Shown here: piece after piece, positions 1 through 64,000 of the stretch
Layout of the letters: every line of letters starts with the position of its first letter
Position numbering within the stretch: position 1 is the stretch's first letter
From: Spartobacteria bacterium LR76
GTDB taxonomy: Bacteria > Verrucomicrobiota > Verrucomicrobiia > Chthoniobacterales > Terrimicrobiaceae
Reading direction: 5' to 3'
Length of the DNA: 64,000 nucleotides
NCBI GenBank assembly: GCA_003054655.1
Contig: QAYZ01000013.1
Span: forward strand, 496,001-560,000
Translations under genes and position numbers: made by a program
Notes under the pieces: generated by a model
Seen by the model: only the letters and a program-made list of their open reading frames with translations
Told to the model about the DNA's origin: nothing
The model's database searches: none

Positions 1-1558
1 CGATGAGATTGCCGATACCACCCACGACCACGACCATGAAGGAATCGACGATATACGTCTGGCCCGTGCTCGGCCCGATGTTGCCGATCTGCGAAAGGAA
101 GGCTCCCGCGAGTCCCGCCAGACCGGACCCGAAGGCAAACGTGAGAGTATTGACCTTGCGCGTCCGCACGCCCATGCACGCAGCCGTGGTGCGATCCTGC
201 ATCACCGCACGGATGAGCAGACCTACCGGCGTCTTGGCCAGCAGGAGAGAGGTCCCCACCACGATGGCCACCGCGAAGATGATCACAAACACGCGGTTGT
301 AGTTCATGATGACATCACCCACGGAAAAGCTGCCCAGCAGCCAGGCCGGGGAGTAAACCGGCGCATTGGCTGGTCCAAAGATCAGGCGGAAGAGCTGCTG
401 CATGACCAGCGAAACGCCCCACGTCGCGAGCAGCGACTCCAGCGGACGGCGATAGAGAAACTGAATGACTCCGCGCTCCAGCAGGACACCCACCGCCGCA
501 GCGCTGAGAAAGGCCACCGGCAGCGCGAAAAGGAAGTAGCTTTGATAAATCCCCGAGTTTGGATCGAAGCCGAAGCCTGGGAGGTTCACGCTGATCCCAA
601 AGGGCGCGAGCGCCACGCCCGAGCCAAAAATGCACTGCACGAGATAGGTCGCATATCCGCCCACCACCATGATCTCGCCGTGGGCCATGTTGATCACCCC
701 CATGAGGCCAAAGGTGATGGCCAGGCCCAGCGCGACGACGAGGAGCACCGAGCCCAGGCTCACGCCACGGAACATGGTGCCAAAGAAGTCGACCCAGAAG
801 AGATGATTATCGATGGCCTTGAGCGTCGACACCGCAGCGGCCCGCACCTTCGGAGAGAGGCTTTCATCCGCCGCCATCTTGGCGACAAGCTCTCGGCTCG
901 GTATGGAATTCGATTTCTTTAGCTGATTCAGCGCATCGATTTGCAGTTGCGGATCAGGCGAGGCGAGATTGATAAGGGCTATGGAGTCGAGGATGCCGTT
1001 TTTGACCGCCTTGTCCTGTTCTTTGGCCAGGCGGGCATTGAGAATGGGAAGCGCCTCCGGCGACTGCTTCATGCCGAGCTTGAGAATGGCGCTCTGGCGG
1101 GTGGCGGGAGCGGGATCAGCCAATGCCAGCAGGTCCATGGTGGACCGCATGGCGCGGCGCAGCTTGGCAAAGGTCTCCACCGGCTTCATCACCGTCTCAT
1201 CCACCGTGATCGGAGCACCATCGGGACCGACGAGGGGTTCGCCGTTATCAATCCTCATTGCCTTGGCGGCGGAGCCATCCGCAGGCATGAGCAAAAAGGG
1301 AATACGCGCTCCGTCTGGAGCCTCGTAGATATAGACCTGGCTGCGCTGCCAGGCCTCAAAGATCGGACCCAGGACGGGCGAGGGGTTTGCGGCCATGTCC
1401 TGCACGATCGTCGCCTGCTCGCTCTCGGGAGCGAGGATGGCGCGGGCAGCGCTCTGGCGCGCCGCGGTCTCCGACTCGTCCGCATGGACGAGGGAGGCAA
1501 AGGTCATCGCCACTGCGGCGAGAAATAAAAGAGAACGCTGGACGTATGGTCGCATCAT
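1..1558 (-). CDS. urtB: Urea ABC transporter permease UrtB (3' end beyond window)
   Basis: Inner-membrane permease of the UrtABCDE urea/short-amide uptake system, of the LivH-like branched-chain amino acid permease family. The reading frame starts at an ATG-ATG pair near 1558 and stays open to the left edge, so the C-terminus is missing. An N-terminal signal-like segment (LLFLAAVAMTFASLVHA) is followed by about 230 soluble, helical, HEAT-like residues. The membrane part then begins with GSVLLVVALGLAITFGLMG and NMAHGEIMVVGGY, typical of LivH/UrtB proteins. UrtB proteins with such a periplasmic-type N-terminal extension are known in this family. It follows urtA in the same direction with a gap of about 100 nt, which supports urea rather than amino acid transport. 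Function is confident; substrate range is inferred from UrtA. Confidence 0.9.
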   Translation of the reverse strand, partial: MMRPYVQRSLLFLAAVAMTFASLVHADESETAARQSAARAILAPESEQATIVQDMAANPSPVLGPIFEAWQRSQVYIYEAPDGARIPFLLMPADGSAAKAMRIDNGEPLVGPDGAPITVDETVMKPVETFAKLRRAMRSTMDLLALADPAPATRQSAILKLGMKQSPEALPILNARLAKEQDKAVKNGILDSIALINLASPDPQLQIDALNQLKKSNSIPSRELVAKMAADESLSPKVRAAAVSTLKAIDNHLFWVDFFGTMFRGVSLGSVLLVVALGLAITFGLMGVINMAHGEIMVVGGYATYLVQCIFGSGVALAPFGISVNLPGFGFDPNSGIYQSYFLFALPVAFLSAAAVGVLLERGVIQFLYRRPLESLLATWGVSLVMQQLFRLIFGPANAPVYSPAWLLGSFSVGDVIMNYNRVFVIIFAVAIVVGTSLLLAKTPVGLLIRAVMQDRTTAACMGVRTRKVNTLTFAFGSGLAGLAGAFLSQIGNIGPSTGQTYIVDSFMVVVVGGIGNLI

Positions 1559-1599
1559 GAAAGTTCGTTGGTTGTAAGCAGGATCAGTGCTCGGCCAGC

Positions 1600-1633
1600 G
1601 GAGGAGTTCGGGTATCCTCTCCCAAACTCCTCC
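1600..1633 (-). promoter_or_regulatory. Stem-loop between urtA and urtB
   Basis: GGAGGAGTT (1600-1608) pairs perfectly with AACTCCTCC (1625-1633) around a 16-nt loop. It lies between the urtA stop and the urtB start. No T-run follows, so it is more likely an RNA-stabilising or processing hairpin than a full terminator. Such a structure would give more binding protein than permease, which is common in binding-protein-dependent operons. The role is inferred. Confidence 0.45.
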
Positions 1634-1660
1634 CCGATTCTAGCTACCGAATATGAGAGG

Positions 1661-2932
1661 CTACTCCTTTACGAACGTTCCCTTGAGGAACGGCTCGGGA
1701 TAGACCTGTTTGAATTCTTCCACGATCTTGAACTGCCCGTCGGCCTTGGTCTCGCCGATGTAGGTATTCTTCTTCGTGTGGTGATTTTTCTCCACCGTGT
1801 TGAGGCCGTTCGGGCCGTCGAAGGTGATCTTGCCGGACTCGAGGACCTCGCGCACCTTGTCGACATCGAAGGAACCCGCCTTTTCGACCGCGGCCTTCCA
1901 GAGATAGACGCCGTCGTAGGAAAGAACCATCGGGCTGCAGGTCACGCGATTGGTACGCTCGATGCCCTGGACCTTGGCGGTCTTGAGCCAGTCGAAGAAG
2001 TTTTTCTTGAAAGCGGCGTTTTCCTTGGAGTCGATCGACATGAAGTACGCCCAGCAGCCGAGATGGCCGACGAGATCCTTCGTGGGCAGGCTGCGGAGTT
2101 CGTCTTCCGAAAGGCTCATGGAAACGACCGGGCAGTCGGCAGCCGTGAGGCCGGAGGCGGCGAATTCCTTGAAGAACGGCACATTCGAGTCACCGTTGAT
2201 CGTATTGATCACACAGGCGTCGCCCGTGGCGGCGAACTGTTTGATCTCAGCGACGATCTGCTGGTAGTCGGTGTGCCCGAAGGGCGTGTACTTGCCCGCG
2301 GAGATCACCTTGCCAGCCTCGTCCTTGCGCAGGCCGCCGCCGATGTTCTCGATCGGCACGCCCTTGGACAGGAGATACTCCAGCAGCACGAGATTCGTGG
2401 TCTGCGGATACACGTAGTCCGTGCCGATGAGGTAGAATTTCTTGCGGCCATCAGCGAGGAGGTAATCCACCGCCGGGATGGCCTGCTGGTTCACCGCCTC
2501 GGCGGTGTAGAAGATGTTCTTCGAGAGCTCCTCGCCCTCATACTGCACGGGGTAGAACAGCAGGCCGTTGTTCTTTTCGAACACCGGGAGCACCGACTTG
2601 CGGCTCACCGAGGTCCAGCAGCCAAAGACCACCGAGACCTTGTCGACTTCCAGGAGCTGTTTGGCCTTTTCCGCGAAGAGCGGCCAGTTCGACGCGCCGT
2701 CCACAACGACTGGCTCGATCTTTTTGCCGAGCACACCGCCCTTGGCATTGATTTCATCGAAGGCAAAAAGGAGCACGTCGCGCAGCGAGGTTTCGCTGAT
2801 CGCCATGGTGCCGCTGAGAGAATGAAGGACGCCGACCTTGACCGTGTCCTCGGCCGCACGGACCGGTGCCATGGTCCCGACGAGAAGGGACGCACCGACC
2901 GCCATGGCCTGAAGTGTTTGCGAGAGTTTCAT
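1661..2932 (-). CDS. urtA: Urea ABC transporter substrate-binding protein UrtA
   Basis: Periplasmic urea-binding protein of the UrtABCDE importer. The frame could extend upstream to 3001, but the ATG at 2932 begins a clean signal peptide ([19 protein letters not shown], cleavage near PVRA-AED). From there it is 423 residues, the usual UrtA length. Diagnostic stretches are [16 protein letters not shown] at the mature N-terminus, [16 protein letters not shown] and [11 protein letters not shown], which distinguish UrtA/FmdD proteins from LivJ-type amino acid binders. It sits between an outer-membrane barrel gene upstream and urtB downstream, all on the minus strand, so outer-membrane entry, periplasmic capture and inner-membrane transport may be co-expressed. 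Confidence 0.93.
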
Positions 2933-2970
2933 AGTGAGTATTTCTTTGATGGTGAGTGAATTTTCTCGTT

Positions 2971-3053
2971 GGGCAGTGCAGGAACCCGGGCCTGGAAGCA
3001 CGAACGATGCCGTTTTGTTCGCTACCCTGGCGACCAGCCCGGGCTCTGCTGCC
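2971..3053 (-). promoter_or_regulatory. Imperfect inverted repeat between barrel gene and urtA
   Basis: The arms GGGCAGTGCAGGAACCCGGG (with CCTGG following) at 2971-2995 and CCAGCCCGGGCTCTGCTGCC at 3034-3053 can fold into an interrupted GC-rich stem with a loop of about 38 nt. It occupies the gap between the barrel stop codon and the urtA start. With no T-run it looks like an intercistronic stabiliser or attenuator rather than a strong terminator. Function inferred. Confidence 0.4.
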
Positions 3054-3063
3054 TAAAGTGGAT

Positions 3064-3897
3064 CTAGAAGGATAGCTTGATGCCGATGTTTCCGGTTACG
3101 AAGTTGTTCGCAACGTTGTTCGGGATCACAACATCATTCGTGTTGTAATAGGTGACGCCGCCGTGGAGCTCCCAGTTGCCCGGGAGATACGGAATCGGCA
3201 CGCTGCCATTGAGCCCGAGGGCCGTGTAGGCATAGCCGCCGCCGCCGCCGTGAAAGTCTTCCGTACAAAGGCCGAGGGCCGCGGAAGGCGTAATGGTGAA
3301 CTTCCAGATATTGAAGTTGTAGCTAATGTTAGGAACGAAGAAGGTTCCGTTCTTTCCGCCACCGCCTTCAGCCGCACCGGGGTCCACGCGATTGTGGATC
3401 ACCAGCGAGGGATTGAGGAAGTTGTTGTTGGCGTACTTCAGCGCGACGTCGAGGATCTGCTCGGTTTCGCCGCCGTAGTTCCATGCCTGGTAGAGCACGG
3501 TGACGGAGAAGTCCTTGTATCCATAGGACAGACCCGCCCATACGTCGACTTCCTGGAGGTAGCCGCCGATGGTGGAGGGCGCGTTATTATTAACGTCCCA
3601 CCAGGTACCGGCCACCACGCTCAGGCCCTTGATCGGCGAAGCCCACGTGAGTTCGCCCGAGGGGTTGAAGACGCCTCGCCCCCAACTGGTGCCGCCGCCC
3701 CACACATCCGATCCATACGAGATGAAGTGGCTGTTCAGGTCAAAGGACACCCAGCCGGTAACGGCCGGTTTCTCTTCTTCAACCGGTGCCACTTCCTTCT
3801 GCGCCGGCGCCGTGGTGGTGCCGGCGAAGGCCGAGCCGACAGTCATGGTGCTGACGGTCAGGGCCGCCAGTGCACGCAATGATTTCATCTTTAGCAT
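3064..3897 (-). CDS. Outer-membrane beta-barrel protein (candidate urea porin)
   Basis: A 277-residue predicted outer-membrane protein. Residues 1-25 form a Sec signal ending in GSAFA. A short Pro/Glu-rich linker follows, then alternating amphipathic strands rich in aromatic and Gly residues (GWVSFDLNSHFISYGSD, WAGLSYGYKDFSVTVLYQAW). It ends in GIKLSF, a C-terminal Phe as used for BAM-dependent insertion. The first ATG was chosen because AGGGA lies about 10 nt upstream of it; the second Met at codon 4 would be too far. It is the first gene before urtA, so passage of urea or small amides across the outer membrane is a reasonable guess, but the sequence alone does not show a substrate. Confidence 0.72.
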   Translation of the reverse strand: MLKMKSLRALAALTVSTMTVGSAFAGTTTAPAQKEVAPVEEEKPAVTGWVSFDLNSHFISYGSDVWGGGTSWGRGVFNPSGELTWASPIKGLSVVAGTWWDVNNNAPSTIGGYLQEVDVWAGLSYGYKDFSVTVLYQAWNYGGETEQILDVALKYANNNFLNPSLVIHNRVDPGAAEGGGGKNGTFFVPNISYNFNIWKFTITPSAALGLCTEDFHGGGGGYAYTALGLNGSVPIPYLPGNWELHGGVTYYNTNDVVIPNNVANNFVTGNIGIKLSF

Positions 3898-4009
3898 TGT
3901 TTCGTTTCCCTTTGTTTTTTGGTTGTTGAGAAGCGACCAGACTCTCGTCCGGAAGCTGGCATGCCAAAAAGCAGCAGGCGGGCCATCTCCTCGCGATTAA
4001 CGTGAGGTT

Positions 4010-4043
4010 TCCGTGAATCGGGCAATGCTGTCCGCGAATCGGG
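4010..4043 (-). promoter_or_regulatory. Phased direct repeats, candidate LytTR operator
   Basis: TCCGTGAATCGGG (4010-4022) and TCCGCGAATCGGG (4031-4043) differ at one base and are exactly 21 bp apart, two helical turns. A weaker copy (CGCGATTAA) starts near 3992. LytTR-domain regulators are known to bind pairs of direct repeats with about this centre-to-centre distance, and a LytTR gene ends at 4072. The repeats lie roughly 113-146 nt upstream of the minus-strand barrel-urtAB genes, the likely target. They do not match the AgrA-type consensus closely, so the link is inferred. Confidence 0.45.
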
Positions 4044-4061
4044 AAAAGCCGCAAGTGCGGC
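4044..4061 (-). terminator. Rho-independent terminator after LytTR regulator gene
   Basis: On the minus strand GCCGC-ACTT-GCGGC is followed immediately by TTTT (complement of 4044-4047). It begins about 11 nt beyond the regulator stop codon. A short stem with a short U-tract suggests a modest intrinsic terminator separating the two-component genes from the barrel-urt operon. It abuts the phased direct repeats. Confidence 0.55.
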
Positions 4062-4071
4062 CAAAATCTGC

Positions 4072-4803
4072 TCAGCGAAAAAGCTGCAACTGTCGCAATC
4101 TGCTCCGTGCGGCGCGGCCGATCTTGATCGGTTCGCCACAGCCTGTGAGCGATAAATGCGCAAGGTCGCGCGAGATAATAGTCAATTCCTTCAGGTGGCT
4201 GGTATTGACCATCAGCGATCTGTCGAGCCGGACAAACCGCGTGGCTGGAAGAATATGCTCCCACTCATGCATGGTGCGATCAGCGAGAAGCGACGTGCCA
4301 TTCTCCAGCCAGAGCGTCGTGTAGTTTCCATCGGCCATCACATGGGTGACATGATGGACCAGCACGGCGCGCAGACCGCTGCTGGTGCGCAGAAAGATCG
4401 GCGAATCCTCATCGAGGGCCGAAACGGTCTTTTCCGCCGTCTTCGGCTGATGATGGCCGAGCCGGGCCAGCGCAATCTCAAGCCGATCGGCGAAGATCGG
4501 CTTGAGAAGATAATCGACCGCACCCACCTCAAAGGCCCGCACGGCATATTCGTTGTATGCCGTCACAAAGATGATCTCAGGCACGGGATTGATCAGCGGG
4601 AGCAGATCAAACCCAAGCCCCCTCGGCATTTGCAGATCGAGAAAGAGCAATGATGGACTCAGCTCCAGGCACAGCTTCGCCGCCTCGCTCACACAGCTCG
4701 CCTCGCCGACGATCTCCACCTGCGGATGCGCCAGGAGCAGCTCGCGCAGATGGTTCCGCGCAGGCGTCTCATCATCAATGATCAACGCTCTCCAGGAAAT
4801 CAT
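4072..4803 (-). CDS. LytTR-family response regulator
   Basis: Response regulator of the LytR/AlgR class, 243 residues. The receiver domain (1-120) shows the acidic pair D10-D11 (LIIDDETPARNHL), the likely phosphoacceptor D56 in LFLDLQMP, the conserved Thr in FVTAYNEYAVRAF, and K in YLLKPI. A LytTR DNA-binding domain fills residues of about 138-240 (IFLRTSSGLRAVLVHHVTHV, NGTSLLADRTMHEWEHIL, FVRLDRSLMVN). Its start overlaps the stop of the upstream histidine kinase by 4 nt (ATGA), so the pair is translationally coupled. The downstream phased repeats and the neighbouring urea operon are its most obvious candidate targets, but this is inference. Confidence 0.92.
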   Translation of the reverse strand: MISWRALIIDDETPARNHLRELLLAHPQVEIVGEASCVSEAAKLCLELSPSLLFLDLQMPRGLGFDLLPLINPVPEIIFVTAYNEYAVRAFEVGAVDYLLKPIFADRLEIALARLGHHQPKTAEKTVSALDEDSPIFLRTSSGLRAVLVHHVTHVMADGNYTTLWLENGTSLLADRTMHEWEHILPATRFVRLDRSLMVNTSHLKELTIISRDLAHLSLTGCGEPIKIGRAARSRLRQLQLFR

Positions 4804-6014
4804 GGCTCCATCCTCTGGCGCAGCTCGTAATCCTGCAACCGCTTATCGTAATCGTGATTCATCTGGATCTCGACCAGCGCCACCACCTCGCCGTGACGCT
4901 CTCCGATTTCAAAACGGTGCGTACCGGGATAGATCGCCTCCAGACGGCGGCGGAGATTCTGCAACCCGGAGCCGGACGGCTGGTTCTTGCGCGGCTTGCG
5001 AATCGGCAGCCACCGCCCGGTGTTGCTCACCTCGATCCTCAGCGCATGCGGCCCCGTCTCGGCGGCGATCCGCACCTTCAGCGGCGGCTGACAGGTTTCC
5101 CGCCCGTACTTGATGGCATTCTCGATAAGCGGCTGGATGATAACGCCCGGTACTCCCGCCGACCGGGCCGTTTCCGTCACGTTCATCTCGAGGACGAGGT
5201 CGCCGCCGAACCGCGCCTTCTCTACTTCCAGATAACTCGCGATCGCATCGATCTCCGCTCCGAGCGAAACAAATCCCTCATGGCGACAGGAAAGGGAATA
5301 CCGCAGATAGTCCGAGAGCGACTTCACCAGCTCGATCACCCGGGGGTTTCCCTTTCCCTCGCTCAGGATCGTATTGAAGGCATTGAAAAGAAAATGCGGA
5401 TTCGTCTGCGAGCGCAGCATCTGGAGTTCCGCCTCGTGCCGCAGCTTCTCCGCCCGGAAGAGCAGGGCTGACTGCTCCCGCGTCTGCAGCAGCCCGCGAA
5501 AGGAAAGATACAGTCCGCTCCAGGAGACAAACAGCAGCGCTCGCAGGCAGAAGATGAGTCCCAGCATATGCGAGTTGCTGAAATCCTCCTCGGAGAGGTG
5601 CAGCATTTTCTGCAATGCCACCAGCGAGGAAATATCGAGAGCAGCCGTCATCACGCAGATCAAAACGATGAGCGGAGCGGCGGCCCATACCTCCAGGCGA
5701 CCGATCGGCGTGCGGCGGTAGATCTCCCGCAGCCCGAGCGTCAGCGCGAAGCCCGTGAACTCCCTCACGCACGTAATGAGAAAGGCTGTGCCGATGTCGG
5801 TATAGATCGTGAAATTGATGGGCGACGAGCACACCGCCCACCCCAGCCAGCCGCAAATCTGCAACCGCCAGAAGAGCGGCAGCTTTTCCAGGCCCCTCCA
5901 GCGACGCGCGTCGGAGCCTTGAGAATTCTGGACCGCCTGGGTCCAGGCAAGATCGACCGAGGGACCATAGGTCTCCCGATAGCTTCCCTCATTGCCACGC
6001 GCCGCCCCCTCCAC
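4800..6014 (-). CDS. LytS/YehU-type sensor histidine kinase
   Basis: Membrane sensor kinase, 404 residues from a GTG start; no better in-frame start is visible. The N-terminal half has about five hydrophobic segments (LQICGWLGWAVCSS, AAPLIVLICVMTAALD, GLIFCLRALLFVSWSGLYL). The His_kinase domain carries the phosphorylated His near residue 207 in QTNPHFLFNAFNTIL. A GHKL ATPase follows with N-box QPLIENAIKYG and Gly-rich SGSGLQNLRRRLE. The G1 box reads VSNTG, slightly atypical. This architecture normally pairs with LytTR regulators, as here. The input signal is not evident, since there is no extracellular sensory domain beyond the membrane bundle. Confidence 0.9.
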   Translation of the reverse strand: MEGAARGNEGSYRETYGPSVDLAWTQAVQNSQGSDARRWRGLEKLPLFWRLQICGWLGWAVCSSPINFTIYTDIGTAFLITCVREFTGFALTLGLREIYRRTPIGRLEVWAAAPLIVLICVMTAALDISSLVALQKMLHLSEEDFSNSHMLGLIFCLRALLFVSWSGLYLSFRGLLQTREQSALLFRAEKLRHEAELQMLRSQTNPHFLFNAFNTILSEGKGNPRVIELVKSLSDYLRYSLSCRHEGFVSLGAEIDAIASYLEVEKARFGGDLVLEMNVTETARSAGVPGVIIQPLIENAIKYGRETCQPPLKVRIAAETGPHALRIEVSNTGRWLPIRKPRKNQPSGSGLQNLRRRLEAIYPGTHRFEIGERHGEVVALVEIQMNHDYDKRLQDYELRQRMEP

Positions 6015-6315
6015 GGGGAAGGATGTTTAGGAAGGAACACCGGCCAAGGCAATAGAAGAGTGTGCCGCTCGCTCATGGCCGGGTAAAAGCCAGAGCGCTG
6101 CACAGGGCTAGCAAGGCAGCTTGAAGACGCGCGGAGGACTCTCTGCACGTCGCAACTTACGATCACCTGCCTGAGACCCGCCAATCTGCAAGGGATTATC
6201 TCTCTGCGCCCGGTCTTCCTCAAAAGTCATTGCGCCCTCCGCCAGCATATCCTAAGCATTCGAGCCGAAAGCTCGCGGGGAGAGCCTAACACCCTGCCAG
6301 CTCGATCTCATCCCA
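6015..6315. other. Non-coding spacer between divergent genes
   Basis: About 300 nt between the divergently transcribed kinase and SGNH hydrolase. It should hold promoters for both, but I see no convincing sigma-70 hexamer pair, riboswitch, tRNA or repeat. Reading frames through it are shadows of neighbours with no protein-like composition. Confidence 0.5.
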
Positions 6316-6972
6316 ATGCAAATCCCTGAAAAGTCCAAGATCGTCCTCATTGGCGATTCCATCACAGACGCCGGGCGCGATCCGTCTGGCGAGAGCACTC
6401 CATGGGGTGCCCCCGGTTTCGGCAACGGATACGTCGCCCTCATCAATGCCTGCCTCCAGGTCTGGCATCCCGAACGCCGCTACCGGGTGGTCAATCGGGG
6501 CACCAGCGGCAACACCGTGCGCGATCTCGCCGCCCGCTGGCAATCCGACGTGCTCGATCTGCAACCCGACTGGCTCTCCATCGCCATCGGCGTGAACGAC
6601 GTCTGGCGGCAGTTTGACATCCCCCTCCGGCCGGAAAACGCAGTTTTCCCTGAGGAGTACGAATCCACCTACCGTTCGCTGCTGGAAAAGACCAGGCCTC
6701 AAGTCAAAGGACTCGTGCTAGCGACACCCTTCTTCATCGAACCCAATCTCGCTGATCCCATGCGCGCCCGCATGGACGAGTACGGAGCCATCGTTCGCAA
6801 GCTGGCAGCCGAATACGATGCCATCCTCGTGGACATGCAGGCCGCCTTTGACCGGCTCTGCGAGCACACCCACCCGATGTCCATCGCCTGGGATCGCATC
6901 CACCCCGGATACGTCGGCCACCTCGCACTGGCTCGCGCCTGGCTTGAGGCCCTCGGTTTCAACTGGCGGTAA
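6316..6972 (+). CDS. SGNH/GDSL-family hydrolase
   Basis: A 218-residue cytoplasmic SGNH hydrolase with no signal peptide. Block I is IGDSITDAG (G13-D14-S15, nucleophile Ser15), block II Gly lies in NRGTSGNTV, block III is GVND (92-95), and block V is DRIH (D193, H196). All four oxyanion/catalytic positions are present. The family covers lipases, arylesterases and carbohydrate acetylesterases. The short, compact form with SITDAGRD most resembles carbohydrate-esterase-like members of bacteria that use plant polysaccharides, so a deacetylase role is possible but unproven. It appears monocistronic. Confidence 0.88.
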   Translation: MQIPEKSKIVLIGDSITDAGRDPSGESTPWGAPGFGNGYVALINACLQVWHPERRYRVVNRGTSGNTVRDLAARWQSDVLDLQPDWLSIAIGVNDVWRQFDIPLRPENAVFPEEYESTYRSLLEKTRPQVKGLVLATPFFIEPNLADPMRARMDEYGAIVRKLAAEYDAILVDMQAAFDRLCEHTHPMSIAWDRIHPGYVGHLALARAWLEALGFNWR

Positions 6973-7042
6973 GCCACCATACGCGTCACGGCGCATGGAG
7001 AAAGTCATCCATCGCCGGGCAGCGGCACCTGCTTTGCCATAG

Positions 7043-7098
7043 CAGGCAGGCTTTTGACTTAGCCTGACCTGCCCGAGCAGCCAGGCCCGCTTGCGGGC
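7043..7098 (+). terminator. Structured region, possible terminator after SGNH gene
   Basis: Two potential hairpins lie downstream of the hydrolase. CAGGCAGGCT (7043-7052) can pair imperfectly with AGCCTGACCTG (7061-7071). GCCCG-CTTG-CGGGC (7085-7098) is followed by GTTT. Neither has a long T-run, so termination is plausible but not secure. Confidence 0.3.
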
Positions 7099-7201
7099 GT
7101 TTCAGATGCCCTCTTGACGGCATACTGGCTGGCGCAAATCGGATAGCTTTTGGATGGAAATGATGTAATAATTCCGAGATCAGAATTTATCCCGCCGATC
7201 C

Positions 7202-7783
7202 ATGATGACTGATTTTCGTCGTTGCTTCCCCCGTATCGGAACTCCGCTCGCCACGATCGCGCTTATGCTCGGCCTCAATGGCTGCGCGTTCTTCCAATCA
7301 CGCGGTCCCGGCAAGCAGATGCTGGAAAGCAACGCTCGCAATGCGCTCCAGACCCTTGTCTCACAAAACCCGTCGGCGGCTTATGTGAGCCGCCAGGCAG
7401 TCGCCGTGCTCGTCTTTCCCAGTGTGATCAAGGGAGGTTTCATCTATGGAGCCGCCGCCGGAAATGGCGTGCTTTTCCGCCACGGCATCCCTGCCGGTAT
7501 TTATAATACCACCGCCCTCTCCTACGGCCTTCAGGCTGGCTTGCAAGACTACGGCTACGCCCTTTTCTTCATGAATGAGAAGTCACTGAACTATCTCCAG
7601 CGCTCCGAGGGCTTCGAGATCGGAGCGGGTCCGAGCGTGGTCGTCGCCGACAAGGGCTTCGCCAAGAGCTACACATCCACCACCCTCACCCAGGATGTCT
7701 ACGCCTTTGTCTTCAACCAGACCGGCGTGATGGCAGGACTCGGCCTCACTGGTTCCAAGATCACACAGATCGCCGCCCCCTAA
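7202..7783 (+). CDS. SYLF (Ysc84-like) lipid-binding lipoprotein
   Basis: A 193-residue lipoprotein with lipobox LGLNGC (C28). The rest is a single SYLF/YSC84 domain: a helical start (ARNALQTLVSQN), then FPSVIKGGFIYGAAAGNGVL, YGLQAGLQDYGYALFFMN and GPSVVVADKGFAKSYTSTTLTQDVYAFVFNQTGVMAGLGLTGSKI. The domain binds phosphoinositides in eukaryotes; in bacteria it occurs in envelope lipoproteins of unclear function, often stress-linked. It precedes two further exported proteins by 10 and 4 nt, suggesting a small envelope operon. Either ATG of the ATG-ATG start is usable. Confidence 0.85.
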   Translation: MMTDFRRCFPRIGTPLATIALMLGLNGCAFFQSRGPGKQMLESNARNALQTLVSQNPSAAYVSRQAVAVLVFPSVIKGGFIYGAAAGNGVLFRHGIPAGIYNTTALSYGLQAGLQDYGYALFFMNEKSLNYLQRSEGFEIGAGPSVVVADKGFAKSYTSTTLTQDVYAFVFNQTGVMAGLGLTGSKITQIAAP

Positions 7784-7793
7784 CCCCATATCC

Positions 7794-8678
7794 ATGAAAC
7801 GCTGCACGCTCCTCTTTGCCTTCCTGGCTTCCCTCACGCCATTCCGCCTTCCTGCGGCCGATGCCTCCGATAGCGCCGCCATCGCTGCGATCGGAGAGGC
7901 ATACGTCCAGGCCTTCAACCAGGGCGATGCCAAGGCCGTCTCCGCCTTCTGGCTGCCCAACGCGGACTACGTCGACCTCGACGGCGTTCACCACAAGGGA
8001 CGCGAGGCGATCACAAAGCTCTTCGCCGATTTCTTCGCCGCCAACAAAGGCGCCCAGGTGCGCATCGATAGCGAGGCCCTCTCCTTTCCCACGCCCGACA
8101 CCGCTGTGGAGGATGGCGTGAGCGTCGTCACCTTTGCCCGCGGCGGCGCACCCAGCGTGGCCCGGTACTCCAATCTCTTCGTCCGCAAGGATGGCAAATG
8201 GTTCCTCGCCACGGTGCGGGAAACCCCCGCCGCCTCATCGGATCGCTCCGCGGAACTCGGCGCTCTCGGCTGGATGATCGGCGACTGGCAGGCCGTCACC
8301 AAGCAGGGCGAAAAAATCCTCCTCTCCGTTCAGCCGGGACCAAACGGCAACTTTCTCATCATCCGTCGCACCACCCTCAGCAACAACACCCCGGTCTCAG
8401 GCAGCATCCAGTGGGTCGCATGGGATGCATCGGCGGGTGGGGTGAGGTCCTGGGACTTCGAGGATGATGGCGGTTTTGGCGAAAGCCAGTGGAAACAGCA
8501 GGGCGACTCCTGGATTCTCGACTCCGTACACACGCTCCGGAATGGAACGAAGATCTCCTCTTCCCAAACTCTGGCGCGCAACAAGGATGGCTCGGTCACT
8601 GTTTCCTCGGCCAATCCCGCGACCAAGGACCAGAAGGCGCCCGACGCCCTCGTTTTCACTCATCCAACCCAGAAATAA
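7794..8678 (+). CDS. Secreted NTF2-like (DUF4440/SgcJ-type) protein
   Basis: A 294-residue exported protein with a signal peptide ending near RLPAADA. Residues of about 25-140 are an SgcJ/EcaC-like NTF2 fold: AIAAIGEAYVQAFNQGDAKA, FWLPNADYVDLDG, GREAITKLFADFFA and KDGKWFLATVRETPA. The second half (LGWMIGDWQAV through the C-terminus) is a beta-rich segment resembling the DUF1579-like companion domain often fused in planctomycete and verrucomicrobial proteins. No enzymatic residues are apparent. It lies 10 nt after the SYLF gene and 4 nt before the next secreted protein, so co-transcription is likely. Function unknown. Confidence 0.75.
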   Translation: MKRCTLLFAFLASLTPFRLPAADASDSAAIAAIGEAYVQAFNQGDAKAVSAFWLPNADYVDLDGVHHKGREAITKLFADFFAANKGAQVRIDSEALSFPTPDTAVEDGVSVVTFARGGAPSVARYSNLFVRKDGKWFLATVRETPAASSDRSAELGALGWMIGDWQAVTKQGEKILLSVQPGPNGNFLIIRRTTLSNNTPVSGSIQWVAWDASAGGVRSWDFEDDGGFGESQWKQQGDSWILDSVHTLRNGTKISSSQTLARNKDGSVTVSSANPATKDQKAPDALVFTHPTQK

Positions 8679-8682
8679 CGCC

Positions 8683-9336
8683 ATGAAGAAGCACGTCCTC
8701 CTCGCCTCCATCGTCGCCCTTTCCTGCGCAGCCCTGCCCGGCCAACTCCTTGCCTGGGGAGCCTGCCGATCGGGCTCAGGTAGTTTCTCCGGCGGCGGCT
8801 CCTGGAGCCATGATTCCTCGGTCAGCGGAAGCGATGGAAGCTGGAATCGCTCCGGCTCCACCTCATATACCAGCCGCGACGGACAAACCTATTCCGCGAG
8901 CAGCACGAGCTCCGGCCAGTATGGCAATGGCTGGCATACCGGCTCCGGAAGCTACACCACCTCGTCAGGCGGGTCGGGAAGCTGGAACAGCGCAGGATAT
9001 CACTCTCCAAACTACGGCGGATACTCCACCTACCACTATGGCACCACCAGCTACGGCGGCTCCTACGGGGGAGGCTTCAGCGCTGGCTACGTTGCCCCGG
9101 CTCCGGTTGTGGTTCCCGCCCCTGTGGTCGTGCCGGCCCCCGTGGTCACGACGACGACGGTGGTGGTCAATCCGACGCCGACCCCGGCAGCCACCTCAAC
9201 CACGGTAGTCGTGCCGGCACCAGTCGTCGTGCCCGCTCCTGCCGTAGTACCGGCACCCGTCATCGTGCCGGTCGGCGGAGTCGCAGGCGTGCGGGTGGGG
9301 CCGTTCGTCAACGCCGGATATTACCGTCGCTGGTAG
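8683..9336 (+). CDS. Secreted low-complexity Gly/Ser-rich and Val/Pro-repeat protein
   Basis: A 217-residue exported protein beginning at the ATG at 8683, with signal KKHVLLASIVALSCAALPG. The mature part has two low-complexity zones. Residues of about 28-130 are rich in Gly, Ser, Trp, Tyr and Thr (GSGSFSGGGSWSHDS, SYGGSYGGGFSAGY). Residues of about 135-205 repeat a PAPVVV unit about eight times, interrupted by TTTTVVVNPTPTPAATSTT. Such architecture resembles surface or cell-wall structural proteins rather than enzymes. It is the last gene of the run and faces the metal-efflux operon. No family recognised; function unknown. Confidence 0.65.
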   Translation: MKKHVLLASIVALSCAALPGQLLAWGACRSGSGSFSGGGSWSHDSSVSGSDGSWNRSGSTSYTSRDGQTYSASSTSSGQYGNGWHTGSGSYTTSSGGSGSWNSAGYHSPNYGGYSTYHYGTTSYGGSYGGGFSAGYVAPAPVVVPAPVVVPAPVVTTTTVVVNPTPTPAATSTTVVVPAPVVVPAPAVVPAPVIVPVGGVAGVRVGPFVNAGYYRRW

Positions 9337-9354
9337 GGCGGAACCTCTCCGCCC
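9336..9354. terminator. Hairpin in convergent gap
   Basis: GGGCGGA-ACCTC-TCCGCCC forms a perfect 7-bp stem directly after the plus-strand stop codon and before the stop of the convergent minus-strand gene. There is no T-run on either side, so it may be a weak bidirectional terminator or an mRNA 3'-end stabiliser. Confidence 0.4.
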
Positions 9355-9384
9355 ATACCAGCGAGGTCTCTCTATCAAAGCAAC

Positions 9385-9867
9385 CTAGTGGGCGTGGCCG
9401 CCATGGCCACCGCCACTTTCTTCCGCGCAGATGCAGGCGTATTCCGCACGGCTGCACCCCCCGCACGTCTCCGTGTGGTAATCGATGCGGAAGTTCTGCG
9501 GCTTCGCTCCAGCGCTGGCCCGGATCTGAAGGACGATGCGATATCCATCGCCATCGGGTAGAACGGCCTTGGAAACGAACTGGTCCGCCGTTTTCTCAAA
9601 CTCGAGTTTCTCTTTTCCCGACGGAGCCTCCGCCACCAAAGTGACGACCTGCTCTGAAGGGTTCACGGCCTTCATGTCTTCTCCGTAAAAAATCACGGCG
9701 ACTTTGCGGTCGGGCTGGACGAGGAATTCCGCGTGTCCGCCCTCGACCTCGACGATCCTTCCTCCTTTTGGGCCGGGAATGATCTTTCCGTGGTCGTGGC
9801 CGTCACCGGCGGCTGATGCCGAGGTAAGGACAAGGAGGGCGAGTGCTGATGTCAGGAGTGTTTTCAT
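9385..9867 (-). CDS. Small exported His/Cys-rich protein of the metal-efflux operon
   Basis: A 160-residue protein with signal MKTLLTSALALLVLTSASA. The mature N-terminus is GDGHDHGK and the C-terminus is GGGHGGHAH, both strong metal-ligand tracts, with a Cys cluster TCGGCSRAEYACIC between. The middle (GPKGGRIVEVEGGHAEFLVQPDRKVAVIFYG) resembles the small beta-sandwich proteins often encoded next to CzcA-type pumps. It is the last gene of the efflux operon, 29 nt after the second TolC-like gene. A periplasmic metal chaperone or buffer is the natural guess, inferred from composition and context. Confidence 0.7.
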   Translation of the reverse strand: MKTLLTSALALLVLTSASAAGDGHDHGKIIPGPKGGRIVEVEGGHAEFLVQPDRKVAVIFYGEDMKAVNPSEQVVTLVAEAPSGKEKLEFEKTADQFVSKAVLPDGDGYRIVLQIRASAGAKPQNFRIDYHTETCGGCSRAEYACICAEESGGGHGGHAH

Positions 9868-9895
9868 AATGATGGGTTGCTTTGGTTGGGATCAG

Positions 9896-11011
9896 TCATT
9901 TCCTGGGATTTACGATCACCTTCCCCTCGGGGGGTTCGTCAGATGGAAGGTCGAGCAGGTCGAGATCGAGCGTATTGCGCCAGGCCTGGATGATCGACGC
10001 GTTGCGGCTTTGCAGCGCCTCAAGATACTCGCGGTGAATTTCCACCAGCAGATTCACACCGAGTGCGCCGACACGGTATTGCCGCTCAGCCAGATCAGCC
10101 GCAGCCTGGAGGTTCTGCAGCAGCGTGGGAGGAATGGCCTCGACCACTTCTCGCGCCGCTGACAAGGCCGTACGTCGCCAGGCCATCTCGATCGCCCACT
10201 TGCGCCCTGCATCATCGCCAAGGCGCGCCCGGGTTTGCTCGGGAGTCGTTCCATACGTCGGCCCCGGCCGCATCACGCCTCCGATGGCTTCGTTTGCGCC
10301 CAACCCTTCGCGAGTAAACCACCCGCCCACCACAAAAGCCTCGATCTCCGCGACGGCTCCGCCCCCCGCCAGACCACGCGCGATTTCCGCCTCGCGGATC
10401 TTGAGCAGCAACGGTCGCCCGGCGGTTTTATCCGCCTTCTGCCCGGGGAGGATCAGCCCGCCGGAAACCTCGAGCGGAGTATCGCCCTTGCGCCCGAGCA
10501 GCCCGTTGAGCCTGGTGCGCAGATGCTCGGCGCGCACCCTGGCCTCCGCCGCCTCACGGACAAACGGCAGCGCCGCCCCCTCAAGGATGCGTCGCTCAAT
10601 CAAAGATTCCACCCCGGCAGCCGGACGCTCCTCGAGCATCTTGACCAGCGCCCCGATACGATGCGCGATATCTGCCGCAGCGCTCGCAGTTTCCACCGCC
10701 GCCTGGTATTCGATCGCGCGAAGCCGCACCTCGCTTTCCAGCACATGGCGGAATTCCGCAAGGTACAGCTTTGCCAGCTCCCGATCCAGATCGAGCACCG
10801 CCCGGCGGAAGACCGGCTGCGAAGGAAAATCAAGCGGCTGCATGATTTCCGGAGCCTCCACCCACGAGGGTTTGGGCAGCGCCGCCACCTGCTCCTGATA
10901 AAATCTCAGCTCGGGGTTATCACTCCGTGCGATTCCGGCCATCTGATCGGGAGTAAGCGGCTCTCCGCACACCTTGCCCGCAAGGGCGAGAAGAATAAGA
11001 AGTCGTTTCAT
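9896..11011 (-). CDS. Short, divergent TolC-family outer-membrane factor
   Basis: A 371-residue TolC/OEP-like protein with signal MKRLLILLALAGKVCG. The long helical hairpins of the family are visible (LDRELAKLYLAEFRHVLESE, ALPFVREAAEARVRAEHLRTRLNGLLG) and the C-terminal repeat half ends with LQNLQAAADLAERQYRVGALGVNLLVEIHREYL. It is shorter than usual (about 420-480) and has no lipobox. It lies 2 nt after the RND pump gene. It is the second outer-membrane factor in this operon, and its N-terminal half appears reduced, so it may be an accessory or heteromeric partner rather than the main exit duct. Confidence 0.78.
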   Translation of the reverse strand: MKRLLILLALAGKVCGEPLTPDQMAGIARSDNPELRFYQEQVAALPKPSWVEAPEIMQPLDFPSQPVFRRAVLDLDRELAKLYLAEFRHVLESEVRLRAIEYQAAVETASAAADIAHRIGALVKMLEERPAAGVESLIERRILEGAALPFVREAAEARVRAEHLRTRLNGLLGRKGDTPLEVSGGLILPGQKADKTAGRPLLLKIREAEIARGLAGGGAVAEIEAFVVGGWFTREGLGANEAIGGVMRPGPTYGTTPEQTRARLGDDAGRKWAIEMAWRRTALSAAREVVEAIPPTLLQNLQAAADLAERQYRVGALGVNLLVEIHREYLEALQSRNASIIQAWRNTLDLDLLDLPSDEPPEGKVIVNPRK

Positions 11012-11013
11012 GT

Positions 11014-14000
11014 TCAGGACTCCTTGGTATTGGCTCCGCCAAGGCGGGATTCGAAGAACTGGTACAGTACCGGCAGCACGACCAGCGTAAGGAAGGTCGA
11101 GCTGATGATGCCGCCGATGACGACCGTGGCGAGAGGCCGCTGCACCTCCGCACCCGCGCCATGCCCGAGCGCCATCGGCAGGAAGCCCAGGCTCGCGACC
11201 ATGGCGGTCATCATCACGGGCCGCAATCGCGTGAGCGAACCTACCACCACTGCGTCAAACAGGGATTCCCCCGCCTCGCGGAGCTGGTTGTAATAGCTCA
11301 CCATCATCAGGCCGTTGAGCACCGCCACGCCGGACAAGGCAATAAAGCCGACACCCGCGCTGATGCTGAAGGGCATACCCCGCAGCCACAGCGCAAAGAT
11401 GCCGCCCGTCACCGCCAGCGGGATGCCCGTGTAGATGAGCATCGCCTGCCGCAGGCTGCCGAATGCCATGAAGATGAGCAGGAAGATCACCACCAGCGCC
11501 ACCGGCACGATGATCCCAAGCCGCGCCCGGGCCTCCTGCAGGTTCTTGAACTGCCCGCCAAACTCCACCGAGTACCCGGTTGGCAGCCTGACCTGCTCTG
11601 CGACTTTCTTCTGCGCTTCCAGCACGAAGCCCTCCACATCGCGCCCGCGCAGATTGACCATGATCGCAGCCCGGCGCTGGCCCATTTCACGCGCTATGGT
11701 ATTGACCTTCTCGTCCACCGAGAAACTCGCAACCTGTCCGAGCGTGACCAGTCCGCCTTCCGAGGTCCGCACCGGGAGCTTCTTCATCTCGTCGATCCTG
11801 GCCCGGAGATTCTCCGGCATGCGCACGACGATGGGATAGCGCCGGTTGCCGTCGATCACCGTGCCGGGTTCTCCGCCCGCCAGGGCATGCTCGACCGCGT
11901 CGTTGATCTCGCTGGCATGGACATTGTACTTCGCCATCGCCTCGCGGTTCGGAGTCACCTCCAGAAGCGGTGCCTTACCCAGCGCGTCAAACTCCACGTC
12001 CGCCGCCCCCGGCACCTTCTCCAGGATCTCGCGCACCTCGCCGGCGATCCTCTCGATCTCGGCATAATCGTCGCCAAAGACCTTCACCGCGATATCCGCG
12101 CGCGTCCCTTCCAGGATCTCGTTGAAGCGCATCTCGATCGGTTGGGAGAAAAGATACGCCTGCCCCGGCACCTGCACGCTGAGCTCGGCACTTAAGCGAT
12201 TAGCCAGATCATCCTTGGTCAGGGTCTTGCCATCAACCTTGGGCCAGTCCTCCAGCGGTTTGTAGAAGATATAGGTATCGGCGACATTCACACCCATCGG
12301 GTCGGTCGCCACCTCCGCCGTACCGATGCGCGAGAAGGTATAGGCAATGCCCGGGAACTTCTCGCGCAGCACCTTTTCCGCCCGCTCCTGCATGCCGATG
12401 GAGGCATCGAGCCCGATGCTCGTCGTGCGAATCATATGCGCCGCAAAGGAACCCTCGTCAAGTTGCGGAATGAACTCCGCCCCTAGCCTTCCGAAGATCA
12501 GCAGCGCCAGCACAAACAGCGCCACCGCGCCGCTCACCACCACCCCGCGTCTCCGCAAGGCCCAGCGCAGGGTCGGTTCGTAGAGCCGCTTGAGGAAATG
12601 GATAACACGGTTGTCCTCCTCGCTGATCCTGCCGCGCAGGAAGTAGGAGCAGAGCACCGGCATCAGCGTGAGCGACAGGATCAGCGCGCCGATCAGCGCA
12701 TAGATGACCGTGAGCGCCATCGGCTTGAACATCTTGCCCTCCACGCCGACGAGCGAAAGCAGCGGAATGTACACGATCGTGATGATGAGCACACCAAAGA
12801 AGGTCGGCCTCCCGACCTCCTTCGCCGCAGCGAGCACGGTGTGTATGCGCTCTTCCTTGCTCAAGAGTCTGCCCAGCTCGTGCTGGCGCAGACCGAGTCG
12901 CCGAACGATGTTCTCCACCATCACGACGGCTCCATCAATGATCAGGCCGAAATCCACCGCCCCCAGGCTCATGAGATTGCCCGAGAGCCGCGTCTCCACC
13001 ATGCCCGTGATGGCAAAGAGGAACGACAAGGGGATCGCCGTTGAAACAATCAGCGCCGCCCGCCAGTTGCCCAGCAGGAGCAGGAGTACGACGACGACCA
13101 GGATCGCGCCCTCGAAGAGATTGCGCTCCACCGTCGCAATGGTCTTGTCCACGAGCGTCGTCCGGTCATAGACCGTCGTGATCTCCACTCCCGGCGGCAG
13201 CTTTGTGCGGACCTCCCGGATCTTGTCGTCGACTCGCTTGGCTATGATGCGGCTGTTTTCCCCGGCAAGCATCAGCGCCGCACCCAGCACCGCCTCCCGG
13301 CCATTGTAGGTGGCTGATCCCGTACGGATGTTCTTGCCGATCTCCACATTGGCGAGGTCTTTCACGCGGAGCGGTTCGGCTCCCGCACGGAACTTCACCG
13401 GGATGTTCCCGATCTCTTCCGCCGATTGCACGCGGCCACTGGACCGGATGGCGATCTGCTCGCCGCCGAGCTGGATCACACTTCCGCCGGCATTCTCCAC
13501 GTTCTCACCGATCGTCTCGGAAAGCTCCTTGAAGGTGACACCGCTGCTGAGCAGCTTCTCGGGCTTTGGCAGGATGACGATCTGCTTTTCATAGCCGCCG
13601 GAGGCATTCACCTCCGCGATGCCTGGCACACTGCGCAGTTGCGGCTTCACTACAAAGTCGTGGATCAGCTTCAGCTCCATCAACTGCTCCGCCCGCGTCT
13701 TCGGCTTGTCCGCACCGTCGTAGTCCGGGGCGTAGTCGACCACGTAGTAGTAAATTTCCCCTAAACCCGTCGTGATGGGAGCGAGTTTCGGCGACACACT
13801 GCGGGGCAGGTCGTCGACCGCATTTTGCAATCGCTCGCTCACGAGCTGGCGGGCGCGATAGATGTCCGTCCCCTCCTCAAAGACGAGCGTCAACTGGGAG
13901 AGGCCAAACTTCGACAGCGACCGCATCTCGGTCATGCCGGGTATGCCAAACATCTCCATCTCCAGCGGATAGGTGACCAGCTTCTCGATCTCCTCCGGCG

Positions 14001-14169
14001 CGAGGCCCTTGACCTCGCTGTTGATCTGGACCTGGATGTTGGTGATGTCCGGGACGGCATCAATGGGCAGCCGCGTGGCAGACCACAAGCCCGCTGCCAG
14101 CAAGGCGATTGCGCCGAGCAGCACGAAGACACGCTGGCGCAGGGAATACTCGATAATTCGTTCGATCAT
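11014..14169 (-). CDS. czcA: CzcA-type heavy-metal RND efflux pump
   Basis: Inner-membrane RND proton/metal antiporter, 1051 residues, full length for the HME family. It opens with MIERIIEYSLRQRVFVLLG and IDAVPDITNIQVQI, the classic CzcA/CusA start. The TM4 proton relay reads DFGLIIDGAVVMVE, giving D406, D412 and E419 with the spacing of the D-D-E triad of CzcA. Cu/Ag pumps of the CusA type lack the first Asp, so divalent cations (Zn, Co, Cd, Ni) are the likelier substrates. It lies between its adaptor gene (4-nt gap upstream) and the second TolC-like gene. Substrate class is inferred from the motif, not demonstrated. Confidence 0.93.
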   Translation of the reverse strand: MIERIIEYSLRQRVFVLLGAIALLAAGLWSATRLPIDAVPDITNIQVQINSEVKGLAPEEIEKLVTYPLEMEMFGIPGMTEMRSLSKFGLSQLTLVFEEGTDIYRARQLVSERLQNAVDDLPRSVSPKLAPITTGLGEIYYYVVDYAPDYDGADKPKTRAEQLMELKLIHDFVVKPQLRSVPGIAEVNASGGYEKQIVILPKPEKLLSSGVTFKELSETIGENVENAGGSVIQLGGEQIAIRSSGRVQSAEEIGNIPVKFRAGAEPLRVKDLANVEIGKNIRTGSATYNGREAVLGAALMLAGENSRIIAKRVDDKIREVRTKLPPGVEITTVYDRTTLVDKTIATVERNLFEGAILVVVVLLLLLGNWRAALIVSTAIPLSFLFAITGMVETRLSGNLMSLGAVDFGLIIDGAVVMVENIVRRLGLRQHELGRLLSKEERIHTVLAAAKEVGRPTFFGVLIITIVYIPLLSLVGVEGKMFKPMALTVIYALIGALILSLTLMPVLCSYFLRGRISEEDNRVIHFLKRLYEPTLRWALRRRGVVVSGAVALFVLALLIFGRLGAEFIPQLDEGSFAAHMIRTTSIGLDASIGMQERAEKVLREKFPGIAYTFSRIGTAEVATDPMGVNVADTYIFYKPLEDWPKVDGKTLTKDDLANRLSAELSVQVPGQAYLFSQPIEMRFNEILEGTRADIAVKVFGDDYAEIERIAGEVREILEKVPGAADVEFDALGKAPLLEVTPNREAMAKYNVHASEINDAVEHALAGGEPGTVIDGNRRYPIVVRMPENLRARIDEMKKLPVRTSEGGLVTLGQVASFSVDEKVNTIAREMGQRRAAIMVNLRGRDVEGFVLEAQKKVAEQVRLPTGYSVEFGGQFKNLQEARARLGIIVPVALVVIFLLIFMAFGSLRQAMLIYTGIPLAVTGGIFALWLRGMPFSISAGVGFIALSGVAVLNGLMMVSYYNQLREAGESLFDAVVVGSLTRLRPVMMTAMVASLGFLPMALGHGAGAEVQRPLATVVIGGIISSTFLTLVVLPVLYQFFESRLGGANTKES

Positions 14170-14173
14170 TGGG

Positions 14174-14959
14174 TTAGTGCGAGTGGCCGCCTCCCTTGGT
14201 GGAGCGCAGCTCGATCAGATAAAGGGTTTCCACAGGATGGGTGGCGACGACATCGCCGGAGTACAGGCCGTCCGCGATCTCGATGTAGTCGGCCGATTCA
14301 GCTCCGGTTGTCACGGGAGTGCGCAGGAGGAACCTGCCATTCTCGACGAAGACAAACTTTCCCGTCGCGGTCTCCAGCACGGAGGATCGCGGGACGGCCA
14401 CGACCGATGCGGTGCCTCCGGACCGGGTCACCGCCCCGGAGACAAACTCCCCGACGCGCAATGCGGCGTCCTTGTCCGCAATCTCAAGGATCACCTCCTC
14501 GTTATTGACTGCATCCCGCGATATGGTCTCGATTTTCCAGACACGAGCGGAGAATTCTCCAGTCCCCGTGCGCACCGTGGCCGGATCACCCGCTCTCAGC
14601 GAACTCGCCAGCCGCGGCGGAAGGAACGCCGTTGCGTAGGCCGATCCCGAATGCTCGCGCTCCGGCCTCGATCGCTCCGAGGCGGAACGGTACACCTGGG
14701 CCTCGACGGAGACCACGGGGGTCAGTTCACGCTCCTCCGCCTCGGCGGTTACGAGACCTATGGCTTTCGCAGTTTCCTCCATGAGCTGGATTCCCTTGCC
14801 GTCGGAGTACTTCGCCCCGTCGGCTGCGGATTCGCCGTGATCATGCCCTCCGTGCGCCTCCTCGCTCTCGCCTTCACGATGGCCCGGTGATTTCGGCCCG
14901 CACCCGGAAGTAGCCCATGCCGCCGCCAGAGCCACTGCGAGAAATACCTTCTTTCTCAT
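14174..14959 (-). CDS. Minimal CzcB-like periplasmic adaptor lipoprotein
   Basis: Membrane-fusion adaptor of the RND system. Start placed at the ATG at 14959, which gives a lipoprotein signal with lipobox ATSGC (C20) and overlaps the upstream TolC stop by 4 nt. It has only 261 residues, far below the usual 380-500. The lipoyl/beta-barrel parts are recognisable (GLVTAEAEERELTPVVSVEA, SLRAGDPATVRTGTGEFSARV, VPRSSVLETATGKFVFVENG, GLYSGDVVATHP), but the long alpha-hairpin that normally reaches TolC is missing. His-rich tracts (HGGHDHGE after the signal, GGGHSH at the end) suggest direct metal capture. The reduction is real in this reading frame; no frameshift is apparent. Confidence 0.82.
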   Translation of the reverse strand: MRKKVFLAVALAAAWATSGCGPKSPGHREGESEEAHGGHDHGESAADGAKYSDGKGIQLMEETAKAIGLVTAEAEERELTPVVSVEAQVYRSASERSRPEREHSGSAYATAFLPPRLASSLRAGDPATVRTGTGEFSARVWKIETISRDAVNNEEVILEIADKDAALRVGEFVSGAVTRSGGTASVVAVPRSSVLETATGKFVFVENGRFLLRTPVTTGAESADYIEIADGLYSGDVVATHPVETLYLIELRSTKGGGHSH

Positions 14960-16227
14960 CGTCCAGCCTCCTTGGTTTCCAGCTTGCCGCCGGTCAGCAG
15001 GCCGATATCGAGCGCCGCTCTCCATGCGTCCAGGACAGCGTCCTGGGACGCCTGCAACGAATTCAGGTAGGCCGTCTGCGCATCGAGATAGAGCTGCGCG
15101 CCGATGGACCCGTTACGAAACTGCGTCTCCGCCAGCGCGGAGGCCTGCTCCACGTCACTCAGCGATCCCTGCGGAATCATGGCCAACTGCCGGCGGATAA
15201 GTTCATACGCCCGGATGAGGCTGAGCACCTCCGCCTCGGTATCGCGCTCAGCCTTCACCCGCAAGGCCTCGGCCATGGCAAGCCGCGCCCTGGCGCTCTG
15301 AATATTGCCGATGTTCCAATCCCACACCGGCAGCGTGGCGGAGATCGCTCCGCCGAGGTTCTGCTCGGTATCGCCAGCCACGTCGCGACTGAAGAAGGGA
15401 CCGATCGCAAAATCCGGCGCGATATCGAGCCGGGTCGCCGTCAGCTCGCGGGCGGAACGCTCCAGCTCCTTGCGCCGGATCTGCAAAAGTGGATTCCCGT
15501 TCTGCACGGCGAAGACCACCGCCGAACGGTCAAAGGTCGCAGAGGGTGGCGTGAGGGACGAGGTAATGCGAATCGGCAGGCTTTGCGGACGCCCGAGCAG
15601 GGCGTTGAGCCTCGTGCGAGCCTGCTCCGCGCGGAGGGACGCCTCCTTGATCCGCGCCCCCAGCTCGACCAGACTCGCCTGCACCAGACGGGACTCGAGC
15701 TGCAGTCTCGCGCCGAAATCCCCGCCCGAGCCGATCTGCGCGGCCACGGTCTTCGATTGCTCGTACACAGCCTCCGCCGCCTTGGCCGCCGATGCGGCGG
15801 CGAGATACTCGTAAGCCAGCAATCGGACCTGCGCGGCCAGCGACAGCCGGAATTGCTCCAGCCCGAGCTCGGCGATCTCGACGTTCTTGTTCGCGATCGC
15901 CTTGCGCAGAGTTCCCTTGCCGGGAAACTCCAGCGTTTGCAGGACCGTCAGGCTGAAGGTCGTTCCGCTTCCCTGGAGGATATTCTCCGAGTCGCGCACT
16001 TCCCGGCCGCCGATCTCGACCGTGACCTCGGGGTTCCGGAAAAACCCCGCCTGGGTGCGCTGGCCCTTGGCGGCCAGCACCTCCGCCTCATAGGCTTTCA
16101 GTTCCGCATTGTTCGCCAGCGCGCTCGTCACCAGCGCGTCCACGGTAAACGCCGTCCCATCCCGGGCATGGGCCGATACTGCGACCAGCACCGCCACACA
16201 TCCCCACATCCCTCGTAGTTGTCTCAT
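14956..16227 (-). CDS. TolC-family outer-membrane factor (CzcC-like)
   Basis: A 423-residue outer-membrane efflux protein with a Sec signal (CVAVLVAVSAHA). Two OEP repeats are evident: ALVTSALANNAELKAYEAEV and FRNPEVTVEIGGREV in the first half, NPLLQIRRKELERSARELTATRLDIAPDF-type sequence opening the second. Long alpha-helical stretches match the periplasmic tunnel. It has the standard CzcC/CusC length, unlike the second TolC-like protein of the operon, so it is probably the main exit duct. It is encoded 9 nt after the small secreted protein gene and overlaps the adaptor gene by 4 nt. Confidence 0.88.
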   Translation of the reverse strand: MRQLRGMWGCVAVLVAVSAHARDGTAFTVDALVTSALANNAELKAYEAEVLAAKGQRTQAGFFRNPEVTVEIGGREVRDSENILQGSGTTFSLTVLQTLEFPGKGTLRKAIANKNVEIAELGLEQFRLSLAAQVRLLAYEYLAAASAAKAAEAVYEQSKTVAAQIGSGGDFGARLQLESRLVQASLVELGARIKEASLRAEQARTRLNALLGRPQSLPIRITSSLTPPSATFDRSAVVFAVQNGNPLLQIRRKELERSARELTATRLDIAPDFAIGPFFSRDVAGDTEQNLGGAISATLPVWDWNIGNIQSARARLAMAEALRVKAERDTEAEVLSLIRAYELIRRQLAMIPQGSLSDVEQASALAETQFRNGSIGAQLYLDAQTAYLNSLQASQDAVLDAWRAALDIGLLTGGKLETKEAGR

Positions 16228-16236
16228 GGAGTTTCC

Positions 16237-16683
16237 TCAGGACCCGTGACTTGCGGAATGGTAGGTCACGATGATCTTCGAAGCCTGCCTCGCCTCGGCC
16301 AGCGGAAAGCTCGCGACAAAGGGGGATCGCCCGATCTTGCCGTTGCCTGTACTCGGATGCCGGTAGCTGATTCGCTCCCGCACCTCCGAGATGACGCGTC
16401 CCCGGGCATCGACGAGTTGGACGTCGACGTGACTGAGAAGCGTATTGCCGGGGCGCTTTCTGATGCTCCCGGTGACGTAGAGTTTGTCCTTCGATTCCAC
16501 GGCACGAAATCCCCCGAGTTCGCTGGCTGTGGCACCCAGGCTCTCGATCACCAGTGGCGAGCTGGCATGGGGAAACACCGTCCATGCGGATGCGTTGTTG
16601 GTAAAAAGAGCGAATACTCCTGTGATCGCGAAAAGCGCCGCAATCCCCGGAGCCCGGAATTGGAAAAGATATGATGTATTCAT
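16237..16683 (-). CDS. Exported protein of unknown function in the efflux operon
   Basis: Start placed at the ATG at 16683 (MNTSYLFQF), giving 148 residues with a hydrophobic segment PGIAALFAITGVFALF that serves as signal or anchor and ends near NNASAW. The rest is a single beta-rich domain (SPLVIESLGATASELGGFRAV, DKLYVTGSIRKRPGNTLLSHVDVQLVDARGRVISEV, KIIVTYHSA) resembling an immunoglobulin-like sandwich. It has no Cys and few metal ligands besides scattered His. It lies 9 nt upstream of the CzcC-like gene, so it belongs to the operon. No family recognised. Confidence 0.65.
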   Translation of the reverse strand: MNTSYLFQFRAPGIAALFAITGVFALFTNNASAWTVFPHASSPLVIESLGATASELGGFRAVESKDKLYVTGSIRKRPGNTLLSHVDVQLVDARGRVISEVRERISYRHPSTGNGKIGRSPFVASFPLAEARQASKIIVTYHSASHGS

Positions 16684-16808
16684 GGTTGTCCTGATGGCCG
16701 CGCGCAACAACGCGCTCGGCGGTTGAATGAAGCCTGCGCGAAAATGCACAGACGCGAGGCAACGCCTCGGGATTCAAATGCTCACGGGCACACTGCGCCC
16801 GCGAGGAC

Positions 16809-17129
16809 TCAGGACAATTGAGGCGGATGATCGATCTCGCGCACCGGGGCGTCGAGAGCAGCTTCATCCGAGACCTGCAGGGGATCTGCAGTCAATGCAA
16901 CATAGAGAGCCGAGTCCGTGTCGGACAGGGCCAGGGAAAGATGCACATGGGCATGGCAGCCGGAGTGTTCTGCCGGGCAGCTTTCGTTTTCACCGGCATC
17001 CGCGCAATGCTCGACCGCGTGATCGTCTGCGCAGACCAGCTCCGCCGCAGCATGGGCCGCCTGCCCGGCCACCACAAGGAGGAAGAAGGCAGCAAAGAAA
17101 ACTGCGGCGAATTTGCGGCAAGCGCTCAT
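16809..17129 (-). CDS. Small exported Cys/His-rich protein, first gene of efflux operon
   Basis: A 106-residue protein with signal peptide ending near GQAAHAAA. I chose the ATG at 17129, preceded by GGGAGAA, over the adjacent TTG. The mature region concentrates potential ligands: CADDHAVEHC, ENESCPAEHSGCHAHVH, then an acidic tail ending VREIDHPPQLS. The Cys and His spacing resembles small periplasmic metal-binding or sensing proteins that lead Czc/Cus operons, but no named family is recognised. It stands 125 nt upstream of the next gene and opens the minus-strand run. Confidence 0.65.
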   Translation of the reverse strand: MSACRKFAAVFFAAFFLLVVAGQAAHAAAELVCADDHAVEHCADAGENESCPAEHSGCHAHVHLSLALSDTDSALYVALTADPLQVSDEAALDAPVREIDHPPQLS

Positions 17130-17189
17130 CAATGGTTCTCCCTATCCCTGCAAGCATGCGATTTGTCAAACGGAAATCGCCTCGCAAGG

Positions 17190-17987
17190 TCAACGTCCCG
17201 TGGAGAATCTTTCGTGCGCCACGCGATACTTCTGCGGCGTCGTGCCGAGCTGGCGCTGGAAAACCCGGTAGAATGTCTCGATGTTGGCAAACCCGCATTC
17301 CGCCGCCACAGCCTTGATCGTCTGCCTCGTGCCGGTCAGCCGGTATCGGGCCTCCTGAATGCGCCGGGCCAGGACAAACTGATGCGGCGTCTGTCCGAAA
17401 TGCGCCCGGAAAAGCGCATGCAGATGCGCTTCGCTCAGTCCAGCCGCACTCGCGATGGATCGCACCGAGAGGTCCGCACTCGCGAAGCCCGCCTCAATGA
17501 ATGCCAGCGCCGCACGCATGCTCGGCGGGATCTCCGGACCAGTATTGCCTATTTCCGCCAGGTGCGCCTCCCAGAGCAGCCGCGTCCACGCGCTTTCGCA
17601 CAGAAGGCTCCGATCGACGGACTCGCTGTGAAATGCGACGAGGAACTCCCGCCCGATTTCCGCAGCTTTTTGAATATCGGGCAATACAGACAGGCGCGGC
17701 ACCGGACGCGGAGTGCCCGTCGGGATGGCCAGATCGAAGACATAGCACTTGTAAGGCGCCTCGGGAGAGGTCTTGCAGATCGTGTCCTCCCCCTCGATAT
17801 GCCAGAACATCGCCCCTGCGCCGAGGCGCAGCTCCCGATTCCCGACGTCAAAACGCACCACCCCGCCCACGACCAGCTCCACCAGATGATATCCGGTTTC
17901 AATCCGGTACGGTCGCACCTCATCCACGGCCGGAGCCTCATAATACGACACCTCAACCGAGGTCGGGCGCTGGGAGGAAATCTTCAT
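17190..17987 (-). CDS. AraC-family transcriptional regulator
   Basis: A 265-residue one-component regulator. The N-terminal part (1-150) is a cupin-like sugar sensor (YRIETGYHLVELVVGGVVRF, RELRLGAGAMFWHIEGED). The C-terminal 100 residues are a double helix-turn-helix AraC domain: LSVRSIASAAGLSEAHLHALFRAHF as the first HTH, then QTIKAVAAECGFANIETFYRVFQRQLGTTPQKYR as the second. The frame is open far upstream, but that part is antisense to the isomerase gene, so the ATG at 17987 is used. It is divergent from a sugar isomerase/oxidoreductase operon, and the gap holds two near-identical palindromic sites, so it probably controls that operon and itself. Confidence 0.9.
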   Translation of the reverse strand: MKISSQRPTSVEVSYYEAPAVDEVRPYRIETGYHLVELVVGGVVRFDVGNRELRLGAGAMFWHIEGEDTICKTSPEAPYKCYVFDLAIPTGTPRPVPRLSVLPDIQKAAEIGREFLVAFHSESVDRSLLCESAWTRLLWEAHLAEIGNTGPEIPPSMRAALAFIEAGFASADLSVRSIASAAGLSEAHLHALFRAHFGQTPHQFVLARRIQEARYRLTGTRQTIKAVAAECGFANIETFYRVFQRQLGTTPQKYRVAHERFSTGR

Positions 17988-18020
17988 TTCGATCAAATGG
18001 GGATTTTGTAAAAAAATCAG

Positions 18021-18111
18021 AGAAATCGTCAATTTCGGACTTCGGAGCGCTGTGCAATACTGCGTCAATCCTTTAGCAGGACATATCACATCCATAGAAA
18101 TCGTTAATTTC
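18021..18111. promoter_or_regulatory. Paired palindromic operator candidates in AraC/isomerase gap
   Basis: AGAAATCGTCAATTTC (18021-18036) and AGAAATCGTTAATTTC (18096-18111) differ at one base and are 75 bp apart. Each contains GAAAT-N5-ATTTC dyad symmetry. A partial third copy (GCGTCAAT) starts near 18062. The right site lies 8 bp before the isomerase start codon, the left about 35 bp from the regulator start. Placement between a regulator and its divergent operon makes these the best operator candidates in the window. Regulator binding is inferred. Confidence 0.6.
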
Positions 18112-18119
18112 TCCTCCTT

Positions 18120-18941
18120 ATGTCGAATACCCTCAAACCCATTTCCGTCCAGCTCTACACCCTCCGCGACGAAGCCGCCAAAGACTTCCCCGCCGTCCTG
18201 CGCCGCCTCGCCGAGATCGGCTACAAGGGCGTGGAGCCCGCCGGTTTCTTCAACTTCACCCCGAAGGACTTCCGCGCCTATGTCGAGGATCTCGGCATGG
18301 TCGTCTCCTCCACCCACAGCCCCTGGGCCCGTATTGACAATACCCAGGAGGTGATCGACACCTGCGGGATCCTCGGAGTCGACATGGTCGCAGGCGGCTA
18401 TGGCACAAAGGAATTTGCCACTCTCGACGACATCCGCCGCACCGCGGACGAGGTTTCCGAGATCAATGCCAAGCTCAAGGCTGGCGGACTCACCCTCACC
18501 CTGCACAACCACAACTGGGAGTTTGAAAAGATCGACGGTCGCATCAAATACGACATCTTCGCCGAGCTTTGCCCTGAGGTTCACTTCGAACTCGACACCT
18601 ATTGGGCCGCCAACTTCGGCGAAAACGACGCCGCCGAGATGGTGCGCCGCTTCGGCGACCGCTCGCCGCTCCTCCACATCAAGGACGGCCCCTTCATTCG
18701 CCCCGAGTCCCGCTACAACGAAGAGACCTCGCAGCTTGAGGTGCTCAATGCCGAGGATGCCGCGCTGCTCCCCGTCGGCTCTGGCAAGAACGACATCAAG
18801 GGCATCATCGGCGCGATGAATCCCGCCGTCACCCAGTGGCTCGTCGTCGAGCAGGACAACAGCAAGACCGACATGTTTGAGTGTGTCGAGTCGAGCTACC
18901 GCTATCTCATCAGCAACGGCCTCGCCGCTGGCAATCGCTAA
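18120..18941 (+). CDS. Sugar phosphate isomerase/epimerase family protein
   Basis: A 273-residue TIM-barrel protein of the xylose-isomerase-like/AP-endonuclease 2 family. It begins with ISVQLYTLRDEAAKDFPAVL and shows the metal-ligand regions LTLHNHNWEFEKIDG, EVHFELDTYWAANFG, LLHIKDGPF and WLVVEQDN near the end, consistent with an E/D/H/E metal site. It is followed 16 nt later by a Gfo/Idh/MocA oxidoreductase, the usual partner in inositol- or keto-sugar pathways. The exact sugar is unknown. A palindromic operator candidate lies just upstream, probably the target of the divergent AraC regulator. Confidence 0.88.
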   Translation: MSNTLKPISVQLYTLRDEAAKDFPAVLRRLAEIGYKGVEPAGFFNFTPKDFRAYVEDLGMVVSSTHSPWARIDNTQEVIDTCGILGVDMVAGGYGTKEFATLDDIRRTADEVSEINAKLKAGGLTLTLHNHNWEFEKIDGRIKYDIFAELCPEVHFELDTYWAANFGENDAAEMVRRFGDRSPLLHIKDGPFIRPESRYNEETSQLEVLNAEDAALLPVGSGKNDIKGIIGAMNPAVTQWLVVEQDNSKTDMFECVESSYRYLISNGLAAGNR

Positions 18942-18957
18942 TCCCCTGACTTCATTC

Positions 18958-20079
18958 ATGAAATCTCTTCTCGATAATGTGCGCCCCGTGCGCGTCGGCA
19001 TCATCGGTTGCGGCAACATCTTCAGCGCCTACGCCAAGGGATGTCAGCTCTTCCGCATCCTGGAGCTCAAGGCCTGCGCCGATCTCAACCCGGATACCGC
19101 CCAGGCCCGCGCCGAAGAGTTCGGCATCAAGGCGCTGACGATCCCCGAATTGCTGGCTGATCCCGAGATCGACATCGTCATCAATCTCACGATCCCGCAG
19201 GCGCACGCCCAGGTCACCTTGGACATCCTGCGTGCCGGAAAACACGCCTACAGCGAAAAACCGCTCGGCGTCACCCTGGAGGAAGCCCGCTCCATCATCG
19301 CCGAAGCCGACCAGCGCGGCCTCCGCGTTGGCTGTGCTCCCGATACCTTCCTCGGTGCCGGATATCAGACCGTCCGCAAACTCATCGATGACGGCCTCGT
19401 CGGTCGCCCGCTCGCCGGCACGGCATTCATGCTTTCCTCGGGTCCGGAGAGCTGGCACCCGAATCCCGGTTTCCTCTATCAGCGCGGAGCCGGTCCGCTC
19501 ATGGACATGGGTCCGTACTACGTCACGGCGCTCATCCATCTGCTCGGCCCGGTGAAGTCCGTCTGCGCCATCAATGGCAAGGCCCGTGAGGAGCGTCTCG
19601 CCACCTGCAAGGAGCAGTTCGGCAAGTTCCTGCCCGCCGAGGTGCCTACACACTACGCCGGCACGCTGCTCTTCGAGAGCGGCGCGGTGGTTTCGCTCGT
19701 CGTGAGCTTCGACGTCGTGGGCGGCAAGCACAGCCCGATCGAGATCTACGGTACGGAAGGCAGCGTGATCGCTCCCGACCCGAATACCTTCGGCGGCGAG
19801 GTGGAACTGCTGCGCAAGAACTTCGAGGGCTGGGTGAAAATGCCCCTCACCTTCGACTACCAGGAAAACTCCCGCAGCATCGGCGTAGCCGACATGGCTC
19901 ATGCCATCCAGTCCGGCCGCCCGCACCGCTGCGACGCCCGCCTGGCGCTCCACTCGCTCGAGGTCATCAGCGCCTTTGAAACATCCTTCACCGAACGGCG
20001 TTACGTCGATCTCGTGAATCAATGCGCGCAGCCCGCGCCATTCCCATTGGGCATGACAAACTCCCTGCTCGACGCGTAA
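18958..20079 (+). CDS. Gfo/Idh/MocA-family NAD(P)-dependent oxidoreductase
   Basis: A 373-residue sugar dehydrogenase. Start at the ATG at 18958; the open frame reaches further upstream inside the previous gene. The Rossmann motif is VGIIGCGNIFSAY, followed by LNPDTAQARAEEFG. The catalytic/structural EKP is present in YSEKPLGVTLEEA. The C-terminal substrate domain includes GPLMDMGPYYVTALIHLLGPV, whose Asp and downstream His-like residues line the sugar pocket in the family. It forms a two-gene operon with the isomerase and is followed by a strong terminator. Substrate unknown; oxidation or epimerisation of a sugar or inositol is likely. Confidence 0.9.
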   Translation: MKSLLDNVRPVRVGIIGCGNIFSAYAKGCQLFRILELKACADLNPDTAQARAEEFGIKALTIPELLADPEIDIVINLTIPQAHAQVTLDILRAGKHAYSEKPLGVTLEEARSIIAEADQRGLRVGCAPDTFLGAGYQTVRKLIDDGLVGRPLAGTAFMLSSGPESWHPNPGFLYQRGAGPLMDMGPYYVTALIHLLGPVKSVCAINGKAREERLATCKEQFGKFLPAEVPTHYAGTLLFESGAVVSLVVSFDVVGGKHSPIEIYGTEGSVIAPDPNTFGGEVELLRKNFEGWVKMPLTFDYQENSRSIGVADMAHAIQSGRPHRCDARLALHSLEVISAFETSFTERRYVDLVNQCAQPAPFPLGMTNSLLDA

Positions 20080-20098
20080 TATCCCAAGCCTCATGCAG

Positions 20099-20136
20099 AA
20101 GCGCCGCGTGGAGTTCCCCTCCCGCGGCGCTTTTTT
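20099..20136 (+). terminator. Rho-independent terminator after isomerase/oxidoreductase operon
   Basis: AAGCGCCGCG pairs with CGCGGCGCTT around a 14-nt loop and is followed by TTTTTT (20131-20136). It starts about 20 nt after the oxidoreductase stop codon, a textbook intrinsic terminator. Confidence 0.85.
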
Positions 20137-20186
20137 GTGCACCGGCATTGCGTCCCGTTGGTCATCGGTCGTTTACTGAGGGTTCC

Positions 20187-21167
20187 ATGAAAAAAGTGGC
20201 CCCGAAGTTGGAACACCCGTTCCCGTTCGACCCGACCTACGGTTACGATCTCGACTCCCTGCTGAGCACCCCGCTCCCGGAGGAACCAGCCGATTTTCAC
20301 CATTTCTGGCGGGATACCTACGCTGAAACACGGGCTATCCCGCTGAGGTTGACGTCGCGGGAGATACCCAGCTCGCGAGCAGAGTTCAGGCTCTACGAGG
20401 TGGAATATGATTCCCTCGATGGAGTCCGCATCGGAGCCTGGATCACCGTGCCCAGATCCGCAACGCACCGCGGCGGCTGGGTCGTCTATCACGGTTACGG
20501 CGGCCGCGGAGAGCCGGATTTTGATCTGCCTGCACCGCTCGGCCCGGCCATTTTCCCATGCGCTCGCGGCTTCAATCGTTCCGCCCAAGCCGATATTCCC
20601 GGTGAGGCCGGCAGCCATGTCGTCCACGGCATCGAGTCCCGCGAAACCTATGTCCACCGCGGCTGCGTCGCCGATGCGTGGCAGGCGGCCTCGGCTCTCA
20701 TCGAGATGTTTCCCTCCGCGGCGGAGGATCTCCGCTACATGGGCGGCAGCTTCGGCGGAGGCATCGGTGCGCTCGCGGTTCCTTGGGAGCCTCGCTTTCA
20801 CCGGGCGCACCTCGATATCCCCAGCTTCGGCAATCACCCGCTTCGCGTCACAGTGCCGTGCGCTGGCAGCGGTGCCGCTGTGCGCGAGTATTGGCTTTCC
20901 CGCCCGGAGGTGATGGATGTGCTCGCGTATTTCGACGCCGCCACCGCCGCCCGCCATATTCGCATCCCCACTTTTGTCAGCCCGGCGTTGTTCGATCCCG
21001 CCGTTCCTCCGCAGGGTCAATTCTCCATCTACAATGCCATTCCCGGCTCAAAGGAACTCTACGTGCGCTCGGCGGCTCATTTCGCCTCCCGCTACGAAGT
21101 CATGGAAGGAAGGGAACTCCATGCCCTGCTCGGCGAGTGGTTTTCCAGAGAGCACACCCCGGCATGA
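20187..21167 (+). CDS. AXE1-family acetylxylan esterase / cephalosporin C deacetylase-like hydrolase
   Basis: A 326-residue alpha/beta hydrolase with no signal peptide. Start at the ATG at 20187; the open frame extends into the preceding gene but has no better start. AXE1 signatures are present: PEEPADFHHFWRDTY near the N-terminus, GVRIGAWITVPR, VVYHGYGGRGEPDF, the nucleophile elbow MGGSFGGGIGALA, Asp in SPALFDPAVPPQGQF, and the catalytic His in SAAHFASRYEV. The family removes acetyl groups from xylo-oligosaccharides and related sugars. Overlap of 4 nt with the following cupin gene indicates coupling. Confidence 0.87.
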   Translation: MKKVAPKLEHPFPFDPTYGYDLDSLLSTPLPEEPADFHHFWRDTYAETRAIPLRLTSREIPSSRAEFRLYEVEYDSLDGVRIGAWITVPRSATHRGGWVVYHGYGGRGEPDFDLPAPLGPAIFPCARGFNRSAQADIPGEAGSHVVHGIESRETYVHRGCVADAWQAASALIEMFPSAAEDLRYMGGSFGGGIGALAVPWEPRFHRAHLDIPSFGNHPLRVTVPCAGSGAAVREYWLSRPEVMDVLAYFDAATAARHIRIPTFVSPALFDPAVPPQGQFSIYNAIPGSKELYVRSAAHFASRYEVMEGRELHALLGEWFSREHTPA

Positions 21168-21472
21168 AAGATAACCTCTTGCCTTGCAACCCGGGCTCGA
21201 ATGAGGAGTTTCGCCCAATTCTGGAGGGAAAAACCTTTCGTCTCGAGCACATCGTTTCCCATGGCGAATGCAGCCCACCCGGCTTCTGGTACGACCAGAA
21301 CGAGGAGGAATGGGTCACCCTTCTGCGCGGAGAGGCCACTCTGGCCTATGCCGATGGTGCCCTCCAGTCGCTCCGACCCGGCGATGCCGTGTTGATTCCA
21401 GCCCATCGCAAGCACCGGGTGGAAAGCGTTTCCTCCGATGCGGTGTGGCTGGCATTGCACTTCTCCCGCTGA
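21164..21472 (+). CDS. Small single-domain cupin protein
   Basis: A 102-residue cupin starting at the ATG that overlaps the esterase stop (ATGA). The first cupin motif reads PPGFWYDQNEEEWVTLLRGEATL and the second is LRPGDAVLIPAHRKHRVES. The usual first-motif HxH is replaced by YDQ-NEEE, with Glu and the later His residues as possible metal ligands, similar to small cupins of the phosphomannose-isomerase-like group. Coupling to an esterase suggests a sugar-related role, but function is unknown. Confidence 0.82.
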   Translation: MKDNLLPCNPGSNEEFRPILEGKTFRLEHIVSHGECSPPGFWYDQNEEEWVTLLRGEATLAYADGALQSLRPGDAVLIPAHRKHRVESVSSDAVWLALHFSR

Positions 21473-21483
21473 GCGGGGAAAAG

Positions 21484-21520
21484 CCATCAGGCGGCTGCGG
21501 GATACCGAGCCGCCTGATGG
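21484..21520 (-). terminator. Strong hairpin terminator in convergent gap (lpxD side)
   Basis: CCATCAGGCGGCT (21484-21496) and AGCCGCCTGATGG (21508-21520) form a perfect 13-bp stem with an 11-nt loop. On the minus strand it is followed by CTTTTCCCC, so it works best as the terminator of the lpxD transcript. The stem may also protect the 3' end of the esterase-cupin mRNA. Confidence 0.75.
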
Positions 21521-21526
21521 AAAAGG

Positions 21527-22546
21527 CTATTCCTGTTTAGCTTCGAGAGCCTTCACCCGGTCGTACAGCTTCCGGATGTTGTGCAGGAGGACGTAGTTCT
21601 CCTTGTACTCGCGCATGGGCTTGGCAGGCAAACCGACGAGGATTTCCTTGGGCGGTACACTCTTGGTGATACCGGCCATCGCCGTGACGATGGCCCCGTC
21701 GCCGATCTCGATATGACCATTCACGCCCACCTTGCCAGCGAGTGTGACATTACTGCCCACCCGCACGCTGCCGGAGATGCCGACATGAGCGCAGATGATG
21801 CTGTGTTTGCCGATGATGACGTTGTGAGCGATCTGGACGAGGTTGTCGATTTTGACGCCCTCCTGGATCCAGGTCCGGCCAAACCGTGCCCGGTCGACCG
21901 TGCTGTTGGCACCGATCTCGACGTCGTTGTCGATCTGGACGATACCGGTCTGCGGGATCTTGACCTGCCGACCGTCGCGGAATTCATAACCAAAGCCATC
22001 TGATCCGATCACCACGCCCGGCTGGAGGATCACCCGGTCGCCGATCTGGCAGCGATCCCGGATCGTGACATTCGCCTGGATGAAACACTGCGCGCCGATC
22101 GTCGTCTCATGCCCGATGTAGGCATTGGCCTGGATGATCGTGCCAGCGCCGATGCGGACTCCGGGTTCGATCACGACGCCGGATTCGATCCGGACCCCTT
22201 CACCGAGCTGAGCGTCGGGAGCCACCTGAGCGCCGGGATCTACTCCCGGAGGGAAGGTGATCGGCTGCGGGGCAAACTCCATCAGGAGGCGGGTAAACGC
22301 CTCCATCGGATGGTCCACCCAGACGCGGATGGCGGGAATCTCCTCGCCAAAGCCATGCGGAACGAGCACGGCCGTGGCACGGGACTTGCGCAATGCCTTG
22401 AGGTACTTGGGATTACCGTAGAAGGAAAGATCCCCCTCGTCGGCATCCGTCAGGGACGCTGCGCTTGTGATCAGCGTCTCCTGATTCTCGGGTGCAACCC
22501 AGCCTCCCAGGCGCTCGGCGATTTCGCGGAGCGTGAGCGAGGGCAT
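21527..22546 (-). CDS. lpxD: UDP-3-O-acylglucosamine N-acyltransferase LpxD
   Basis: Cytoplasmic lipid A enzyme that adds the second 3-hydroxyacyl chain from acyl-ACP to UDP-3-O-acylglucosamine, 339 residues. An N-terminal UDP-binding domain (SLTDADEGDLSFYGNPKYL) is followed by a left-handed beta-helix of hexapeptide repeats (GVRIESGVVIEPGVRIGAG). The catalytic His region is QIAHNVIIGKHSIICAHVG, with GSDGFGYEFRDG before it. A short C-terminal helix (LLHNIRKLYDRVKALEAK) fits trimer packing. It is the last gene of bamA-skp-lpxD, the classical envelope biogenesis order, and has its own terminator. Confidence 0.95.
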   Translation of the reverse strand: MPSLTLREIAERLGGWVAPENQETLITSAASLTDADEGDLSFYGNPKYLKALRKSRATAVLVPHGFGEEIPAIRVWVDHPMEAFTRLLMEFAPQPITFPPGVDPGAQVAPDAQLGEGVRIESGVVIEPGVRIGAGTIIQANAYIGHETTIGAQCFIQANVTIRDRCQIGDRVILQPGVVIGSDGFGYEFRDGRQVKIPQTGIVQIDNDVEIGANSTVDRARFGRTWIQEGVKIDNLVQIAHNVIIGKHSIICAHVGISGSVRVGSNVTLAGKVGVNGHIEIGDGAIVTAMAGITKSVPPKEILVGLPAKPMREYKENYVLLHNIRKLYDRVKALEAKQE

Positions 22547-22549
22547 GCT

Positions 22550-23146
22550 TTAGTTAGCAGCCGAGCCGGGTTTCGGAGCGTTCTTGTTCAGCGTCGTGAT
22601 GATGTCGTTGCTGAAGTCGAGGTCGGCACGCGAGTAGAGCACGATCGGGATCTGGCCCATGCTGGCACCGCTCTTGTCGAACACGATGTCGTAGCCGCCG
22701 GCCTTCACCTTGTCATTCACCACGGCCATGATGTCGTCGATGATGTCTTTGCGCATGCGGAGGAACTGATCCTGCAGTTGCTTCTCCTTGCCCTGGCGAA
22801 ACTCGCCGATCTGGCGGTCGAGGTCACGGGCCTCGGCGATCTTCTCATCGCGTTCCTTGGTGGCCTTTTCCTTCCCATCCTTGCTCAGTTCGGGCTTCTC
22901 GATGTCCTTGTTGAGCTTGTTGATGTCCTCCATGAGCTTCTTCAGCCCCTCGAGACGCTGGTCGAGCTCCTTCTTGGCATCAGCACGCTGGCCATTGATC
23001 TTCGTCTCGGCGTCCTTCGTCTTGTAGTAGGACGTGAAGACGGTGTTCATGTCCACGATGCCGACCTTGATCTGGGCATTGGCGGAGTTTGCAGCCACGC
23101 ACATCGCGGCAGTCGCCAGGACGGTGGAGAGGATGAGTTTGCGCAT
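22550..23146 (-). CDS. skp: OmpH/Skp-family periplasmic chaperone
   Basis: A 198-residue periplasmic protein with signal MRKLILSTVLATAAMCVAA. The mature part starts with IKVGIVDMNTVFTSYYKTKDAE, the conserved beta-strand start of OmpH/Skp. Long charged coiled-coil arms follow (DAKKELDQRLEGLKKLMEDI, DEKIAEARDLDRQIGEFRQG), and a returning strand includes GYDIVFDKSGASMGQIPIVLYS. Skp trimers hold unfolded outer-membrane proteins for BamA, encoded just upstream; lpxD follows 3 nt later. Family assignment is secure; the symbol follows the enterobacterial name. Confidence 0.92.
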   Translation of the reverse strand: MRKLILSTVLATAAMCVAANSANAQIKVGIVDMNTVFTSYYKTKDAETKINGQRADAKKELDQRLEGLKKLMEDINKLNKDIEKPELSKDGKEKATKERDEKIAEARDLDRQIGEFRQGKEKQLQDQFLRMRKDIIDDIMAVVNDKVKAGGYDIVFDKSGASMGQIPIVLYSRADLDFSNDIITTLNKNAPKPGSAAN

Positions 23147-23207
23147 AGGATGTTTTTAACTGATTGGAGATTAAATTCGACCGCCAAGGGCGCGGCTACG
23201 TTCAAAA

Positions 23208-25514
23208 TTAAAACTGATAGCCGATGTTGAAGTTGAACTTGCCCGGAGGGCCGTTCCACCCGTCGTGGATGACCGGGTAACCGTAATCAACGCGGATCGG
23301 GCCGATCGGGAGATCGAGACGCAGGCCGATACCGATGTCGGCATTCACGTTCGATGAGCTGAAATCATACGCATCAGCATTCACGAAACCGGCGTCCGTA
23401 AAGACCGCGCCGCGCACACGCGACATGATCGGGAAGGTCATCTCCAGCGTCATGTAGCCGAGGGATTGGCCGCCGATCGGGTTGTCGTACTGGTCGACCG
23501 GGCCGACCTCGCGGTAGTTGAAGCCTCGCAGGTTGTTCGCGCCACCCAGGTACAGGCGGTCAAAGATGGGCACCTCTTCCGACCCGCCCCAGGTATCCAC
23601 CACCGCGAGTTCGCCCTTCACAGTGAAGATGATGTCCCACGGCAGCAGGAAGTACTTGGAAGCCTCGATCGATACGCCGTAGTCCTGTACATCACCGCCC
23701 AGTCCGCCGCCCGCGATGAAGGTCGTAAACTCGATCAACTCGCCGCGCCGCGTCAGGAACAGACTGTCGCGGGTATCCCACGTCAGGCCGCCCGTGAAGG
23801 CGCTGCGGGTGTAAAGCCCGGCGGAATCCTGAATGAACTGGCCGACGTTGTCCTCATCGACGTCGAAGATATCGATGCCCTCGAGGCGGTACTCGAGACG
23901 TCCCGCCAGGGCGCGCCATAGCTGCTTGCGCGCCTGGATGGCGAAGCCGTAGTTGGACTGATTGTACACCGAGGAAAGGAAGTTCGCCTCGCGGTAGTAC
24001 GCCTCACCGCCGACCGAGAGCTTGTAGCCCATGAACCATGGCTCGGTGAGCGAAACGACGAAGTCTTTGCGCTGCAAACCGTACTGGGCGCGAATGCGGA
24101 AGCGCTGACCGCCACCCACGAAGGTCGGCCAGTTGAAGAGGTCGAAATTGCTCTGCTGCAACTCGGCGAAACCAACCAGGCTGTCCGTCGTGCTGAAGCC
24201 CACGCCGAAGTTGAACGAACCCGTGCGCTTCTCGTTGACGATCACGTTCAGATCCTTGCGGCCCGGCACGATCGTCTCGGTCGGCACGGTCTCGACTTTC
24301 TCGAAGTAGTTCAGGTTCTCCAGCCGCTTGCGGCTCACGTCCACCAGAGTCGTGTCAAAGACATCGCCCGGCTTCACCGCCATTTCACGACGGATCACGC
24401 GGTCCTTCGTCCGGGTGTTTCCCTGGATGTTCACGAGGTTCACGTAGCTCTGGAACTGCTCGTCGATACGGTAGGTCACGTCCACCGCACCCGGCCCGGC
24501 CGGCAGCACCTCGGGCATCGCGACCATGTCGACATAGCCGCGAGCGCCATAGAAATCACGCAGGAGCTTGAGGTCGTCGCCCATGCCCTTTGGCGTGAAG
24601 AGCGAGCCATTCTGCATCGAGAGGCGGGCTTTCAGGTCCTCGGTCGGTACGATGTTCACGCCCTCGAGCTTGAGATTGTTCACGCGATACTGGATGCCCT
24701 CGACGACCGTGATATTCAGTTCCACGCCATCGCTTTCCAGCGGCACCGTCTGAAAGTCGAGCACCTGCACGTCGGCAAAACCGCGGTTCTGGTACAGCGT
24801 GCGGATCGCCACCTTGTCCTCTTCCATCTGGGCGGGGAGGAGACGACCGCTCTTGTTGAAGAACGAAAGAATGTTCCAAGTCTTCGTCTTCATCACCTTG
24901 AGCAGGTCTCGCGGGAGGACGCTGTCATTGCCGATAAAGTTGATGCGGCGCACCACGAGACGCGGACCCTCGGTGATCTGGAAGATGACGCGCACGCGGT
25001 TGGAGTTTTCGATTTCCTGCACGCGATACTGCACCTGCACGTCGGAATAGAAACGGTCCTCGTAGATTTTGAGGATCTTCTGGCGGTCGGCCTCCAGCTT
25101 TTCCTCGCTCAACACGTCGCCGACCTTGGTGGATACCTCCCGGCGCACACGGGTCGTGGAAAGCTGCTCCGCCCCCTCGATGACGACCTCCTCGATGACC
25201 GGACGCCCCTGCAGGAGCACCGTCACCTTCACGCCATCCGCCGCCGGCTCGGCAAACATACGCACGTTGGCCACGCCGCCCGTCGCATAAAGAGCGCGAA
25301 TGTCGGCTTCCACCGCTCGCTCGCTGTACGGCTCACCCACCTTGGTGGCCAGATTGTCCCGCACGCGCTGCTCGCTGATGGCCGGCGGACCGACATACTC
25401 AACAGCGATTTCTCGAATGATGGGACCGGTTTGTTCCTGCGCCTGCAAGACAGGGGCAAGCGCGAACAGGATGGCAACCGCCACCAGACAGGGAATATGT
25501 CGGAAAAATCTCAT
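23208..25514 (-). CDS. bamA: Outer membrane protein assembly factor BamA
   Basis: Outer-membrane insertase, 768 residues from the ATG at 25514; an upstream in-frame start at 25568 would precede the signal FFRHIPCLVAVAILFALAP. POTRA domains span roughly residues 30-430 (QTGPIIREIAVEYVGPPAIS begins the first, YVNLVNIQGNTRTKDRVIRREM the last). The C-terminal 16-strand barrel ends with FNFNIGYQF. The lid-loop motif appears as LRGF in GGANNLRGFNYREVGP instead of the usual VRGF, a conservative change. It heads the bamA-skp-lpxD operon. Confidence 0.95.
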   Translation of the reverse strand: MRFFRHIPCLVAVAILFALAPVLQAQEQTGPIIREIAVEYVGPPAISEQRVRDNLATKVGEPYSERAVEADIRALYATGGVANVRMFAEPAADGVKVTVLLQGRPVIEEVVIEGAEQLSTTRVRREVSTKVGDVLSEEKLEADRQKILKIYEDRFYSDVQVQYRVQEIENSNRVRVIFQITEGPRLVVRRINFIGNDSVLPRDLLKVMKTKTWNILSFFNKSGRLLPAQMEEDKVAIRTLYQNRGFADVQVLDFQTVPLESDGVELNITVVEGIQYRVNNLKLEGVNIVPTEDLKARLSMQNGSLFTPKGMGDDLKLLRDFYGARGYVDMVAMPEVLPAGPGAVDVTYRIDEQFQSYVNLVNIQGNTRTKDRVIRREMAVKPGDVFDTTLVDVSRKRLENLNYFEKVETVPTETIVPGRKDLNVIVNEKRTGSFNFGVGFSTTDSLVGFAELQQSNFDLFNWPTFVGGGQRFRIRAQYGLQRKDFVVSLTEPWFMGYKLSVGGEAYYREANFLSSVYNQSNYGFAIQARKQLWRALAGRLEYRLEGIDIFDVDEDNVGQFIQDSAGLYTRSAFTGGLTWDTRDSLFLTRRGELIEFTTFIAGGGLGGDVQDYGVSIEASKYFLLPWDIIFTVKGELAVVDTWGGSEEVPIFDRLYLGGANNLRGFNYREVGPVDQYDNPIGGQSLGYMTLEMTFPIMSRVRGAVFTDAGFVNADAYDFSSSNVNADIGIGLRLDLPIGPIRVDYGYPVIHDGWNGPPGKFNFNIGYQF

Positions 25515-25785
25515 GGGCAAAGGCAACCCGCCCAAGGTCTCATCGACTTTGGGCAAGTCCGTTAGCACTTGCGGAATGGGGCCACTCCGTCAAGGAAGAA
25601 GGTGTCCCGATCCCGCCAAATCCCCACTCCGACCGTCGGGGAATCCAATGGAAACCACTTCGCCGCCGAGACCAGCACCGAAGAGCCATCTCACCCCGTC
25701 CTACCGCCTATCACCTCCGGCATGCCGATCTACTCTGACGGAAACTTGCCCAAGGCTCCGCAGTTGGATACCGTCTACGACGTCT

Positions 25786-25935
25786 ATGCTCCTCCGATCT
25801 GCCCTGCTTCTGATCGCTGCCTTTCTCCTGGCGGGATGTGTGTCCACGCCGCAGGGGCGGAAGTTTGATCCCTGGCAGGGCGCGGTGAATACGGATCGCC
25901 AGATCGGCGAGTGGATCGACCGCCAGAGCGATTAG
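25786..25935 (+). CDS. Very small lipoprotein
   Basis: A 49-residue reading frame with a clear lipoprotein signal: MLLRSALLLIAAFLLAGC, lipobox LAGC at C18. It is followed by VSTPQGRKFDPWQGAVNTD and RQIGEWIDRQSD. It lies between divergent bamA and convergent bioD and ends 12 nt before the bioD stop. A longer frame overlaps its 5' half, but this frame has the recognisable export signal. No family recognised; a small envelope-anchored protein is likely. Confidence 0.6.
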   Translation: MLLRSALLLIAAFLLAGCVSTPQGRKFDPWQGAVNTDRQIGEWIDRQSD

Positions 25936-25947
25936 CCCGCTCCGGCC

Positions 25948-26571
25948 TCAGGCGACGGCGAGATCCAGGCTGCGCTGGCCCGGCTGAATCTCGAAAAGCA
26001 CCGGCACATCGGCCAGCTCACGCAGGATGGCGGGATTTGTGCGTTTGGAAATCGTCTGGGGCGGCTGGAGGTGATTGATGATCAGCCCCGCGCAGGTAAA
26101 GCCATGCGCTCGCACGCTCTCGATGGTGAGCAGGGCATGGTTGAGACATCCCAGCCGGTTGGCCACCACGACTACCACGGGCAGCTCAAAGATCGCGGCA
26201 AACTCCGCTCCTCCCAGCCCCTCCGACACGGGTGCCAGCCACCCTCCCACGCCCTCGACCAGCAGCGATTTGCGGCTTTGGCGCAAAGCTGCGTACCAGC
26301 CCTGGAGGTCGGCTTTCTCCACGGCGCGCCGCTCCTCGCGAGCCGCCACGAGCGGCGCGGCGGGGGCGTCGAACCAGAGCGGATTGATGGCATCGAGAGG
26401 CAGTTCCCCTCCAATCGCATGGCGCAGGGCCTCCGCGTCCTCGCGGTCGCCACAACTGATCGGCTTGAGCGCCACGGTATCGAATCCAGCAGACCGCAAG
26501 GCCCGCGTGAGCAAGGCCGTGACAAAAGTCTTGCCGACTCCGGTATCCGTACCGGTGATGAAGTAGTTCAC
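25948..26571 (-). CDS. bioD: Dethiobiotin synthetase BioD
   Basis: ATP-dependent synthetase forming the ureido ring of dethiobiotin from 7,8-diaminopelargonate and bicarbonate, 207 residues. The P-loop is GTDTGVGKT (7-15), followed by the diaminopelargonate site lysine in LKPISCG, then LLVEGVGGWLAPVSEG and VVVVANRLGCLNHALLTIESV, all BioD hallmarks. The GTG start overlaps the stop of the upstream ABC ATPase gene by 4 nt. Unusually, it is the last gene of an operon with alanine dehydrogenase, ProA and acylphosphatase, with no other biotin gene in view. Confidence 0.92.
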   Translation of the reverse strand: MNYFITGTDTGVGKTFVTALLTRALRSAGFDTVALKPISCGDREDAEALRHAIGGELPLDAINPLWFDAPAAPLVAAREERRAVEKADLQGWYAALRQSRKSLLVEGVGGWLAPVSEGLGGAEFAAIFELPVVVVVANRLGCLNHALLTIESVRAHGFTCAGLIINHLQPPQTISKRTNPAILRELADVPVLFEIQPGQRSLDLAVA

Positions 26572-27419
26572 TTCTGGGCGTTCTCGATGGCCTCGAGGAA
26601 AACTTTTTCCAAAGTGCGCTGCGGTTTGCGGGTTTCCACCAGCTTTGCACCGGATTCCGCGACGAGGCGGGCGATTTTTTCCTGCAAGCCATCGGGCGCG
26701 TTCTCGACCAGATACTCAGTTTGTCCGCCGACGGTGATGAGGTCCGTGAGGCTTCCCTCGCGCAGCATCACTCCTCGCGACATGATCCCGACCCGGTCGC
26801 AGACCTCCTGCACCTGCTCGAGGAGGTGGGACGTGAGGAGGACCGTCTTTCCGCGCCGCTTCATCTCCAGGATAAGGTCGCGGATCTGCCGGGAACCCAG
26901 CGGATCGACGCCTGCGGTGGGTTCATCGAGCACGAGGAGCCTGGGGTCCTGCACGAGCGCCTGAGCGAGGCCGATGCGCTGAAGCATACCCTTGGAAAAT
27001 CCTCCGACCCGGCGGTGGCGCGCATCCTCGAGACCGACCAGCTCCAAAAGCTCGCCGATCTTGCTGGTCAACGCCTTGCCTCCCAGACCGCAGATCTTGC
27101 CGTAAAAGCGGATCGTCTCCTCGGCCGTGAGGAATTTGTAAAAGTACGGGTTCTCGGGCAGGAAGCCGACATCCCGGTGGCTGTGGTAATCCCGGCTGTC
27201 CTCGCCAAAAATCTCCGTCTTGCCGTGGGTGGCCGTGACGAGGCCGAGCAGGATCTTCAGCGTCGTGCTCTTGCCGGACCCATTCGGACCGAGCAGGCCG
27301 TACACCTGCCCCTCGGGCACATCGAGATTCAAGTCCCGGACCGCCACGACCTTCTGTCGGCGGAGATGGACGGGATACAACTTGGTGAGGCCGGTGATTC
27401 GTACGGCGGGGGTGCTCAT
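26568..27419 (-). CDS. ABC transporter ATP-binding protein
   Basis: A 283-residue ABC ATPase of the DRA/CcmA-like export group. Walker A is GPNGSGKSTTLK, the signature is VGGFSKGMLQRIGLAQAL (SKGM in place of the usual SGGQ), Walker B is LLVLDEPTAGVDP, and the switch His follows in TVLLTSHLLEQV. A C-terminal extension (QTEYLVENAPDGLQEKIARL) is typical of exporters with a separate permease. No permease gene is adjacent, so the partner is encoded elsewhere. Both ends overlap neighbours by 4 nt (acylphosphatase upstream, bioD downstream). Substrate unknown. Confidence 0.88.
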   Translation of the reverse strand: MSTPAVRITGLTKLYPVHLRRQKVVAVRDLNLDVPEGQVYGLLGPNGSGKSTTLKILLGLVTATHGKTEIFGEDSRDYHSHRDVGFLPENPYFYKFLTAEETIRFYGKICGLGGKALTSKIGELLELVGLEDARHRRVGGFSKGMLQRIGLAQALVQDPRLLVLDEPTAGVDPLGSRQIRDLILEMKRRGKTVLLTSHLLEQVQEVCDRVGIMSRGVMLREGSLTDLITVGGQTEYLVENAPDGLQEKIARLVAESGAKLVETRKPQRTLEKVFLEAIENAQK

Positions 27420-27688
27420 GAGATGATCTGGAATCCTTTGAATGCGTTGGGCAGGGCAATCTTTTCGCGTTGCTCCGTCGTGATGTGTCCCGACAGGACA
27501 CTATCGCGGATGTCGGTCAAAAAGGCATTCACTTCCTCGTCGTTTCCGCTCACCTGCAACTCGACCCGGCCGTCAGGAAGATTCCGCACGAGGCCGGTGA
27601 CATCGTAGCCTTGGGCGATCTTCCGGGCGGTCCAGCGGAATCCGACACCCTGCACCCGGCCCTCATAAAATACCCGGATCGCGTTCAT
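27416..27688 (-). CDS. Acylphosphatase
   Basis: A 90-residue acylphosphatase that hydrolyses carboxyl-phosphate bonds such as acetyl phosphate. The catalytic residues are in VQGVGFRWTARK (R18) and LVRNLPDGRVE (N36), both conserved. Length and fold match stand-alone acylphosphatases. It lies between proA and an ABC ATPase with 4-nt overlaps on both sides. Next to a glutamyl-phosphate reductase, one might suspect a role in acyl-phosphate control, but such genes are usually broadly acting. Confidence 0.92.
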   Translation of the reverse strand: MNAIRVFYEGRVQGVGFRWTARKIAQGYDVTGLVRNLPDGRVELQVSGNDEEVNAFLTDIRDSVLSGHITTEQREKIALPNAFKGFQIIS

Positions 27689-28944
27689 TTGCGGATCTGG
27701 CCGTCGCCACGGATCACGTACTTGTAGGTCGTCAGTTCGTCGAGGCCCATCGGCCCGCGAGCATGGAGCTTGTCGGTGCTGATGCCGATCTCGGCGCCAA
27801 ACCCAAACTCCCCGCCATCAGTGAATCGGGTCGAGGCGTTCCAGTAGACCGTGGCCGAGTCCACCTCATTGAGGAATCTCTCCGCCGCAGCGGGATTGCT
27901 CGTCACGATGGCGTCACTGTGGTGCGAGCCGTATTTTTCGATGTGCTCGATGGCTTCGGCGAGATCGTCGACGACCTTCACGGAAATAATCAGATCGAGA
28001 TACTCCGCCGTCCAGTCCGCCTCGGTCGCGGGCTGGGATTTTCCATTCAGGATGGCACGGGTCGCCTCGTCACCGCGAATCTCCACGCCCTTGGCGATCA
28101 ATTCCGCTCCGGCTTTTTCCAGGAACGGCTGAGCCACCGAGCGATGAACCAGCAGCGTCTCGACGGCGTTGCACACGCCGGGGCGTTGGGTCTTGCCGTT
28201 GATCGTGATCTCGGTCGCCATGTCGAGGTCGGCATCCTGGTCGACGTAGACATGGCAGACGCCATGGTAGTGCTTGATCACGGGCATGCGTGCATGGCTC
28301 ACCACGGTCTCGATGAGCTGATGACCGCCCCGGGGCACGATCAGATCAATGTAGCGATCCATCTCCGCCATGAGGCGCACCGCCTCGCGGTCCGTGGTGG
28401 GAATGAGCTGCACAGCGTCCACAGGCAACCCGTGGGCGCTGCCGCCAGCCTGCATGGCCTCGGCAATGGCGAGGTTGGAGTTGATAGCCTCGGAACCTCC
28501 TCGGAGAATCACGGCATTGCCGGTCTTCAGGCACAAAACTGCCGCGTCGCTCGTCACGTTGGGGCGGGACTCGTAAATGATGCCGATCACGCCGATGGGC
28601 GTGCGCACCTTGTTGATTTGCAGACCGTTGGGGCGCGTCCAGTGATGAATCGTCTTGCCGACCGGATCATCCAGCTCCGCCACGCTGCGAATGCCCTCCG
28701 CCATCGCGGCAATACGTTCCGTGCTCAGGCGCAGGCGGTCGAGCATGGCTTTGCTCAGGCCGTTCTTCTCGGCCCGATCCAGATCGATCGCGTTGGCCTC
28801 GAGAATGGCCGGAGCGCGCTCCACCAAGGCGTCGGCGATTCCTCTCAACGCGGAGTTCTTGGCACCGGCAGAGAGCTTGGCGAGTTCACGGGAGGCTGCG
28901 CGAGCCTTGCGCCCGATTTCCGTTATCTGATCCTGCAATGTCAT
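27685..28944 (-). CDS. proA: Gamma-glutamyl phosphate reductase ProA
   Basis: Proline biosynthesis enzyme reducing gamma-glutamyl phosphate to glutamate semialdehyde with NADPH, 419 residues, full length. Family stretches include PIGVIGIIYESRPNVTSDAA, CLKTGNAVILRGGSEAINSN, the catalytic Cys in GKTQRPGVCNAVETLLVH, and the C-terminal FGFGAEIGISTDKLHARGPMGL. It overlaps ald upstream and the acylphosphatase gene downstream by 4 nt each. ProB is not in view. Confidence 0.96.
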   Translation of the reverse strand: MTLQDQITEIGRKARAASRELAKLSAGAKNSALRGIADALVERAPAILEANAIDLDRAEKNGLSKAMLDRLRLSTERIAAMAEGIRSVAELDDPVGKTIHHWTRPNGLQINKVRTPIGVIGIIYESRPNVTSDAAVLCLKTGNAVILRGGSEAINSNLAIAEAMQAGGSAHGLPVDAVQLIPTTDREAVRLMAEMDRYIDLIVPRGGHQLIETVVSHARMPVIKHYHGVCHVYVDQDADLDMATEITINGKTQRPGVCNAVETLLVHRSVAQPFLEKAGAELIAKGVEIRGDEATRAILNGKSQPATEADWTAEYLDLIISVKVVDDLAEAIEHIEKYGSHHSDAIVTSNPAAAERFLNEVDSATVYWNASTRFTDGGEFGFGAEIGISTDKLHARGPMGLDELTTYKYVIRGDGQIRK

Positions 28945-30047
28945 TGGGTAAGAGAAACGGGATCATACGCGATCGCGTGCGCCTCCGCCACCGCTTTGCA
29001 CGTGAGCTTTCCATCCTGGATCTCTATGCCATGCAGCAGGCCGGGCTGACGGTTCACCGCCTCGGAGAGGCTAAACTCCGCCAGGGTCTCGATGTATCGG
29101 TAGGTCGCATTCGTCAGGGCCTGGGTGGCCGTACGGGCATAGGCTCCGGGCATGTTCGCGACGCAATAATGCACCACCCCTTCCTCGATGAAGACCGGAT
29201 CATGATGCGTCGTCGGGCGGGAGGTCTCGATGCACCCGCCCTGGTCGATGGCGATGTCGACGAGCACGGTGCCCGGCTTCATCAGGCGAAGCATCTCCCG
29301 GGTGATCAATTTCGGAGCGCGGGCACCCGGCACGAGCACCGCGCCGATGAGGAGATCCACCGTCGGGAGGAGCTCGATCAGGCTCGCCTCACTGGAGAAC
29401 AGCGTATGCGCCGGCCCCATCGTGATGTCGAGGAACCTCATGCGCTCGAGATCGACTTCCAAAATCGTCACATCCGCACCGAGACCCGTCGCCATGCGGG
29501 CGGCATTCACTCCACTCGTCCCGCCTCCAATCACGACCACCCTGCCCGGCAGCACACCGGGGACTCCGCCGAGGAGCACGCCTTTGCCGTCGTTGTGCTT
29601 GGCCAGAAAGTACCCGCCCACCAGCACCGACATGCGCCCGGCGATCTCGCTCATGGGTTCCAGCAGCGGCAGGCGGCGATTCACCTCGACCGTCTCGTAG
29701 GCGATGCAGGTCGCGCCTGTAGCCAGGAGAGCCTCTGTAAGCGACTTGCTGGCAGCGAGATGCAGGTAGGTGAAAAGCGTCTGCCCCTTGCGCAGCAGGC
29801 CGTACTCCGAGGGCAGCGGCTCCTTCACCTTCACGATCAGGTCGGCACGGGCAAAGACCTCCTCATGCGTCGCCACGATCTCGGCACCCGCCTGCCGGTA
29901 GTCTGCATCCTGAAACCCGATGCCAGCCCCCGCGTTGGTTTCCACCACCACCCTGTGTCCGCGCTTCACCAGTTGGTACGCGCCGGAAGGCACCAGCGCG
30001 ACGCGGAATTCCTGTTCCTTGATTTCTTTGGGAACCCCGATAATCAC
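28941..30047 (-). CDS. ald: Alanine dehydrogenase
   Basis: NAD-dependent L-alanine dehydrogenase (pyruvate + ammonia to alanine), 368 residues. It begins with a GTG; the ATG two bases upstream is out of frame and meets a stop at once. Conserved parts are GVPKEIKEQEFRVALVPSGA, VKVKEPLPSEYGLL (Lys), FTYLHLAAS (His), the Rossmann motif VVVIGGGTSGVNAARMA, and MPGAYARTATQALTNAT. It is the first gene of the coupled operon and is divergent from the secreted helical protein gene. Confidence 0.95.
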   Translation of the reverse strand: MIIGVPKEIKEQEFRVALVPSGAYQLVKRGHRVVVETNAGAGIGFQDADYRQAGAEIVATHEEVFARADLIVKVKEPLPSEYGLLRKGQTLFTYLHLAASKSLTEALLATGATCIAYETVEVNRRLPLLEPMSEIAGRMSVLVGGYFLAKHNDGKGVLLGGVPGVLPGRVVVIGGGTSGVNAARMATGLGADVTILEVDLERMRFLDITMGPAHTLFSSEASLIELLPTVDLLIGAVLVPGARAPKLITREMLRLMKPGTVLVDIAIDQGGCIETSRPTTHHDPVFIEEGVVHYCVANMPGAYARTATQALTNATYRYIETLAEFSLSEAVNRQPGLLHGIEIQDGKLTCKAVAEAHAIAYDPVSLTQ

Positions 30048-30126
30048 ATAGGGATTATCCCCCTGAAAACCTGACGCGACAAGTTCTTTGCCTTGGGTCC
30101 AAAATCAGATATTACCGGGTAACCGT

Positions 30127-30978
30127 ATGGTTTCGCGCCAATGCGCTCTCGCTCTTAGCCTTGCCTGCAGCGTCGGTCTTCTCTGTGCCCAGGAACCGAC
30201 GGACAAGGAATTGCAGGCTGCTTCCGACGAGTACATGCGCGACGAACTCGGCGTGAACGACATCACCGCGCCATCCATCGCCAGCATCCTCAAGGACCTC
30301 GGCAGCTTCCAGCCTCCTCTGGACATCATCGCGCAAAACAACCGCGATGCGCTTTTCGACAACCGGCTCCAGACCTCGCTGCACTTTGGCGCGCTCGTGG
30401 CCGACGGCTTCATGCTCACCATCGCGGAACGCTCCGACGACGTGCAGGATATCGGCCGCGCCCTCATCCGCCAGTCCCGCGCCCTCGGTATCGGCGAGGG
30501 AATGACCAAGCGCAGCAAGAGCCTCCTCGAGTACAGCCGAAAAGGCGACTGGCAGGGCATGCGCGAAGAACTGGTCCGCACCCAGAGCGATGTGGAGCAG
30601 TCCATGCTCGATCTGCGGGACGAGCAGATGGCCCACATGATCAGCCTCGGCGGCTGGCTGCGCGGCTTCCAGCTCGCCGCCAATAGCTGCGCCCGCAACT
30701 ACAATCCCGACCGCGCCCGCATCCTCGGCCGCTCGGAGATCATGGATTACTATCTCGACCGGCTCAACACTCTCCATCCGCGCCTGAAGAAGACCGAGTT
30801 TGTCTCCACCCTCATCGCCAAGCTGACCGAACTGCGCGACCTCGCCGCCAGCAAGGGCGGCCAGCCGCCCACCGAGGCGGAGGTCAAACAGATGCGCACT
30901 CTCGCCGACCAGATGGAAGCCATCGCCCTCGGCCCCGTGGATGACGAAGGCCGCATCGTAAAAAAAGCCGCGCCCTGA
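30127..30978 (+). CDS. Exported helical protein of unknown function
   Basis: A 283-residue predicted periplasmic protein, start at the ATG at 30127 with signal CALALSLACSVGLLCAQ; the frame extends 13 codons upstream without signal character. The mature protein is almost entirely helical and charged (KELQAASDEYMRDELGVND, RALIRQSRALGIGEGMTKRS, VEQSMLDLRDEQMAHMISLG). No Cys clusters, repeats or enzymatic motifs. It stands 8 nt before the DUF885 protein gene, so the two may act together. No family recognised. Confidence 0.7.
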   Translation: MVSRQCALALSLACSVGLLCAQEPTDKELQAASDEYMRDELGVNDITAPSIASILKDLGSFQPPLDIIAQNNRDALFDNRLQTSLHFGALVADGFMLTIAERSDDVQDIGRALIRQSRALGIGEGMTKRSKSLLEYSRKGDWQGMREELVRTQSDVEQSMLDLRDEQMAHMISLGGWLRGFQLAANSCARNYNPDRARILGRSEIMDYYLDRLNTLHPRLKKTEFVSTLIAKLTELRDLAASKGGQPPTEAEVKQMRTLADQMEAIALGPVDDEGRIVKKAAP

Positions 30979-30986
30979 TCTTTTCT

Positions 30987-32627
30987 ATGAAGTTCCTTCA
31001 CGCCGTCGACATCGCCCATGTCCGAAATTTCCGGACTCTCTCGGAAGCCTATTTTGCCGAGACCTATCAACGGTTCCCCCAGGCAGCCAGCCGCCTGGGG
31101 CTGGAGAAGTTCAATGATCAGATGGGTGCCAACGATGTCGCCACCCACAAGGCCCAGATCAAGCTGGCGGAGAAAACTCTCGCTGCCGTCGAGGGCCTGC
31201 CCGAGGCCGCATTCCACGGCGACGACTGGCTCGACCGGCGGGCGTTTGTCTCCATGCTGCGCACGGAACTGCTGGAATCCCGCGACCTCGAGCGCTGGCG
31301 CAACAACCCGCAGGTGCATTGCGACACGGCGGTGGATGCCATCTTCGACCTGCTCGTCCGCTACGCCGACAAGGTCGCCTCGATCCTGCCAGCCATCGAG
31401 GCCCGCCTCGCGGCCATTCCCGACTTCCTCGACGCAGGTGCCCGATGCCTGAAACAGCCCGTCCCGCTCTGGACCCAGCTCGCCCGGAAAGCCTGCGAAG
31501 GCGCAGTGAGCTTCCTTGGCGAGATCGAAGAAACGCTCGCAGCCCAATCCACGAACCCGGCCAAGACCCGCCGCCTCATCTCCTCGGCGTGCAAGGCTTT
31601 CGCCGATTACGCCTCGACCATCGGTCGCCGCAAACAGGGCGACGCTCGGGGCTATGCCATCGGGCGGGCCAATTTCGAGTACCTCATCCGCGAGCGGCTC
31701 GGCCTGGATTTCTCCCTGCCCGAGGCTCGCGCCAACGGCGAGCGGCTCGTGGCCCACATGGAGCTCCTCCTTGAGCAGGAAGCCGCCAAATACGGCCGCC
31801 GCAGCGCGCAGGAAGCCATCGAGGCCGCCGCCCGCGGCTGGCTCCCGGAGCGTCCTCTCCTGGAAGAATATCAGGAGGTCACCAGCTCGCTGAAGGAGCA
31901 GCTTCGCTCGCTCGACATCGTCAGCCTGCCGCCGGGCGAAACGCTCAAGGTGCTGCCGACTCCGGCCTTCCTCCGTCACCATTTTCCCACCGCCGCCTAC
32001 AACGCGCCGCCGCCATTTTCCAAGAAGCAGCAGGGCATCTTCTGGGTCAACGACCTGAGCCTGCTGGAAAAAAGCCCCGCCCGCAAACAGGCGGAGATCA
32101 AGCAGCACTTCGGCCTGGAGCTCACCAGCGTCCACGAGGGCTACCCCGGCCATCACCTTCAGTTCGCCGTCCAGAACCGCCTAGCCAGCAAGATCCGCCG
32201 CCAGTCGGCCCATTCCATCTTTTACGAAGGCTGGACAATGTGGTGTGAGAGCATGGCGGTGGAGCGCAAGCTGGTGAAAACCCCGGTCGCCCGTCTGCTC
32301 CAGATCCATGACGCACTCTGGCGCGCCCACCGCATCGTGATCGACTGCGGCCTCCACGACGGCTCACTGAGCTTTGACGGCGCCTGCAAGATGCTGATGG
32401 ATGGCGTGCATTTCACCCGCGCCCGTGCCGCTGGCGACGTGAACTGGTACACCAGCTCCCCGACCGTCCCTATGAGCTATCTTCTCGGCCGCATCGAGGT
32501 GGAGAAACTCTACCGCCGCTTCGTCGGAGGAGAGGGCTGGACGCTCAAGCAGTTCAACGACTGGATCCTCAGCCACGGAGCCATTCCCTGGTCGTGGATT
32601 GGGCGTGTCCACGATCAAGGCGTCTAG
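30987..32627 (+). CDS. DUF885-family metallopeptidase-like protein
   Basis: A 546-residue protein of the DUF885 family, related to M3/M32-like zinc peptidases. The metal-binding motif HEGYPGHH lies at residues 383-390 and the third ligand Glu in FYEGWTMWCESM (E414). It is mostly helical as expected. Unlike most DUF885 proteins it has no signal peptide and seems cytoplasmic. The C-terminal RAAGDVNWYTSSPTVPMSYLLG matches the family. It is downstream of a small secreted protein gene. Substrate unknown; a carboxypeptidase-like activity on peptides is the family expectation. Confidence 0.85.
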   Translation: MKFLHAVDIAHVRNFRTLSEAYFAETYQRFPQAASRLGLEKFNDQMGANDVATHKAQIKLAEKTLAAVEGLPEAAFHGDDWLDRRAFVSMLRTELLESRDLERWRNNPQVHCDTAVDAIFDLLVRYADKVASILPAIEARLAAIPDFLDAGARCLKQPVPLWTQLARKACEGAVSFLGEIEETLAAQSTNPAKTRRLISSACKAFADYASTIGRRKQGDARGYAIGRANFEYLIRERLGLDFSLPEARANGERLVAHMELLLEQEAAKYGRRSAQEAIEAAARGWLPERPLLEEYQEVTSSLKEQLRSLDIVSLPPGETLKVLPTPAFLRHHFPTAAYNAPPPFSKKQQGIFWVNDLSLLEKSPARKQAEIKQHFGLELTSVHEGYPGHHLQFAVQNRLASKIRRQSAHSIFYEGWTMWCESMAVERKLVKTPVARLLQIHDALWRAHRIVIDCGLHDGSLSFDGACKMLMDGVHFTRARAAGDVNWYTSSPTVPMSYLLGRIEVEKLYRRFVGGEGWTLKQFNDWILSHGAIPWSWIGRVHDQGV

Positions 32628-32647
32628 TATTTCCGCACTTCCTATTC

Positions 32648-32899
32648 ATGACCAAACACGACTGGACCGTCCTCATGATCCGCACCCTCGGCCTGTATCT
32701 CCTGGCCACGTACCTGGTGCCGTTCGTTACGACCACGACGACACTCGGCATCACGATCTATTCCAACCCAAAGCAGCCGCTCAACCTCCTCATGTGGCAG
32801 GGCCTATTCGCCACGGCGACCACCCTGATCCTGGCCTCGGCTCTCATCTCAAAGGCCGATAAAATCGCCGCCTTCCTCCTCCGTCTCGACAAAAAATAG
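32648..32899 (+). CDS. Small two-span membrane protein
   Basis: An 83-residue protein starting at the ATG at 32648. Two hydrophobic segments (LMIRTLGLYLLATYLVPFV and MWQGLFATATTLILASALI) frame a short loop (YSNPKQPLNLL), and the tail ends LLRLDKK. No family recognised. It lies 20 nt after the DUF885 gene and may be co-transcribed. Confidence 0.65.
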   Translation: MTKHDWTVLMIRTLGLYLLATYLVPFVTTTTTLGITIYSNPKQPLNLLMWQGLFATATTLILASALISKADKIAAFLLRLDKK

Positions 32900-33043
32900 C
32901 CCCTCTGCTGAGGCTCCAATAAAGGCTCGTCGACTCATCCTGCTCGCCGGGCTTGCACTTTTCCCCGGTCTCAGCCACGAAAGGCGCGGCCAGACGCACC
33001 ATGCCGTGCTGGCGACCATTCTCAACCCGTTTCTCATCACCTC

Positions 33044-33826
33044 ATGAAAGCTCTCCTATTCGACCTCGACGACACTCTCGTGGTGGATGAAGCCGTATCG
33101 TCCGAAGCCTTCACCGCCACCGCCCGCGCCGCCGCCACCGGCCACGGGGCCGATGCTGCACGCTTCCAACGCGATGCCATGCGTCATGCCCGCACCCTCT
33201 GGGCCGCGGGTCCATGTCAGCCCTATTGCAAGGCGATCGGCATCAGCGCCTTTGAGTGCCTGTGGGGAAAATTTGAGGGAGACAGCGAGGAGCTCACCGC
33301 TCTGCGCAACTGGGCGCACACCTACCGCGAACAGGTTTTTGACGCTGCTCTCCGCGAGCAGTTGATCGAGGACCCGGAAGGCGCTGCCGATCTCGCAAAA
33401 ACCTTCTCCAAAGAACGCCGCCTCCTCCAGCGCCTCATGCCCGAGGCTCGCGAAACCCTCGCCCGCCTCGCTCCAAACTACAAACTGGCCATGCTCACCA
33501 ACGGCGCACCGGATCTGCAGCGGGAAAAAATCGCGGCCAGCGGCCTCGGCAGCCATTTCCAAGCCATCGCCGTCAGCGGCGAACATGGCATCGGCAAGCC
33601 TAAGCCGGAAATCTTCCACCGCCTGCTCTCAGAGCTCGGCGTCGATCCGGCGGAGGCTGTCATGGTAGGCAATTCGCTCGAGCGCGACATCGCCGGGGCC
33701 AACAATGCCGGCGTCAAATCCATCTGGATCAAAGTCAAGGGCAGCGAGGAGCCCGACAGCGCGATCCCCGACTACACGATTGAGTCTCTCTCCGAGATCC
33801 CGGCTATCCTGGAGACTCTGAAATAG
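33044..33826 (+). CDS. HAD-superfamily hydrolase (subfamily IA)
   Basis: A 260-residue HAD phosphatase. Motif I is FDLDDTLV with D7 (nucleophile) and D9 (general acid). Motif II is LAMLTNGAPD, motif III Lys is in GIGKPKPEIFHRLL, and motif IV is AVMVGNSLERDIAGANNAG. The helical cap between residues of about 15 and 100 fits subfamily IA. The closest known types are phosphoglycolate-phosphatase- or dehalogenase-like enzymes; no haloacid dehalogenase signature is evident, so a small phosphatase is likeliest. It ends the plus-strand run. Confidence 0.88.
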   Translation: MKALLFDLDDTLVVDEAVSSEAFTATARAAATGHGADAARFQRDAMRHARTLWAAGPCQPYCKAIGISAFECLWGKFEGDSEELTALRNWAHTYREQVFDAALREQLIEDPEGAADLAKTFSKERRLLQRLMPEARETLARLAPNYKLAMLTNGAPDLQREKIAASGLGSHFQAIAVSGEHGIGKPKPEIFHRLLSELGVDPAEAVMVGNSLERDIAGANNAGVKSIWIKVKGSEEPDSAIPDYTIESLSEIPAILETLK

Positions 33827-34043
33827 TCCATCGCCGCTCCTCCTCGTTCGCCGAACGCACGGGAGTTGACGCAAGCAAGGAACAGGGGGATGCGATGAGA
33901 CCCGTTTCCGGACACGTGTCTTCAAGCACTCCCGCAAAAACACTTCGCCCCGGAACCGCGTACCGGCGCTGAAGCAATCGCCTGGCCATAGCCCTGACAT
34001 CCTGTTGGACAACACGGTCCGGTAGGTGGAGCGAGAGGCCGGT

Positions 34044-34062
34044 CTGCGGCACTCAGCCGCAG
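34044..34062 (-). terminator. Hairpin downstream of the polysaccharide export operon
   Basis: CTGCGGC-ACTCA-GCCGCAG is a perfect 7-bp stem with a 5-nt loop located 16 nt past the stop codon of the wza-like gene. It has no T-run, so it may be a weak or factor-assisted terminator for the minus-strand export operon. The surrounding 250-nt gap shows no gene. Confidence 0.4.
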
Positions 34063-34078
34063 GACGCCCGAAGCTTCC

Positions 34079-34630
34079 TTACCACCAAGCTTGGGGAACC
34101 TCGATCGTGTCGCCCGGGCGGAGCTTGAGATCCTTTGTAGGATCACGCCGCACGTCTTTGACATTGATGATCGTCACCTGGCCGCCACGGAGCAGACGCA
34201 CCTTGGCTTGATCCGCATATTCCGTGAATCCGCCAGCCGCATTGATCGCGCCAAGGACGGTCAGGTCGGGCGTGTACTCGACGCGGCGCGGCGCTTTCAC
34301 ATCGCCGCCGACATTCACGAACCGGGCCGTCGTCGGAACGTTCACCGTGATGGTGGGATTCGTATAAATCTGCTGGCTCTTGTACGTCGCCTCGATCGAC
34401 TCCTGCAACTGGCTCTGCGTCAATCCAGCAGCCTTGACCAGCCCGATATGAGGCATGTTGACGTATCCTTTGCCGTCGACCTGGTAGTTTCCCGAGACTT
34501 GAGAGATCTCATCCGCAGGCACGCCGCCGAGACGGATATCGATCTGATCGCCTTCGCGGAGAGCGACGTCCTGGGCGAAACCGACCTGCACCGCCACCAA
34601 AGCGATCGCCAAAAGAATCCAAGCCTTCAT
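34079..34630 (-). CDS. Short Wza-like polysaccharide export protein
   Basis: Outer-membrane/periplasmic export component, 183 residues. A Sec signal (LLAIALVAVQVGFAQ) replaces the usual lipobox. The Poly_export domain begins at LREGDQIDIRLGGVPADE, followed by GYVNMPHIGLVKAAGLTQSQLQ, and an SLBB domain (RFVNVGGDVKAPRRVEYTPDL) ends with KLRPGDTIEVPQAWW. It is half the size of E. coli Wza (about 380) and lacks the membrane-spanning C-terminal helix and one SLBB, so it cannot form the pore alone; the neighbouring barrel may supply it. Its start overlaps the Wzc stop by 1 nt (TGATG). Confidence 0.85.
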   Translation of the reverse strand: MKAWILLAIALVAVQVGFAQDVALREGDQIDIRLGGVPADEISQVSGNYQVDGKGYVNMPHIGLVKAAGLTQSQLQESIEATYKSQQIYTNPTITVNVPTTARFVNVGGDVKAPRRVEYTPDLTVLGAINAAGGFTEYADQAKVRLLRGGQVTIINVKDVRRDPTKDLKLRPGDTIEVPQAWW

Positions 34631-36786
34631 CAGTACGTATCCTCCTGGTCCTTCTCTCCATTGAGCTGCTGCACGGCAGAAACCGGCGCCTTCTTGGCCG
34701 GCTTCTTGTCGGCCTTCTGCTGCTGGGGCTTCTGGTAGTAGTAGTTATAGTAGCTCGTGTAGTACTGGTAGTGCTGGTCGTGCCGCACATCGACGTTGTT
34801 GAGCACCACGCCGAGGATGTTGCCTCCGACGTTGTGGACAGCCTGCTTGACGCGCTGGAGCATCGCACGCGGGAAACGACGATGCTGCACCACGATGATC
34901 GTGAGATCCACCGCACTGGAGAGCACCGAGGCATCGCTCACGCCCAGGATCGGCGGCGAATCGAAGAACACGATGTCGAAGCGATGCTTCACCTCTTCGA
35001 TGAGGTCCACCATGCGCTGAGAGTTCAGGATACCCACCGCGTCTGCCGGCAGACGGCCGCTCGTCATGAGGAAAAGATTGTCGATCTTGGTCTGGTTGAC
35101 CACCTCTTCCAGATGCACATCCGTGGTGAGGAAGTCCGTCAAGCCGACCTCATTTTCGACTCCAAAAATGCGATGCTGGGAGGGACGCCGCAAGTCGGCA
35201 TCGACGATCAGCGTGCTGTAACCACCGGAGGCAAAGATGCTCGCGAGATTCGACATCGTCGTGCTCTTGCCCTCTCCCGCGCCGCCACTGATCATGGTGA
35301 TGGTGTTCGCATCGGGGTTTTTGCGGTTAAACTCGATATTCGTCCGCAGGATGCGGTAGGCCTCCGCGTCCGCATTTTCCTTGGTCTCATTGACCAGCAG
35401 GGAGATGCCCTTGGGGATGACGGCGAGCACTGGCACCTTCAGGAAGGACTCCACGTCCTCCATCGTCTTCACACTGGTGTCGAGATACTCGATGAAGAAC
35501 GCCAGTCCGACGCCGAAGACCAATCCCACGATGACACCCAGCACCATGTTCAACACCACATTGGGCTTGGCGGGAACCAACGAAATCTCCGCCGTCTCCC
35601 AGATCGTCGTCGGACTCTGCGGGATGGTCTGCTCCATCTTTTCCGTCGCCAGACGGGTCTGGGCTGCCTCAAGCACTTTTCTGGCCTGGAGCCAGTTGTT
35701 TTTCGCCTCGTAGTAACCGATCGAACTGGTCTTGGACGTCTGCCAGTCTGCCCGAACCTTTGTGAGTTTCTCCTGGAGGCTGGTGAGCCCCTGCTCCGCG
35801 ATCGTCAGATTTGTTTCCAGAGTCTTGCGCAGGATGGCGGTCTGCTCGGCTAGCTGCCGCTGCATGACCTCCTTTTTCGCTCGCAACGACTTCACATTGG
35901 GGTGATTGACCCCCAGGCCCGCATTCAACATCCGGGCTTCTTCCGAAGCCGCCTCCTGAAACTGCGGATACAATTGTGTGATGGTCGGATCCTCGATCTC
36001 CAAGGTCGTAAGGGACCTCATGATCTGCTCATCCGTCATCTTGGAAACCTGATCGTATTTTGCCCGGAGGGCCGCCACGCGCAGACTTTCCTGGCTGACC
36101 TGCTGCTCCACCTGCAGGAGGATGGAATTCTCCGACTGCGTGCCCCCGTCGGCGGTATCGGGATTCAGATCCTGGATACCCGTCTCCTGACGGATCTTGG
36201 TCATCGTATCCTGGAGCTTTGTCACGACCGCCTGCTGCTTCTCCACCTCCTGCTGCAACTGGGCGAGTGATTTGCCGAGGAACTCATTCTCCTCGGAAAG
36301 ACGCCGCTTCTGGTACTCCTCGGCGATACGGTTGGCGATCTCCATCGCCTCCTTGTTATCCGTGCTGTACACCGTGATGTGAATCAACTCGGTGTTGCGG
36401 ATCTCCTGGATGTTAATCATGCGAACAAGGCGAAAATACGCCTGCTCGCGGCTGGGCATGCCCCATTTCCGATCGAGACCCAAGGCATCGATCACAGGGT
36501 AAAGGATCTCTTTCCGCTGAATGATCTCGAACTGCGTCGCCAAAAAGCGTGGATCAAGACCCTGAACTCCACCCTGGCCAAATACCTGCAAAACCTTGTC
36601 GTTTTGCCGGATCTGCATGGTGACAGTCGAAGCATACTGCTTCGGCATGAAGTAGGTAACGACGCCAGCAGTGATGACCACCAGCAGCAACACAAGGATA
36701 ATCAGAGGCAACCGAACACGGATAACCCTCCAATAATCAAGGAAATGCAGCTTGATTTCGCCGCTGTCCGGTGACTCAAAACTCAT
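34630..36786 (-). CDS. Wzc-like polysaccharide co-polymerase and tyrosine autokinase
   Basis: Inner-membrane PCP-2a protein of 718 residues. TM1 near 20-42 (LPLIILVLLLVVITAGVVTYF), a long periplasmic coiled-coil region, TM2 near 425-445 (VLGVIVGLVFGVGLAFFIEY), then a cytoplasmic BY-kinase. Walker A is SGGAGEGKSTT near residue 497, Walker A' LIVDADLRRP, Walker B DIVFFDSPP. The C-terminus carries a Tyr cluster (HYQYYTSYYNYYYQKP), the expected autophosphorylation tail. It controls chain length and export with the Wza-like protein, whose gene follows directly. Confidence 0.93.
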   Translation of the reverse strand: MSFESPDSGEIKLHFLDYWRVIRVRLPLIILVLLLVVITAGVVTYFMPKQYASTVTMQIRQNDKVLQVFGQGGVQGLDPRFLATQFEIIQRKEILYPVIDALGLDRKWGMPSREQAYFRLVRMINIQEIRNTELIHITVYSTDNKEAMEIANRIAEEYQKRRLSEENEFLGKSLAQLQQEVEKQQAVVTKLQDTMTKIRQETGIQDLNPDTADGGTQSENSILLQVEQQVSQESLRVAALRAKYDQVSKMTDEQIMRSLTTLEIEDPTITQLYPQFQEAASEEARMLNAGLGVNHPNVKSLRAKKEVMQRQLAEQTAILRKTLETNLTIAEQGLTSLQEKLTKVRADWQTSKTSSIGYYEAKNNWLQARKVLEAAQTRLATEKMEQTIPQSPTTIWETAEISLVPAKPNVVLNMVLGVIVGLVFGVGLAFFIEYLDTSVKTMEDVESFLKVPVLAVIPKGISLLVNETKENADAEAYRILRTNIEFNRKNPDANTITMISGGAGEGKSTTMSNLASIFASGGYSTLIVDADLRRPSQHRIFGVENEVGLTDFLTTDVHLEEVVNQTKIDNLFLMTSGRLPADAVGILNSQRMVDLIEEVKHRFDIVFFDSPPILGVSDASVLSSAVDLTIIVVQHRRFPRAMLQRVKQAVHNVGGNILGVVLNNVDVRHDQHYQYYTSYYNYYYQKPQQQKADKKPAKKAPVSAVQQLNGEKDQEDTY

Positions 36787-36849
36787 TGGGGCAAAAAGGG
36801 GTGAAGGCTATGCTACAGCCTGACAGGGTAAAATCAATCGGCGAGGCAA

Positions 36850-38199
36850 CTAAAAGGCCAGATTCGCCCCAAAATACACGACATTACGCGTGTACTCCCG
36901 GTACTCGGCATCAGGAGCGACATCGGCCGTGAACTGGTAACCTGCAGAAAGCGACCAGTGGCGGTTGATCTGATAAGAAGCGCCCACGGCAACGTCGAAG
37001 ACATTTTCGTAGTAGGAAGTGATGACGTTGTTCTGGTCGTAGTAGTTCGCCTGGTAATTGACCCCGAGAGTCATCGAGATGCGTCGCGTGAAGGCATGCG
37101 CCACACTCAGGCCCGTGCGGAAGGTCTGGCGCTGAGTCACATTGTTAAGGCCCGACGCCTCCGTCCCATAGCGCATCATCCAGGAAATCGATGAAGAGCG
37201 ACCGAACTGGTAAGTCAGAGTGCTCTCCCCGTACGGCCCGACGTAGACCGAGTCGCCGTCATCAGGATTCTGGTCAAATCCGACCTGCAAACCGCCACGG
37301 GCAGACCATTTGAAACGCGGATTAAAGACCTGATCGAAACCCACGAGGAAGAAATTGTTGAAGACGTTGAGATCGGCATCGAAGTAGGTCACCGGATTGG
37401 CCCGATACTCCGCCACCAGCGTGGTCTTGGGCAAAAGCAACCAGCGGGCCGACTGGCCGAGGGTCTGGTCGATGCGCCCTTGGTTCTGGTTCAAGTTGTT
37501 ATCCATGTAGTAGATAACATTGAAATTGTAGCTCGTCACGGTGGAGAACTTCTCACTCCATTGGTACGCGCCGGAGAGCACCGTATTGGAGTACATGTAG
37601 TCGCCATCCTGACGGTTCGTACCGCCGACGATGTTGGTATCGGGCTGGGAGAGGTACGCCGTGGTCGAGTTGATCGAGAGCGTCAGTTTAGGCGTCGCGA
37701 GGTAGACCGCATTCAGGCTGTAATTCCCATTGAAGTCCACCTTGTCACCCGGTCGGGTGTAGTAGTAGGTGATGCCGCCACCCAGGCTCGTCTGCAACTG
37801 CAAGCGCGGTGTGCCAAAGGTGTAATACGCTCCAGCAGCCCAGTTTGTGTAGAAACTGCTGTCCGTATTGTTCTTCGTGGTGAACAGGTTGTCATCGTAA
37901 CCTTCGCGGACAGCAAAGGTGAACTCGATCGGCAGCTTGGAAAACAATCCCGTCCCGAGCGCCGACTTTCCGTCCGATGTGCTGCCAGAGGGGGCGGAAC
38001 CTTCACCCGGAACAGGAGCCTCCGCCTCACTCAAGGAAGTCGGAATGGCCACCGCATTGTCCAACCCGCCGCCAAAATCAGCCGGAGGCGGAGCGCTATA
38101 AAAACTCACCTGAGCAAGTGCGGGCGAAGCAACCAAGCCAAGCGCATACCCAAGCACGGCCAGCGCTGCAAATCTGGAGGCAGCATTTTGAGAAACCAT
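36850..38199 (-). CDS. Outer-membrane beta-barrel protein of polysaccharide locus
   Basis: A 449-residue outer-membrane protein, start at ATG 38199. Signal SRFAALAVLGYALGLVASPALA is followed by a low-complexity linker (about residues 35-85) and then about 18 predicted antiparallel strands (FAVREGYDDNLFTTKNNTD, YNFNVIYYMDNNLN, SLSAGYQFTADVAPDAEYREY), ending FGANLAF. It resembles the BBP2-type putative barrel porins found in EPS clusters of Gram-negative bacteria lacking a full Wza. It lies between wzc and the wzy-like gene, so a pore for polymer export is a good working idea, inferred. Confidence 0.8.
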   Translation of the reverse strand: MVSQNAASRFAALAVLGYALGLVASPALAQVSFYSAPPPADFGGGLDNAVAIPTSLSEAEAPVPGEGSAPSGSTSDGKSALGTGLFSKLPIEFTFAVREGYDDNLFTTKNNTDSSFYTNWAAGAYYTFGTPRLQLQTSLGGGITYYYTRPGDKVDFNGNYSLNAVYLATPKLTLSINSTTAYLSQPDTNIVGGTNRQDGDYMYSNTVLSGAYQWSEKFSTVTSYNFNVIYYMDNNLNQNQGRIDQTLGQSARWLLLPKTTLVAEYRANPVTYFDADLNVFNNFFLVGFDQVFNPRFKWSARGGLQVGFDQNPDDGDSVYVGPYGESTLTYQFGRSSSISWMMRYGTEASGLNNVTQRQTFRTGLSVAHAFTRRISMTLGVNYQANYYDQNNVITSYYENVFDVAVGASYQINRHWSLSAGYQFTADVAPDAEYREYTRNVVYFGANLAF

Positions 38200-38240
38200 G
38201 CGGGCGTTGTAGCGCAACTTTCCGGTTAGGCAAACATTTC

Positions 38241-40148
38241 TTACCTCGCCTCCGCCGCCCTCGCCCGCACCCGATCCTGCAGCACCTTCAATTTTTTCCA
38301 GTCAACGGAACTCCCGGCCAGACTCGAGGCGACACCATAATATCGCACCGCCATGGGCAGATTCCCCTCCAGTTGAGCGATCATCCCGAGCTGCTCCCAG
38401 CCTGTCGCCCGCAAGGGATCCATTTCGATACTCCGGATCACTTCCGTCCTCGCCAGGCCCCACTTCCCCTCGACCATCAAGGCGGAGACAAGAGCGCTTC
38501 TCAGGACTCGGTCACCGGAAGAAATCGCCACGGCTTCCAGGAAATGCTCTGTCGCGATGCGTTTTTCTTCCGCCCGGTCGCTCCCGGAGAGCGCACCAGC
38601 CCCGGCTGCCGCCACCCGACCGCCGACTGTCTGCACCCATGGATTGTCCGGCGCGGATTTCAGAGCAAGGGCCGCACTCCGGTCCGCCTCACCCTGACGC
38701 CCTGCCAGCAGATCATTCTCCGCCATGAGCGCCCAAAGCTCTCCCCGCGATATCCACACAGCAGTCAAAAGCCCCAGGGCGGAAACCCCCACCAAAACGG
38801 AATACGCGATCCGTCCAGACTTCGGTGCCTGTCTCGCCACACCCGCCACGTAATCCGGCCGCGACCCCGCAAGGATTCCCGCAACGGCCGCAGCCAGCAA
38901 AGCATTGGGAACCACCTGGAGATTGAAATCCACGAGCGAATGCACGGCAAAAGTCACCGCGACAGCCATCGCCCCCATCAGCAATGCCGCAGAGTTGCTC
39001 TGGGGCAGACTCCCCACCGCCAGCCTCGCTTTCAGAGCAGACAGGTACCCCTGCCAGCCTGCGTACAGATGCACCACCAGAGCCAGGAGCAGGAGCGAAA
39101 ACCCGACCAGCCCATACTCCCCGGCGACCTGCAGCCAGTCATTGTGCGCCTGATAGTCATCGTATGTCGAGGCCCCGTCACGAAATCGCCTGCTGAACTC
39201 TACAAATGTACCCGCTCCGGTGCCGGAAAGAGGATTCACCTGAAGGTGCCGGAGCGATGTCTTCCAGATCTCAGGCCGGTATGCATCTGCAAACAGCACA
39301 TTCATACGGGTTTGCACCTCGATGGACTGACTGGCAAACAAGCTCACCGTGACCGCCGGGATCACCACCGCAGCCACCAACAAAGCGGTAAGCGTCCACC
39401 TCCGCCCAGTGCCGCTGACAAAAATCGCAACAATCGCCAGGACAAGGATCACCAGCGCCCCCCCCACCCATCCCAGGATACCGCCCCGGCTCAAACACAA
39501 CAAACCCGCCGCCGAGCACGCCACCCCCACATAGGCGTAAACCACCTTTTGCCACGCCCGACCCCGCCCCAGACACGCCAGGGCGATCCCGAACAAACCC
39601 ACCGCGTTCAAAAACCAGGCCAGATGATTGGCATTCTGGTACAGACCCGACGCCCGCCTCATGAGCTGCCCGGCCTGCAACAGGGAACCATCGAGATACG
39701 AGCGATGAAACTCCGAAAACCATCCTTGAGGACACCGCCCCAGCACACCTCCAAACTGAGCGGCCCCCAGCCCGGCTTGAACGAGTCCAACCCCCATCAG
39801 AACCACCAGAAACCAGACCCGCGCCGCCGGAGTCGCCAGCGCAGAAGCCACGATCAGATACATCACCCAGCACCCGAGCGTCAGCCGGAAGAAAGCCCCC
39901 GCCATCCACGGCTCGGGCGAAGTCACCTCCCGAAAAAACGCCCAAAGCACAAAAGCTCCCGCGAAAGCCACACAGTCCCAACGCGGCAAAGCAAACGCCC
40001 GATTCCAAGCCAGCGGCACACTCAAAAGCCCAGCCACCCCCAAAGCCAGATAACTCGGAAACGCCAAAGCCGGACGCAACCCCGATCCGGTAAAATACTG
40101 CCCAAGACAAACAGCCAGAGCACATAAAATGGCGACAAAAACCCGCAT
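38241..40148 (-). CDS. O-antigen polymerase/ligase-like membrane protein with TPR tail
   Basis: A 635-residue membrane protein of the Wzy_C/WaaL superfamily. About ten to twelve TM segments fill the first 430 residues (FVAILCALAVCLGQYF, LALGVAGLLSVPLAWN, WVGGALVILVLAIVAIFV). The family loop with catalytic-type His is YDDYQAHNDWLQVAGEYGL near residue 333, preceded by LSGTGAGTFVEFSRRF. The C-terminal 150 residues are TPR-like helices (DRVLRSALVSALMVEGKWGL, GWEQLGMIAQLEGNLPMAVRYY). It starts the minus-strand export operon and presumably polymerises or transfers lipid-linked repeat units. Confidence 0.87.
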   Translation of the reverse strand: MRVFVAILCALAVCLGQYFTGSGLRPALAFPSYLALGVAGLLSVPLAWNRAFALPRWDCVAFAGAFVLWAFFREVTSPEPWMAGAFFRLTLGCWVMYLIVASALATPAARVWFLVVLMGVGLVQAGLGAAQFGGVLGRCPQGWFSEFHRSYLDGSLLQAGQLMRRASGLYQNANHLAWFLNAVGLFGIALACLGRGRAWQKVVYAYVGVACSAAGLLCLSRGGILGWVGGALVILVLAIVAIFVSGTGRRWTLTALLVAAVVIPAVTVSLFASQSIEVQTRMNVLFADAYRPEIWKTSLRHLQVNPLSGTGAGTFVEFSRRFRDGASTYDDYQAHNDWLQVAGEYGLVGFSLLLLALVVHLYAGWQGYLSALKARLAVGSLPQSNSAALLMGAMAVAVTFAVHSLVDFNLQVVPNALLAAAVAGILAGSRPDYVAGVARQAPKSGRIAYSVLVGVSALGLLTAVWISRGELWALMAENDLLAGRQGEADRSAALALKSAPDNPWVQTVGGRVAAAGAGALSGSDRAEEKRIATEHFLEAVAISSGDRVLRSALVSALMVEGKWGLARTEVIRSIEMDPLRATGWEQLGMIAQLEGNLPMAVRYYGVASSLAGSSVDWKKLKVLQDRVRARAAEAR

Positions 40149-40326
40149 GGAGGAGAAAGCGACACTACCTATCCGACTCGCCCCAAACTTGGCGAGTACG
40201 AACCCGGAACAGGACGATTCCTGCGCTAGAGACCTCGTGCCGCTCCAGAAATATCTCTCTCGTTCTGAATAGTTATAATTCGTAGAAGATCCTTTCAGAA
40301 TTCTCTATACCTGCCTTTTCCGTAAA

Positions 40327-41808
40327 ATGAATCTCCCTCGTGCCGGGCGAACAAGTAGCCGTACGCTTCTCGCGTGGGGCACTCCGTATCTCATTCTCTC
40401 GATTTGGAGTATTTTTACCGCAACGAACATTTCCCGGTTACGCCCCATCAGCGGAGATGAAGTTGGATATCTCGACCCCGCCATCAACCTCGTAACCGAG
40501 GGACATTTCTACTCGACTGCCTGGTGGCAACCCGCAAATCAGTTCTTTGCGGCCAACCTGCCATTTCATGCCCTGATATCTTCCGGATGGTTCATGCTCT
40601 TTGGGCCAGGGCTTGCTCAGGGGAGGCTCTTGAGCCTCGCATTGTTTTTCACTGGCACAGTCCTGATTCTCGAAGCGCTTAGGCGCGGAAAGATCCTTAC
40701 AACCTCATGGCAGACAGTTCTTTTTACCCTTCTCTGGCTCTGCGGCTTATATTCCCAGTCGATCTCGCAGTTCGCGCGACCGGAAGGTCTATGCCTCCTC
40801 ATTTTGAGTATCTACTTTTTTGCGTGGACGCTTAAGTCCCGAGTCGCCTGTTATTTGACAGTTGGCTTTTGTGGCGTCGCAGCCGCTCTGACCGGGCTTC
40901 AAATGGTGGCAGCGTTTGCACTTTATTCGCTGTTGGCGATTGGTGCCAATATACGAAAGGGCCTGGTGGTTAGCAGTTTCCTTGTACTGGGAGGACTCTT
41001 GGGCACCGCCGCTGTCATCGCACTCTATACTTGGAAAGATGTGCTCCCCGTTTTTCTCACATCCACCTTTGGTCTGGGAGCCAATCGAGCTCAATGGCAT
41101 GGGTTTCGAGATCCCGCTCTCTGGGCGCTCACCGCGCTTGGACTCTTCATTCTTGTCCGGTCCCGCAGTCACCTCTCGCCCACGGTCAAAAAGGCTCTTT
41201 TTTTAGGAACCATTGGAACCCCCCTCGTAGCGGCAGGCCTCTTTCTTCTCAGCAAGTTTCCCCAGTATTATTGCTTTTTTGCCCTCCTTCCCATCGTGAT
41301 CGGCATCTCGTCAGCCGCCCCGCTGGCCTGGCCTCGCATGCGTCGAATAGACAAACTGGCCACAGGCGGACTTTTGACGGTCGCAGCAGTGGGATTCCCT
41401 CTTTATTTGGTTTACTTTTTGAACACCTATAACCAGAGAGATCTCTCGCAGATCGATCGCTTCTGCCTCGAGCACGTTTCCCAGAGCTCCATCATTTTCT
41501 GCGATCCTGGGGTTTATTTCAGCGCCAAACCAATTGCTCGGAAGGTATTTACCCAATTTTACCTGTCTAAAGCCTCCGGGGAAGATCGCGCCAGCATTAC
41601 GACTGTAATCCTGCTGTCGCGGAATGCCCCACCGTATATCGATGAAAAAGCCGTCCGAGCGTCGCTCGGAGGCGAGTGGAAGCCCATAGGAGCGATAGAC
41701 CTTGAGGCTACCCAGCCCCCGATTTTCCCGTCGCTCGGGTTCCTCAAACGACTTTCTTACTTGCAACCGTACAACTTTACCGCTTGGGACATACAACATC
41801 ATCGTTGA
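40327..41808 (+). CDS. PMT/ArnT-like membrane glycosyltransferase (GT39-type fold)
   Basis: A 493-residue integral membrane glycosyltransferase using a polyprenyl-phosphate sugar donor, GT-C fold. The first periplasmic loop carries the catalytic acid pair in PISGDEVGYLDPA (D44, E45), and about ten further TM segments follow (LSLALFFTGTVLILEAL, LVVSSFLVLGGLLGTAAVIALY). A periplasmic C-terminal domain of about 120 residues starts after PLYLVYFLNTYN. It is divergent from the export operon with a 178-nt gap and followed 24 nt later by glf. It probably decorates the polymer or lipid-linked unit; the sugar is unknown. Confidence 0.8.
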   Translation: MNLPRAGRTSSRTLLAWGTPYLILSIWSIFTATNISRLRPISGDEVGYLDPAINLVTEGHFYSTAWWQPANQFFAANLPFHALISSGWFMLFGPGLAQGRLLSLALFFTGTVLILEALRRGKILTTSWQTVLFTLLWLCGLYSQSISQFARPEGLCLLILSIYFFAWTLKSRVACYLTVGFCGVAAALTGLQMVAAFALYSLLAIGANIRKGLVVSSFLVLGGLLGTAAVIALYTWKDVLPVFLTSTFGLGANRAQWHGFRDPALWALTALGLFILVRSRSHLSPTVKKALFLGTIGTPLVAAGLFLLSKFPQYYCFFALLPIVIGISSAAPLAWPRMRRIDKLATGGLLTVAAVGFPLYLVYFLNTYNQRDLSQIDRFCLEHVSQSSIIFCDPGVYFSAKPIARKVFTQFYLSKASGEDRASITTVILLSRNAPPYIDEKAVRASLGGEWKPIGAIDLEATQPPIFPSLGFLKRLSYLQPYNFTAWDIQHHR

Positions 41809-41832
41809 ACACTTGCTGACTCTCTCCCATCA

Positions 41833-42999
41833 ATGACAAAATCCCGTAAGTATCTCGTGGTCGGTGCCGGTTTTTCCGGCGCAGTAGTGGCTCGTCAGCT
41901 CGCCGAGCGGCTTTCTGCGGAGATTCTGGTCGTGGATGCCCGGGACCACATCGCCGGCAACTGTCATACCTCCCGGGACGCGTCTACCGATGTAATGGTA
42001 CATCATTACGGACCACATATCTTCAATACGAACAACAAAACCGTGTGGGAGTATGTCAACCGGTTCGGGAAGATGCATCCCTTCATCAACCGCGTCAAAG
42101 CCGTCACTCCTCGCGGCGTTTTCCCCCTGCCGATCAACCTCTTTACCATTAATCTCTTCTTCCAGAAGGCCTTCCGACCGGACGAAGCTCAGGAGTTTCT
42201 CGCCACCGTGGGAGACCCATCGATTGAGGAGCCGAAAAACTTCGAGGAACAGGCACTCAAGATGTTGGGGCGGGATCTCTATGAGACCTTCTTCTACGGG
42301 TATACCAAGAAACAGTGGGGCACAGATCCCCGTGAGCTCCCCGCTGCCGTGCTCAAACGACTCCCGGTTCGCTTCAATTACGACGACAACTACTACGACA
42401 AGGAATTCCAAGGCATCCCGGAAAACGGCTATACCGACATCGTACGAGGCATCCTTGATCATCCCTCCATCGAAGTCCGCCTGAACACCGCCTTTCACTC
42501 TGCCGAATGGCAGCGCGGCGAGTACGATCACTGTTTTTACACCGGTCCGATCGACGCCTTTTTCCACTACAGCAAAGGCAGGCTCGGTTATCGCACAATG
42601 CAGTTTGAACGCTTCGAGGCCGAGGGAGATTATCAAGGCACGGCTGTACTCAACTACCCCGATCCCTCCATCCCGTGGACGCGTGTGCACGAGCATAAAC
42701 ACTTTACCCCATGGGAAAAACACGAGCGTACCATCGTCGTCCGCGAATACAGCAAGGAAACCGGCCCTGAGGATACACCCTACTATCCCAAACGCCTTGC
42801 TGCCGATAAAGAGCTGCTCAAAAAGTATCGTGACCTCGCCAGCGCACTCACCGACGTCTCCTTCCTCGGGAGACTGGCCACCTATCGCTACATGGATATG
42901 GAAACCGTCATCGGCGAAGCCCTCGATTTTTCCGAAAAGTTCATAGTTGCGTCCTTGGCAAATCAAGCGATTCCCGTATTCCCTAACGAGGAACCCTAG
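41833..42999 (+). CDS. glf: UDP-galactopyranose mutase
   Basis: FAD enzyme interconverting UDP-galactopyranose and UDP-galactofuranose, 388 residues. FAD motif VVGAGFSGAVVARQLAER, then GNCHTSRDASTDVMVHHYGP with the conserved YGPH, YTKKQWGTDPRELP, the substrate Arg in LKRLPVRFNYDDNYY, the second Arg in TIVVREYSKE, and FLGRLATYRYMDM near the end. All hallmark residues are present, so it should supply UDP-Galf to this locus. The partner paralogue at 47963-49102 is much diverged. It follows the PMT-like gene and precedes a DPM1-like GT2 gene. Confidence 0.94.
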   Translation: MTKSRKYLVVGAGFSGAVVARQLAERLSAEILVVDARDHIAGNCHTSRDASTDVMVHHYGPHIFNTNNKTVWEYVNRFGKMHPFINRVKAVTPRGVFPLPINLFTINLFFQKAFRPDEAQEFLATVGDPSIEEPKNFEEQALKMLGRDLYETFFYGYTKKQWGTDPRELPAAVLKRLPVRFNYDDNYYDKEFQGIPENGYTDIVRGILDHPSIEVRLNTAFHSAEWQRGEYDHCFYTGPIDAFFHYSKGRLGYRTMQFERFEAEGDYQGTAVLNYPDPSIPWTRVHEHKHFTPWEKHERTIVVREYSKETGPEDTPYYPKRLAADKELLKKYRDLASALTDVSFLGRLATYRYMDMETVIGEALDFSEKFIVASLANQAIPVFPNEEP

Positions 43000-43027
43000 C
43001 TCACGCTCACATCCTCTCTCACCTGTA

Positions 43028-43774
43028 ATGATAATCTCCCTCCACCCCGCGGAGGCGACCGCAGCGCTCACCCAACCGCTGGCAATCGTCATGCCCATCT
43101 ACAACGAGGCGGCCAATATCGAAGCCGTCCTCGCAGAATGGATCGCCACTCTGGAGGCTGAGACCGTCGGGTTTCAGTTTATTCTGGTCAACGATGGCTC
43201 AAAGGATGACACGCTGACGTCGCTTCGGCGGATCGAAGCAGAGCGGCCACATCAGGTCATCGTAATCGACAAACCAAACAGCGGTCATGGTCGAAGCTGC
43301 CGACTGGGCTACGACACCGCCGTGGACTCCTCGTCAGTGGAATGGATTCTGCAAATCGACTCCGACGGACAATGCGATCCCGGATATTTCAAGGAATTCT
43401 GGGCAAAATCCCAAGCCGCAGACTGCGTATTTGGTGTTCGGACACAACGCGACGATGGCGTCGCTCGCATGCTCACGTCCAAAATCTGCAAAATAGGCGC
43501 GACACTCTTAGGCAGAACCGACATGGTCGACCCCAATGTTCCCTACCGGCTCATGCGGAAATCGGTGCTGGCCGGAGCCCTCAAGCGTGTCCCCACGGCC
43601 TTCAACATTCACAATGTTGCTTTGACCTACATCCTGAAGAAAACTCCCGGCATCCGGTGGGAATACGTGCCGATTCATTTCCGCGACCGCCAGGGTGGCA
43701 GCAATAGCATCAATCTCCCTCAAGTTGCGCAATGGGGCATCGATATGCTCCTCGAACTGAGCCGCCTCCGCTAG
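43028..43774 (+). CDS. Family 2 glycosyltransferase (DPM1/polyprenyl-sugar type)
   Basis: A 248-residue GT-A enzyme; start at the ATG at 43028. Nucleotide-binding stretches IVMPIYNEAANIEAVLAEW and ILVNDGSKDDTLTSLRRIE, then the DxD motif in LQIDSDGQCDPGYF. Its compact size and lack of C-terminal membrane helices match dolichyl/polyprenyl-phosphate mannose synthase-like enzymes. That fits two PMT/ArnT-like transferases in the same strand, which need a polyprenyl-linked donor. The role is inferred from family and context. Confidence 0.87.
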   Translation: MIISLHPAEATAALTQPLAIVMPIYNEAANIEAVLAEWIATLEAETVGFQFILVNDGSKDDTLTSLRRIEAERPHQVIVIDKPNSGHGRSCRLGYDTAVDSSSVEWILQIDSDGQCDPGYFKEFWAKSQAADCVFGVRTQRDDGVARMLTSKICKIGATLLGRTDMVDPNVPYRLMRKSVLAGALKRVPTAFNIHNVALTYILKKTPGIRWEYVPIHFRDRQGGSNSINLPQVAQWGIDMLLELSRLR

Positions 43775-43775
43775 C

Positions 43776-44279
43776 ATGACTACAAAACGACCGGTCCAGA
43801 AATGGGCTCAGCAAAAACGCCTCAAATTTTTCAAGGAATACTTCTCTCCCGAGAAACGCGTGCTGGAAATCGGCTCGGGCAGTGGCTGGCTGGCTCCCGC
43901 CCTCCGCGAGATGGGCATCACGCGATATACGTCGCTCGATCTCTTTCCCCCCGCAGACATCGTCGGGGACGTCAACCAGTGGAAATCACTTGGGCTGGCT
44001 GCAGAAAGCTTCGACGTCATCGTGGCCTTTGAAATCGTGGAGCATGTTGATTGCTTCAAGGCGTGCCACGATCTGCTGGCTCCGGGAGGGGTCGTACTGG
44101 TCACCACACCGATCCCAGAAACCGATTGGGTGCTAAAAATCACCGAGGGTCTTGGCTTGAATCAAAAACGCACCAGTCCTCACAGCAATCTTGTCCACCT
44201 CAACAAGGTTCCGTACTTCAGCGAGAAACGGATCAAGATTGTAATGGGGCTCGGCCAATGGGGAACACTTCGCAAGTAA
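43776..44279 (+). CDS. SAM-dependent class I methyltransferase
   Basis: A 167-residue methyltransferase that begins 1 nt after the GT2 stop codon. Motif I is VLEIGSGSGWLAPALREMG, acidic loop YTSLDLFPPADIVGDV, motif IV SFDVIVAFEIVEHVDCF, post-motif LLAPGGVVLVTTPIP. It is short for the Methyltransf_11 group but complete in the core. It may methylate a sugar or lipid-linked intermediate of the locus; nothing in the sequence tells which. Confidence 0.82.
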   Translation: MTTKRPVQKWAQQKRLKFFKEYFSPEKRVLEIGSGSGWLAPALREMGITRYTSLDLFPPADIVGDVNQWKSLGLAAESFDVIVAFEIVEHVDCFKACHDLLAPGGVVLVTTPIPETDWVLKITEGLGLNQKRTSPHSNLVHLNKVPYFSEKRIKIVMGLGQWGTLRK

Positions 44280-44338
44280 CTCACTGACTGGCTGTTTCTC
44301 TGTTTCACACTTACTCCAGTCAAAACTTCGAGACCATC

Positions 44339-45871
44339 TTGCGCACCACTTCTCCCGGTCCCGTATACCGAAACTCCGCCGGCGATTCCTTCACGAACCG
44401 CGCTAAATGGCTGATGCTGCTTGCTGCCTTCGGAGTAAGCCTATTGGCCACAAGCGGCCAGTCTTTCTGGATCGACGAGGGCAACAGCGGCTTCAAGGCG
44501 ATTCAGGAAAACTTTGCGTCCTTCTGGGCGATCATGATTCAGGACAAGGGTTCCGACCTTCAAATGCCTCTGTACATGTTCAGCATATGGCTTTGGGAGA
44601 AGCTGGTCGGATCCTCCGAGTTCGCCTTGCGCGCAATGAATATCCCATTTTTCCTAGGTTCCATTGCAACGGTGCTTTTCGCCTTGCGGCAGCGAATGAG
44701 ACATCGCTTCGCATTCGTTGTGCTGGCTTGTCTCTGGCCCATGGTCTGGATCTATCTCGACGAGGCGCGGCCCTACATGTTTCAGTTTTGCGGGGCAACA
44801 CTCCTGTTTGTCGCCCTCGTGAACACCTGCAGCGACGAGCAGGCCCTTTCCCTCGGGGACCTCATCCTTTTCTGCGCGGGCAGTCTCCTGCTGGCGAGCG
44901 CAAGCTTGACCGGAGTGGTCTATGTTTTTTTCTTCGCCGTCCTCTTCCTCTGGCTGGTCAGGCGCTGTCTCCAGAGCATTATTTCCAGCCCGGCCCATTT
45001 ACTGGTCATTGCCTTTGCCTTCCTGTTGATGCTGGCACTGGGCGGCTACTACGCGTGGACTCTCAAGATGGGCGCAAGAGCGTCAAGCGCCGGGCAGACC
45101 AACCTCGTCTCCATCCTGTTTTGCTGGTACGAGCTCATAGGCTTTTCCGGTATGGGTCCCGGACGCAACAGCCTTCGCGAAAGCGGCATCCTGGCCCTGA
45201 AGCCCTATGTCTTTCAGCTTGGCGTACTGTCTCTCGGCCTCGCGGCATTTCTTGGCTGCTCGCTGGCCGCGAATCGGCGATCGAGGGAGGTTCCGCGCAG
45301 AGTGGTTCTTGTCGTCTGTGCGGCAGCGGCAGGTGGCCTAGCCATTCTGGCAGCCGGGATCGTGATGGATTTTCGCGTACTCGGTAGACACCTGATGCCG
45401 CTTGCACCCTTCTTGCTTTATCTCCTGGCAATTCTTCTCTGCTCCCTTTCCCAAAGCCCATCAAGAGTGCTCCGAACCGTTGGCTCGCTCTTCCTGCTCC
45501 TGCTTTTGGTTTCCTGTCTGCAATTACGGTTCGGAACTCGCTTCGCCAAGGATGACTATCGGAACGCTGCGAAAGTCGCACGTCACGCCGTAGAGTCCGG
45601 GCGTTGCGTATGGTGGGCGGCGGATGTAACCAGCGGTCGTTTTTACGGAGTGGATATTGTGGAGCCGACGCGGCCCGGCCATGCCTTTGTCGCTAACAAC
45701 CGCGACACCTCTTTTCTTGCCGCGCTGCCCCCGGCTGACTTGGTCGTCCTCTCCAAGGAAGACATCTATGACCCCAATGGCCATCTGCGAACCCTTCTGC
45801 AATCTCGCGGATTTACCGTCACATCCCGCCTCCCGGCCATGACGATTTACGAGCAGAAGTCCCGAAACTGA
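44339..45871 (+). CDS. PMT/ArnT-like membrane glycosyltransferase (GT39-type fold)
   Basis: A second 510-residue GT-C membrane enzyme. The frame starts with TTG at 44339; an internal ATG at 44414 would cut into the first membrane span, so TTG is preferred, though not certain. The catalytic loop is SFWIDEGNSGFKAIQ (D46, E47). Many TM segments follow (VLACLWPMVWIYLDEARPYM, LLASASLTGVVYVFFFAV, GGLAILAAGIVMDF), ending in a 100-residue periplasmic tail. The DEARPYM motif after TM4 is typical. It is related in layout to the gene at 40327-41808 but not recently duplicated. Confidence 0.78.
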   Translation: MRTTSPGPVYRNSAGDSFTNRAKWLMLLAAFGVSLLATSGQSFWIDEGNSGFKAIQENFASFWAIMIQDKGSDLQMPLYMFSIWLWEKLVGSSEFALRAMNIPFFLGSIATVLFALRQRMRHRFAFVVLACLWPMVWIYLDEARPYMFQFCGATLLFVALVNTCSDEQALSLGDLILFCAGSLLLASASLTGVVYVFFFAVLFLWLVRRCLQSIISSPAHLLVIAFAFLLMLALGGYYAWTLKMGARASSAGQTNLVSILFCWYELIGFSGMGPGRNSLRESGILALKPYVFQLGVLSLGLAAFLGCSLAANRRSREVPRRVVLVVCAAAAGGLAILAAGIVMDFRVLGRHLMPLAPFLLYLLAILLCSLSQSPSRVLRTVGSLFLLLLLVSCLQLRFGTRFAKDDYRNAAKVARHAVESGRCVWWAADVTSGRFYGVDIVEPTRPGHAFVANNRDTSFLAALPPADLVVLSKEDIYDPNGHLRTLLQSRGFTVTSRLPAMTIYEQKSRN

Positions 45872-45898
45872 ATCTTCCGCACTCAATCTCGTTTTCAG

Positions 45899-45914
45899 TT
45901 CAAAATGAATTGAA
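45899..45914. promoter_or_regulatory. Inverted repeat, candidate GbsR/MarR autoregulatory operator
   Basis: TTCAA-N6-TTGAA forms a dyad about 59 bp upstream of the regulator start codon. MarR/GbsR-type dimers bind AT-rich dyads of this kind close to their own promoters. The binding is inferred. Confidence 0.35.
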
Positions 45915-45942
45915 TTCTCCAGCATTGTAGGCCACGCTTCCC

Positions 45943-45965
45943 CTAGCATGCGGCTAGGCATGCGG
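45943..45965 (+). repeat. Tandem near-repeat before gbsR
   Basis: CTAGCATGCGG (45943-45953) is followed directly by CTAGGCATGCGG (45954-45965), identical but for one inserted G. It ends 7 bp before the regulator start codon and would fall in the mRNA leader, possibly as a second operator element. Confidence 0.45.
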
Positions 45966-45972
45966 ACCTGCC

Positions 45973-46461
45973 ATGGAAATTGATACAATCATCTCCGGCT
46001 ATGAACGTGAGCTCACCGGCATTTTCATCGAGTTCGCCGAAGCCTTGGGAATGCCAGCTTCGTTGGGCGCCATTTACGGCTTGCTCTTCGCCTCGCCCGT
46101 AGCCCTCACCATGGAGGAGGTGACCTGCAAGCTGGAAATCAGCAAAGGCTCAGCCAGCCAGGGGCTGCGACATTTGGAAGAGTTTGGCGCCGTGATTCGC
46201 GAGCGTGCGGATGGCGAACGGTCCCACCGGTACAGTGCCTCGCTGGAACTGAAAAACCTCCTCTCCGGCTTTCTCCGCGAACGGCTGGTACCGAGGCTCC
46301 GGCGCGGCCAGCAGCGGCTTTCCTCACTGGAAGAAAGAATCTCCTCCCTGCCGGACAAAACGCGAAAAATCGCCCAGACGCGCGTCGCCAAGCTCGGGCG
46401 GTGGCATCATCGCGCCACGCTCCTGTTGCCACTCGTTCAGAAATTCATCCTCCGCGATTAA
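45973..46461 (+). CDS. GbsR/MarR-family transcriptional regulator
   Basis: A 162-residue winged-helix repressor-like protein. The HTH reads ALTMEEVTCKLEISKGSASQGLRHLEEFGAVI, followed by the wing RERADGERSHRYSASLEL, and a C-terminal dimerisation helix (RQQRLSSLEERISSLPDKTRKIA-like, rich in Arg). GbsR-type proteins regulate osmoprotectant and envelope genes. It sits alone in the middle of the polysaccharide locus and is the only regulator in it besides the terminal PAS protein. Its last 11 codons and stop are duplicated 1.4 kb downstream. Confidence 0.85.
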   Translation: MEIDTIISGYERELTGIFIEFAEALGMPASLGAIYGLLFASPVALTMEEVTCKLEISKGSASQGLRHLEEFGAVIRERADGERSHRYSASLELKNLLSGFLRERLVPRLRRGQQRLSSLEERISSLPDKTRKIAQTRVAKLGRWHHRATLLLPLVQKFILRD

Positions 46462-46476
46462 CCACGCCATGCGGAG
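46426..46476 (+). repeat. Left copy of 51-bp direct repeat flanking the acyltransferase gene
   Basis: This segment covers the last 11 codons and stop of gbsR plus 15 nt beyond. It matches 47837-47887 at 49 of 51 positions. One mismatch is a silent Leu change (TTG/TTA) inside the coding part, the other lies after the stop. Weaker similarity continues for roughly 55 nt beyond both copies. Confidence 0.85.
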
Positions 46477-46625
46477 CCAAACATTCGATCAGCCATCGGT
46501 GATGTATTCTCTCAGAATTCACCGCGGGCGGCAGCTTACTGAGTCATATTGAGCGCACTCCCTCGACTCGGCCCAGGGTTACAACAAGCCAACCTATCTT
46601 AACCACTCATGATTCCTTCTGCAGC

Positions 46626-47771
46626 ATGAATCCGAAATTCTCACCAAGGGATCCGAGTATGCACGCGACATTCTCGCATGGGGAAATCTGCAATGTTCAG
46701 ATATTGCGAGGACTCGCAGCGATATTTGTTATATTTTACCACATTTATCTTTGGGAAGGAAAGAATTTCGGGCGCGGATGGGCTTCCCCTAACTTCTTCA
46801 GGATAGGTGATGCCGGCGTCGATATCTTTTTCACCATCAGTGGATTTATCATGGTTTACATTCAGCCCAAAGCGCTCAGCGACTGGACAAACTACCGCCG
46901 CTTCATCCTGAATCGTATTACCCGCATCTTTCCGCCATATTGGATTGTTTCTTTAGCCCTTTTACCTCTTTGGATTTTGAGACCAGATCTATTTAATAAT
47001 TTCTATCATAATCAGGTAGACATTGTACGTTCATTTCTCTTACTTCCACAAAACTACACTCCCCTTCACGGCGTTGGATGGACGCTCATCCATGAGTTAT
47101 ACTTTTACTTCGTAGTTTCCTTCGCTCTCTTATTTGGATTCCGAACACGAATACTATTCGGCCTCATTTGGGGCGGAATAATTCTCCTTGTCAATTTCTG
47201 GTTGGGCGATAATGCAGGAAGAAGCAGCCCCTTCCTCCAACTCTGCCTCAGCCCGTTCAGCCTAACTTTTCTGCTAGGTTATTTCGTCGGACTTTTCAGC
47301 ACATTGCCACTTCAGTTCCCGAATAAGGTCCACTATACAATCTTGCTGGCTGGAGTCTTACTGTTAATCTACGCTTTTTACTTCCCCCCTCCAGGAGGAG
47401 TGTACCCAAACAACAACAGCCTACGCAGGTTCATTATGTATGGATTGCCCGGCGCGGCATTCCTATTCGCATTTATTGGATTAGAGAAATCATGGAGAGG
47501 CCATTTCAGGATATTTGAGAAAATTGGTAATGCTTCTTATTCAATATATCTCACCCACCTTCCGCTCATTGCAGCCATTTATGCACTTTTCTCCAAGACG
47601 CTACCTCCGGCCCTCAGCTCACATCCGCCAGTTCTGATCGGGATCGGTATACTTTCGCTATGTGTCAGCATTCTTGCTGGAGTCATATTTCATCTATGGA
47701 TTGAGCTTCCCTCCGTAAAACTTGCCCGTAGCCTATGCGGAGTCACAAACAGAAAAATGCCCGCCACCTAG
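46626..47771 (+). CDS. Acyltransferase family 3 membrane protein
   Basis: A 381-residue integral membrane acyltransferase of the OafA/WbpC type. The catalytic His lies in LAAIFVIFYHIYLWEGK, followed by IGDAGVDIFFTISGFIMVY and RRFILNRITRIFPPYWIVS, all diagnostic. About ten TM segments follow. It likely O-acetylates or otherwise acylates a sugar of the polymer. Its codons are clearly AT-richer than those of adjacent genes, and it lies between the two 51-bp direct repeats, both signs of acquisition by recombination. Confidence 0.88.
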   Translation: MNPKFSPRDPSMHATFSHGEICNVQILRGLAAIFVIFYHIYLWEGKNFGRGWASPNFFRIGDAGVDIFFTISGFIMVYIQPKALSDWTNYRRFILNRITRIFPPYWIVSLALLPLWILRPDLFNNFYHNQVDIVRSFLLLPQNYTPLHGVGWTLIHELYFYFVVSFALLFGFRTRILFGLIWGGIILLVNFWLGDNAGRSSPFLQLCLSPFSLTFLLGYFVGLFSTLPLQFPNKVHYTILLAGVLLLIYAFYFPPPGGVYPNNNSLRRFIMYGLPGAAFLFAFIGLEKSWRGHFRIFEKIGNASYSIYLTHLPLIAAIYALFSKTLPPALSSHPPVLIGIGILSLCVSILAGVIFHLWIELPSVKLARSLCGVTNRKMPAT

Positions 47772-47806
47772 CATGGCACATTCTTCAGACCTCCTGCAGC
47801 AGGACT

Positions 47807-47872
47807 TGGCATCTTGTTGCGCGATGCGCAGCCAAATTACCACTCGTTCAGAAATTCATCCTCCGCGATTAA
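47807..47872 (+). pseudogene. Remnant of the 3' end of a gbsR-like gene
   Basis: The in-frame translation ends with LPLVQKFILRD and a stop, identical to the C-terminus of the GbsR protein. The preceding residues (TWHLVARCAAK) still align loosely with its RWHHRATLL. No start or HTH part remains. It sits right after the acyltransferase stop codon and upstream of the second mutase gene, so it marks a former gbsR copy or a recombination joint. Confidence 0.7.
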
Positions 47873-47887
47873 CCCCGCCATGCGGAG
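47837..47887 (+). repeat. Right copy of 51-bp direct repeat flanking the acyltransferase gene
   Basis: Matches 46426-46476 at 49 of 51 positions, offset 1411 bp. It contains the terminal codons of the gbsR remnant and 15 nt beyond. The spacer leads to the second UDP-galactopyranose-mutase-like gene. Confidence 0.85.
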
Positions 47888-47962
47888 GAACCATCCACCC
47901 CACAGCCATCATGACTTCTTCCCGGAATCACCAAGATCGGCGGCGGGCATAACCTAAATCAG

Positions 47963-49102
47963 ATGTCCTCGCATATCTCATCTCTTCCCGAAAAGATCGA
48001 CTATCTCATCGTCGGTGCCGGCTTCGCGGGCATCGTCCTGGCCGAACGTCTCGCATCCCAATGTGGAAAGCGTTGCCTGATCGTTGATCGTCGCAACCAC
48101 ATCGGAGGCAACTCGCATGATGGAAAAAACTCCGACGGGGTATTAGCCCATACTTACGGCCCCCACTATTTCCGGACGAATTCCGATCGGATCATCGATT
48201 ACCTCAGCCAGTTCACGGAATGGCATCCCGTAGAGTATCAGATCCTCTCCTGGGCGGAAGGAAGGCATTGGCAATTCCCTATTAACCTGAACACCTTCGA
48301 GCAATTGCTCGGTCGACCATCCACCACGGAGGAGATGGAAGCGACACTCGCGACGTGGAGGGTTGATATTCCTGTTCCAAAAAATTCCGAGGATGTGATC
48401 GTCTCGCAGGTGGGCTGGAAGCTCTACGAGCTATTCTTCAAGAACTATACCCGCAAGCAGTGGCGACGTGATCCGAAGGATCTCGACCCTTCCGTGTGCG
48501 GTAGAATCCCTGTTCGAACAAATCGCGACAATCGCTACCTTTCGGAGAAGTTCCAGGCCCTGCCAAAAGAGGGCTATACGGAGATGTTTAAAAGGATGGT
48601 CGACCATCCTCTCATTCACGTCTCGCTCCTCACAGATTACCGCGATCTGCCGCCCTCCCTGTCCTACAAACACATGATTTACACGGGCATGATCGATGAG
48701 TTCTACGATTTTCGATTCGGCCCGCTGCCCTATCGCTCCCTACGATTCGAGCCCGAGACATTCGATGTCGAGTTTTGGCAACCCGCCCTTCAGGTCAACT
48801 ATCCAAACGATCATGAGTTCACCCGCATCGTAGAGGTCAAGCATGCGACTGGCCAGGAGCACCCAAAGACCACCATCGTACGCGAGTACCCTGAAGATTT
48901 CGGGCCGGGGAAAGAGCCGTATTACCCAATACCTGCGCCGGATGCGAAGGCCGTCTACTCTCAGTACGCAGCCCTCGCCGACAAAGAAATGGACGTCAGT
49001 TTTGTCGGCAGGCTCGCGACTTACAGATACTACAACATGGATCAGGTGATCGGCATGGCCCTGGCCGAATTTGAATCTCTGAAATCCCGTTACACTATCT
49101 AG
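47963..49102 (+). CDS. Second, divergent UDP-galactopyranose mutase-like protein
   Basis: A 379-residue FAD protein of the UGM family. FAD motif LIVGAGFAGIVLAERLA, NHIGGNSHDGKNSDGVLAHT, the YGPH motif in HTYGPHYFRTN, YTRKQWRRDPKDLD, the substrate Arg in GRIPVRTNRDNRYL, a second Arg in TTIVREYPED, and FVGRLATYRYYNMDQ at the end. All landmark residues are kept, so it is likely active, yet it differs throughout from the mutase at 41833-42999. A different pyranose-furanose substrate (for example a modified galactose) is possible. No gene symbol given because the substrate is uncertain. Confidence 0.85.
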   Translation: MSSHISSLPEKIDYLIVGAGFAGIVLAERLASQCGKRCLIVDRRNHIGGNSHDGKNSDGVLAHTYGPHYFRTNSDRIIDYLSQFTEWHPVEYQILSWAEGRHWQFPINLNTFEQLLGRPSTTEEMEATLATWRVDIPVPKNSEDVIVSQVGWKLYELFFKNYTRKQWRRDPKDLDPSVCGRIPVRTNRDNRYLSEKFQALPKEGYTEMFKRMVDHPLIHVSLLTDYRDLPPSLSYKHMIYTGMIDEFYDFRFGPLPYRSLRFEPETFDVEFWQPALQVNYPNDHEFTRIVEVKHATGQEHPKTTIVREYPEDFGPGKEPYYPIPAPDAKAVYSQYAALADKEMDVSFVGRLATYRYYNMDQVIGMALAEFESLKSRYTI

Positions 49103-49132
49103 ACTGTCACAAACTCTTACAGAGTCCCCGTC

Positions 49133-50671
49133 TTGAAGAAGTTCTTTTCAAAAGTTCAAACGCGATTCCTCGCTGCTCGCCCGCTGCGGGCAGCCTGTTC
49201 GCATTTACTTTTGATCGGCTGCACAGCCACCCTGGCAATCTCCGGCTGCGTTCCAATTGGAAACGGCAGCGGGGCCATAGCGTCCAGAGAGATCATTCTC
49301 AACGGTGCTTTCCCCGCAGCCACAGACGATCGCCGTCACCTTTCACCCTACGATGCCTCCCGGCCGTTTGCCAGCCTCGCCGTCGCGCTTAAGGCCTGCC
49401 GCCCGGGCGACACACTTTTGATGCGCCCTGGAGTCTACGTCGTTCCACCAGAAGGGATCGAAGTCCGCTCCCGCAATATCTCGCTGCAAGGCGACCCCGG
49501 AGCCATCATCAGAACCGCCACCCCTCACTCGCCGGGAATCACTCTTCGCGGCCCAGGCAGCAGAGTTAGTGGCATCACTTTCGACGGCGAGCGTAAGAAT
49601 GAACCCCCGGAACCATCTCCAACCCGGTACCTACTAAAAATTGCCGCTCCGGACATCACCGTCGAACGTTGCCAGTTCAACAACTACTCCGGCACCGCCC
49701 TCCTCCTTGTCGATCAGGCGGACCGCTGCCTGGTGGAGCACAGTTCGTTTTCCAAAGTATCCACCGGCATTATCGCCATTGAACTCGAAAACGCCGGCTC
49801 CGCACCTGACGACAACAAGTTCCTCTTCAACCACGTCACCACCATAGACACCTCCGAAGCGTGCCGGGGAATCAAAGTCGCCACCAACCACGTCGGCACC
49901 ACCGCGAAAGGCAATCTCATCGAAGGTAACACTCTGCGCAATGCCGGGTATGTCGCGATCGAGGTCTTCAACGACGTCTCCACCACATCGGTCATTGGAA
50001 ATCACGTCTATGGATCGCACCTCGGCATCAGCTTCGGATGCGCCAGGGATGGCACCGCCTCAGGCAATACCGTGCAGGCTGCCATATGCGGATATGAAGC
50101 GGCGGAATCCAGCGACATCTCCATAACGGGCAACACCTACAATGGTCAGGACGATACTGGCAAAGTCGTCGGCCGGACCGGCATCGGCATATGGGGAAAA
50201 ACTCCCGCCATTAATACAACTGTCTCCAGCAACACCCTGACCAAGTGTAGCGCCAGGATGATCGACATCCAGAACTCCATCGGCACGACGATCTCGGGCA
50301 ACACCGTCTCCAATCATCGCGGCGACATCATGGTCTACGCCTATAATGGAGCCTCCGATGTCAGCATCACCAACAACATCCTCTCGTCAGACGATTTCGT
50401 CACAGCCGCCATCGGCTTGTCCGCCAACGCGGTCCGCCCGTTCCGCAATGCGATCGTGACCAGCAACTCCGTCTCCCTGCAGCAATCCAATGCCCTGCTC
50501 ACCTTGGCGGCGTTCTCCGGGCAAGCCTTTGAAAACGTCGTGATAGCATCCAATATCTTCCGCTCCCAGGTCGCCCCTTTCGGGCCAGCCTTTCAGGTCG
50601 TCCCCCGGACGCTGCCCCGGCAATTCGCATTTCGCGACAATGTGGGTCTCCCCCGGCCGCCCGCACCATGA
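49133..50671 (+). CDS. Right-handed parallel beta-helix lipoprotein
   Basis: A 512-residue exported protein from a TTG start (49133). A long n-region is followed by CTATLAISGC, a lipobox at C39. The mature part opens with PFASLAVALKACRPGDTLLMRPGVY, the DUF1565/pectate-lyase-like start, and then repeats N-, G- and I/V-rich coils (GNTLRNAGYVAIEVFNDVS, VSSNTLTKCSARMIDIQNS, ITNNILSSDDFVTAA) typical of PbH1 repeats. Such proteins in EPS loci are lyases, epimerases or surface anchors. No single catalytic set is clear by eye. It overlaps the flippase gene by 4 nt. Confidence 0.83.
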   Translation: MKKFFSKVQTRFLAARPLRAACSHLLLIGCTATLAISGCVPIGNGSGAIASREIILNGAFPAATDDRRHLSPYDASRPFASLAVALKACRPGDTLLMRPGVYVVPPEGIEVRSRNISLQGDPGAIIRTATPHSPGITLRGPGSRVSGITFDGERKNEPPEPSPTRYLLKIAAPDITVERCQFNNYSGTALLLVDQADRCLVEHSSFSKVSTGIIAIELENAGSAPDDNKFLFNHVTTIDTSEACRGIKVATNHVGTTAKGNLIEGNTLRNAGYVAIEVFNDVSTTSVIGNHVYGSHLGISFGCARDGTASGNTVQAAICGYEAAESSDISITGNTYNGQDDTGKVVGRTGIGIWGKTPAINTTVSSNTLTKCSARMIDIQNSIGTTISGNTVSNHRGDIMVYAYNGASDVSITNNILSSDDFVTAAIGLSANAVRPFRNAIVTSNSVSLQQSNALLTLAAFSGQAFENVVIASNIFRSQVAPFGPAFQVVPRTLPRQFAFRDNVGLPRPPAP

Positions 50672-51942
50672 ATCTCCCACCAGCGGTTACGAAGATCATC
50701 TCCAGCCGACTCTTCCGGCAGGCCTCCCATATGATGGGATGGCAGGCCCTTACCAAATGCATCAGCTTCTTCGCGGCGATCTGGTCGGCTCGCTGTCTGG
50801 GCCCGGAGAACCTTGGCAAGTCCGGCCTTGTTTTGTCGATAGTGGCTCAGGCAAGCCTATTAACTACACTAAGTATCGAAGCTCTTTTGGTTCGCGAGTA
50901 CAAACAAGGCAGTCCTGAACGACAGCAACATCTCATCGAGATCTACACAACATTAAGAGTATCGATCTCCATTGTTTTCACATTGATTGCACTCCTAGTC
51001 GCCGCGACAGCTTTCAGGGATTCGCCATACTTTTGGGGGATTTTGGTTGGAATCCCCTATTACCTGATAAATGCCAATAATGCGTCATGGCTATTGATGG
51101 CAAAAGAGAACATGCCGGCCAACTCGCGATCAGCCGCCGTTACGTCCGTTGCAATCGCCGTCCTGACATTCACATTTTTCCGCCCGTACCAACCAGCCTT
51201 TTCAGACATTGTCGTCATCTCGATCGCCTCGTTCCTTGGTTTCATTCTTGCCTGGAAGGCTGCCGATGATAGATGGCTCCCTCGGATAGCGAAACTCTCA
51301 CTCCTTGCCGATGGTGCCAGATTGGCTTGGGAAGGACGCTGGCTCTTTTTAATCGGCCTGTTTGCCTACTTGTACACCAGCCTGGAGCAGCCTCTCGTCG
51401 GCATTCTCGCCTCTGCCGAGGACTTGGGTCTATACAGAACAGCAACGAACCTGGTCGGCACGCTTCAGCAGTTTCTGTTGCTTATCCCTACACTCCTTTA
51501 CCCTCGTCTCATTGAATGGAAAAAGAAAGGCATCAAACCCTTCTGGCACCGCCAACTTCAAATCGCCCTCCTCTTATTTCTCGTGGGTTCTTTGATATCG
51601 CTGTCCTCTTTCATTCTGGCTCCGATTTTTTATCCCATACTTTATGGCCCGGCATTTTCAGGCGCAGCCATTCCGTTCACTCTGCTTGTAACCGCTAAGT
51701 GCCTGATACTGGTGGAGGGCATTTTCTCCTGGGGACTCCTGGCTTTACAACGTGAAAAGCGATTACTATTATTAATGGTAATCACCGCCTCCATCGCAGT
51801 CCCTCTTTATTTCACTATAATTCCAAGATATGGAATAATTGGGGCCGCCGCCACGAACCTGGCGATGGAAGCGCTGTTTTTTGCAATGTGTTTCGCATTA
51901 TCATGGAAACTTTCACATAAACATCAAAATGAATCGCTTTAA
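50668..51942 (+). CDS. Wzx-like flippase (polysaccharide biosynthesis membrane protein)
   Basis: A 424-residue MOP-superfamily flippase with about twelve TM segments. The start is typical (AVTKIISSRLFRQASHMMGWQALTKCISFFAAIWSARCLGPENLGKSG in outline). Family features include FLIGLFAYLYTSLEQPLVGILAS and YRTATNLVGTLQQFLLLIPTLLYPRL. It would move undecaprenyl-linked repeat units across the inner membrane. Its base composition turns distinctly AT-rich over the second half. It overlaps the beta-helix gene by 4 nt and the next methyltransferase gene by 14 nt, so all are probably co-translated. Confidence 0.88.
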   Translation: MNLPPAVTKIISSRLFRQASHMMGWQALTKCISFFAAIWSARCLGPENLGKSGLVLSIVAQASLLTTLSIEALLVREYKQGSPERQQHLIEIYTTLRVSISIVFTLIALLVAATAFRDSPYFWGILVGIPYYLINANNASWLLMAKENMPANSRSAAVTSVAIAVLTFTFFRPYQPAFSDIVVISIASFLGFILAWKAADDRWLPRIAKLSLLADGARLAWEGRWLFLIGLFAYLYTSLEQPLVGILASAEDLGLYRTATNLVGTLQQFLLLIPTLLYPRLIEWKKKGIKPFWHRQLQIALLLFLVGSLISLSSFILAPIFYPILYGPAFSGAAIPFTLLVTAKCLILVEGIFSWGLLALQREKRLLLLMVITASIAVPLYFTIIPRYGIIGAAATNLAMEALFFAMCFALSWKLSHKHQNESL

Positions 51943-52681
51943 GGAAATCGTTCGGCAATGGTCGGTCAAGAATTCTCGTATTCGAAATCTGCGCGCCCTG
52001 TATTTGCTGCTTACAGGAAAAGCCAAACCGCTGGGTCTCTCCCATATCTACTCCTATCAAGAGGAGCAGGCGATTGGCCCACTTCAAAGGGAAGAAGCCT
52101 TGTTTTTATTCGCCCTTCTCCGAGTGGTCCGACCGAAGCTCGTTGTTGAATTTGGATTTCTCCGTGGAGACAGCGCCCTGAATTTCCTTGCTGCAATCGC
52201 TCCGGAGGGACGCCTCTTGAGCTATGACATCTCAGACGAAGCCGAGCACTACGCAAAGCTATATTTTAGCGATTATGGACATTTCAAGTTTCTGAAAAAG
52301 TCACAGACTGAATTTTCACCACAAGACCTTGATTCCCAGTTAGTTGATTTCGTCTTTCTCGATGCCGCCCACGACCTGGAGCTCAATCAAAAGACATGGC
52401 AACTTTTACATCCTCATCTTAGCGAAGAGGCTATCGTCGCCATCCATGATACAGGAACTTGGTCTCGCAAGCATTTGGGACCTCTCCAGAATCGTCATAT
52501 CGCGAAAGAAAATTGCACATGGATATCCGAAACTGAACTAGCGCACCAGCCGGACGAGCGCAAATTCGTAAATTGGATTCGTGAAAAGCACCCTTCATTT
52601 TCCACAGTTAACTTACATACTGGAAACACCTTGCGTCACGGGTTAACGCTAATTCAAAAATCCAGATACCTCGATGTCTAG
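51929..52681 (+). CDS. Class I SAM-dependent methyltransferase
   Basis: A 250-residue protein starting at the ATG at 51929 inside the end of the flippase gene. The SAM motif is KLVVEFGFLRGDSALNFLAAI, with acidic LLSYDISDEAEHYA, then VDFVFLDAAHDLELNQKTWQL, the motif of Methyltransf_24-type sugar O-methyltransferases (FLDAAHD). The end HGLTLIQKSRYLDV overlaps the next gene by 8 nt. It probably O-methylates a sugar or a GT product; family assignment by motif. AT-rich like its neighbours. Confidence 0.82.
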   Translation: MNRFKEIVRQWSVKNSRIRNLRALYLLLTGKAKPLGLSHIYSYQEEQAIGPLQREEALFLFALLRVVRPKLVVEFGFLRGDSALNFLAAIAPEGRLLSYDISDEAEHYAKLYFSDYGHFKFLKKSQTEFSPQDLDSQLVDFVFLDAAHDLELNQKTWQLLHPHLSEEAIVAIHDTGTWSRKHLGPLQNRHIAKENCTWISETELAHQPDERKFVNWIREKHPSFSTVNLHTGNTLRHGLTLIQKSRYLDV

Positions 52682-53588
52682 CAACGTTCTAGCGATAATT
52701 GTAACTCACAACCGCCTCGCACTGTTAAAACGCTGCGTATCCGCGCTCCAAACCCAGAAAGGCGCTGAAGCTGATATTCTGATTGTCGACAATGACTCGA
52801 CCGATGGAACACGGGCGTGGTTGGAAGCCACGCCCAGCTTGCATACCTTATATCAAAAAAACGAGGGAAGCGCAGGCGGATTCCACGGAGGTCTCGAACG
52901 AGCCCTTGCGATGGGTTATGAATGGATTTGGTTAATGGATGACGACGGCGTTCCTTCTGAAAATTGCCTCCAGACACTACTAAGCGCACCGACTGATGCA
53001 CTCTGTCGCGCACCCATCGTTTATTCCGAGGAGGAGCCTTCTCGCACGGCTTTCGGGCCCGTCGTTACATCCGCTGGCAGTCTCGTTCTTCGGGAGGAAA
53101 TCAATGCTCTGCCTGATCCGATAATTCCCGACCATGTTAACCCATTCAACGGAGTTCTCCTGCATCGTTCTGTAGTGGAAAAAGCAGGGCTGCCGAAGAG
53201 GGAGCTTTTCATCTGGGGAGACGAATATGAGTACATTTGCCGCGTACGAGCTGTCGGACCCATCGCGGCCATTCGGGATGCCGCGTTCTTTCATCCGCAG
53301 GACAGGGTCGCCTACGGAACGATGAATCTATTTGGGCGGAAAACCTATTTCCGAACCTCCGCCAGCAAACTTGGGACATACCTTTTGATTCGAAATTTTG
53401 CTTATATCGGAACTACACAGATTAATACGCTGAAAGGACGCGCTTTTTTTCTTCTTCGCCACGCGATGGCTCATTCTCTCCACTTTATTCGGAAGGGCCA
53501 GATACTCCTTGCTGTGAAAGCACCCCTCTATACCGTGGAGAGCTTCCGCCTGAAATCCCTCGGGTACCGTCGATTCCTCAAGCCTTGA
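52674..53588 (+). CDS. Family 2 glycosyltransferase, galactofuranosyltransferase-like
   Basis: A 304-residue GT2 enzyme. Motifs: AIIVTHNRLALLKRCVSALQ, ADILIVDNDSTDGTRAWLE, and the acidic metal site in WIWLMDDDGVPSENCL. The acceptor-side sequence FIWGDEYEYICRVRAVG recalls the FxWGDDxE type found in GlfT-like and rhamnosyl/galactofuranosyl transferases. With two UDP-galactopyranose mutases in the same locus, Galf transfer is a reasonable guess, but no donor specificity can be read off the sequence. AT-rich; overlaps the methyltransferase gene by 8 nt. Confidence 0.85.
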   Translation: MSSNVLAIIVTHNRLALLKRCVSALQTQKGAEADILIVDNDSTDGTRAWLEATPSLHTLYQKNEGSAGGFHGGLERALAMGYEWIWLMDDDGVPSENCLQTLLSAPTDALCRAPIVYSEEEPSRTAFGPVVTSAGSLVLREEINALPDPIIPDHVNPFNGVLLHRSVVEKAGLPKRELFIWGDEYEYICRVRAVGPIAAIRDAAFFHPQDRVAYGTMNLFGRKTYFRTSASKLGTYLLIRNFAYIGTTQINTLKGRAFFLLRHAMAHSLHFIRKGQILLAVKAPLYTVESFRLKSLGYRRFLKP

Positions 53589-53604
53589 GAATCCATTTTC
53601 ACAC

Positions 53605-54549
53605 ATGTCGGACACGTCATTAACCGTCTTGATCTGCTCAAATCGCTGGTCAGAGACATTTGAATTTCTCATCAATTCATTAAGAAACCAGCAATGGCAG
53701 ACCGCCGACAGGGTGCTCATCGTTAATAATGGCATGAGCGCCGAGGACCTTGCCGCCCTGCAAGTCTCTCTCTCAAGCCTCCCTTTTCCGTCAAATATCA
53801 TTGATGAGCCAATCCCGGGGCTCGGCTATGCCCGGAGAACAGGCTTTCTCTCCTGCGCAACCCAATGGATTCTCCTGCTGGACGACGATAACAGCCTCTC
53901 CGCCGATGCAATCACGGCATTTCGAGATTTTGCCTCTGCACATGAGGGTATAGGCGGAATCTGCCCCAGAATAACGGCGATCTGGGATCAGGATGTTGCG
54001 GACTGGATTCAGGACTTTGGTCGGCGTTATTGCCTTAGTGTCACGGAGTCCGGAAGATTCGGACCGACATTTGGCGAAACGATATGGCCGCCGGGAACGA
54101 CTTGCCTGTTACGTCCTCCCGGAGGCGGCATGTTGATCCGTACATCAGTAGCCCAGACCTTCGTCAAAGAGTTTGGCGGGCGTGATGATATATTGAAGCT
54201 GGCCCGCACCAAAGGCAGCCTTGGCGGCTGCGAGGATGCGATCATCTATTCATTTGTCGGTCAAATGGGCTATGGAGCAGCTTATGTTCCGTCCATACAC
54301 ATTGCTCATCATCTCCCCGTGCATCGGAGCAAGTGGAGCTATCTGGTAAAGATCAATAATGATATGATGATTTCGTATGGGACGTATGATCGCCTGGTCT
54401 CACCCTTGTTTTACAGCAAGTTGAAACGACTCAAGGGATGGGCCATCAATACCCTTCGCAACCTTACGACGCAGCCCTGCGGACCTGCACCGAGTTATTT
54501 AAAGCTCGTGCGAGCTCAGGGATACCTTCGCGGCTTCCTGGGTCTCTAG
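53605..54549 (+). CDS. Family 2 glycosyltransferase
   Basis: A 314-residue GT-A glycosyltransferase. Start at an ATG 16 nt after the preceding stop. Donor-site regions: LTVLICSNRWSETFEFLINS, RVLIVNNGMSAEDLAALQ, and the acidic cluster ILLLDDDNSLSADAI. The acceptor region includes RPPGGGMLIRTSV and GGCEDAIIYSFVGQMGYG (a GGxED-type catalytic base). Typical of EPS GT2 enzymes adding a hexose. Its last 51 nt overlap the end of the convergent methyltransferase gene. Confidence 0.84.
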   Translation: MSDTSLTVLICSNRWSETFEFLINSLRNQQWQTADRVLIVNNGMSAEDLAALQVSLSSLPFPSNIIDEPIPGLGYARRTGFLSCATQWILLLDDDNSLSADAITAFRDFASAHEGIGGICPRITAIWDQDVADWIQDFGRRYCLSVTESGRFGPTFGETIWPPGTTCLLRPPGGGMLIRTSVAQTFVKEFGGRDDILKLARTKGSLGGCEDAIIYSFVGQMGYGAAYVPSIHIAHHLPVHRSKWSYLVKINNDMMISYGTYDRLVSPLFYSKLKRLKGWAINTLRNLTTQPCGPAPSYLKLVRAQGYLRGFLGL

Positions 54550-55332
54550 AAGCTCCAGCACGAAAGCATGATCTTTGGGGAGGAGCGAGCGCCGCTGCGG
54601 AAAGAGGGCATACAATCCTTGCAACTTTCGCTTTCCCAATAGCCGCAGAAGCTGCGGATGCAAGTTGCGCCGTGTCAACAGGTGCAAGGAATCATTCAGG
54701 TGATAGGCGTTGCAGCCCAACATCTCGCCGATTTTCTTTACCGTGGTCGCTGAGTAGAAGGACACGTGCTGCCCGTGGTCCAGCCCATAATACCACCACT
54801 CATTCGTCTTCGGCGTCTGCCGGGGAAGGAGGAACGTCGAAAAGAGAAGCGAATCTGTAAGGTCAAAGATGCGGCGCAGGTCTGCCACGGGATCGACAAG
54901 ATGCTCGAAGACCTCAAAAGCCGTAACGAGTTCATAGCGCTCTGGCGATCGGGCTTCTCGCAGGAAGTCGGGAGCAAAAAGGCTGACGCAATGCGCATCG
55001 TACCCGTAGAACTCATAGCCCATGTCCCGCATGTGCCGCACGAACATCCCGTAGCCGGCGCCATAGTCCAGAAACTGCCCCTTGGCATCGAAGCAACGAT
55101 CGAGAAGAAGTCGCACCGCACGGCCAAAGCCGAAGTTGCGACTCACGTAGCCAACGTCGCTGCGATTGATTGCCGATGCATAGGCTTCCGACAGCCAATA
55201 GGGATTCTCGCTCTGGATGAACCCGCATTCCTCGCAGCGATAGTAGGCGATATCGTATTTGCGAAGGATCCGGCCCTGATCCCAAAAAGCAACCTTCCCT
55301 CCACAAATCGAACATGTTTCCGTTCTCGCCAT
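54499..55332 (-). CDS. Zinc-ribbon class I methyltransferase
   Basis: A 277-residue protein. The N-terminus has two Cys pairs (CSIC and CEEC, residues of about 7-10 and 33-36) that should bind zinc. A SAM fold follows: FLDYGAGYGMFVRHMRDMGYEFYGYD, VTAFEVFEHLVDPVADL, FSTFLLPRQTPKTNEWWYYG, GQHVSFYS. This architecture is common among sugar C- or O-methyltransferases of surface-polysaccharide loci. It follows the polymerase gene with a 1-nt overlap (TAATG) and overlaps the convergent GT2 gene by 51 nt. Confidence 0.86.
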   Translation of the reverse strand: MARTETCSICGGKVAFWDQGRILRKYDIAYYRCEECGFIQSENPYWLSEAYASAINRSDVGYVSRNFGFGRAVRLLLDRCFDAKGQFLDYGAGYGMFVRHMRDMGYEFYGYDAHCVSLFAPDFLREARSPERYELVTAFEVFEHLVDPVADLRRIFDLTDSLLFSTFLLPRQTPKTNEWWYYGLDHGQHVSFYSATTVKKIGEMLGCNAYHLNDSLHLLTRRNLHPQLLRLLGKRKLQGLYALFPQRRSLLPKDHAFVLELLETQEAAKVSLSSHEL

Positions 55333-56891
55333 TACACGCCCTCCAGTCTGGAACGCATCGGCTGAGGGATTCCACTCACAGCAGCATCGCTTGCTTCATC
55401 CGGTTTGCGACTCGGCTTCCCCTGGATCGAAAATACCAGCACCGCCAAGCCGCAGTAGACGATATAGATCGGGAAGAAGCGGTAAAAGAACCCGTCAAGC
55501 ACCCAAAAAATCGCCAGCCATGAAGTAAGATTGATAATCACCCAGCGGTGAATGGGTTGGAGATTGGCGTATCCGATACGTCCGGCCCCTCCCCATACAT
55601 ATGCCAGCGAAACTATGGAAACGGCTATCGTGAGGAATGTACCGAGAATACCCACCGCATCCACCGCAGTGAGGGGTCCATTGTGAAGCGATCCCGTGGC
55701 CGCATGAAAGATCCAGGTGTCCTCCTTATTGAAAATCAATACACCGCTCAGGTTGGCTCCGAATGCGTCCGTCGGGTTGATATTCCACCCGCGGCCGATG
55801 ATCGGATGCTCGGGAAAATAACGATCATACCACAGCCTCCAGATACCCTGCCTCCACTCGGTCGATCCCGTCGCGTCGCTCATCGCCTGCCGGTCCCAAT
55901 TTCCCGGCAGGAAACTCATCGACCGCTGCACCTGCAAAGGCATATCGATCAACGTGCCTTGACTAATCGCCAATATGCCAACAAACAGACATGCAACGAT
56001 CGCCGGAATGATCGCGAGTTTCTTCAACCGGAAAAAGGCTCCCATGGCGGCTATGAACACTGCTACCACAACGTAGCTTCGAAAGCCCGCAAGGGCTGTA
56101 ATACCGATGCCTGCAACAATCAGGAAAACGTAAAAGAGACTTTTCGGCGAAAGAAGGTTCTTGAAGTTATGCTCGGCCACGCAAAATGTGACGAGACCGA
56201 GGCCAAGAGTTCGCATGCCGAAAAGGCGCTCAACACCTTCAGACGGATCCGCCGCAGGATCGGCAAGATAGATATCGGACGCCTGCAACCCTGCATACAC
56301 TGGATAAATCAAGGGGATCAAGCCCGGCTTCAGATACTGGACTGCCCATATTCCAAAATCGAAGAAGACCGCCAGGAGAACAAAAATCGGGATCTTGTTG
56401 AGAGCCTTCATGTCAGGCTTCCACAAGGTGAGCACGACATAAAACGCCATCGCGACATAGACCTCAAAATATCGCCGCCCTCCCCAGGTTTCTCCACCCA
56501 GAGCACGCACGCCGCCCCCGCCCCGGAAGAAGTTTATGATCAGAATCGCGCAGATACTCAGAAGTAGCCAAAAGATGGGGTAATTCGAGATGCGAAGATG
56601 CCGCTTCTGAAAAACCACATATTCAATCACGAACCATACGAAGGTGATGATCGCGATAATGTTGAACGGAGTCAGATTCTTTGCCAGAGGGAGCGTTCCG
56701 CCCAGGCTCAAACAGAAGAACGCCAATGCAACAGGTTGCCAATTGGAGGCCGCCAAGATGGCAAAAAACAGAGGAATGACCACCAAGGCCGCTCCAACCA
56801 TTATCCGTCCTTCGCCGATGGTCAGGCCCGCAAAGATGGCGAGCACCATGCCGACGAGCACGCCCAGAGCGGTCAGAATTTGAGGATTCAT
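55332..56891 (-). CDS. O-antigen polymerase/ligase-like membrane protein
   Basis: A second Wzy/WaaL-like protein, 519 residues from the ATG at 56891; an extension to 56939 would overlap the preceding gene and lacks membrane character. About twelve TM segments (GVLVGMVLAIFAGLTIGEG, IFWLLLSICAILIINFF, IVAGIGITALAGFRSYVVVAVFIAAMGAF). The large periplasmic loop contains FPEHPIIGRGWNINPTDAFG and the His motif TGSLHNGPLTAVD near residue 400. Unlike the 38241 protein it has no TPR tail. It may be the true repeat-unit polymerase, with the other acting as ligase, or the reverse. Confidence 0.83.
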   Translation of the reverse strand: MNPQILTALGVLVGMVLAIFAGLTIGEGRIMVGAALVVIPLFFAILAASNWQPVALAFFCLSLGGTLPLAKNLTPFNIIAIITFVWFVIEYVVFQKRHLRISNYPIFWLLLSICAILIINFFRGGGGVRALGGETWGGRRYFEVYVAMAFYVVLTLWKPDMKALNKIPIFVLLAVFFDFGIWAVQYLKPGLIPLIYPVYAGLQASDIYLADPAADPSEGVERLFGMRTLGLGLVTFCVAEHNFKNLLSPKSLFYVFLIVAGIGITALAGFRSYVVVAVFIAAMGAFFRLKKLAIIPAIVACLFVGILAISQGTLIDMPLQVQRSMSFLPGNWDRQAMSDATGSTEWRQGIWRLWYDRYFPEHPIIGRGWNINPTDAFGANLSGVLIFNKEDTWIFHAATGSLHNGPLTAVDAVGILGTFLTIAVSIVSLAYVWGGAGRIGYANLQPIHRWVIINLTSWLAIFWVLDGFFYRFFPIYIVYCGLAVLVFSIQGKPSRKPDEASDAAVSGIPQPMRSRLEGV

Positions 56892-56929
56892 CGAGGAGAG
56901 ATTATAGACGACCGAATGTTTCCTGTGGT

Positions 56930-58135
56930 CTAGCGACAACCGAGCAAAACCTGCTCCAAGGCGTCTTCAATGTCCACTTTCAAAACGGAGTGGATGCATT
57001 TCGGGACAGGGTAGGGGCAAAACCAGTGACAATTGTAACAGGGGAGCTCCCGGTAGAGCCATCTGGTCGAACCCGGGTCTCCCCAAGGAGCAAAATGTCC
57101 GAAATGCCCTCCTCCGAGGATCGCGACGGTCGGAGTCTGGTAGGCGATAGCGATATGGGCCAGCCCGGTATCCACCGCCAGGACCGCACGGCAGTGCTCC
57201 AGAACCCAGGCGGAATCAGCCAAGGAGAGCCGCCCTGTGAGATTGCGATATTCGCCGAATCTTCCCAGATGACCTTCCAATGCCCGACTCCGCTCGATGC
57301 AATCCGGTCCGCCCAGAATGCAGGGAATGAGTCCGTGTCTCCAGGCTATCCTGCCAGCGACATCGGCGAGATCCTCCATCGGATATTCTTTGATCGATTC
57401 TCCAGAAAACGGGCAGATGACGAGATAACGCTCATGCTCCTGGGATCGATCCCATATCTGCCCAGGCGAAGGAGACCAACCCGGAAGAGAAGGAAGCGCC
57501 TTTTGAGGGTCAATGTCTGAGGGGATCAACCGCTTAAGGATAAGCCGATGATTTTCGATATCGCGACAGACGCCGACTGCCAGAGGGGTTTCAGAAAAAG
57601 GAATCAACTCGTCATAGATCGACTGTTCATCCGCAAGGCGATATTGGGAAACTCCATATTGGTTTTTCATTGCGATCTTCCATCGAGCAGGCACCCAACT
57701 AGCTGCGACGGAATCCTGGACGGTACGGAGTCCTCTCAAGTCGATGAGGAGATCGGCCTGCGGTAGATCCTCCAAAAAACGTCGCATGGAACTATGCAAG
57801 GGCCAGATTGCCATCCTGCGACCCCGCGCCGTATATGGAATTGTCAAGACTTCCCAGTCGGGAAAGAGTTCCCGGGCAAAGCCGCTCGTGAGCGAGTTGC
57901 AGAGCAAGGTGACATCCAGCTCACCCCGTCGCTCGTAAAGGACTTTGAGAAAGGAGGTTGCTATTACCAAATCTCCGATACCGGCAGCAACAAAGATGGT
58001 AACACGAGCCGGTGCCTCCAAAGGAAGCGGCACCTTCACCCGCCTGGTGCGCCTGCCGATTTGCAGACGGGAGTTCCACCGGCGCAGGAAAGCTACCATG
58101 CGGGACTTGAAAGAGAGCGCTGGAGCCACTGTCAT
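56930..58135 (-). CDS. Family 9 glycosyltransferase (heptosyltransferase-like)
   Basis: A GT-B enzyme of the ADP-heptose-LPS heptosyltransferase family, about 401 residues. I placed the start at the ATG at 58135; a GTG at 58174 or an ATG at 58099 are alternatives. Signatures: VTIFVAAGIGDLVIATSFLKVL at the N-terminal Rossmann fold, ERYLVICPFSGESIKEYP, and DTGLAHIAIAYQTPTVAILGG, the donor-binding loop. The end has several Cys (LPCYNCHWFCPYP). It probably adds a heptose or hexose to a core-like or lipid-linked acceptor. Confidence 0.85.
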   Translation of the reverse strand: MTVAPALSFKSRMVAFLRRWNSRLQIGRRTRRVKVPLPLEAPARVTIFVAAGIGDLVIATSFLKVLYERRGELDVTLLCNSLTSGFARELFPDWEVLTIPYTARGRRMAIWPLHSSMRRFLEDLPQADLLIDLRGLRTVQDSVAASWVPARWKIAMKNQYGVSQYRLADEQSIYDELIPFSETPLAVGVCRDIENHRLILKRLIPSDIDPQKALPSLPGWSPSPGQIWDRSQEHERYLVICPFSGESIKEYPMEDLADVAGRIAWRHGLIPCILGGPDCIERSRALEGHLGRFGEYRNLTGRLSLADSAWVLEHCRAVLAVDTGLAHIAIAYQTPTVAILGGGHFGHFAPWGDPGSTRWLYRELPCYNCHWFCPYPVPKCIHSVLKVDIEDALEQVLLGCR

Positions 58136-58255
58136 TGATGCATGCGTTACCTGCCGAGACCAAACCAGTATCACAGGATACAGGCAAGGCGAGAGGCATG
58201 GAAATCGAGAAGAACCATGCGGTCGCTCGCCACCGGCAGGACCGCCAAAGACGGT

Positions 58256-58993
58256 TCAGCGCCTCTCAAAAAGCGCATCAAACTGACACAACTGATTCTC
58301 TCCTGAGAAGTGAATCTCGACCGGGCCTCGGAAGAAAAATCCCCTTCGGGACAGCCATTCGTTGATTTCTCCAAAAAGGGCCTCCCCTTCATACATCGGT
58401 CGGGTGCAGGTTTCCAGAATGACCCACTGAATCTTTTGCAAAACGTCCTCTGCGCCTTCCAGCACGGCCATTTCAAATCCCTGCGTATCGATCTTCAAAA
58501 GCACAGGGCTGGCAGGCTGGAGCTTCTCCCATTCTTTAGTCAGCGTGGACACTTCCACCTCTTCGGAGCGAGACTCCACTATCTCGGGATACGCTACCCG
58601 GTGATTTTCATGCAATGGCAGGATCGAACTCGATTGATCCTGCGACGTCACCCGCAGGGTCGTGACCCCCGGCGAACGTCCCAAGGCGATTTTATGTACC
58701 TTGACCCTGGGATTGTCTTGAAACTCGGCCTTCAGCTTGGAAAAAGCCACTGATCCTGGCTCGAAACAATGAACGTCGGCCTCGGGAAATAATCCGGTCG
58801 CTCCGATGGCAAACTGTCCCCGATTTGCACCGATATCGAAGATCGTCGATGGTTTCACCCCAGAACCGCGCAGACGCAGGCACATCCGGTAATCTTTCCA
58901 ATGAAAATCCCTGTGCTTGATCTTCTGCGCCAATCCTCCCGGCAAAAGCAGGATTTCACAAAGATTCGCGACTTTATGGAGCAGAGACCTCAT
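58256..58993 (-). CDS. FkbM-family methyltransferase
   Basis: A 245-residue SAM methyltransferase. FkbM features: IFDIGANRGQFAIGATGLFP, VHCFEPGSVAFSKLKAEF, KIALGRSPGVTTL, and the domain core LLKIDTQGFEMAVLEGAEDVLQ. FkbM proteins O-methylate sugars or polyketides, here likely a polysaccharide residue. It starts the minus-strand run of four genes (FkbM, GT9, polymerase, zinc-ribbon methyltransferase) and is divergent from GT2 genes across a 363-nt gap. Confidence 0.88.
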   Translation of the reverse strand: MRSLLHKVANLCEILLLPGGLAQKIKHRDFHWKDYRMCLRLRGSGVKPSTIFDIGANRGQFAIGATGLFPEADVHCFEPGSVAFSKLKAEFQDNPRVKVHKIALGRSPGVTTLRVTSQDQSSSILPLHENHRVAYPEIVESRSEEVEVSTLTKEWEKLQPASPVLLKIDTQGFEMAVLEGAEDVLQKIQWVILETCTRPMYEGEALFGEINEWLSRRGFFFRGPVEIHFSGENQLCQFDALFERR

Positions 58994-59356
58994 GCGGAGC
59001 AGCGTGACGCAAGCGCAAAGAATCGTCGATGCATTTCGGAAAATTCATCGCCCGGAAATGCCCGCCGATTTGCTTCTCCTTCAATTCTCAGGCATGGATG
59101 GAGATCCAGAATCCTAATCTATTAGGAATAGCACGAAATATAACACCCGTTCCCTTTCCAAGAGCAGATGTGTTACATTTCCGGAACATCCCACACCAGT
59201 TTTCATCGGTTCCAAAGGGGAGCAGACCACTCGAATGGCTCCCCTCAAAGCAGATTTGCTTGATGATTGCAAAAAAAGGCATCCCCGGATACCCTCTGCG
59301 TCTGATGCAGAAGGAATGCCGGATAGAAACACTCACCATCGAAAGCGCCCGCAGTC
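58994..59356. other. Divergent intergenic region, AT-richer, no firm gene
   Basis: The 363 nt between the FkbM gene and the GT2 gene should contain two divergent promoters. A 41-codon frame (58992-59117, protein-like start MRSSVTQAQRIVDAFRKIH, end MDGDPES) overlaps the FkbM start in antisense and could be a remnant. A small dyad CCTAA-TCTA-TTAGG lies at about 59111-59124. No tRNA, terminator with T-run or transposon end is evident. A long frame to 59364 lacks coding character. Confidence 0.4.
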
Positions 59357-60178
59357 GTGAATGATTCATCGCATACCCGTATCGCGATCCTTTTGACCTG
59401 CTTCAACCGCCGGGAGTTAACGCTCTCCTGTCTGCGGTCCCTTCAAGACCAGCGATTGCCGGACAATGCTTGCCTGGAGCTCGTCCTGGTGGATGACAAC
59501 AGCCATGATGGCACGACTGAAGCCGTTCGCTCCTTATGGGCACAGGCCTCGATCATTCGGGGCGACGGCAACCTGTATTGGTGTGGCGGCATGCGCGTCG
59601 CATGGCAGGCAGCGGCAAAGACAAACCCCGGTTATTTTTTGCTCGTAAACGACGATACGACTCTGCTCCCTCATGCGGTGGAGAATCTCCTATCCATCGT
59701 AGGTCCGCCGAGTTCGGGAAAGATCGCCGTGGCTCCCATCCTGGACAACAAAACCAAAAAACTGATTTACGGAGGCAAGTATCGAAAATACGTGCCTGTT
59801 CCTGTCCATGGCACACCTCTTCCCTGCGATACTTTCAATGCAAATTGCGCGCTCATCCCTTCCTATGTCTATCAACGGCTGGGCATTCTTCATTCAGCCT
59901 ACACGCACTCCATGGGAGACTACGACTATGGGTTTGCCGCGCGCCGTGCAGGCTTTGAGATTATTCAAGCCGGAGAGCCTCTGGGATTCTGCAATGAAAA
60001 TTCCGAAAGCGGCTCCTGGAGAGATCCCAGCTTGAGTCGCTCCACGCGATTGCGCCTTTTGCAATCTCCAAAGGGCTTACCCTGGAGGGAATGGCTCGAT
60101 TACACCCGTCGGAATGAAGGCCCGCTCTGGCCCGTAAAGTTTGTGTCGCCGATTCTGCGAATCCTTCTTGGAAAATAG
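59357..60178 (+). CDS. Family 2 glycosyltransferase (rhamnosyltransferase-like)
   Basis: A 273-residue GT2 enzyme from a GTG start (the nearby ATG is out of frame). Motifs: IAILLTCFNRRELTLSCLRSL, LELVLVDDNSHDGTTEAV, GDGNLYWCGGMRVAW, and the metal site YFLLVNDDTTLLPHAV. The acceptor base region is HSMGDYDYGFAARRAG. The NLYWCGGM stretch is common in WbbL-type rhamnosyltransferases and similar EPS enzymes. Specificity not assignable. It is followed 21 nt later by another GT2 gene. Confidence 0.86.
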   Translation: MNDSSHTRIAILLTCFNRRELTLSCLRSLQDQRLPDNACLELVLVDDNSHDGTTEAVRSLWAQASIIRGDGNLYWCGGMRVAWQAAAKTNPGYFLLVNDDTTLLPHAVENLLSIVGPPSSGKIAVAPILDNKTKKLIYGGKYRKYVPVPVHGTPLPCDTFNANCALIPSYVYQRLGILHSAYTHSMGDYDYGFAARRAGFEIIQAGEPLGFCNENSESGSWRDPSLSRSTRLRLLQSPKGLPWREWLDYTRRNEGPLWPVKFVSPILRILLGK

Positions 60179-60199
60179 CACCCTACACCGAATCTCCAC

Positions 60200-61138
60200 A
60201 TGCCAATAATCTCAGTTGCGATCCCCACCTATAAACGCCCGGAACTACTCGTGCGTTGTCTGGCAAAACTCTTGATCGCCCTGGATGGGGACAATTCAAA
60301 CTTCGAGGTGCTGGTGGGCGACGATTCCGCTTTGCCTTCCAATGAAACGCTCACGCGAGCATTTCAGAATCAATGGCAGGGACGCTGCCGCTACATCCCC
60401 CACGCCACGCCTTATGGACAGCAAGGAAACTTCAATGACTTGATCGACTCCGCTGATGGGCGTTTCATCCAGTTCGTTCACGACGATGACTTTTTGCTCC
60501 CCGGTGCCGGGCGCTCGATACTCGCAGTTGCCCGCCAACAGATGGAGCGGCCCGAGCCAGTACTTTTCGCCACGCAGTTAGTGAATCTCGATGGTTCCCT
60601 CCGGAGAAAAGAAGGCACCCGACGGAAAGGCTACCTTTCTCCTGAACACGCAGTCCGCATACTTCTCTCAAAATCATCCTACATACGATTCCCGGCGATG
60701 CTGGTACCGAAGGAGAGCTACCTTGCAGTGGGAAGCTTTCAAAAAAGCGATGTGATTCCCGACTGGCCGGTCTGGCTGAGACTCGCCGCGAAATACGGCA
60801 TCTCTCAACAGCCGAGGTTTACCAATGCCTACACCATCCACGAAGCCGCAGGAACAAGTGCTACTTTTGCCATCGAGTTCATGCTGTATTTGATCGATCT
60901 TCTCTCCTCATTCCAGAAGTCCGCCAAATGGACCGACAGGGAAATGGAGGTTGCCTTGGGGCGATTCCTTCATCGTTATATCCTGGCAGGCTGCATTCGT
61001 TCCCTGGAAAAGCGGGATATTTCCGCGTTGAAGGCGCGGTACGGGTTGTTTCAGCATCCGATGATTGCGAAATTGCCCTGCCCTCCGGAATGGATGCCTC
61101 TGAAAATCCTCGCCGCAGGGATCGCCCGCCTGCGCTGA
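60200..61138 (+). CDS. Family 2 glycosyltransferase
   Basis: A 312-residue GT-A glycosyltransferase. Motifs: ISVAIPTYKRPELLVRCLAKL, FEVLVGDDSALPSNETLT, and the acidic site GRFIQFVHDDDFLLPGAG. The C-terminal half (about 190-312) is helical and lacks TM segments, so it acts from the cytoplasm on a lipid-linked acceptor. It starts 21 nt after the previous GT2 gene and lies 86 nt upstream of the double GT4 gene. Donor unknown. Confidence 0.85.
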   Translation: MPIISVAIPTYKRPELLVRCLAKLLIALDGDNSNFEVLVGDDSALPSNETLTRAFQNQWQGRCRYIPHATPYGQQGNFNDLIDSADGRFIQFVHDDDFLLPGAGRSILAVARQQMERPEPVLFATQLVNLDGSLRRKEGTRRKGYLSPEHAVRILLSKSSYIRFPAMLVPKESYLAVGSFQKSDVIPDWPVWLRLAAKYGISQQPRFTNAYTIHEAAGTSATFAIEFMLYLIDLLSSFQKSAKWTDREMEVALGRFLHRYILAGCIRSLEKRDISALKARYGLFQHPMIAKLPCPPEWMPLKILAAGIARLR

Positions 61139-61224
61139 TCTCCCGTACCTCCCGGCCCGAAACATCGCTGGCTAGATCCTGCTGATTTTCATACCTTGCC
61201 CCGAGGTTGTTCCGCTCACCTCCC

Positions 61225-63531
61225 ATGCCACGCGTCGTTATCGTCCAGGAACATCTCCCCCACTACCGGGAGAAATTTTTTGATCTCTTACATACGCAGC
61301 TGGAGACGGCGGGGATTCATCTTGATCTGGTTTACTCGCCTCATGTCTCAGCCAGCTTGCTAGCGGGACATTTACCTTGGGCTATCCCGGTTCCCACGCG
61401 GCGCTGGAAGCACTTTGCCTGGCAAAATGCCCTCAAGCTTTGCCGCGGGGCGGATCTGGTCATCGTACAACAAGAGTCCAAGTACGTCGTAAACTATGTC
61501 CTTCAGATCCTAAGTCTCTTCAACAAGCAAAAGATTGCATTCTGGGGACATGGGCGGAATTTCCAGTCGGAAAATGCGAATATCCTCGGTGAGGAAATCA
61601 AAAAGAGAGCCTCGCGATTTTGTGATTGGTGGTTCGCTTACAATGACGTGAGCGTAAAGATCGTTCAGAACCTGGGGTTTCCACTTTCGCGCATCACCTC
61701 GGTTCAAAACTCGATCGACACCCATTCGATCGCCGACGCTCGTCAGCGGACCTCGCCGGATCAACTGGCGGCACTAAAGGCCAAGCTGGGCATCAGTTCG
61801 ACAAATATCGGCGTTTTTACTGGAGGATTGTATCGCGAAAAGCGCCTGCCATTTCTCATCGAAGCATGCGAACTCATTCGCGCCAGCGTTCCCGATTTTG
61901 AGTTGATCGTCATCGGCAAGGGCCCCGAGGCAGATTTCATTGAGGACTCCGCCAGAAAGCACCCCTGGATTCATTTCGTCGGGCCAAAGAGTGACGTGGA
62001 AAAAGTCCCCTACTGGATGATTTCCAAACTGCTATTGATGCCGGGCTTGGTCGGTCTGGTCGTTTTGGACTCGTTCTCTCTTGGGGTACCCATGATCACT
62101 ACGGATTATCCCTATCATAGCCCGGAAATCTCCTACCTCCAGGACGGCATTAATGGAGTGATCGTGAAACCGTGGCCAGACGTGGAGGAATACGCAAAAC
62201 GAGCGATAGCTCTCTTCCACGCTCCTGAAAAAATAACCAATTTATCCAGGAATGCCCTGGCTGCAGCGGAGCAATATTCTATCGAGCGCATGTCCCAATG
62301 CTTCGCCGATGGCATTATCGGCGCACTTGAGGCTCCAAAAATCAGCCGCACGAAAATGCTGTTCGCGCCTCCAGCGCCCATTGCGAGCGAAGACGAAACC
62401 CGTATAGGCGTGGTGGTAAGAAGTCTCGCTCCCTATTTGCGGGATTTTTACGACAATCTCACGCATTCCACAGATGGCACTTCGGTAAAGATATTTATCG
62501 GTCAAAGAGGCACCGATTGGGTGAATCCATGGGACGTGACCTTAATGAACCTTCGCCGGGCAGATCACGTCTATGTTAACGCAAAGACCAAGGGGCGCAT
62601 CTTTCGCACCATCTTTCCTACAAGGGAGCTTTTTAACGCTCTGGAGCGATATGCCCCGGGCATCCTGCTAATCACCGAGTATTCTCCGCTTTCGATTTTC
62701 GGCGCGATATGGGCCACCATTCATCGTCTACCCTGGGTGATTGCAACGGACATTGGTCCAGATTATAAACCGCCATACCCACGGCTGACATTTTCGCAGA
62801 GATTCGTACACTCGATTGCAAACAGATTCTGTAGCGGAATCCTCGCGCTTACTCCCTCCGCGGCAAAGAAAGCCAAGCGCCTGGGCAAGCCGCATATTCT
62901 TTGCCCCCACGCAATCAATACGACCGTCTATACTCCTGGAGCAAGACGAGTCCCATCGGAGAAAATCCGGATCATTGTCGTCGGAAACTTCATTCCCCGA
63001 AAAGGCTACGACCTATTGTTCAAGGCGCTTGCCGGACTGCCGACAGCGCAACGCGACAGCTGGACCCTTCATTGCTTCGGCGCCGGCAGTCCACATGAAC
63101 TTCACCAGCTGGCCTCCCAGTTAAATATCGGATCGAAGATTCATTTTTCCGCATTTATCGGACTGGACCAGCTCATTGAGGCTTATCAGCAGTCGGACTT
63201 TTTTGTTCTGCCCAGCAGGTCCGATACATTTGGCGTTGTCGTACATGAGGCGGCAAGTTGCGGGCTTCCTGTTCTTGTCAGTCGCCACTGCGGTGCATCC
63301 GAAGTACTCGTCGAAGAAGGGGTCAATGGCTATGTCATAGTCCCGGAAGATACCGAGCAATTCTCGGATTATCTCTCCAGAATGATAAGAGACTCCTCCA
63401 TGCGGGAGCGCTTCAGCCATGCTTCCCGAGCCATCGCCGAGAAGTGGGATGTTCGCATCAATGCCTCACGGGCACTAGCCTGGTTGAACTCCGAATTTCT
63501 TAAATCAAATAATTCCACCCCGATCCGTTAA
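61225..63531 (+). CDS. Tandem double GT4 glycosyltransferase
   Basis: A 768-residue protein from the ATG at 61225 with two complete GT-B domains in one chain. Domain 1 (about 1-385) starts PRVVIVQEHLPHYREKFFDLL and has GVFTGGLYREKRLPFLIEAC and PGLVGLVVLDSFSLGVPMITT; its EX7E acid pair is replaced (Gly and Asp). Domain 2 (about 395-768) starts EDETRIGVVVRSLAPYLRDFY, with IIVVGNFIPRKGYDLLFKAL and PSRSDTFGVVVHEAASCGLPV (first acid Asp). No stop or frameshift interrupts the link. It may add two sugars in sequence or one domain may be regulatory. Confidence 0.85.
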   Translation: MPRVVIVQEHLPHYREKFFDLLHTQLETAGIHLDLVYSPHVSASLLAGHLPWAIPVPTRRWKHFAWQNALKLCRGADLVIVQQESKYVVNYVLQILSLFNKQKIAFWGHGRNFQSENANILGEEIKKRASRFCDWWFAYNDVSVKIVQNLGFPLSRITSVQNSIDTHSIADARQRTSPDQLAALKAKLGISSTNIGVFTGGLYREKRLPFLIEACELIRASVPDFELIVIGKGPEADFIEDSARKHPWIHFVGPKSDVEKVPYWMISKLLLMPGLVGLVVLDSFSLGVPMITTDYPYHSPEISYLQDGINGVIVKPWPDVEEYAKRAIALFHAPEKITNLSRNALAAAEQYSIERMSQCFADGIIGALEAPKISRTKMLFAPPAPIASEDETRIGVVVRSLAPYLRDFYDNLTHSTDGTSVKIFIGQRGTDWVNPWDVTLMNLRRADHVYVNAKTKGRIFRTIFPTRELFNALERYAPGILLITEYSPLSIFGAIWATIHRLPWVIATDIGPDYKPPYPRLTFSQRFVHSIANRFCSGILALTPSAAKKAKRLGKPHILCPHAINTTVYTPGARRVPSEKIRIIVVGNFIPRKGYDLLFKALAGLPTAQRDSWTLHCFGAGSPHELHQLASQLNIGSKIHFSAFIGLDQLIEAYQQSDFFVLPSRSDTFGVVVHEAASCGLPVLVSRHCGASEVLVEEGVNGYVIVPEDTEQFSDYLSRMIRDSSMRERFSHASRAIAEKWDVRINASRALAWLNSEFLKSNNSTPIR

Positions 63532-63532
63532 A

Positions 63533-64000
63533 TTGAAAGCAATCATTAGCCATCAAAAGCAATCCGGATTGATATCCGCGCTCATCATCACTCTGGCGGC
63601 GATTGGAACCATTTCGTTGGTTGACTCAATCAACGTGGTGACTTGCGCCCCGGTAATCGGGGTATGCGCCATGTTTATTCTGGCCCTGCGGTACCCGCCG
63701 CGCCTCGTGATGATTTGCCTCATCCCGCTGGGCCTGTTTGTTTTCTTCAGATTGTGGCAAACTTTGAATGTCACCGTGGCGCCGGAAAGCCTGATGAACC
63801 GCTACTGGATCAGGATCACCACCTTTTCAACGGCGGGATGCATCGCCCTGGTCGCATCTGCCTATCGGTCTCGGCTGCTCAAAGTTACCAATCAGCTCCT
63901 GCGAATCCTGGAGGCCATTCCCTTGCCATTGATCATATCGGATTCCTCCGGCGTTATCCGAGCTGTGAGTGAGACCACTTGCTCTGTCACAGGGCTCGAT
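63533..64000 (+). CDS. Membrane PAS-domain sensor protein (5' part, cut by window edge)
   Basis: The first 156 codons of a membrane protein, from a TTG directly after the double GT4 stop codon; no earlier start fits. Four hydrophobic segments lie in residues of about 13-105 (LISALIITLAAIGTISLV, VIGVCAMFILAL, LVMICLIPLGLFVFF, TAGCIALVASAY). Then comes a PAS-like start (LLRILEAIPLPLIISDSSG). The output domain (kinase, cyclase or phosphodiesterase) is beyond the edge. It may sense envelope state and control the polysaccharide locus. Confidence 0.7.
   Translation, partial: MKAIISHQKQSGLISALIITLAAIGTISLVDSINVVTCAPVIGVCAMFILALRYPPRLVMICLIPLGLFVFFRLWQTLNVTVAPESLMNRYWIRITTFSTAGCIALVASAYRSRLLKVTNQLLRILEAIPLPLIISDSSGVIRAVSETTCSVTGLD

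Follow-up and report, generated by a model that had tools for sequence, protein, structure and literature searches.

Why should the 3' end of a regulatory gene lie on both sides of an acyltransferase gene? In the 64,000-nt stretch of DNA analysed (the window), the last 11 codons and the stop of gbsR, together with 15 nt behind them, recur on the far side of a single gene, just before glf (Table 1). The original prediction read this repeat correctly: the two 51-nt copies agree at 49 of 51 positions, and the bracketed gene is AT-richer than its neighbours (45.4% GC and a GC3 of 49.0, against 59.1 and 71.8 for gbsR and 53.5 and 65.8 for glf). It is not alone in AT-richness, as a methyltransferase gene at 51839-52681 has 46.9% GC and a GC3 of 48.8. 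Searched against a 288-genome sample of the phylum, the acyltransferase matches nothing at E<=1e-30 outside its own genome, and its nearest relative in the order is 33% identical. The gbsR product is homologous to the GbsR/CudC regulators, with homologues 37-53% identical in related genomes. It differs from them in falling below the CudC cut-off and in that GbsR stands at polysaccharide operons across the order.

Table 1. Coordinates of the features between gbsR and glf, numbered from the first letter of the window.
Feature	Position	Strand	Remarks
gbsR, winged-helix regulator (GbsR/MarR family), 162 aa	45973..46461	+	NCBIfam CudC partial match E 3.7e-9; solved relative MJ223 E 8.7e-11
Repeat, copy 1	46426..46476	+	3' end of gbsR (11 codons and stop) with the next 15 nt; inverted repeat CTCCGC-N15-GCGGAG inside
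Full duplicated segment, copy 1	46426..46535	+	113 columns, 76% vs copy 2
JUMPstart-like leader, copy 1	46493..46540	+	hairpin arms 46497-46502 / 46519-46524; ops-like GGCGGCAGCTTA 46527-46538
Membrane acyltransferase (Acyl_transf_3), AT-rich, putatively intrusive	46626..47771	+	PF01757 E 4.2e-33; GC content in text
Repeat, copy 2	47837..47887	+	inverted repeat 8 bp (TCCTCCGC/GCGGAGGA)
Full duplicated segment, copy 2	47837..47944	+	BLAST of gbsR end
Decayed JUMPstart-like leader, copy 2	47888..47955	+	ops position GGCGGCGGGCAT 47939-47950; outer 5' hairpin arm missing
glf, UDP-galactopyranose mutase, likely original gbsR neighbour	47963..49102	+	TIGR00031 360.5 bits, above cut-off; 73% to glf behind gbsR in G006

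Extent of the Duplication

The 51-nt pair is unique in the 4.75-Mb genome: it aligns with an E value of 3.4e-17, the next best matches are at chance level, and a pattern search returns these two copies alone. A wider BLAST search with the gbsR end extends the alignment to the full segments of Table 1, which reach the ops position (E 3.5e-18). Weaker similarity had been claimed on both sides of the repeat, and it holds on the right, where none of 400 shuffles extends as well from the anchored core. It does not hold on the left: without gaps, 30% of 120 nt are identical, and none of three tests of left homology is significant (anchored extension from the core, p = 0.21 for DNA and p = 0.11 for protein). 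Because the right extension is significant and the left one is not, the duplication comprises the 3'-terminal codons of gbsR with the leader behind them, not a decayed gbsR. The same low identity and p values mean that the decayed gbsR remnant, which was thought to lie in frame with the second copy, finds no good evidence outside the 51 nt; an in-frame WH pair is no more than a hint of such a remnant. The proposal of two once-functional gbsR alleles also lacks support, since the duplication covers the last codons alone and the left flank has no significant similarity to gbsR.

A direct repeat at a gene end that leaves the gene intact, enclosing an AT-rich insert, could also result from site-specific integration at the gbsR 3' end, the repeat being attL/attR and the acyltransferase gene the cargo of a small or decayed element. 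This is very improbable, as the acyltransferase gene is the sole credible gene between the repeats, with no integrase or transposase gene there, and the genome contains no third copy of the repeat. Unlike att sites, moreover, the copies share homology beyond the core, as recombination between leaders predicts. The inserted cassette of the original prediction is thus retained as an insertion at the gbsR end, which two related genomes (G006 and G014) have without the insert, but not as a mobile element.

The repeat also contains an inverted repeat, CTCCGC..GCGGAG, which spans the gbsR stop at 46449-46476 (6 bp) and its counterpart at 47859-47889 (8 bp). Strings like CTCCG..CGGAG stand just behind the gbsR stop in G002, G006 and G009. 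The 51-nt repeat might accordingly have been kept by selection as an element of its own, an operator or attenuator hairpin before both genes, and the z value of -3.5 for the 8-bp repeat of copy 2 fits this idea. We regard it as improbable: half of the repeat is gbsR coding sequence without the hairpin, copy 1 reaches a z of only -0.8 in that fold, and as a general element the post-stop hairpin is confined to close relatives and absent from most relatives checked.

No sigma-70 promoter was found around the locus, and a search of the GTDB collection by peptide patterns returned no close relatives of gbsR. An integron attC site was considered and dropped, no core sites being visible by eye.

A JUMPstart-Like Leader behind gbsR

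What the original prediction missed is why this site is shared: a leader resembling JUMPstart/ops stands here, and it is included in the duplication. The JUMPstart element reportedly goes back to Hobbs and Reeves in 1994, and its ops is the loading site of the antiterminator RfaH. In relatives of the window genome, a conserved bulged hairpin followed by GGGCGGCAGC[A/T]TGCC is located 38-80 nt behind gbsR, and the leader is present behind gbsR in nearly all relatives inspected. Typically, the hairpin has an outer stem (GGTY/RACC) and an inner stem, with 2 nt bulging out on the 3' side. The ops-type element of these operons reads GGCGGCAGC. Its GGCGG[CT]AGC.TG is near-invariant in 40 leaders: ops positions 1-5, 7-9 and 11 do not vary, and positions 6 and 12 reach at least 90%. 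The hairpin covaries across 57 aligned leaders, with a score of 0.258 against 0.125 when shuffled and at most 0.116 for slid structures; 82% of the cells pair, and 68 cells are double-changed against 31 in shuffles, in an alignment that leans towards structure because it was fitted to the covariance model.

The leader is linked to gbsR and to polysaccharide genes. Among the strong covariance-model matches in relatives (n = 42), 22 are found 3' of a gbsR gene (38-80 nt away in 20 cases), and four more stand just 5' of gbsR. A scan of GTDB genomes with the DNA motif RCCARRGGCGGCAGCWTGCC gave at least 80 loci. Among the matches listed (80 loci), 49 are Verrucomicrobiota by title, one of these Lentisphaerae; GbsR genes occur in 12 of the listed loci, and 11 have an RfaH-like NusG paralog next to the element, both sets lying entirely within Verrucomicrobiota. 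The first genes behind the leaders mostly concern polysaccharides and encode an ABC-2 exporter, NTP transferase, Gmd, glycosyltransferases, sugar transferase, glf or carbamoyltransferase.

Exceptions, named by eye, are an NAD-synthetase-like protein (locus L075) and DAHP synthase: in two Verrucomicrobiota a JUMPstart-like leader (L091 2818-2864 and L095 3465-3510) stands before an apparent gene for this enzyme of the aromatic amino acids. The window genome (G000) itself has further leaders. One stands between a second gbsR and an ABC-2 exporter gene that follows it (G000:C10:280980-281551; 53.4 bits), and another (G000:C1:38124-38168; 28.6 bits) precedes the gene for a CoA_binding_3-domain protein, which is probably an undecaprenyl-phosphate sugar transferase.

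The arrangement is that of the enterobacterial element, a hairpin and GGGCGGTAGCGTG. In both, a TTGG..CCAA stem-loop directly precedes GGGCGG(T/C)AGC.TG upstream of polysaccharide operons, and a Salmonella primer, ATTGGTAGCTGTAAGCCAAGGGCGGTAGCGT (PMC3715488), shares the stem of TTGG..CCAAGGGCGGCAGC.TG in Verrucomicrobiota leaders. These leaders differ in having C for T at ops position 6, a conserved 2-nt bulge, a longer inner stem and a GbsR gene in front. The Rfam JUMPstart motif was reported from gamma-Proteobacteria (PMC2864571). Its model, RF01707, has no match in the window between 44000 and 50000 and none over the cut-off in 58 genomes, with weak matches in relatives. Searches of one open-access library found nothing relevant on JUMPstart/ops in Verrucomicrobia or on GbsR with polysaccharide genes; JUMPstart is already known, and the Verrucomicrobiota version with its GbsR partner appears to be undescribed.

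The NusG Paralog

Besides its housekeeping NusG, the window genome encodes one paralog (G000:C1:253-537), which is nearer to RfaH than to NusG. Its best NCBIfam match is RfaH, at 100.3 bits and so below the TIGR01955 cut-off of 144.5; against UpxY (NF033644) it scores 80.9 bits, below the cut-off of 100, and its closest solved structures are those of RfaH (E 5e-13). Like RfaH, UpxY and LoaP it is a second NusG-domain protein. It differs from RfaH and UpxY in lying under the curated cut-offs and in being unlinked to the cluster in the window genome. At E<=0.01 the element is found in 23 of 26 complete genomes with a second NusG and in none of four with the housekeeping NusG alone, counts that are not independent because the genomes are related.

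Antitermination of the RfaH type at ops sites is known chiefly in Proteobacteria, the source of about 95% of RfaH proteins, and how NusG paralogs are recruited when their own operon encodes them has been termed unknown (PMC7593976). The conserved, covarying ops-type leader of Verrucomicrobiota, associated with a NusG paralog and GbsR, provides a recruitment site that can be tested in a phylum far from Proteobacteria.

The Two Copies of the Leader

A covariance model built without the window sequences places its top window match at copy 1 (16.3 bits, E 0.012). Scaled to the whole genome this is about E 0.9, which is not significant, and copy 1 is not listed in the whole-genome search; the case for it is therefore positional. 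The resemblance could be chance, the repeat being a plain partial duplication with no regulatory meaning, and the score, which would not stand out genome-wide, agrees with that. To this explanation we give the least credence of all, as copy 1 outscores every other window position and lies just where the element is found in relatives, and it retains GGGCGGCAGCTT together with a paired hairpin whose arms have other bases.

Copy 2, before glf, is undetected by the model down to 5.8 bits. The ops-like GGCGGCAGCTTA of copy 1 is one base off the core GGCGGTAGCGTG and has lost the pause G (TTA for TTG, with A at position 12); it counts as the core or a close variant, whereas GGCGGCGGGCAT of copy 2 does not. 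Copy 1 has a stem-loop before ops, with a 6-bp stem (p 0.06 alone), and in copy 2 the stem is lost. Judged by sequence, then, the leader before the acyltransferase gene is recognisable but weak and the one before glf is decayed. In the ops of E. coli, RfaH is no longer recruited once G4C, G5A, A7T or G8C is introduced, and the pause is lost with G12C (PMC5995543). Copy 1 keeps G4, G5, A7 and G8, and copy 2 is without A7, C9, T11 and G12. By analogy, some activity may remain in copy 1 and none in copy 2.

The spacing between stop and ops is nearly equal in the two copies: GGCGG begins at 46527, 66 nt behind the gbsR stop (which ends at 46461), and at 47939, 67 nt behind the copied stop (ending at 47872). 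Equal spacing would be expected had the locus once held two tandem modules, gbsR-leader-acyltransferase and gbsR-leader-glf, from which a deletion left only the last codons of the second gbsR. Tandem modules of this kind do exist in another genome, G013. The left flank of copy 2 holds no significant gbsR remnant, however, and a core identity of 96% is too high for old modules like those of G013 unless they were homogenised, which makes such a history unlikely.

The G013 locus (L069, G013:C98, 1285-5401) deserves a description of its own. It consists of two tandem modules, each with gbsR, a short ORF and a JUMPstart-like leader, which lie about 3.0 kb apart and are 72.6% identical over 299 nt around the gbsR end. 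The short ORF resembles, by look, the four-helix 23S intervening-sequence protein.

Gene Order in Related Genomes

The original prediction called for a comparison of the interval between gbsR and the mutase gene in relatives. In G006 and G014 the order is gbsR-leader-glf with nothing between, and the glf products are 73% and 60% identical to that of the window. G004 has a more distant glf (37%) behind gbsR. In G057 glf is also found behind gbsR, although a short extra gene may intervene, and the ops element is upstream of gbsR. Because G006 and G014 have gbsR, leader and glf directly in line, the acyltransferase gene looks intrusive.

The gbsR end had further been proposed as a hot spot for swapping polymer-modifying genes, and the first gene behind gbsR does vary among relatives, from glf to NTP transferase, ABC-2 exporter, sulfotransferase and carbamoyltransferase. 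G002, a member of the same genus, shares its left-flank export genes with the window genome at 92-98% identity; gbsR follows with 46% identity, and behind it lies a different cluster with other polysaccharide genes. Since the neighbours of gbsR differ in this way across G006, G014, G004, G057 and G002, the region behind gbsR is, on gene order, a site of gene exchange, and gbsR-glf is likely the older order here. The galF-gnd O-antigen locus of enterobacteria is similar in that a conserved flank and leader are followed by polysaccharide genes that can be exchanged. It differs from the window, where a single gene has apparently been added behind a duplicated leader and the old leader left inside.

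A Proposed Origin of the Bracketed Gene

We consider it probable that recombination at the leader placed the acyltransferase gene behind a leader copy, leaving the older leader as a relic before glf, and that antitermination of the RfaH type operates at the leader. The locus would be a polysaccharide cluster of variable content, with the bulged hairpin and ops-type sequence behind its gbsR. By analogy with RfaH, RNA polymerase would pause at this leader, and the specialised NusG paralog, acting in trans, would load there and prevent premature termination in a long operon. From a probable original order of gbsR-leader-glf, recombination between copies of the gbsR end and leader, or duplication of the leader with gene gain, would have put the AT-rich gene behind a leader copy. 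A donor leader carrying the acyltransferase gene may thus have been joined at the gbsR end, the recipient leader being kept before glf, where it would decay. We infer all three: antitermination, which copy is older and the recombination route.

Identity falls from 96% in the 51-nt core to about 60% over the next 60 nt. Plain duplication and decay does not explain this jump without gene conversion or two alleles, and it suggests that two different leaders crossed over in the core or that the core was converted later. The bracketed acyltransferase gene could be a snapshot of how polysaccharide genes join behind such a leader. Its place between two leader copies suggests that genes for modifying sugar polymers are exchanged directly downstream of a common element that controls transcription.

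More broadly, we propose tentatively, and with not quite even confidence, that Verrucomicrobiota share an undescribed module for polysaccharide control, composed of a GbsR-type regulator, a JUMPstart-like bulged hairpin with ops and an RfaH-like NusG paralog. New genes for surface polymers would be captured by leader duplication, the newest standing behind the working copy as older leaders decay within the operon.

Duplicated leaders are also present elsewhere. At L100 (1246-3086), a gene named by eye as nucleotide-sugar dehydrogenase lies between two JUMPstart-like leaders that are 71% identical over 172 nt and 1.8 kb apart, the same layout as that of the bracketed acyltransferase gene. Three contigs of one Akkermansiaceae MAG (L098, L154 and L160) carry near-identical leaders, with 70-93% identity reaching about 220-380 nt past the leader start, which suggests that leaders are copied within a genome. 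The window cluster itself holds two glf genes, at 41833-42999 and 47963-49102, and the former is 77% identical to the glf that adjoins gbsR in G002.
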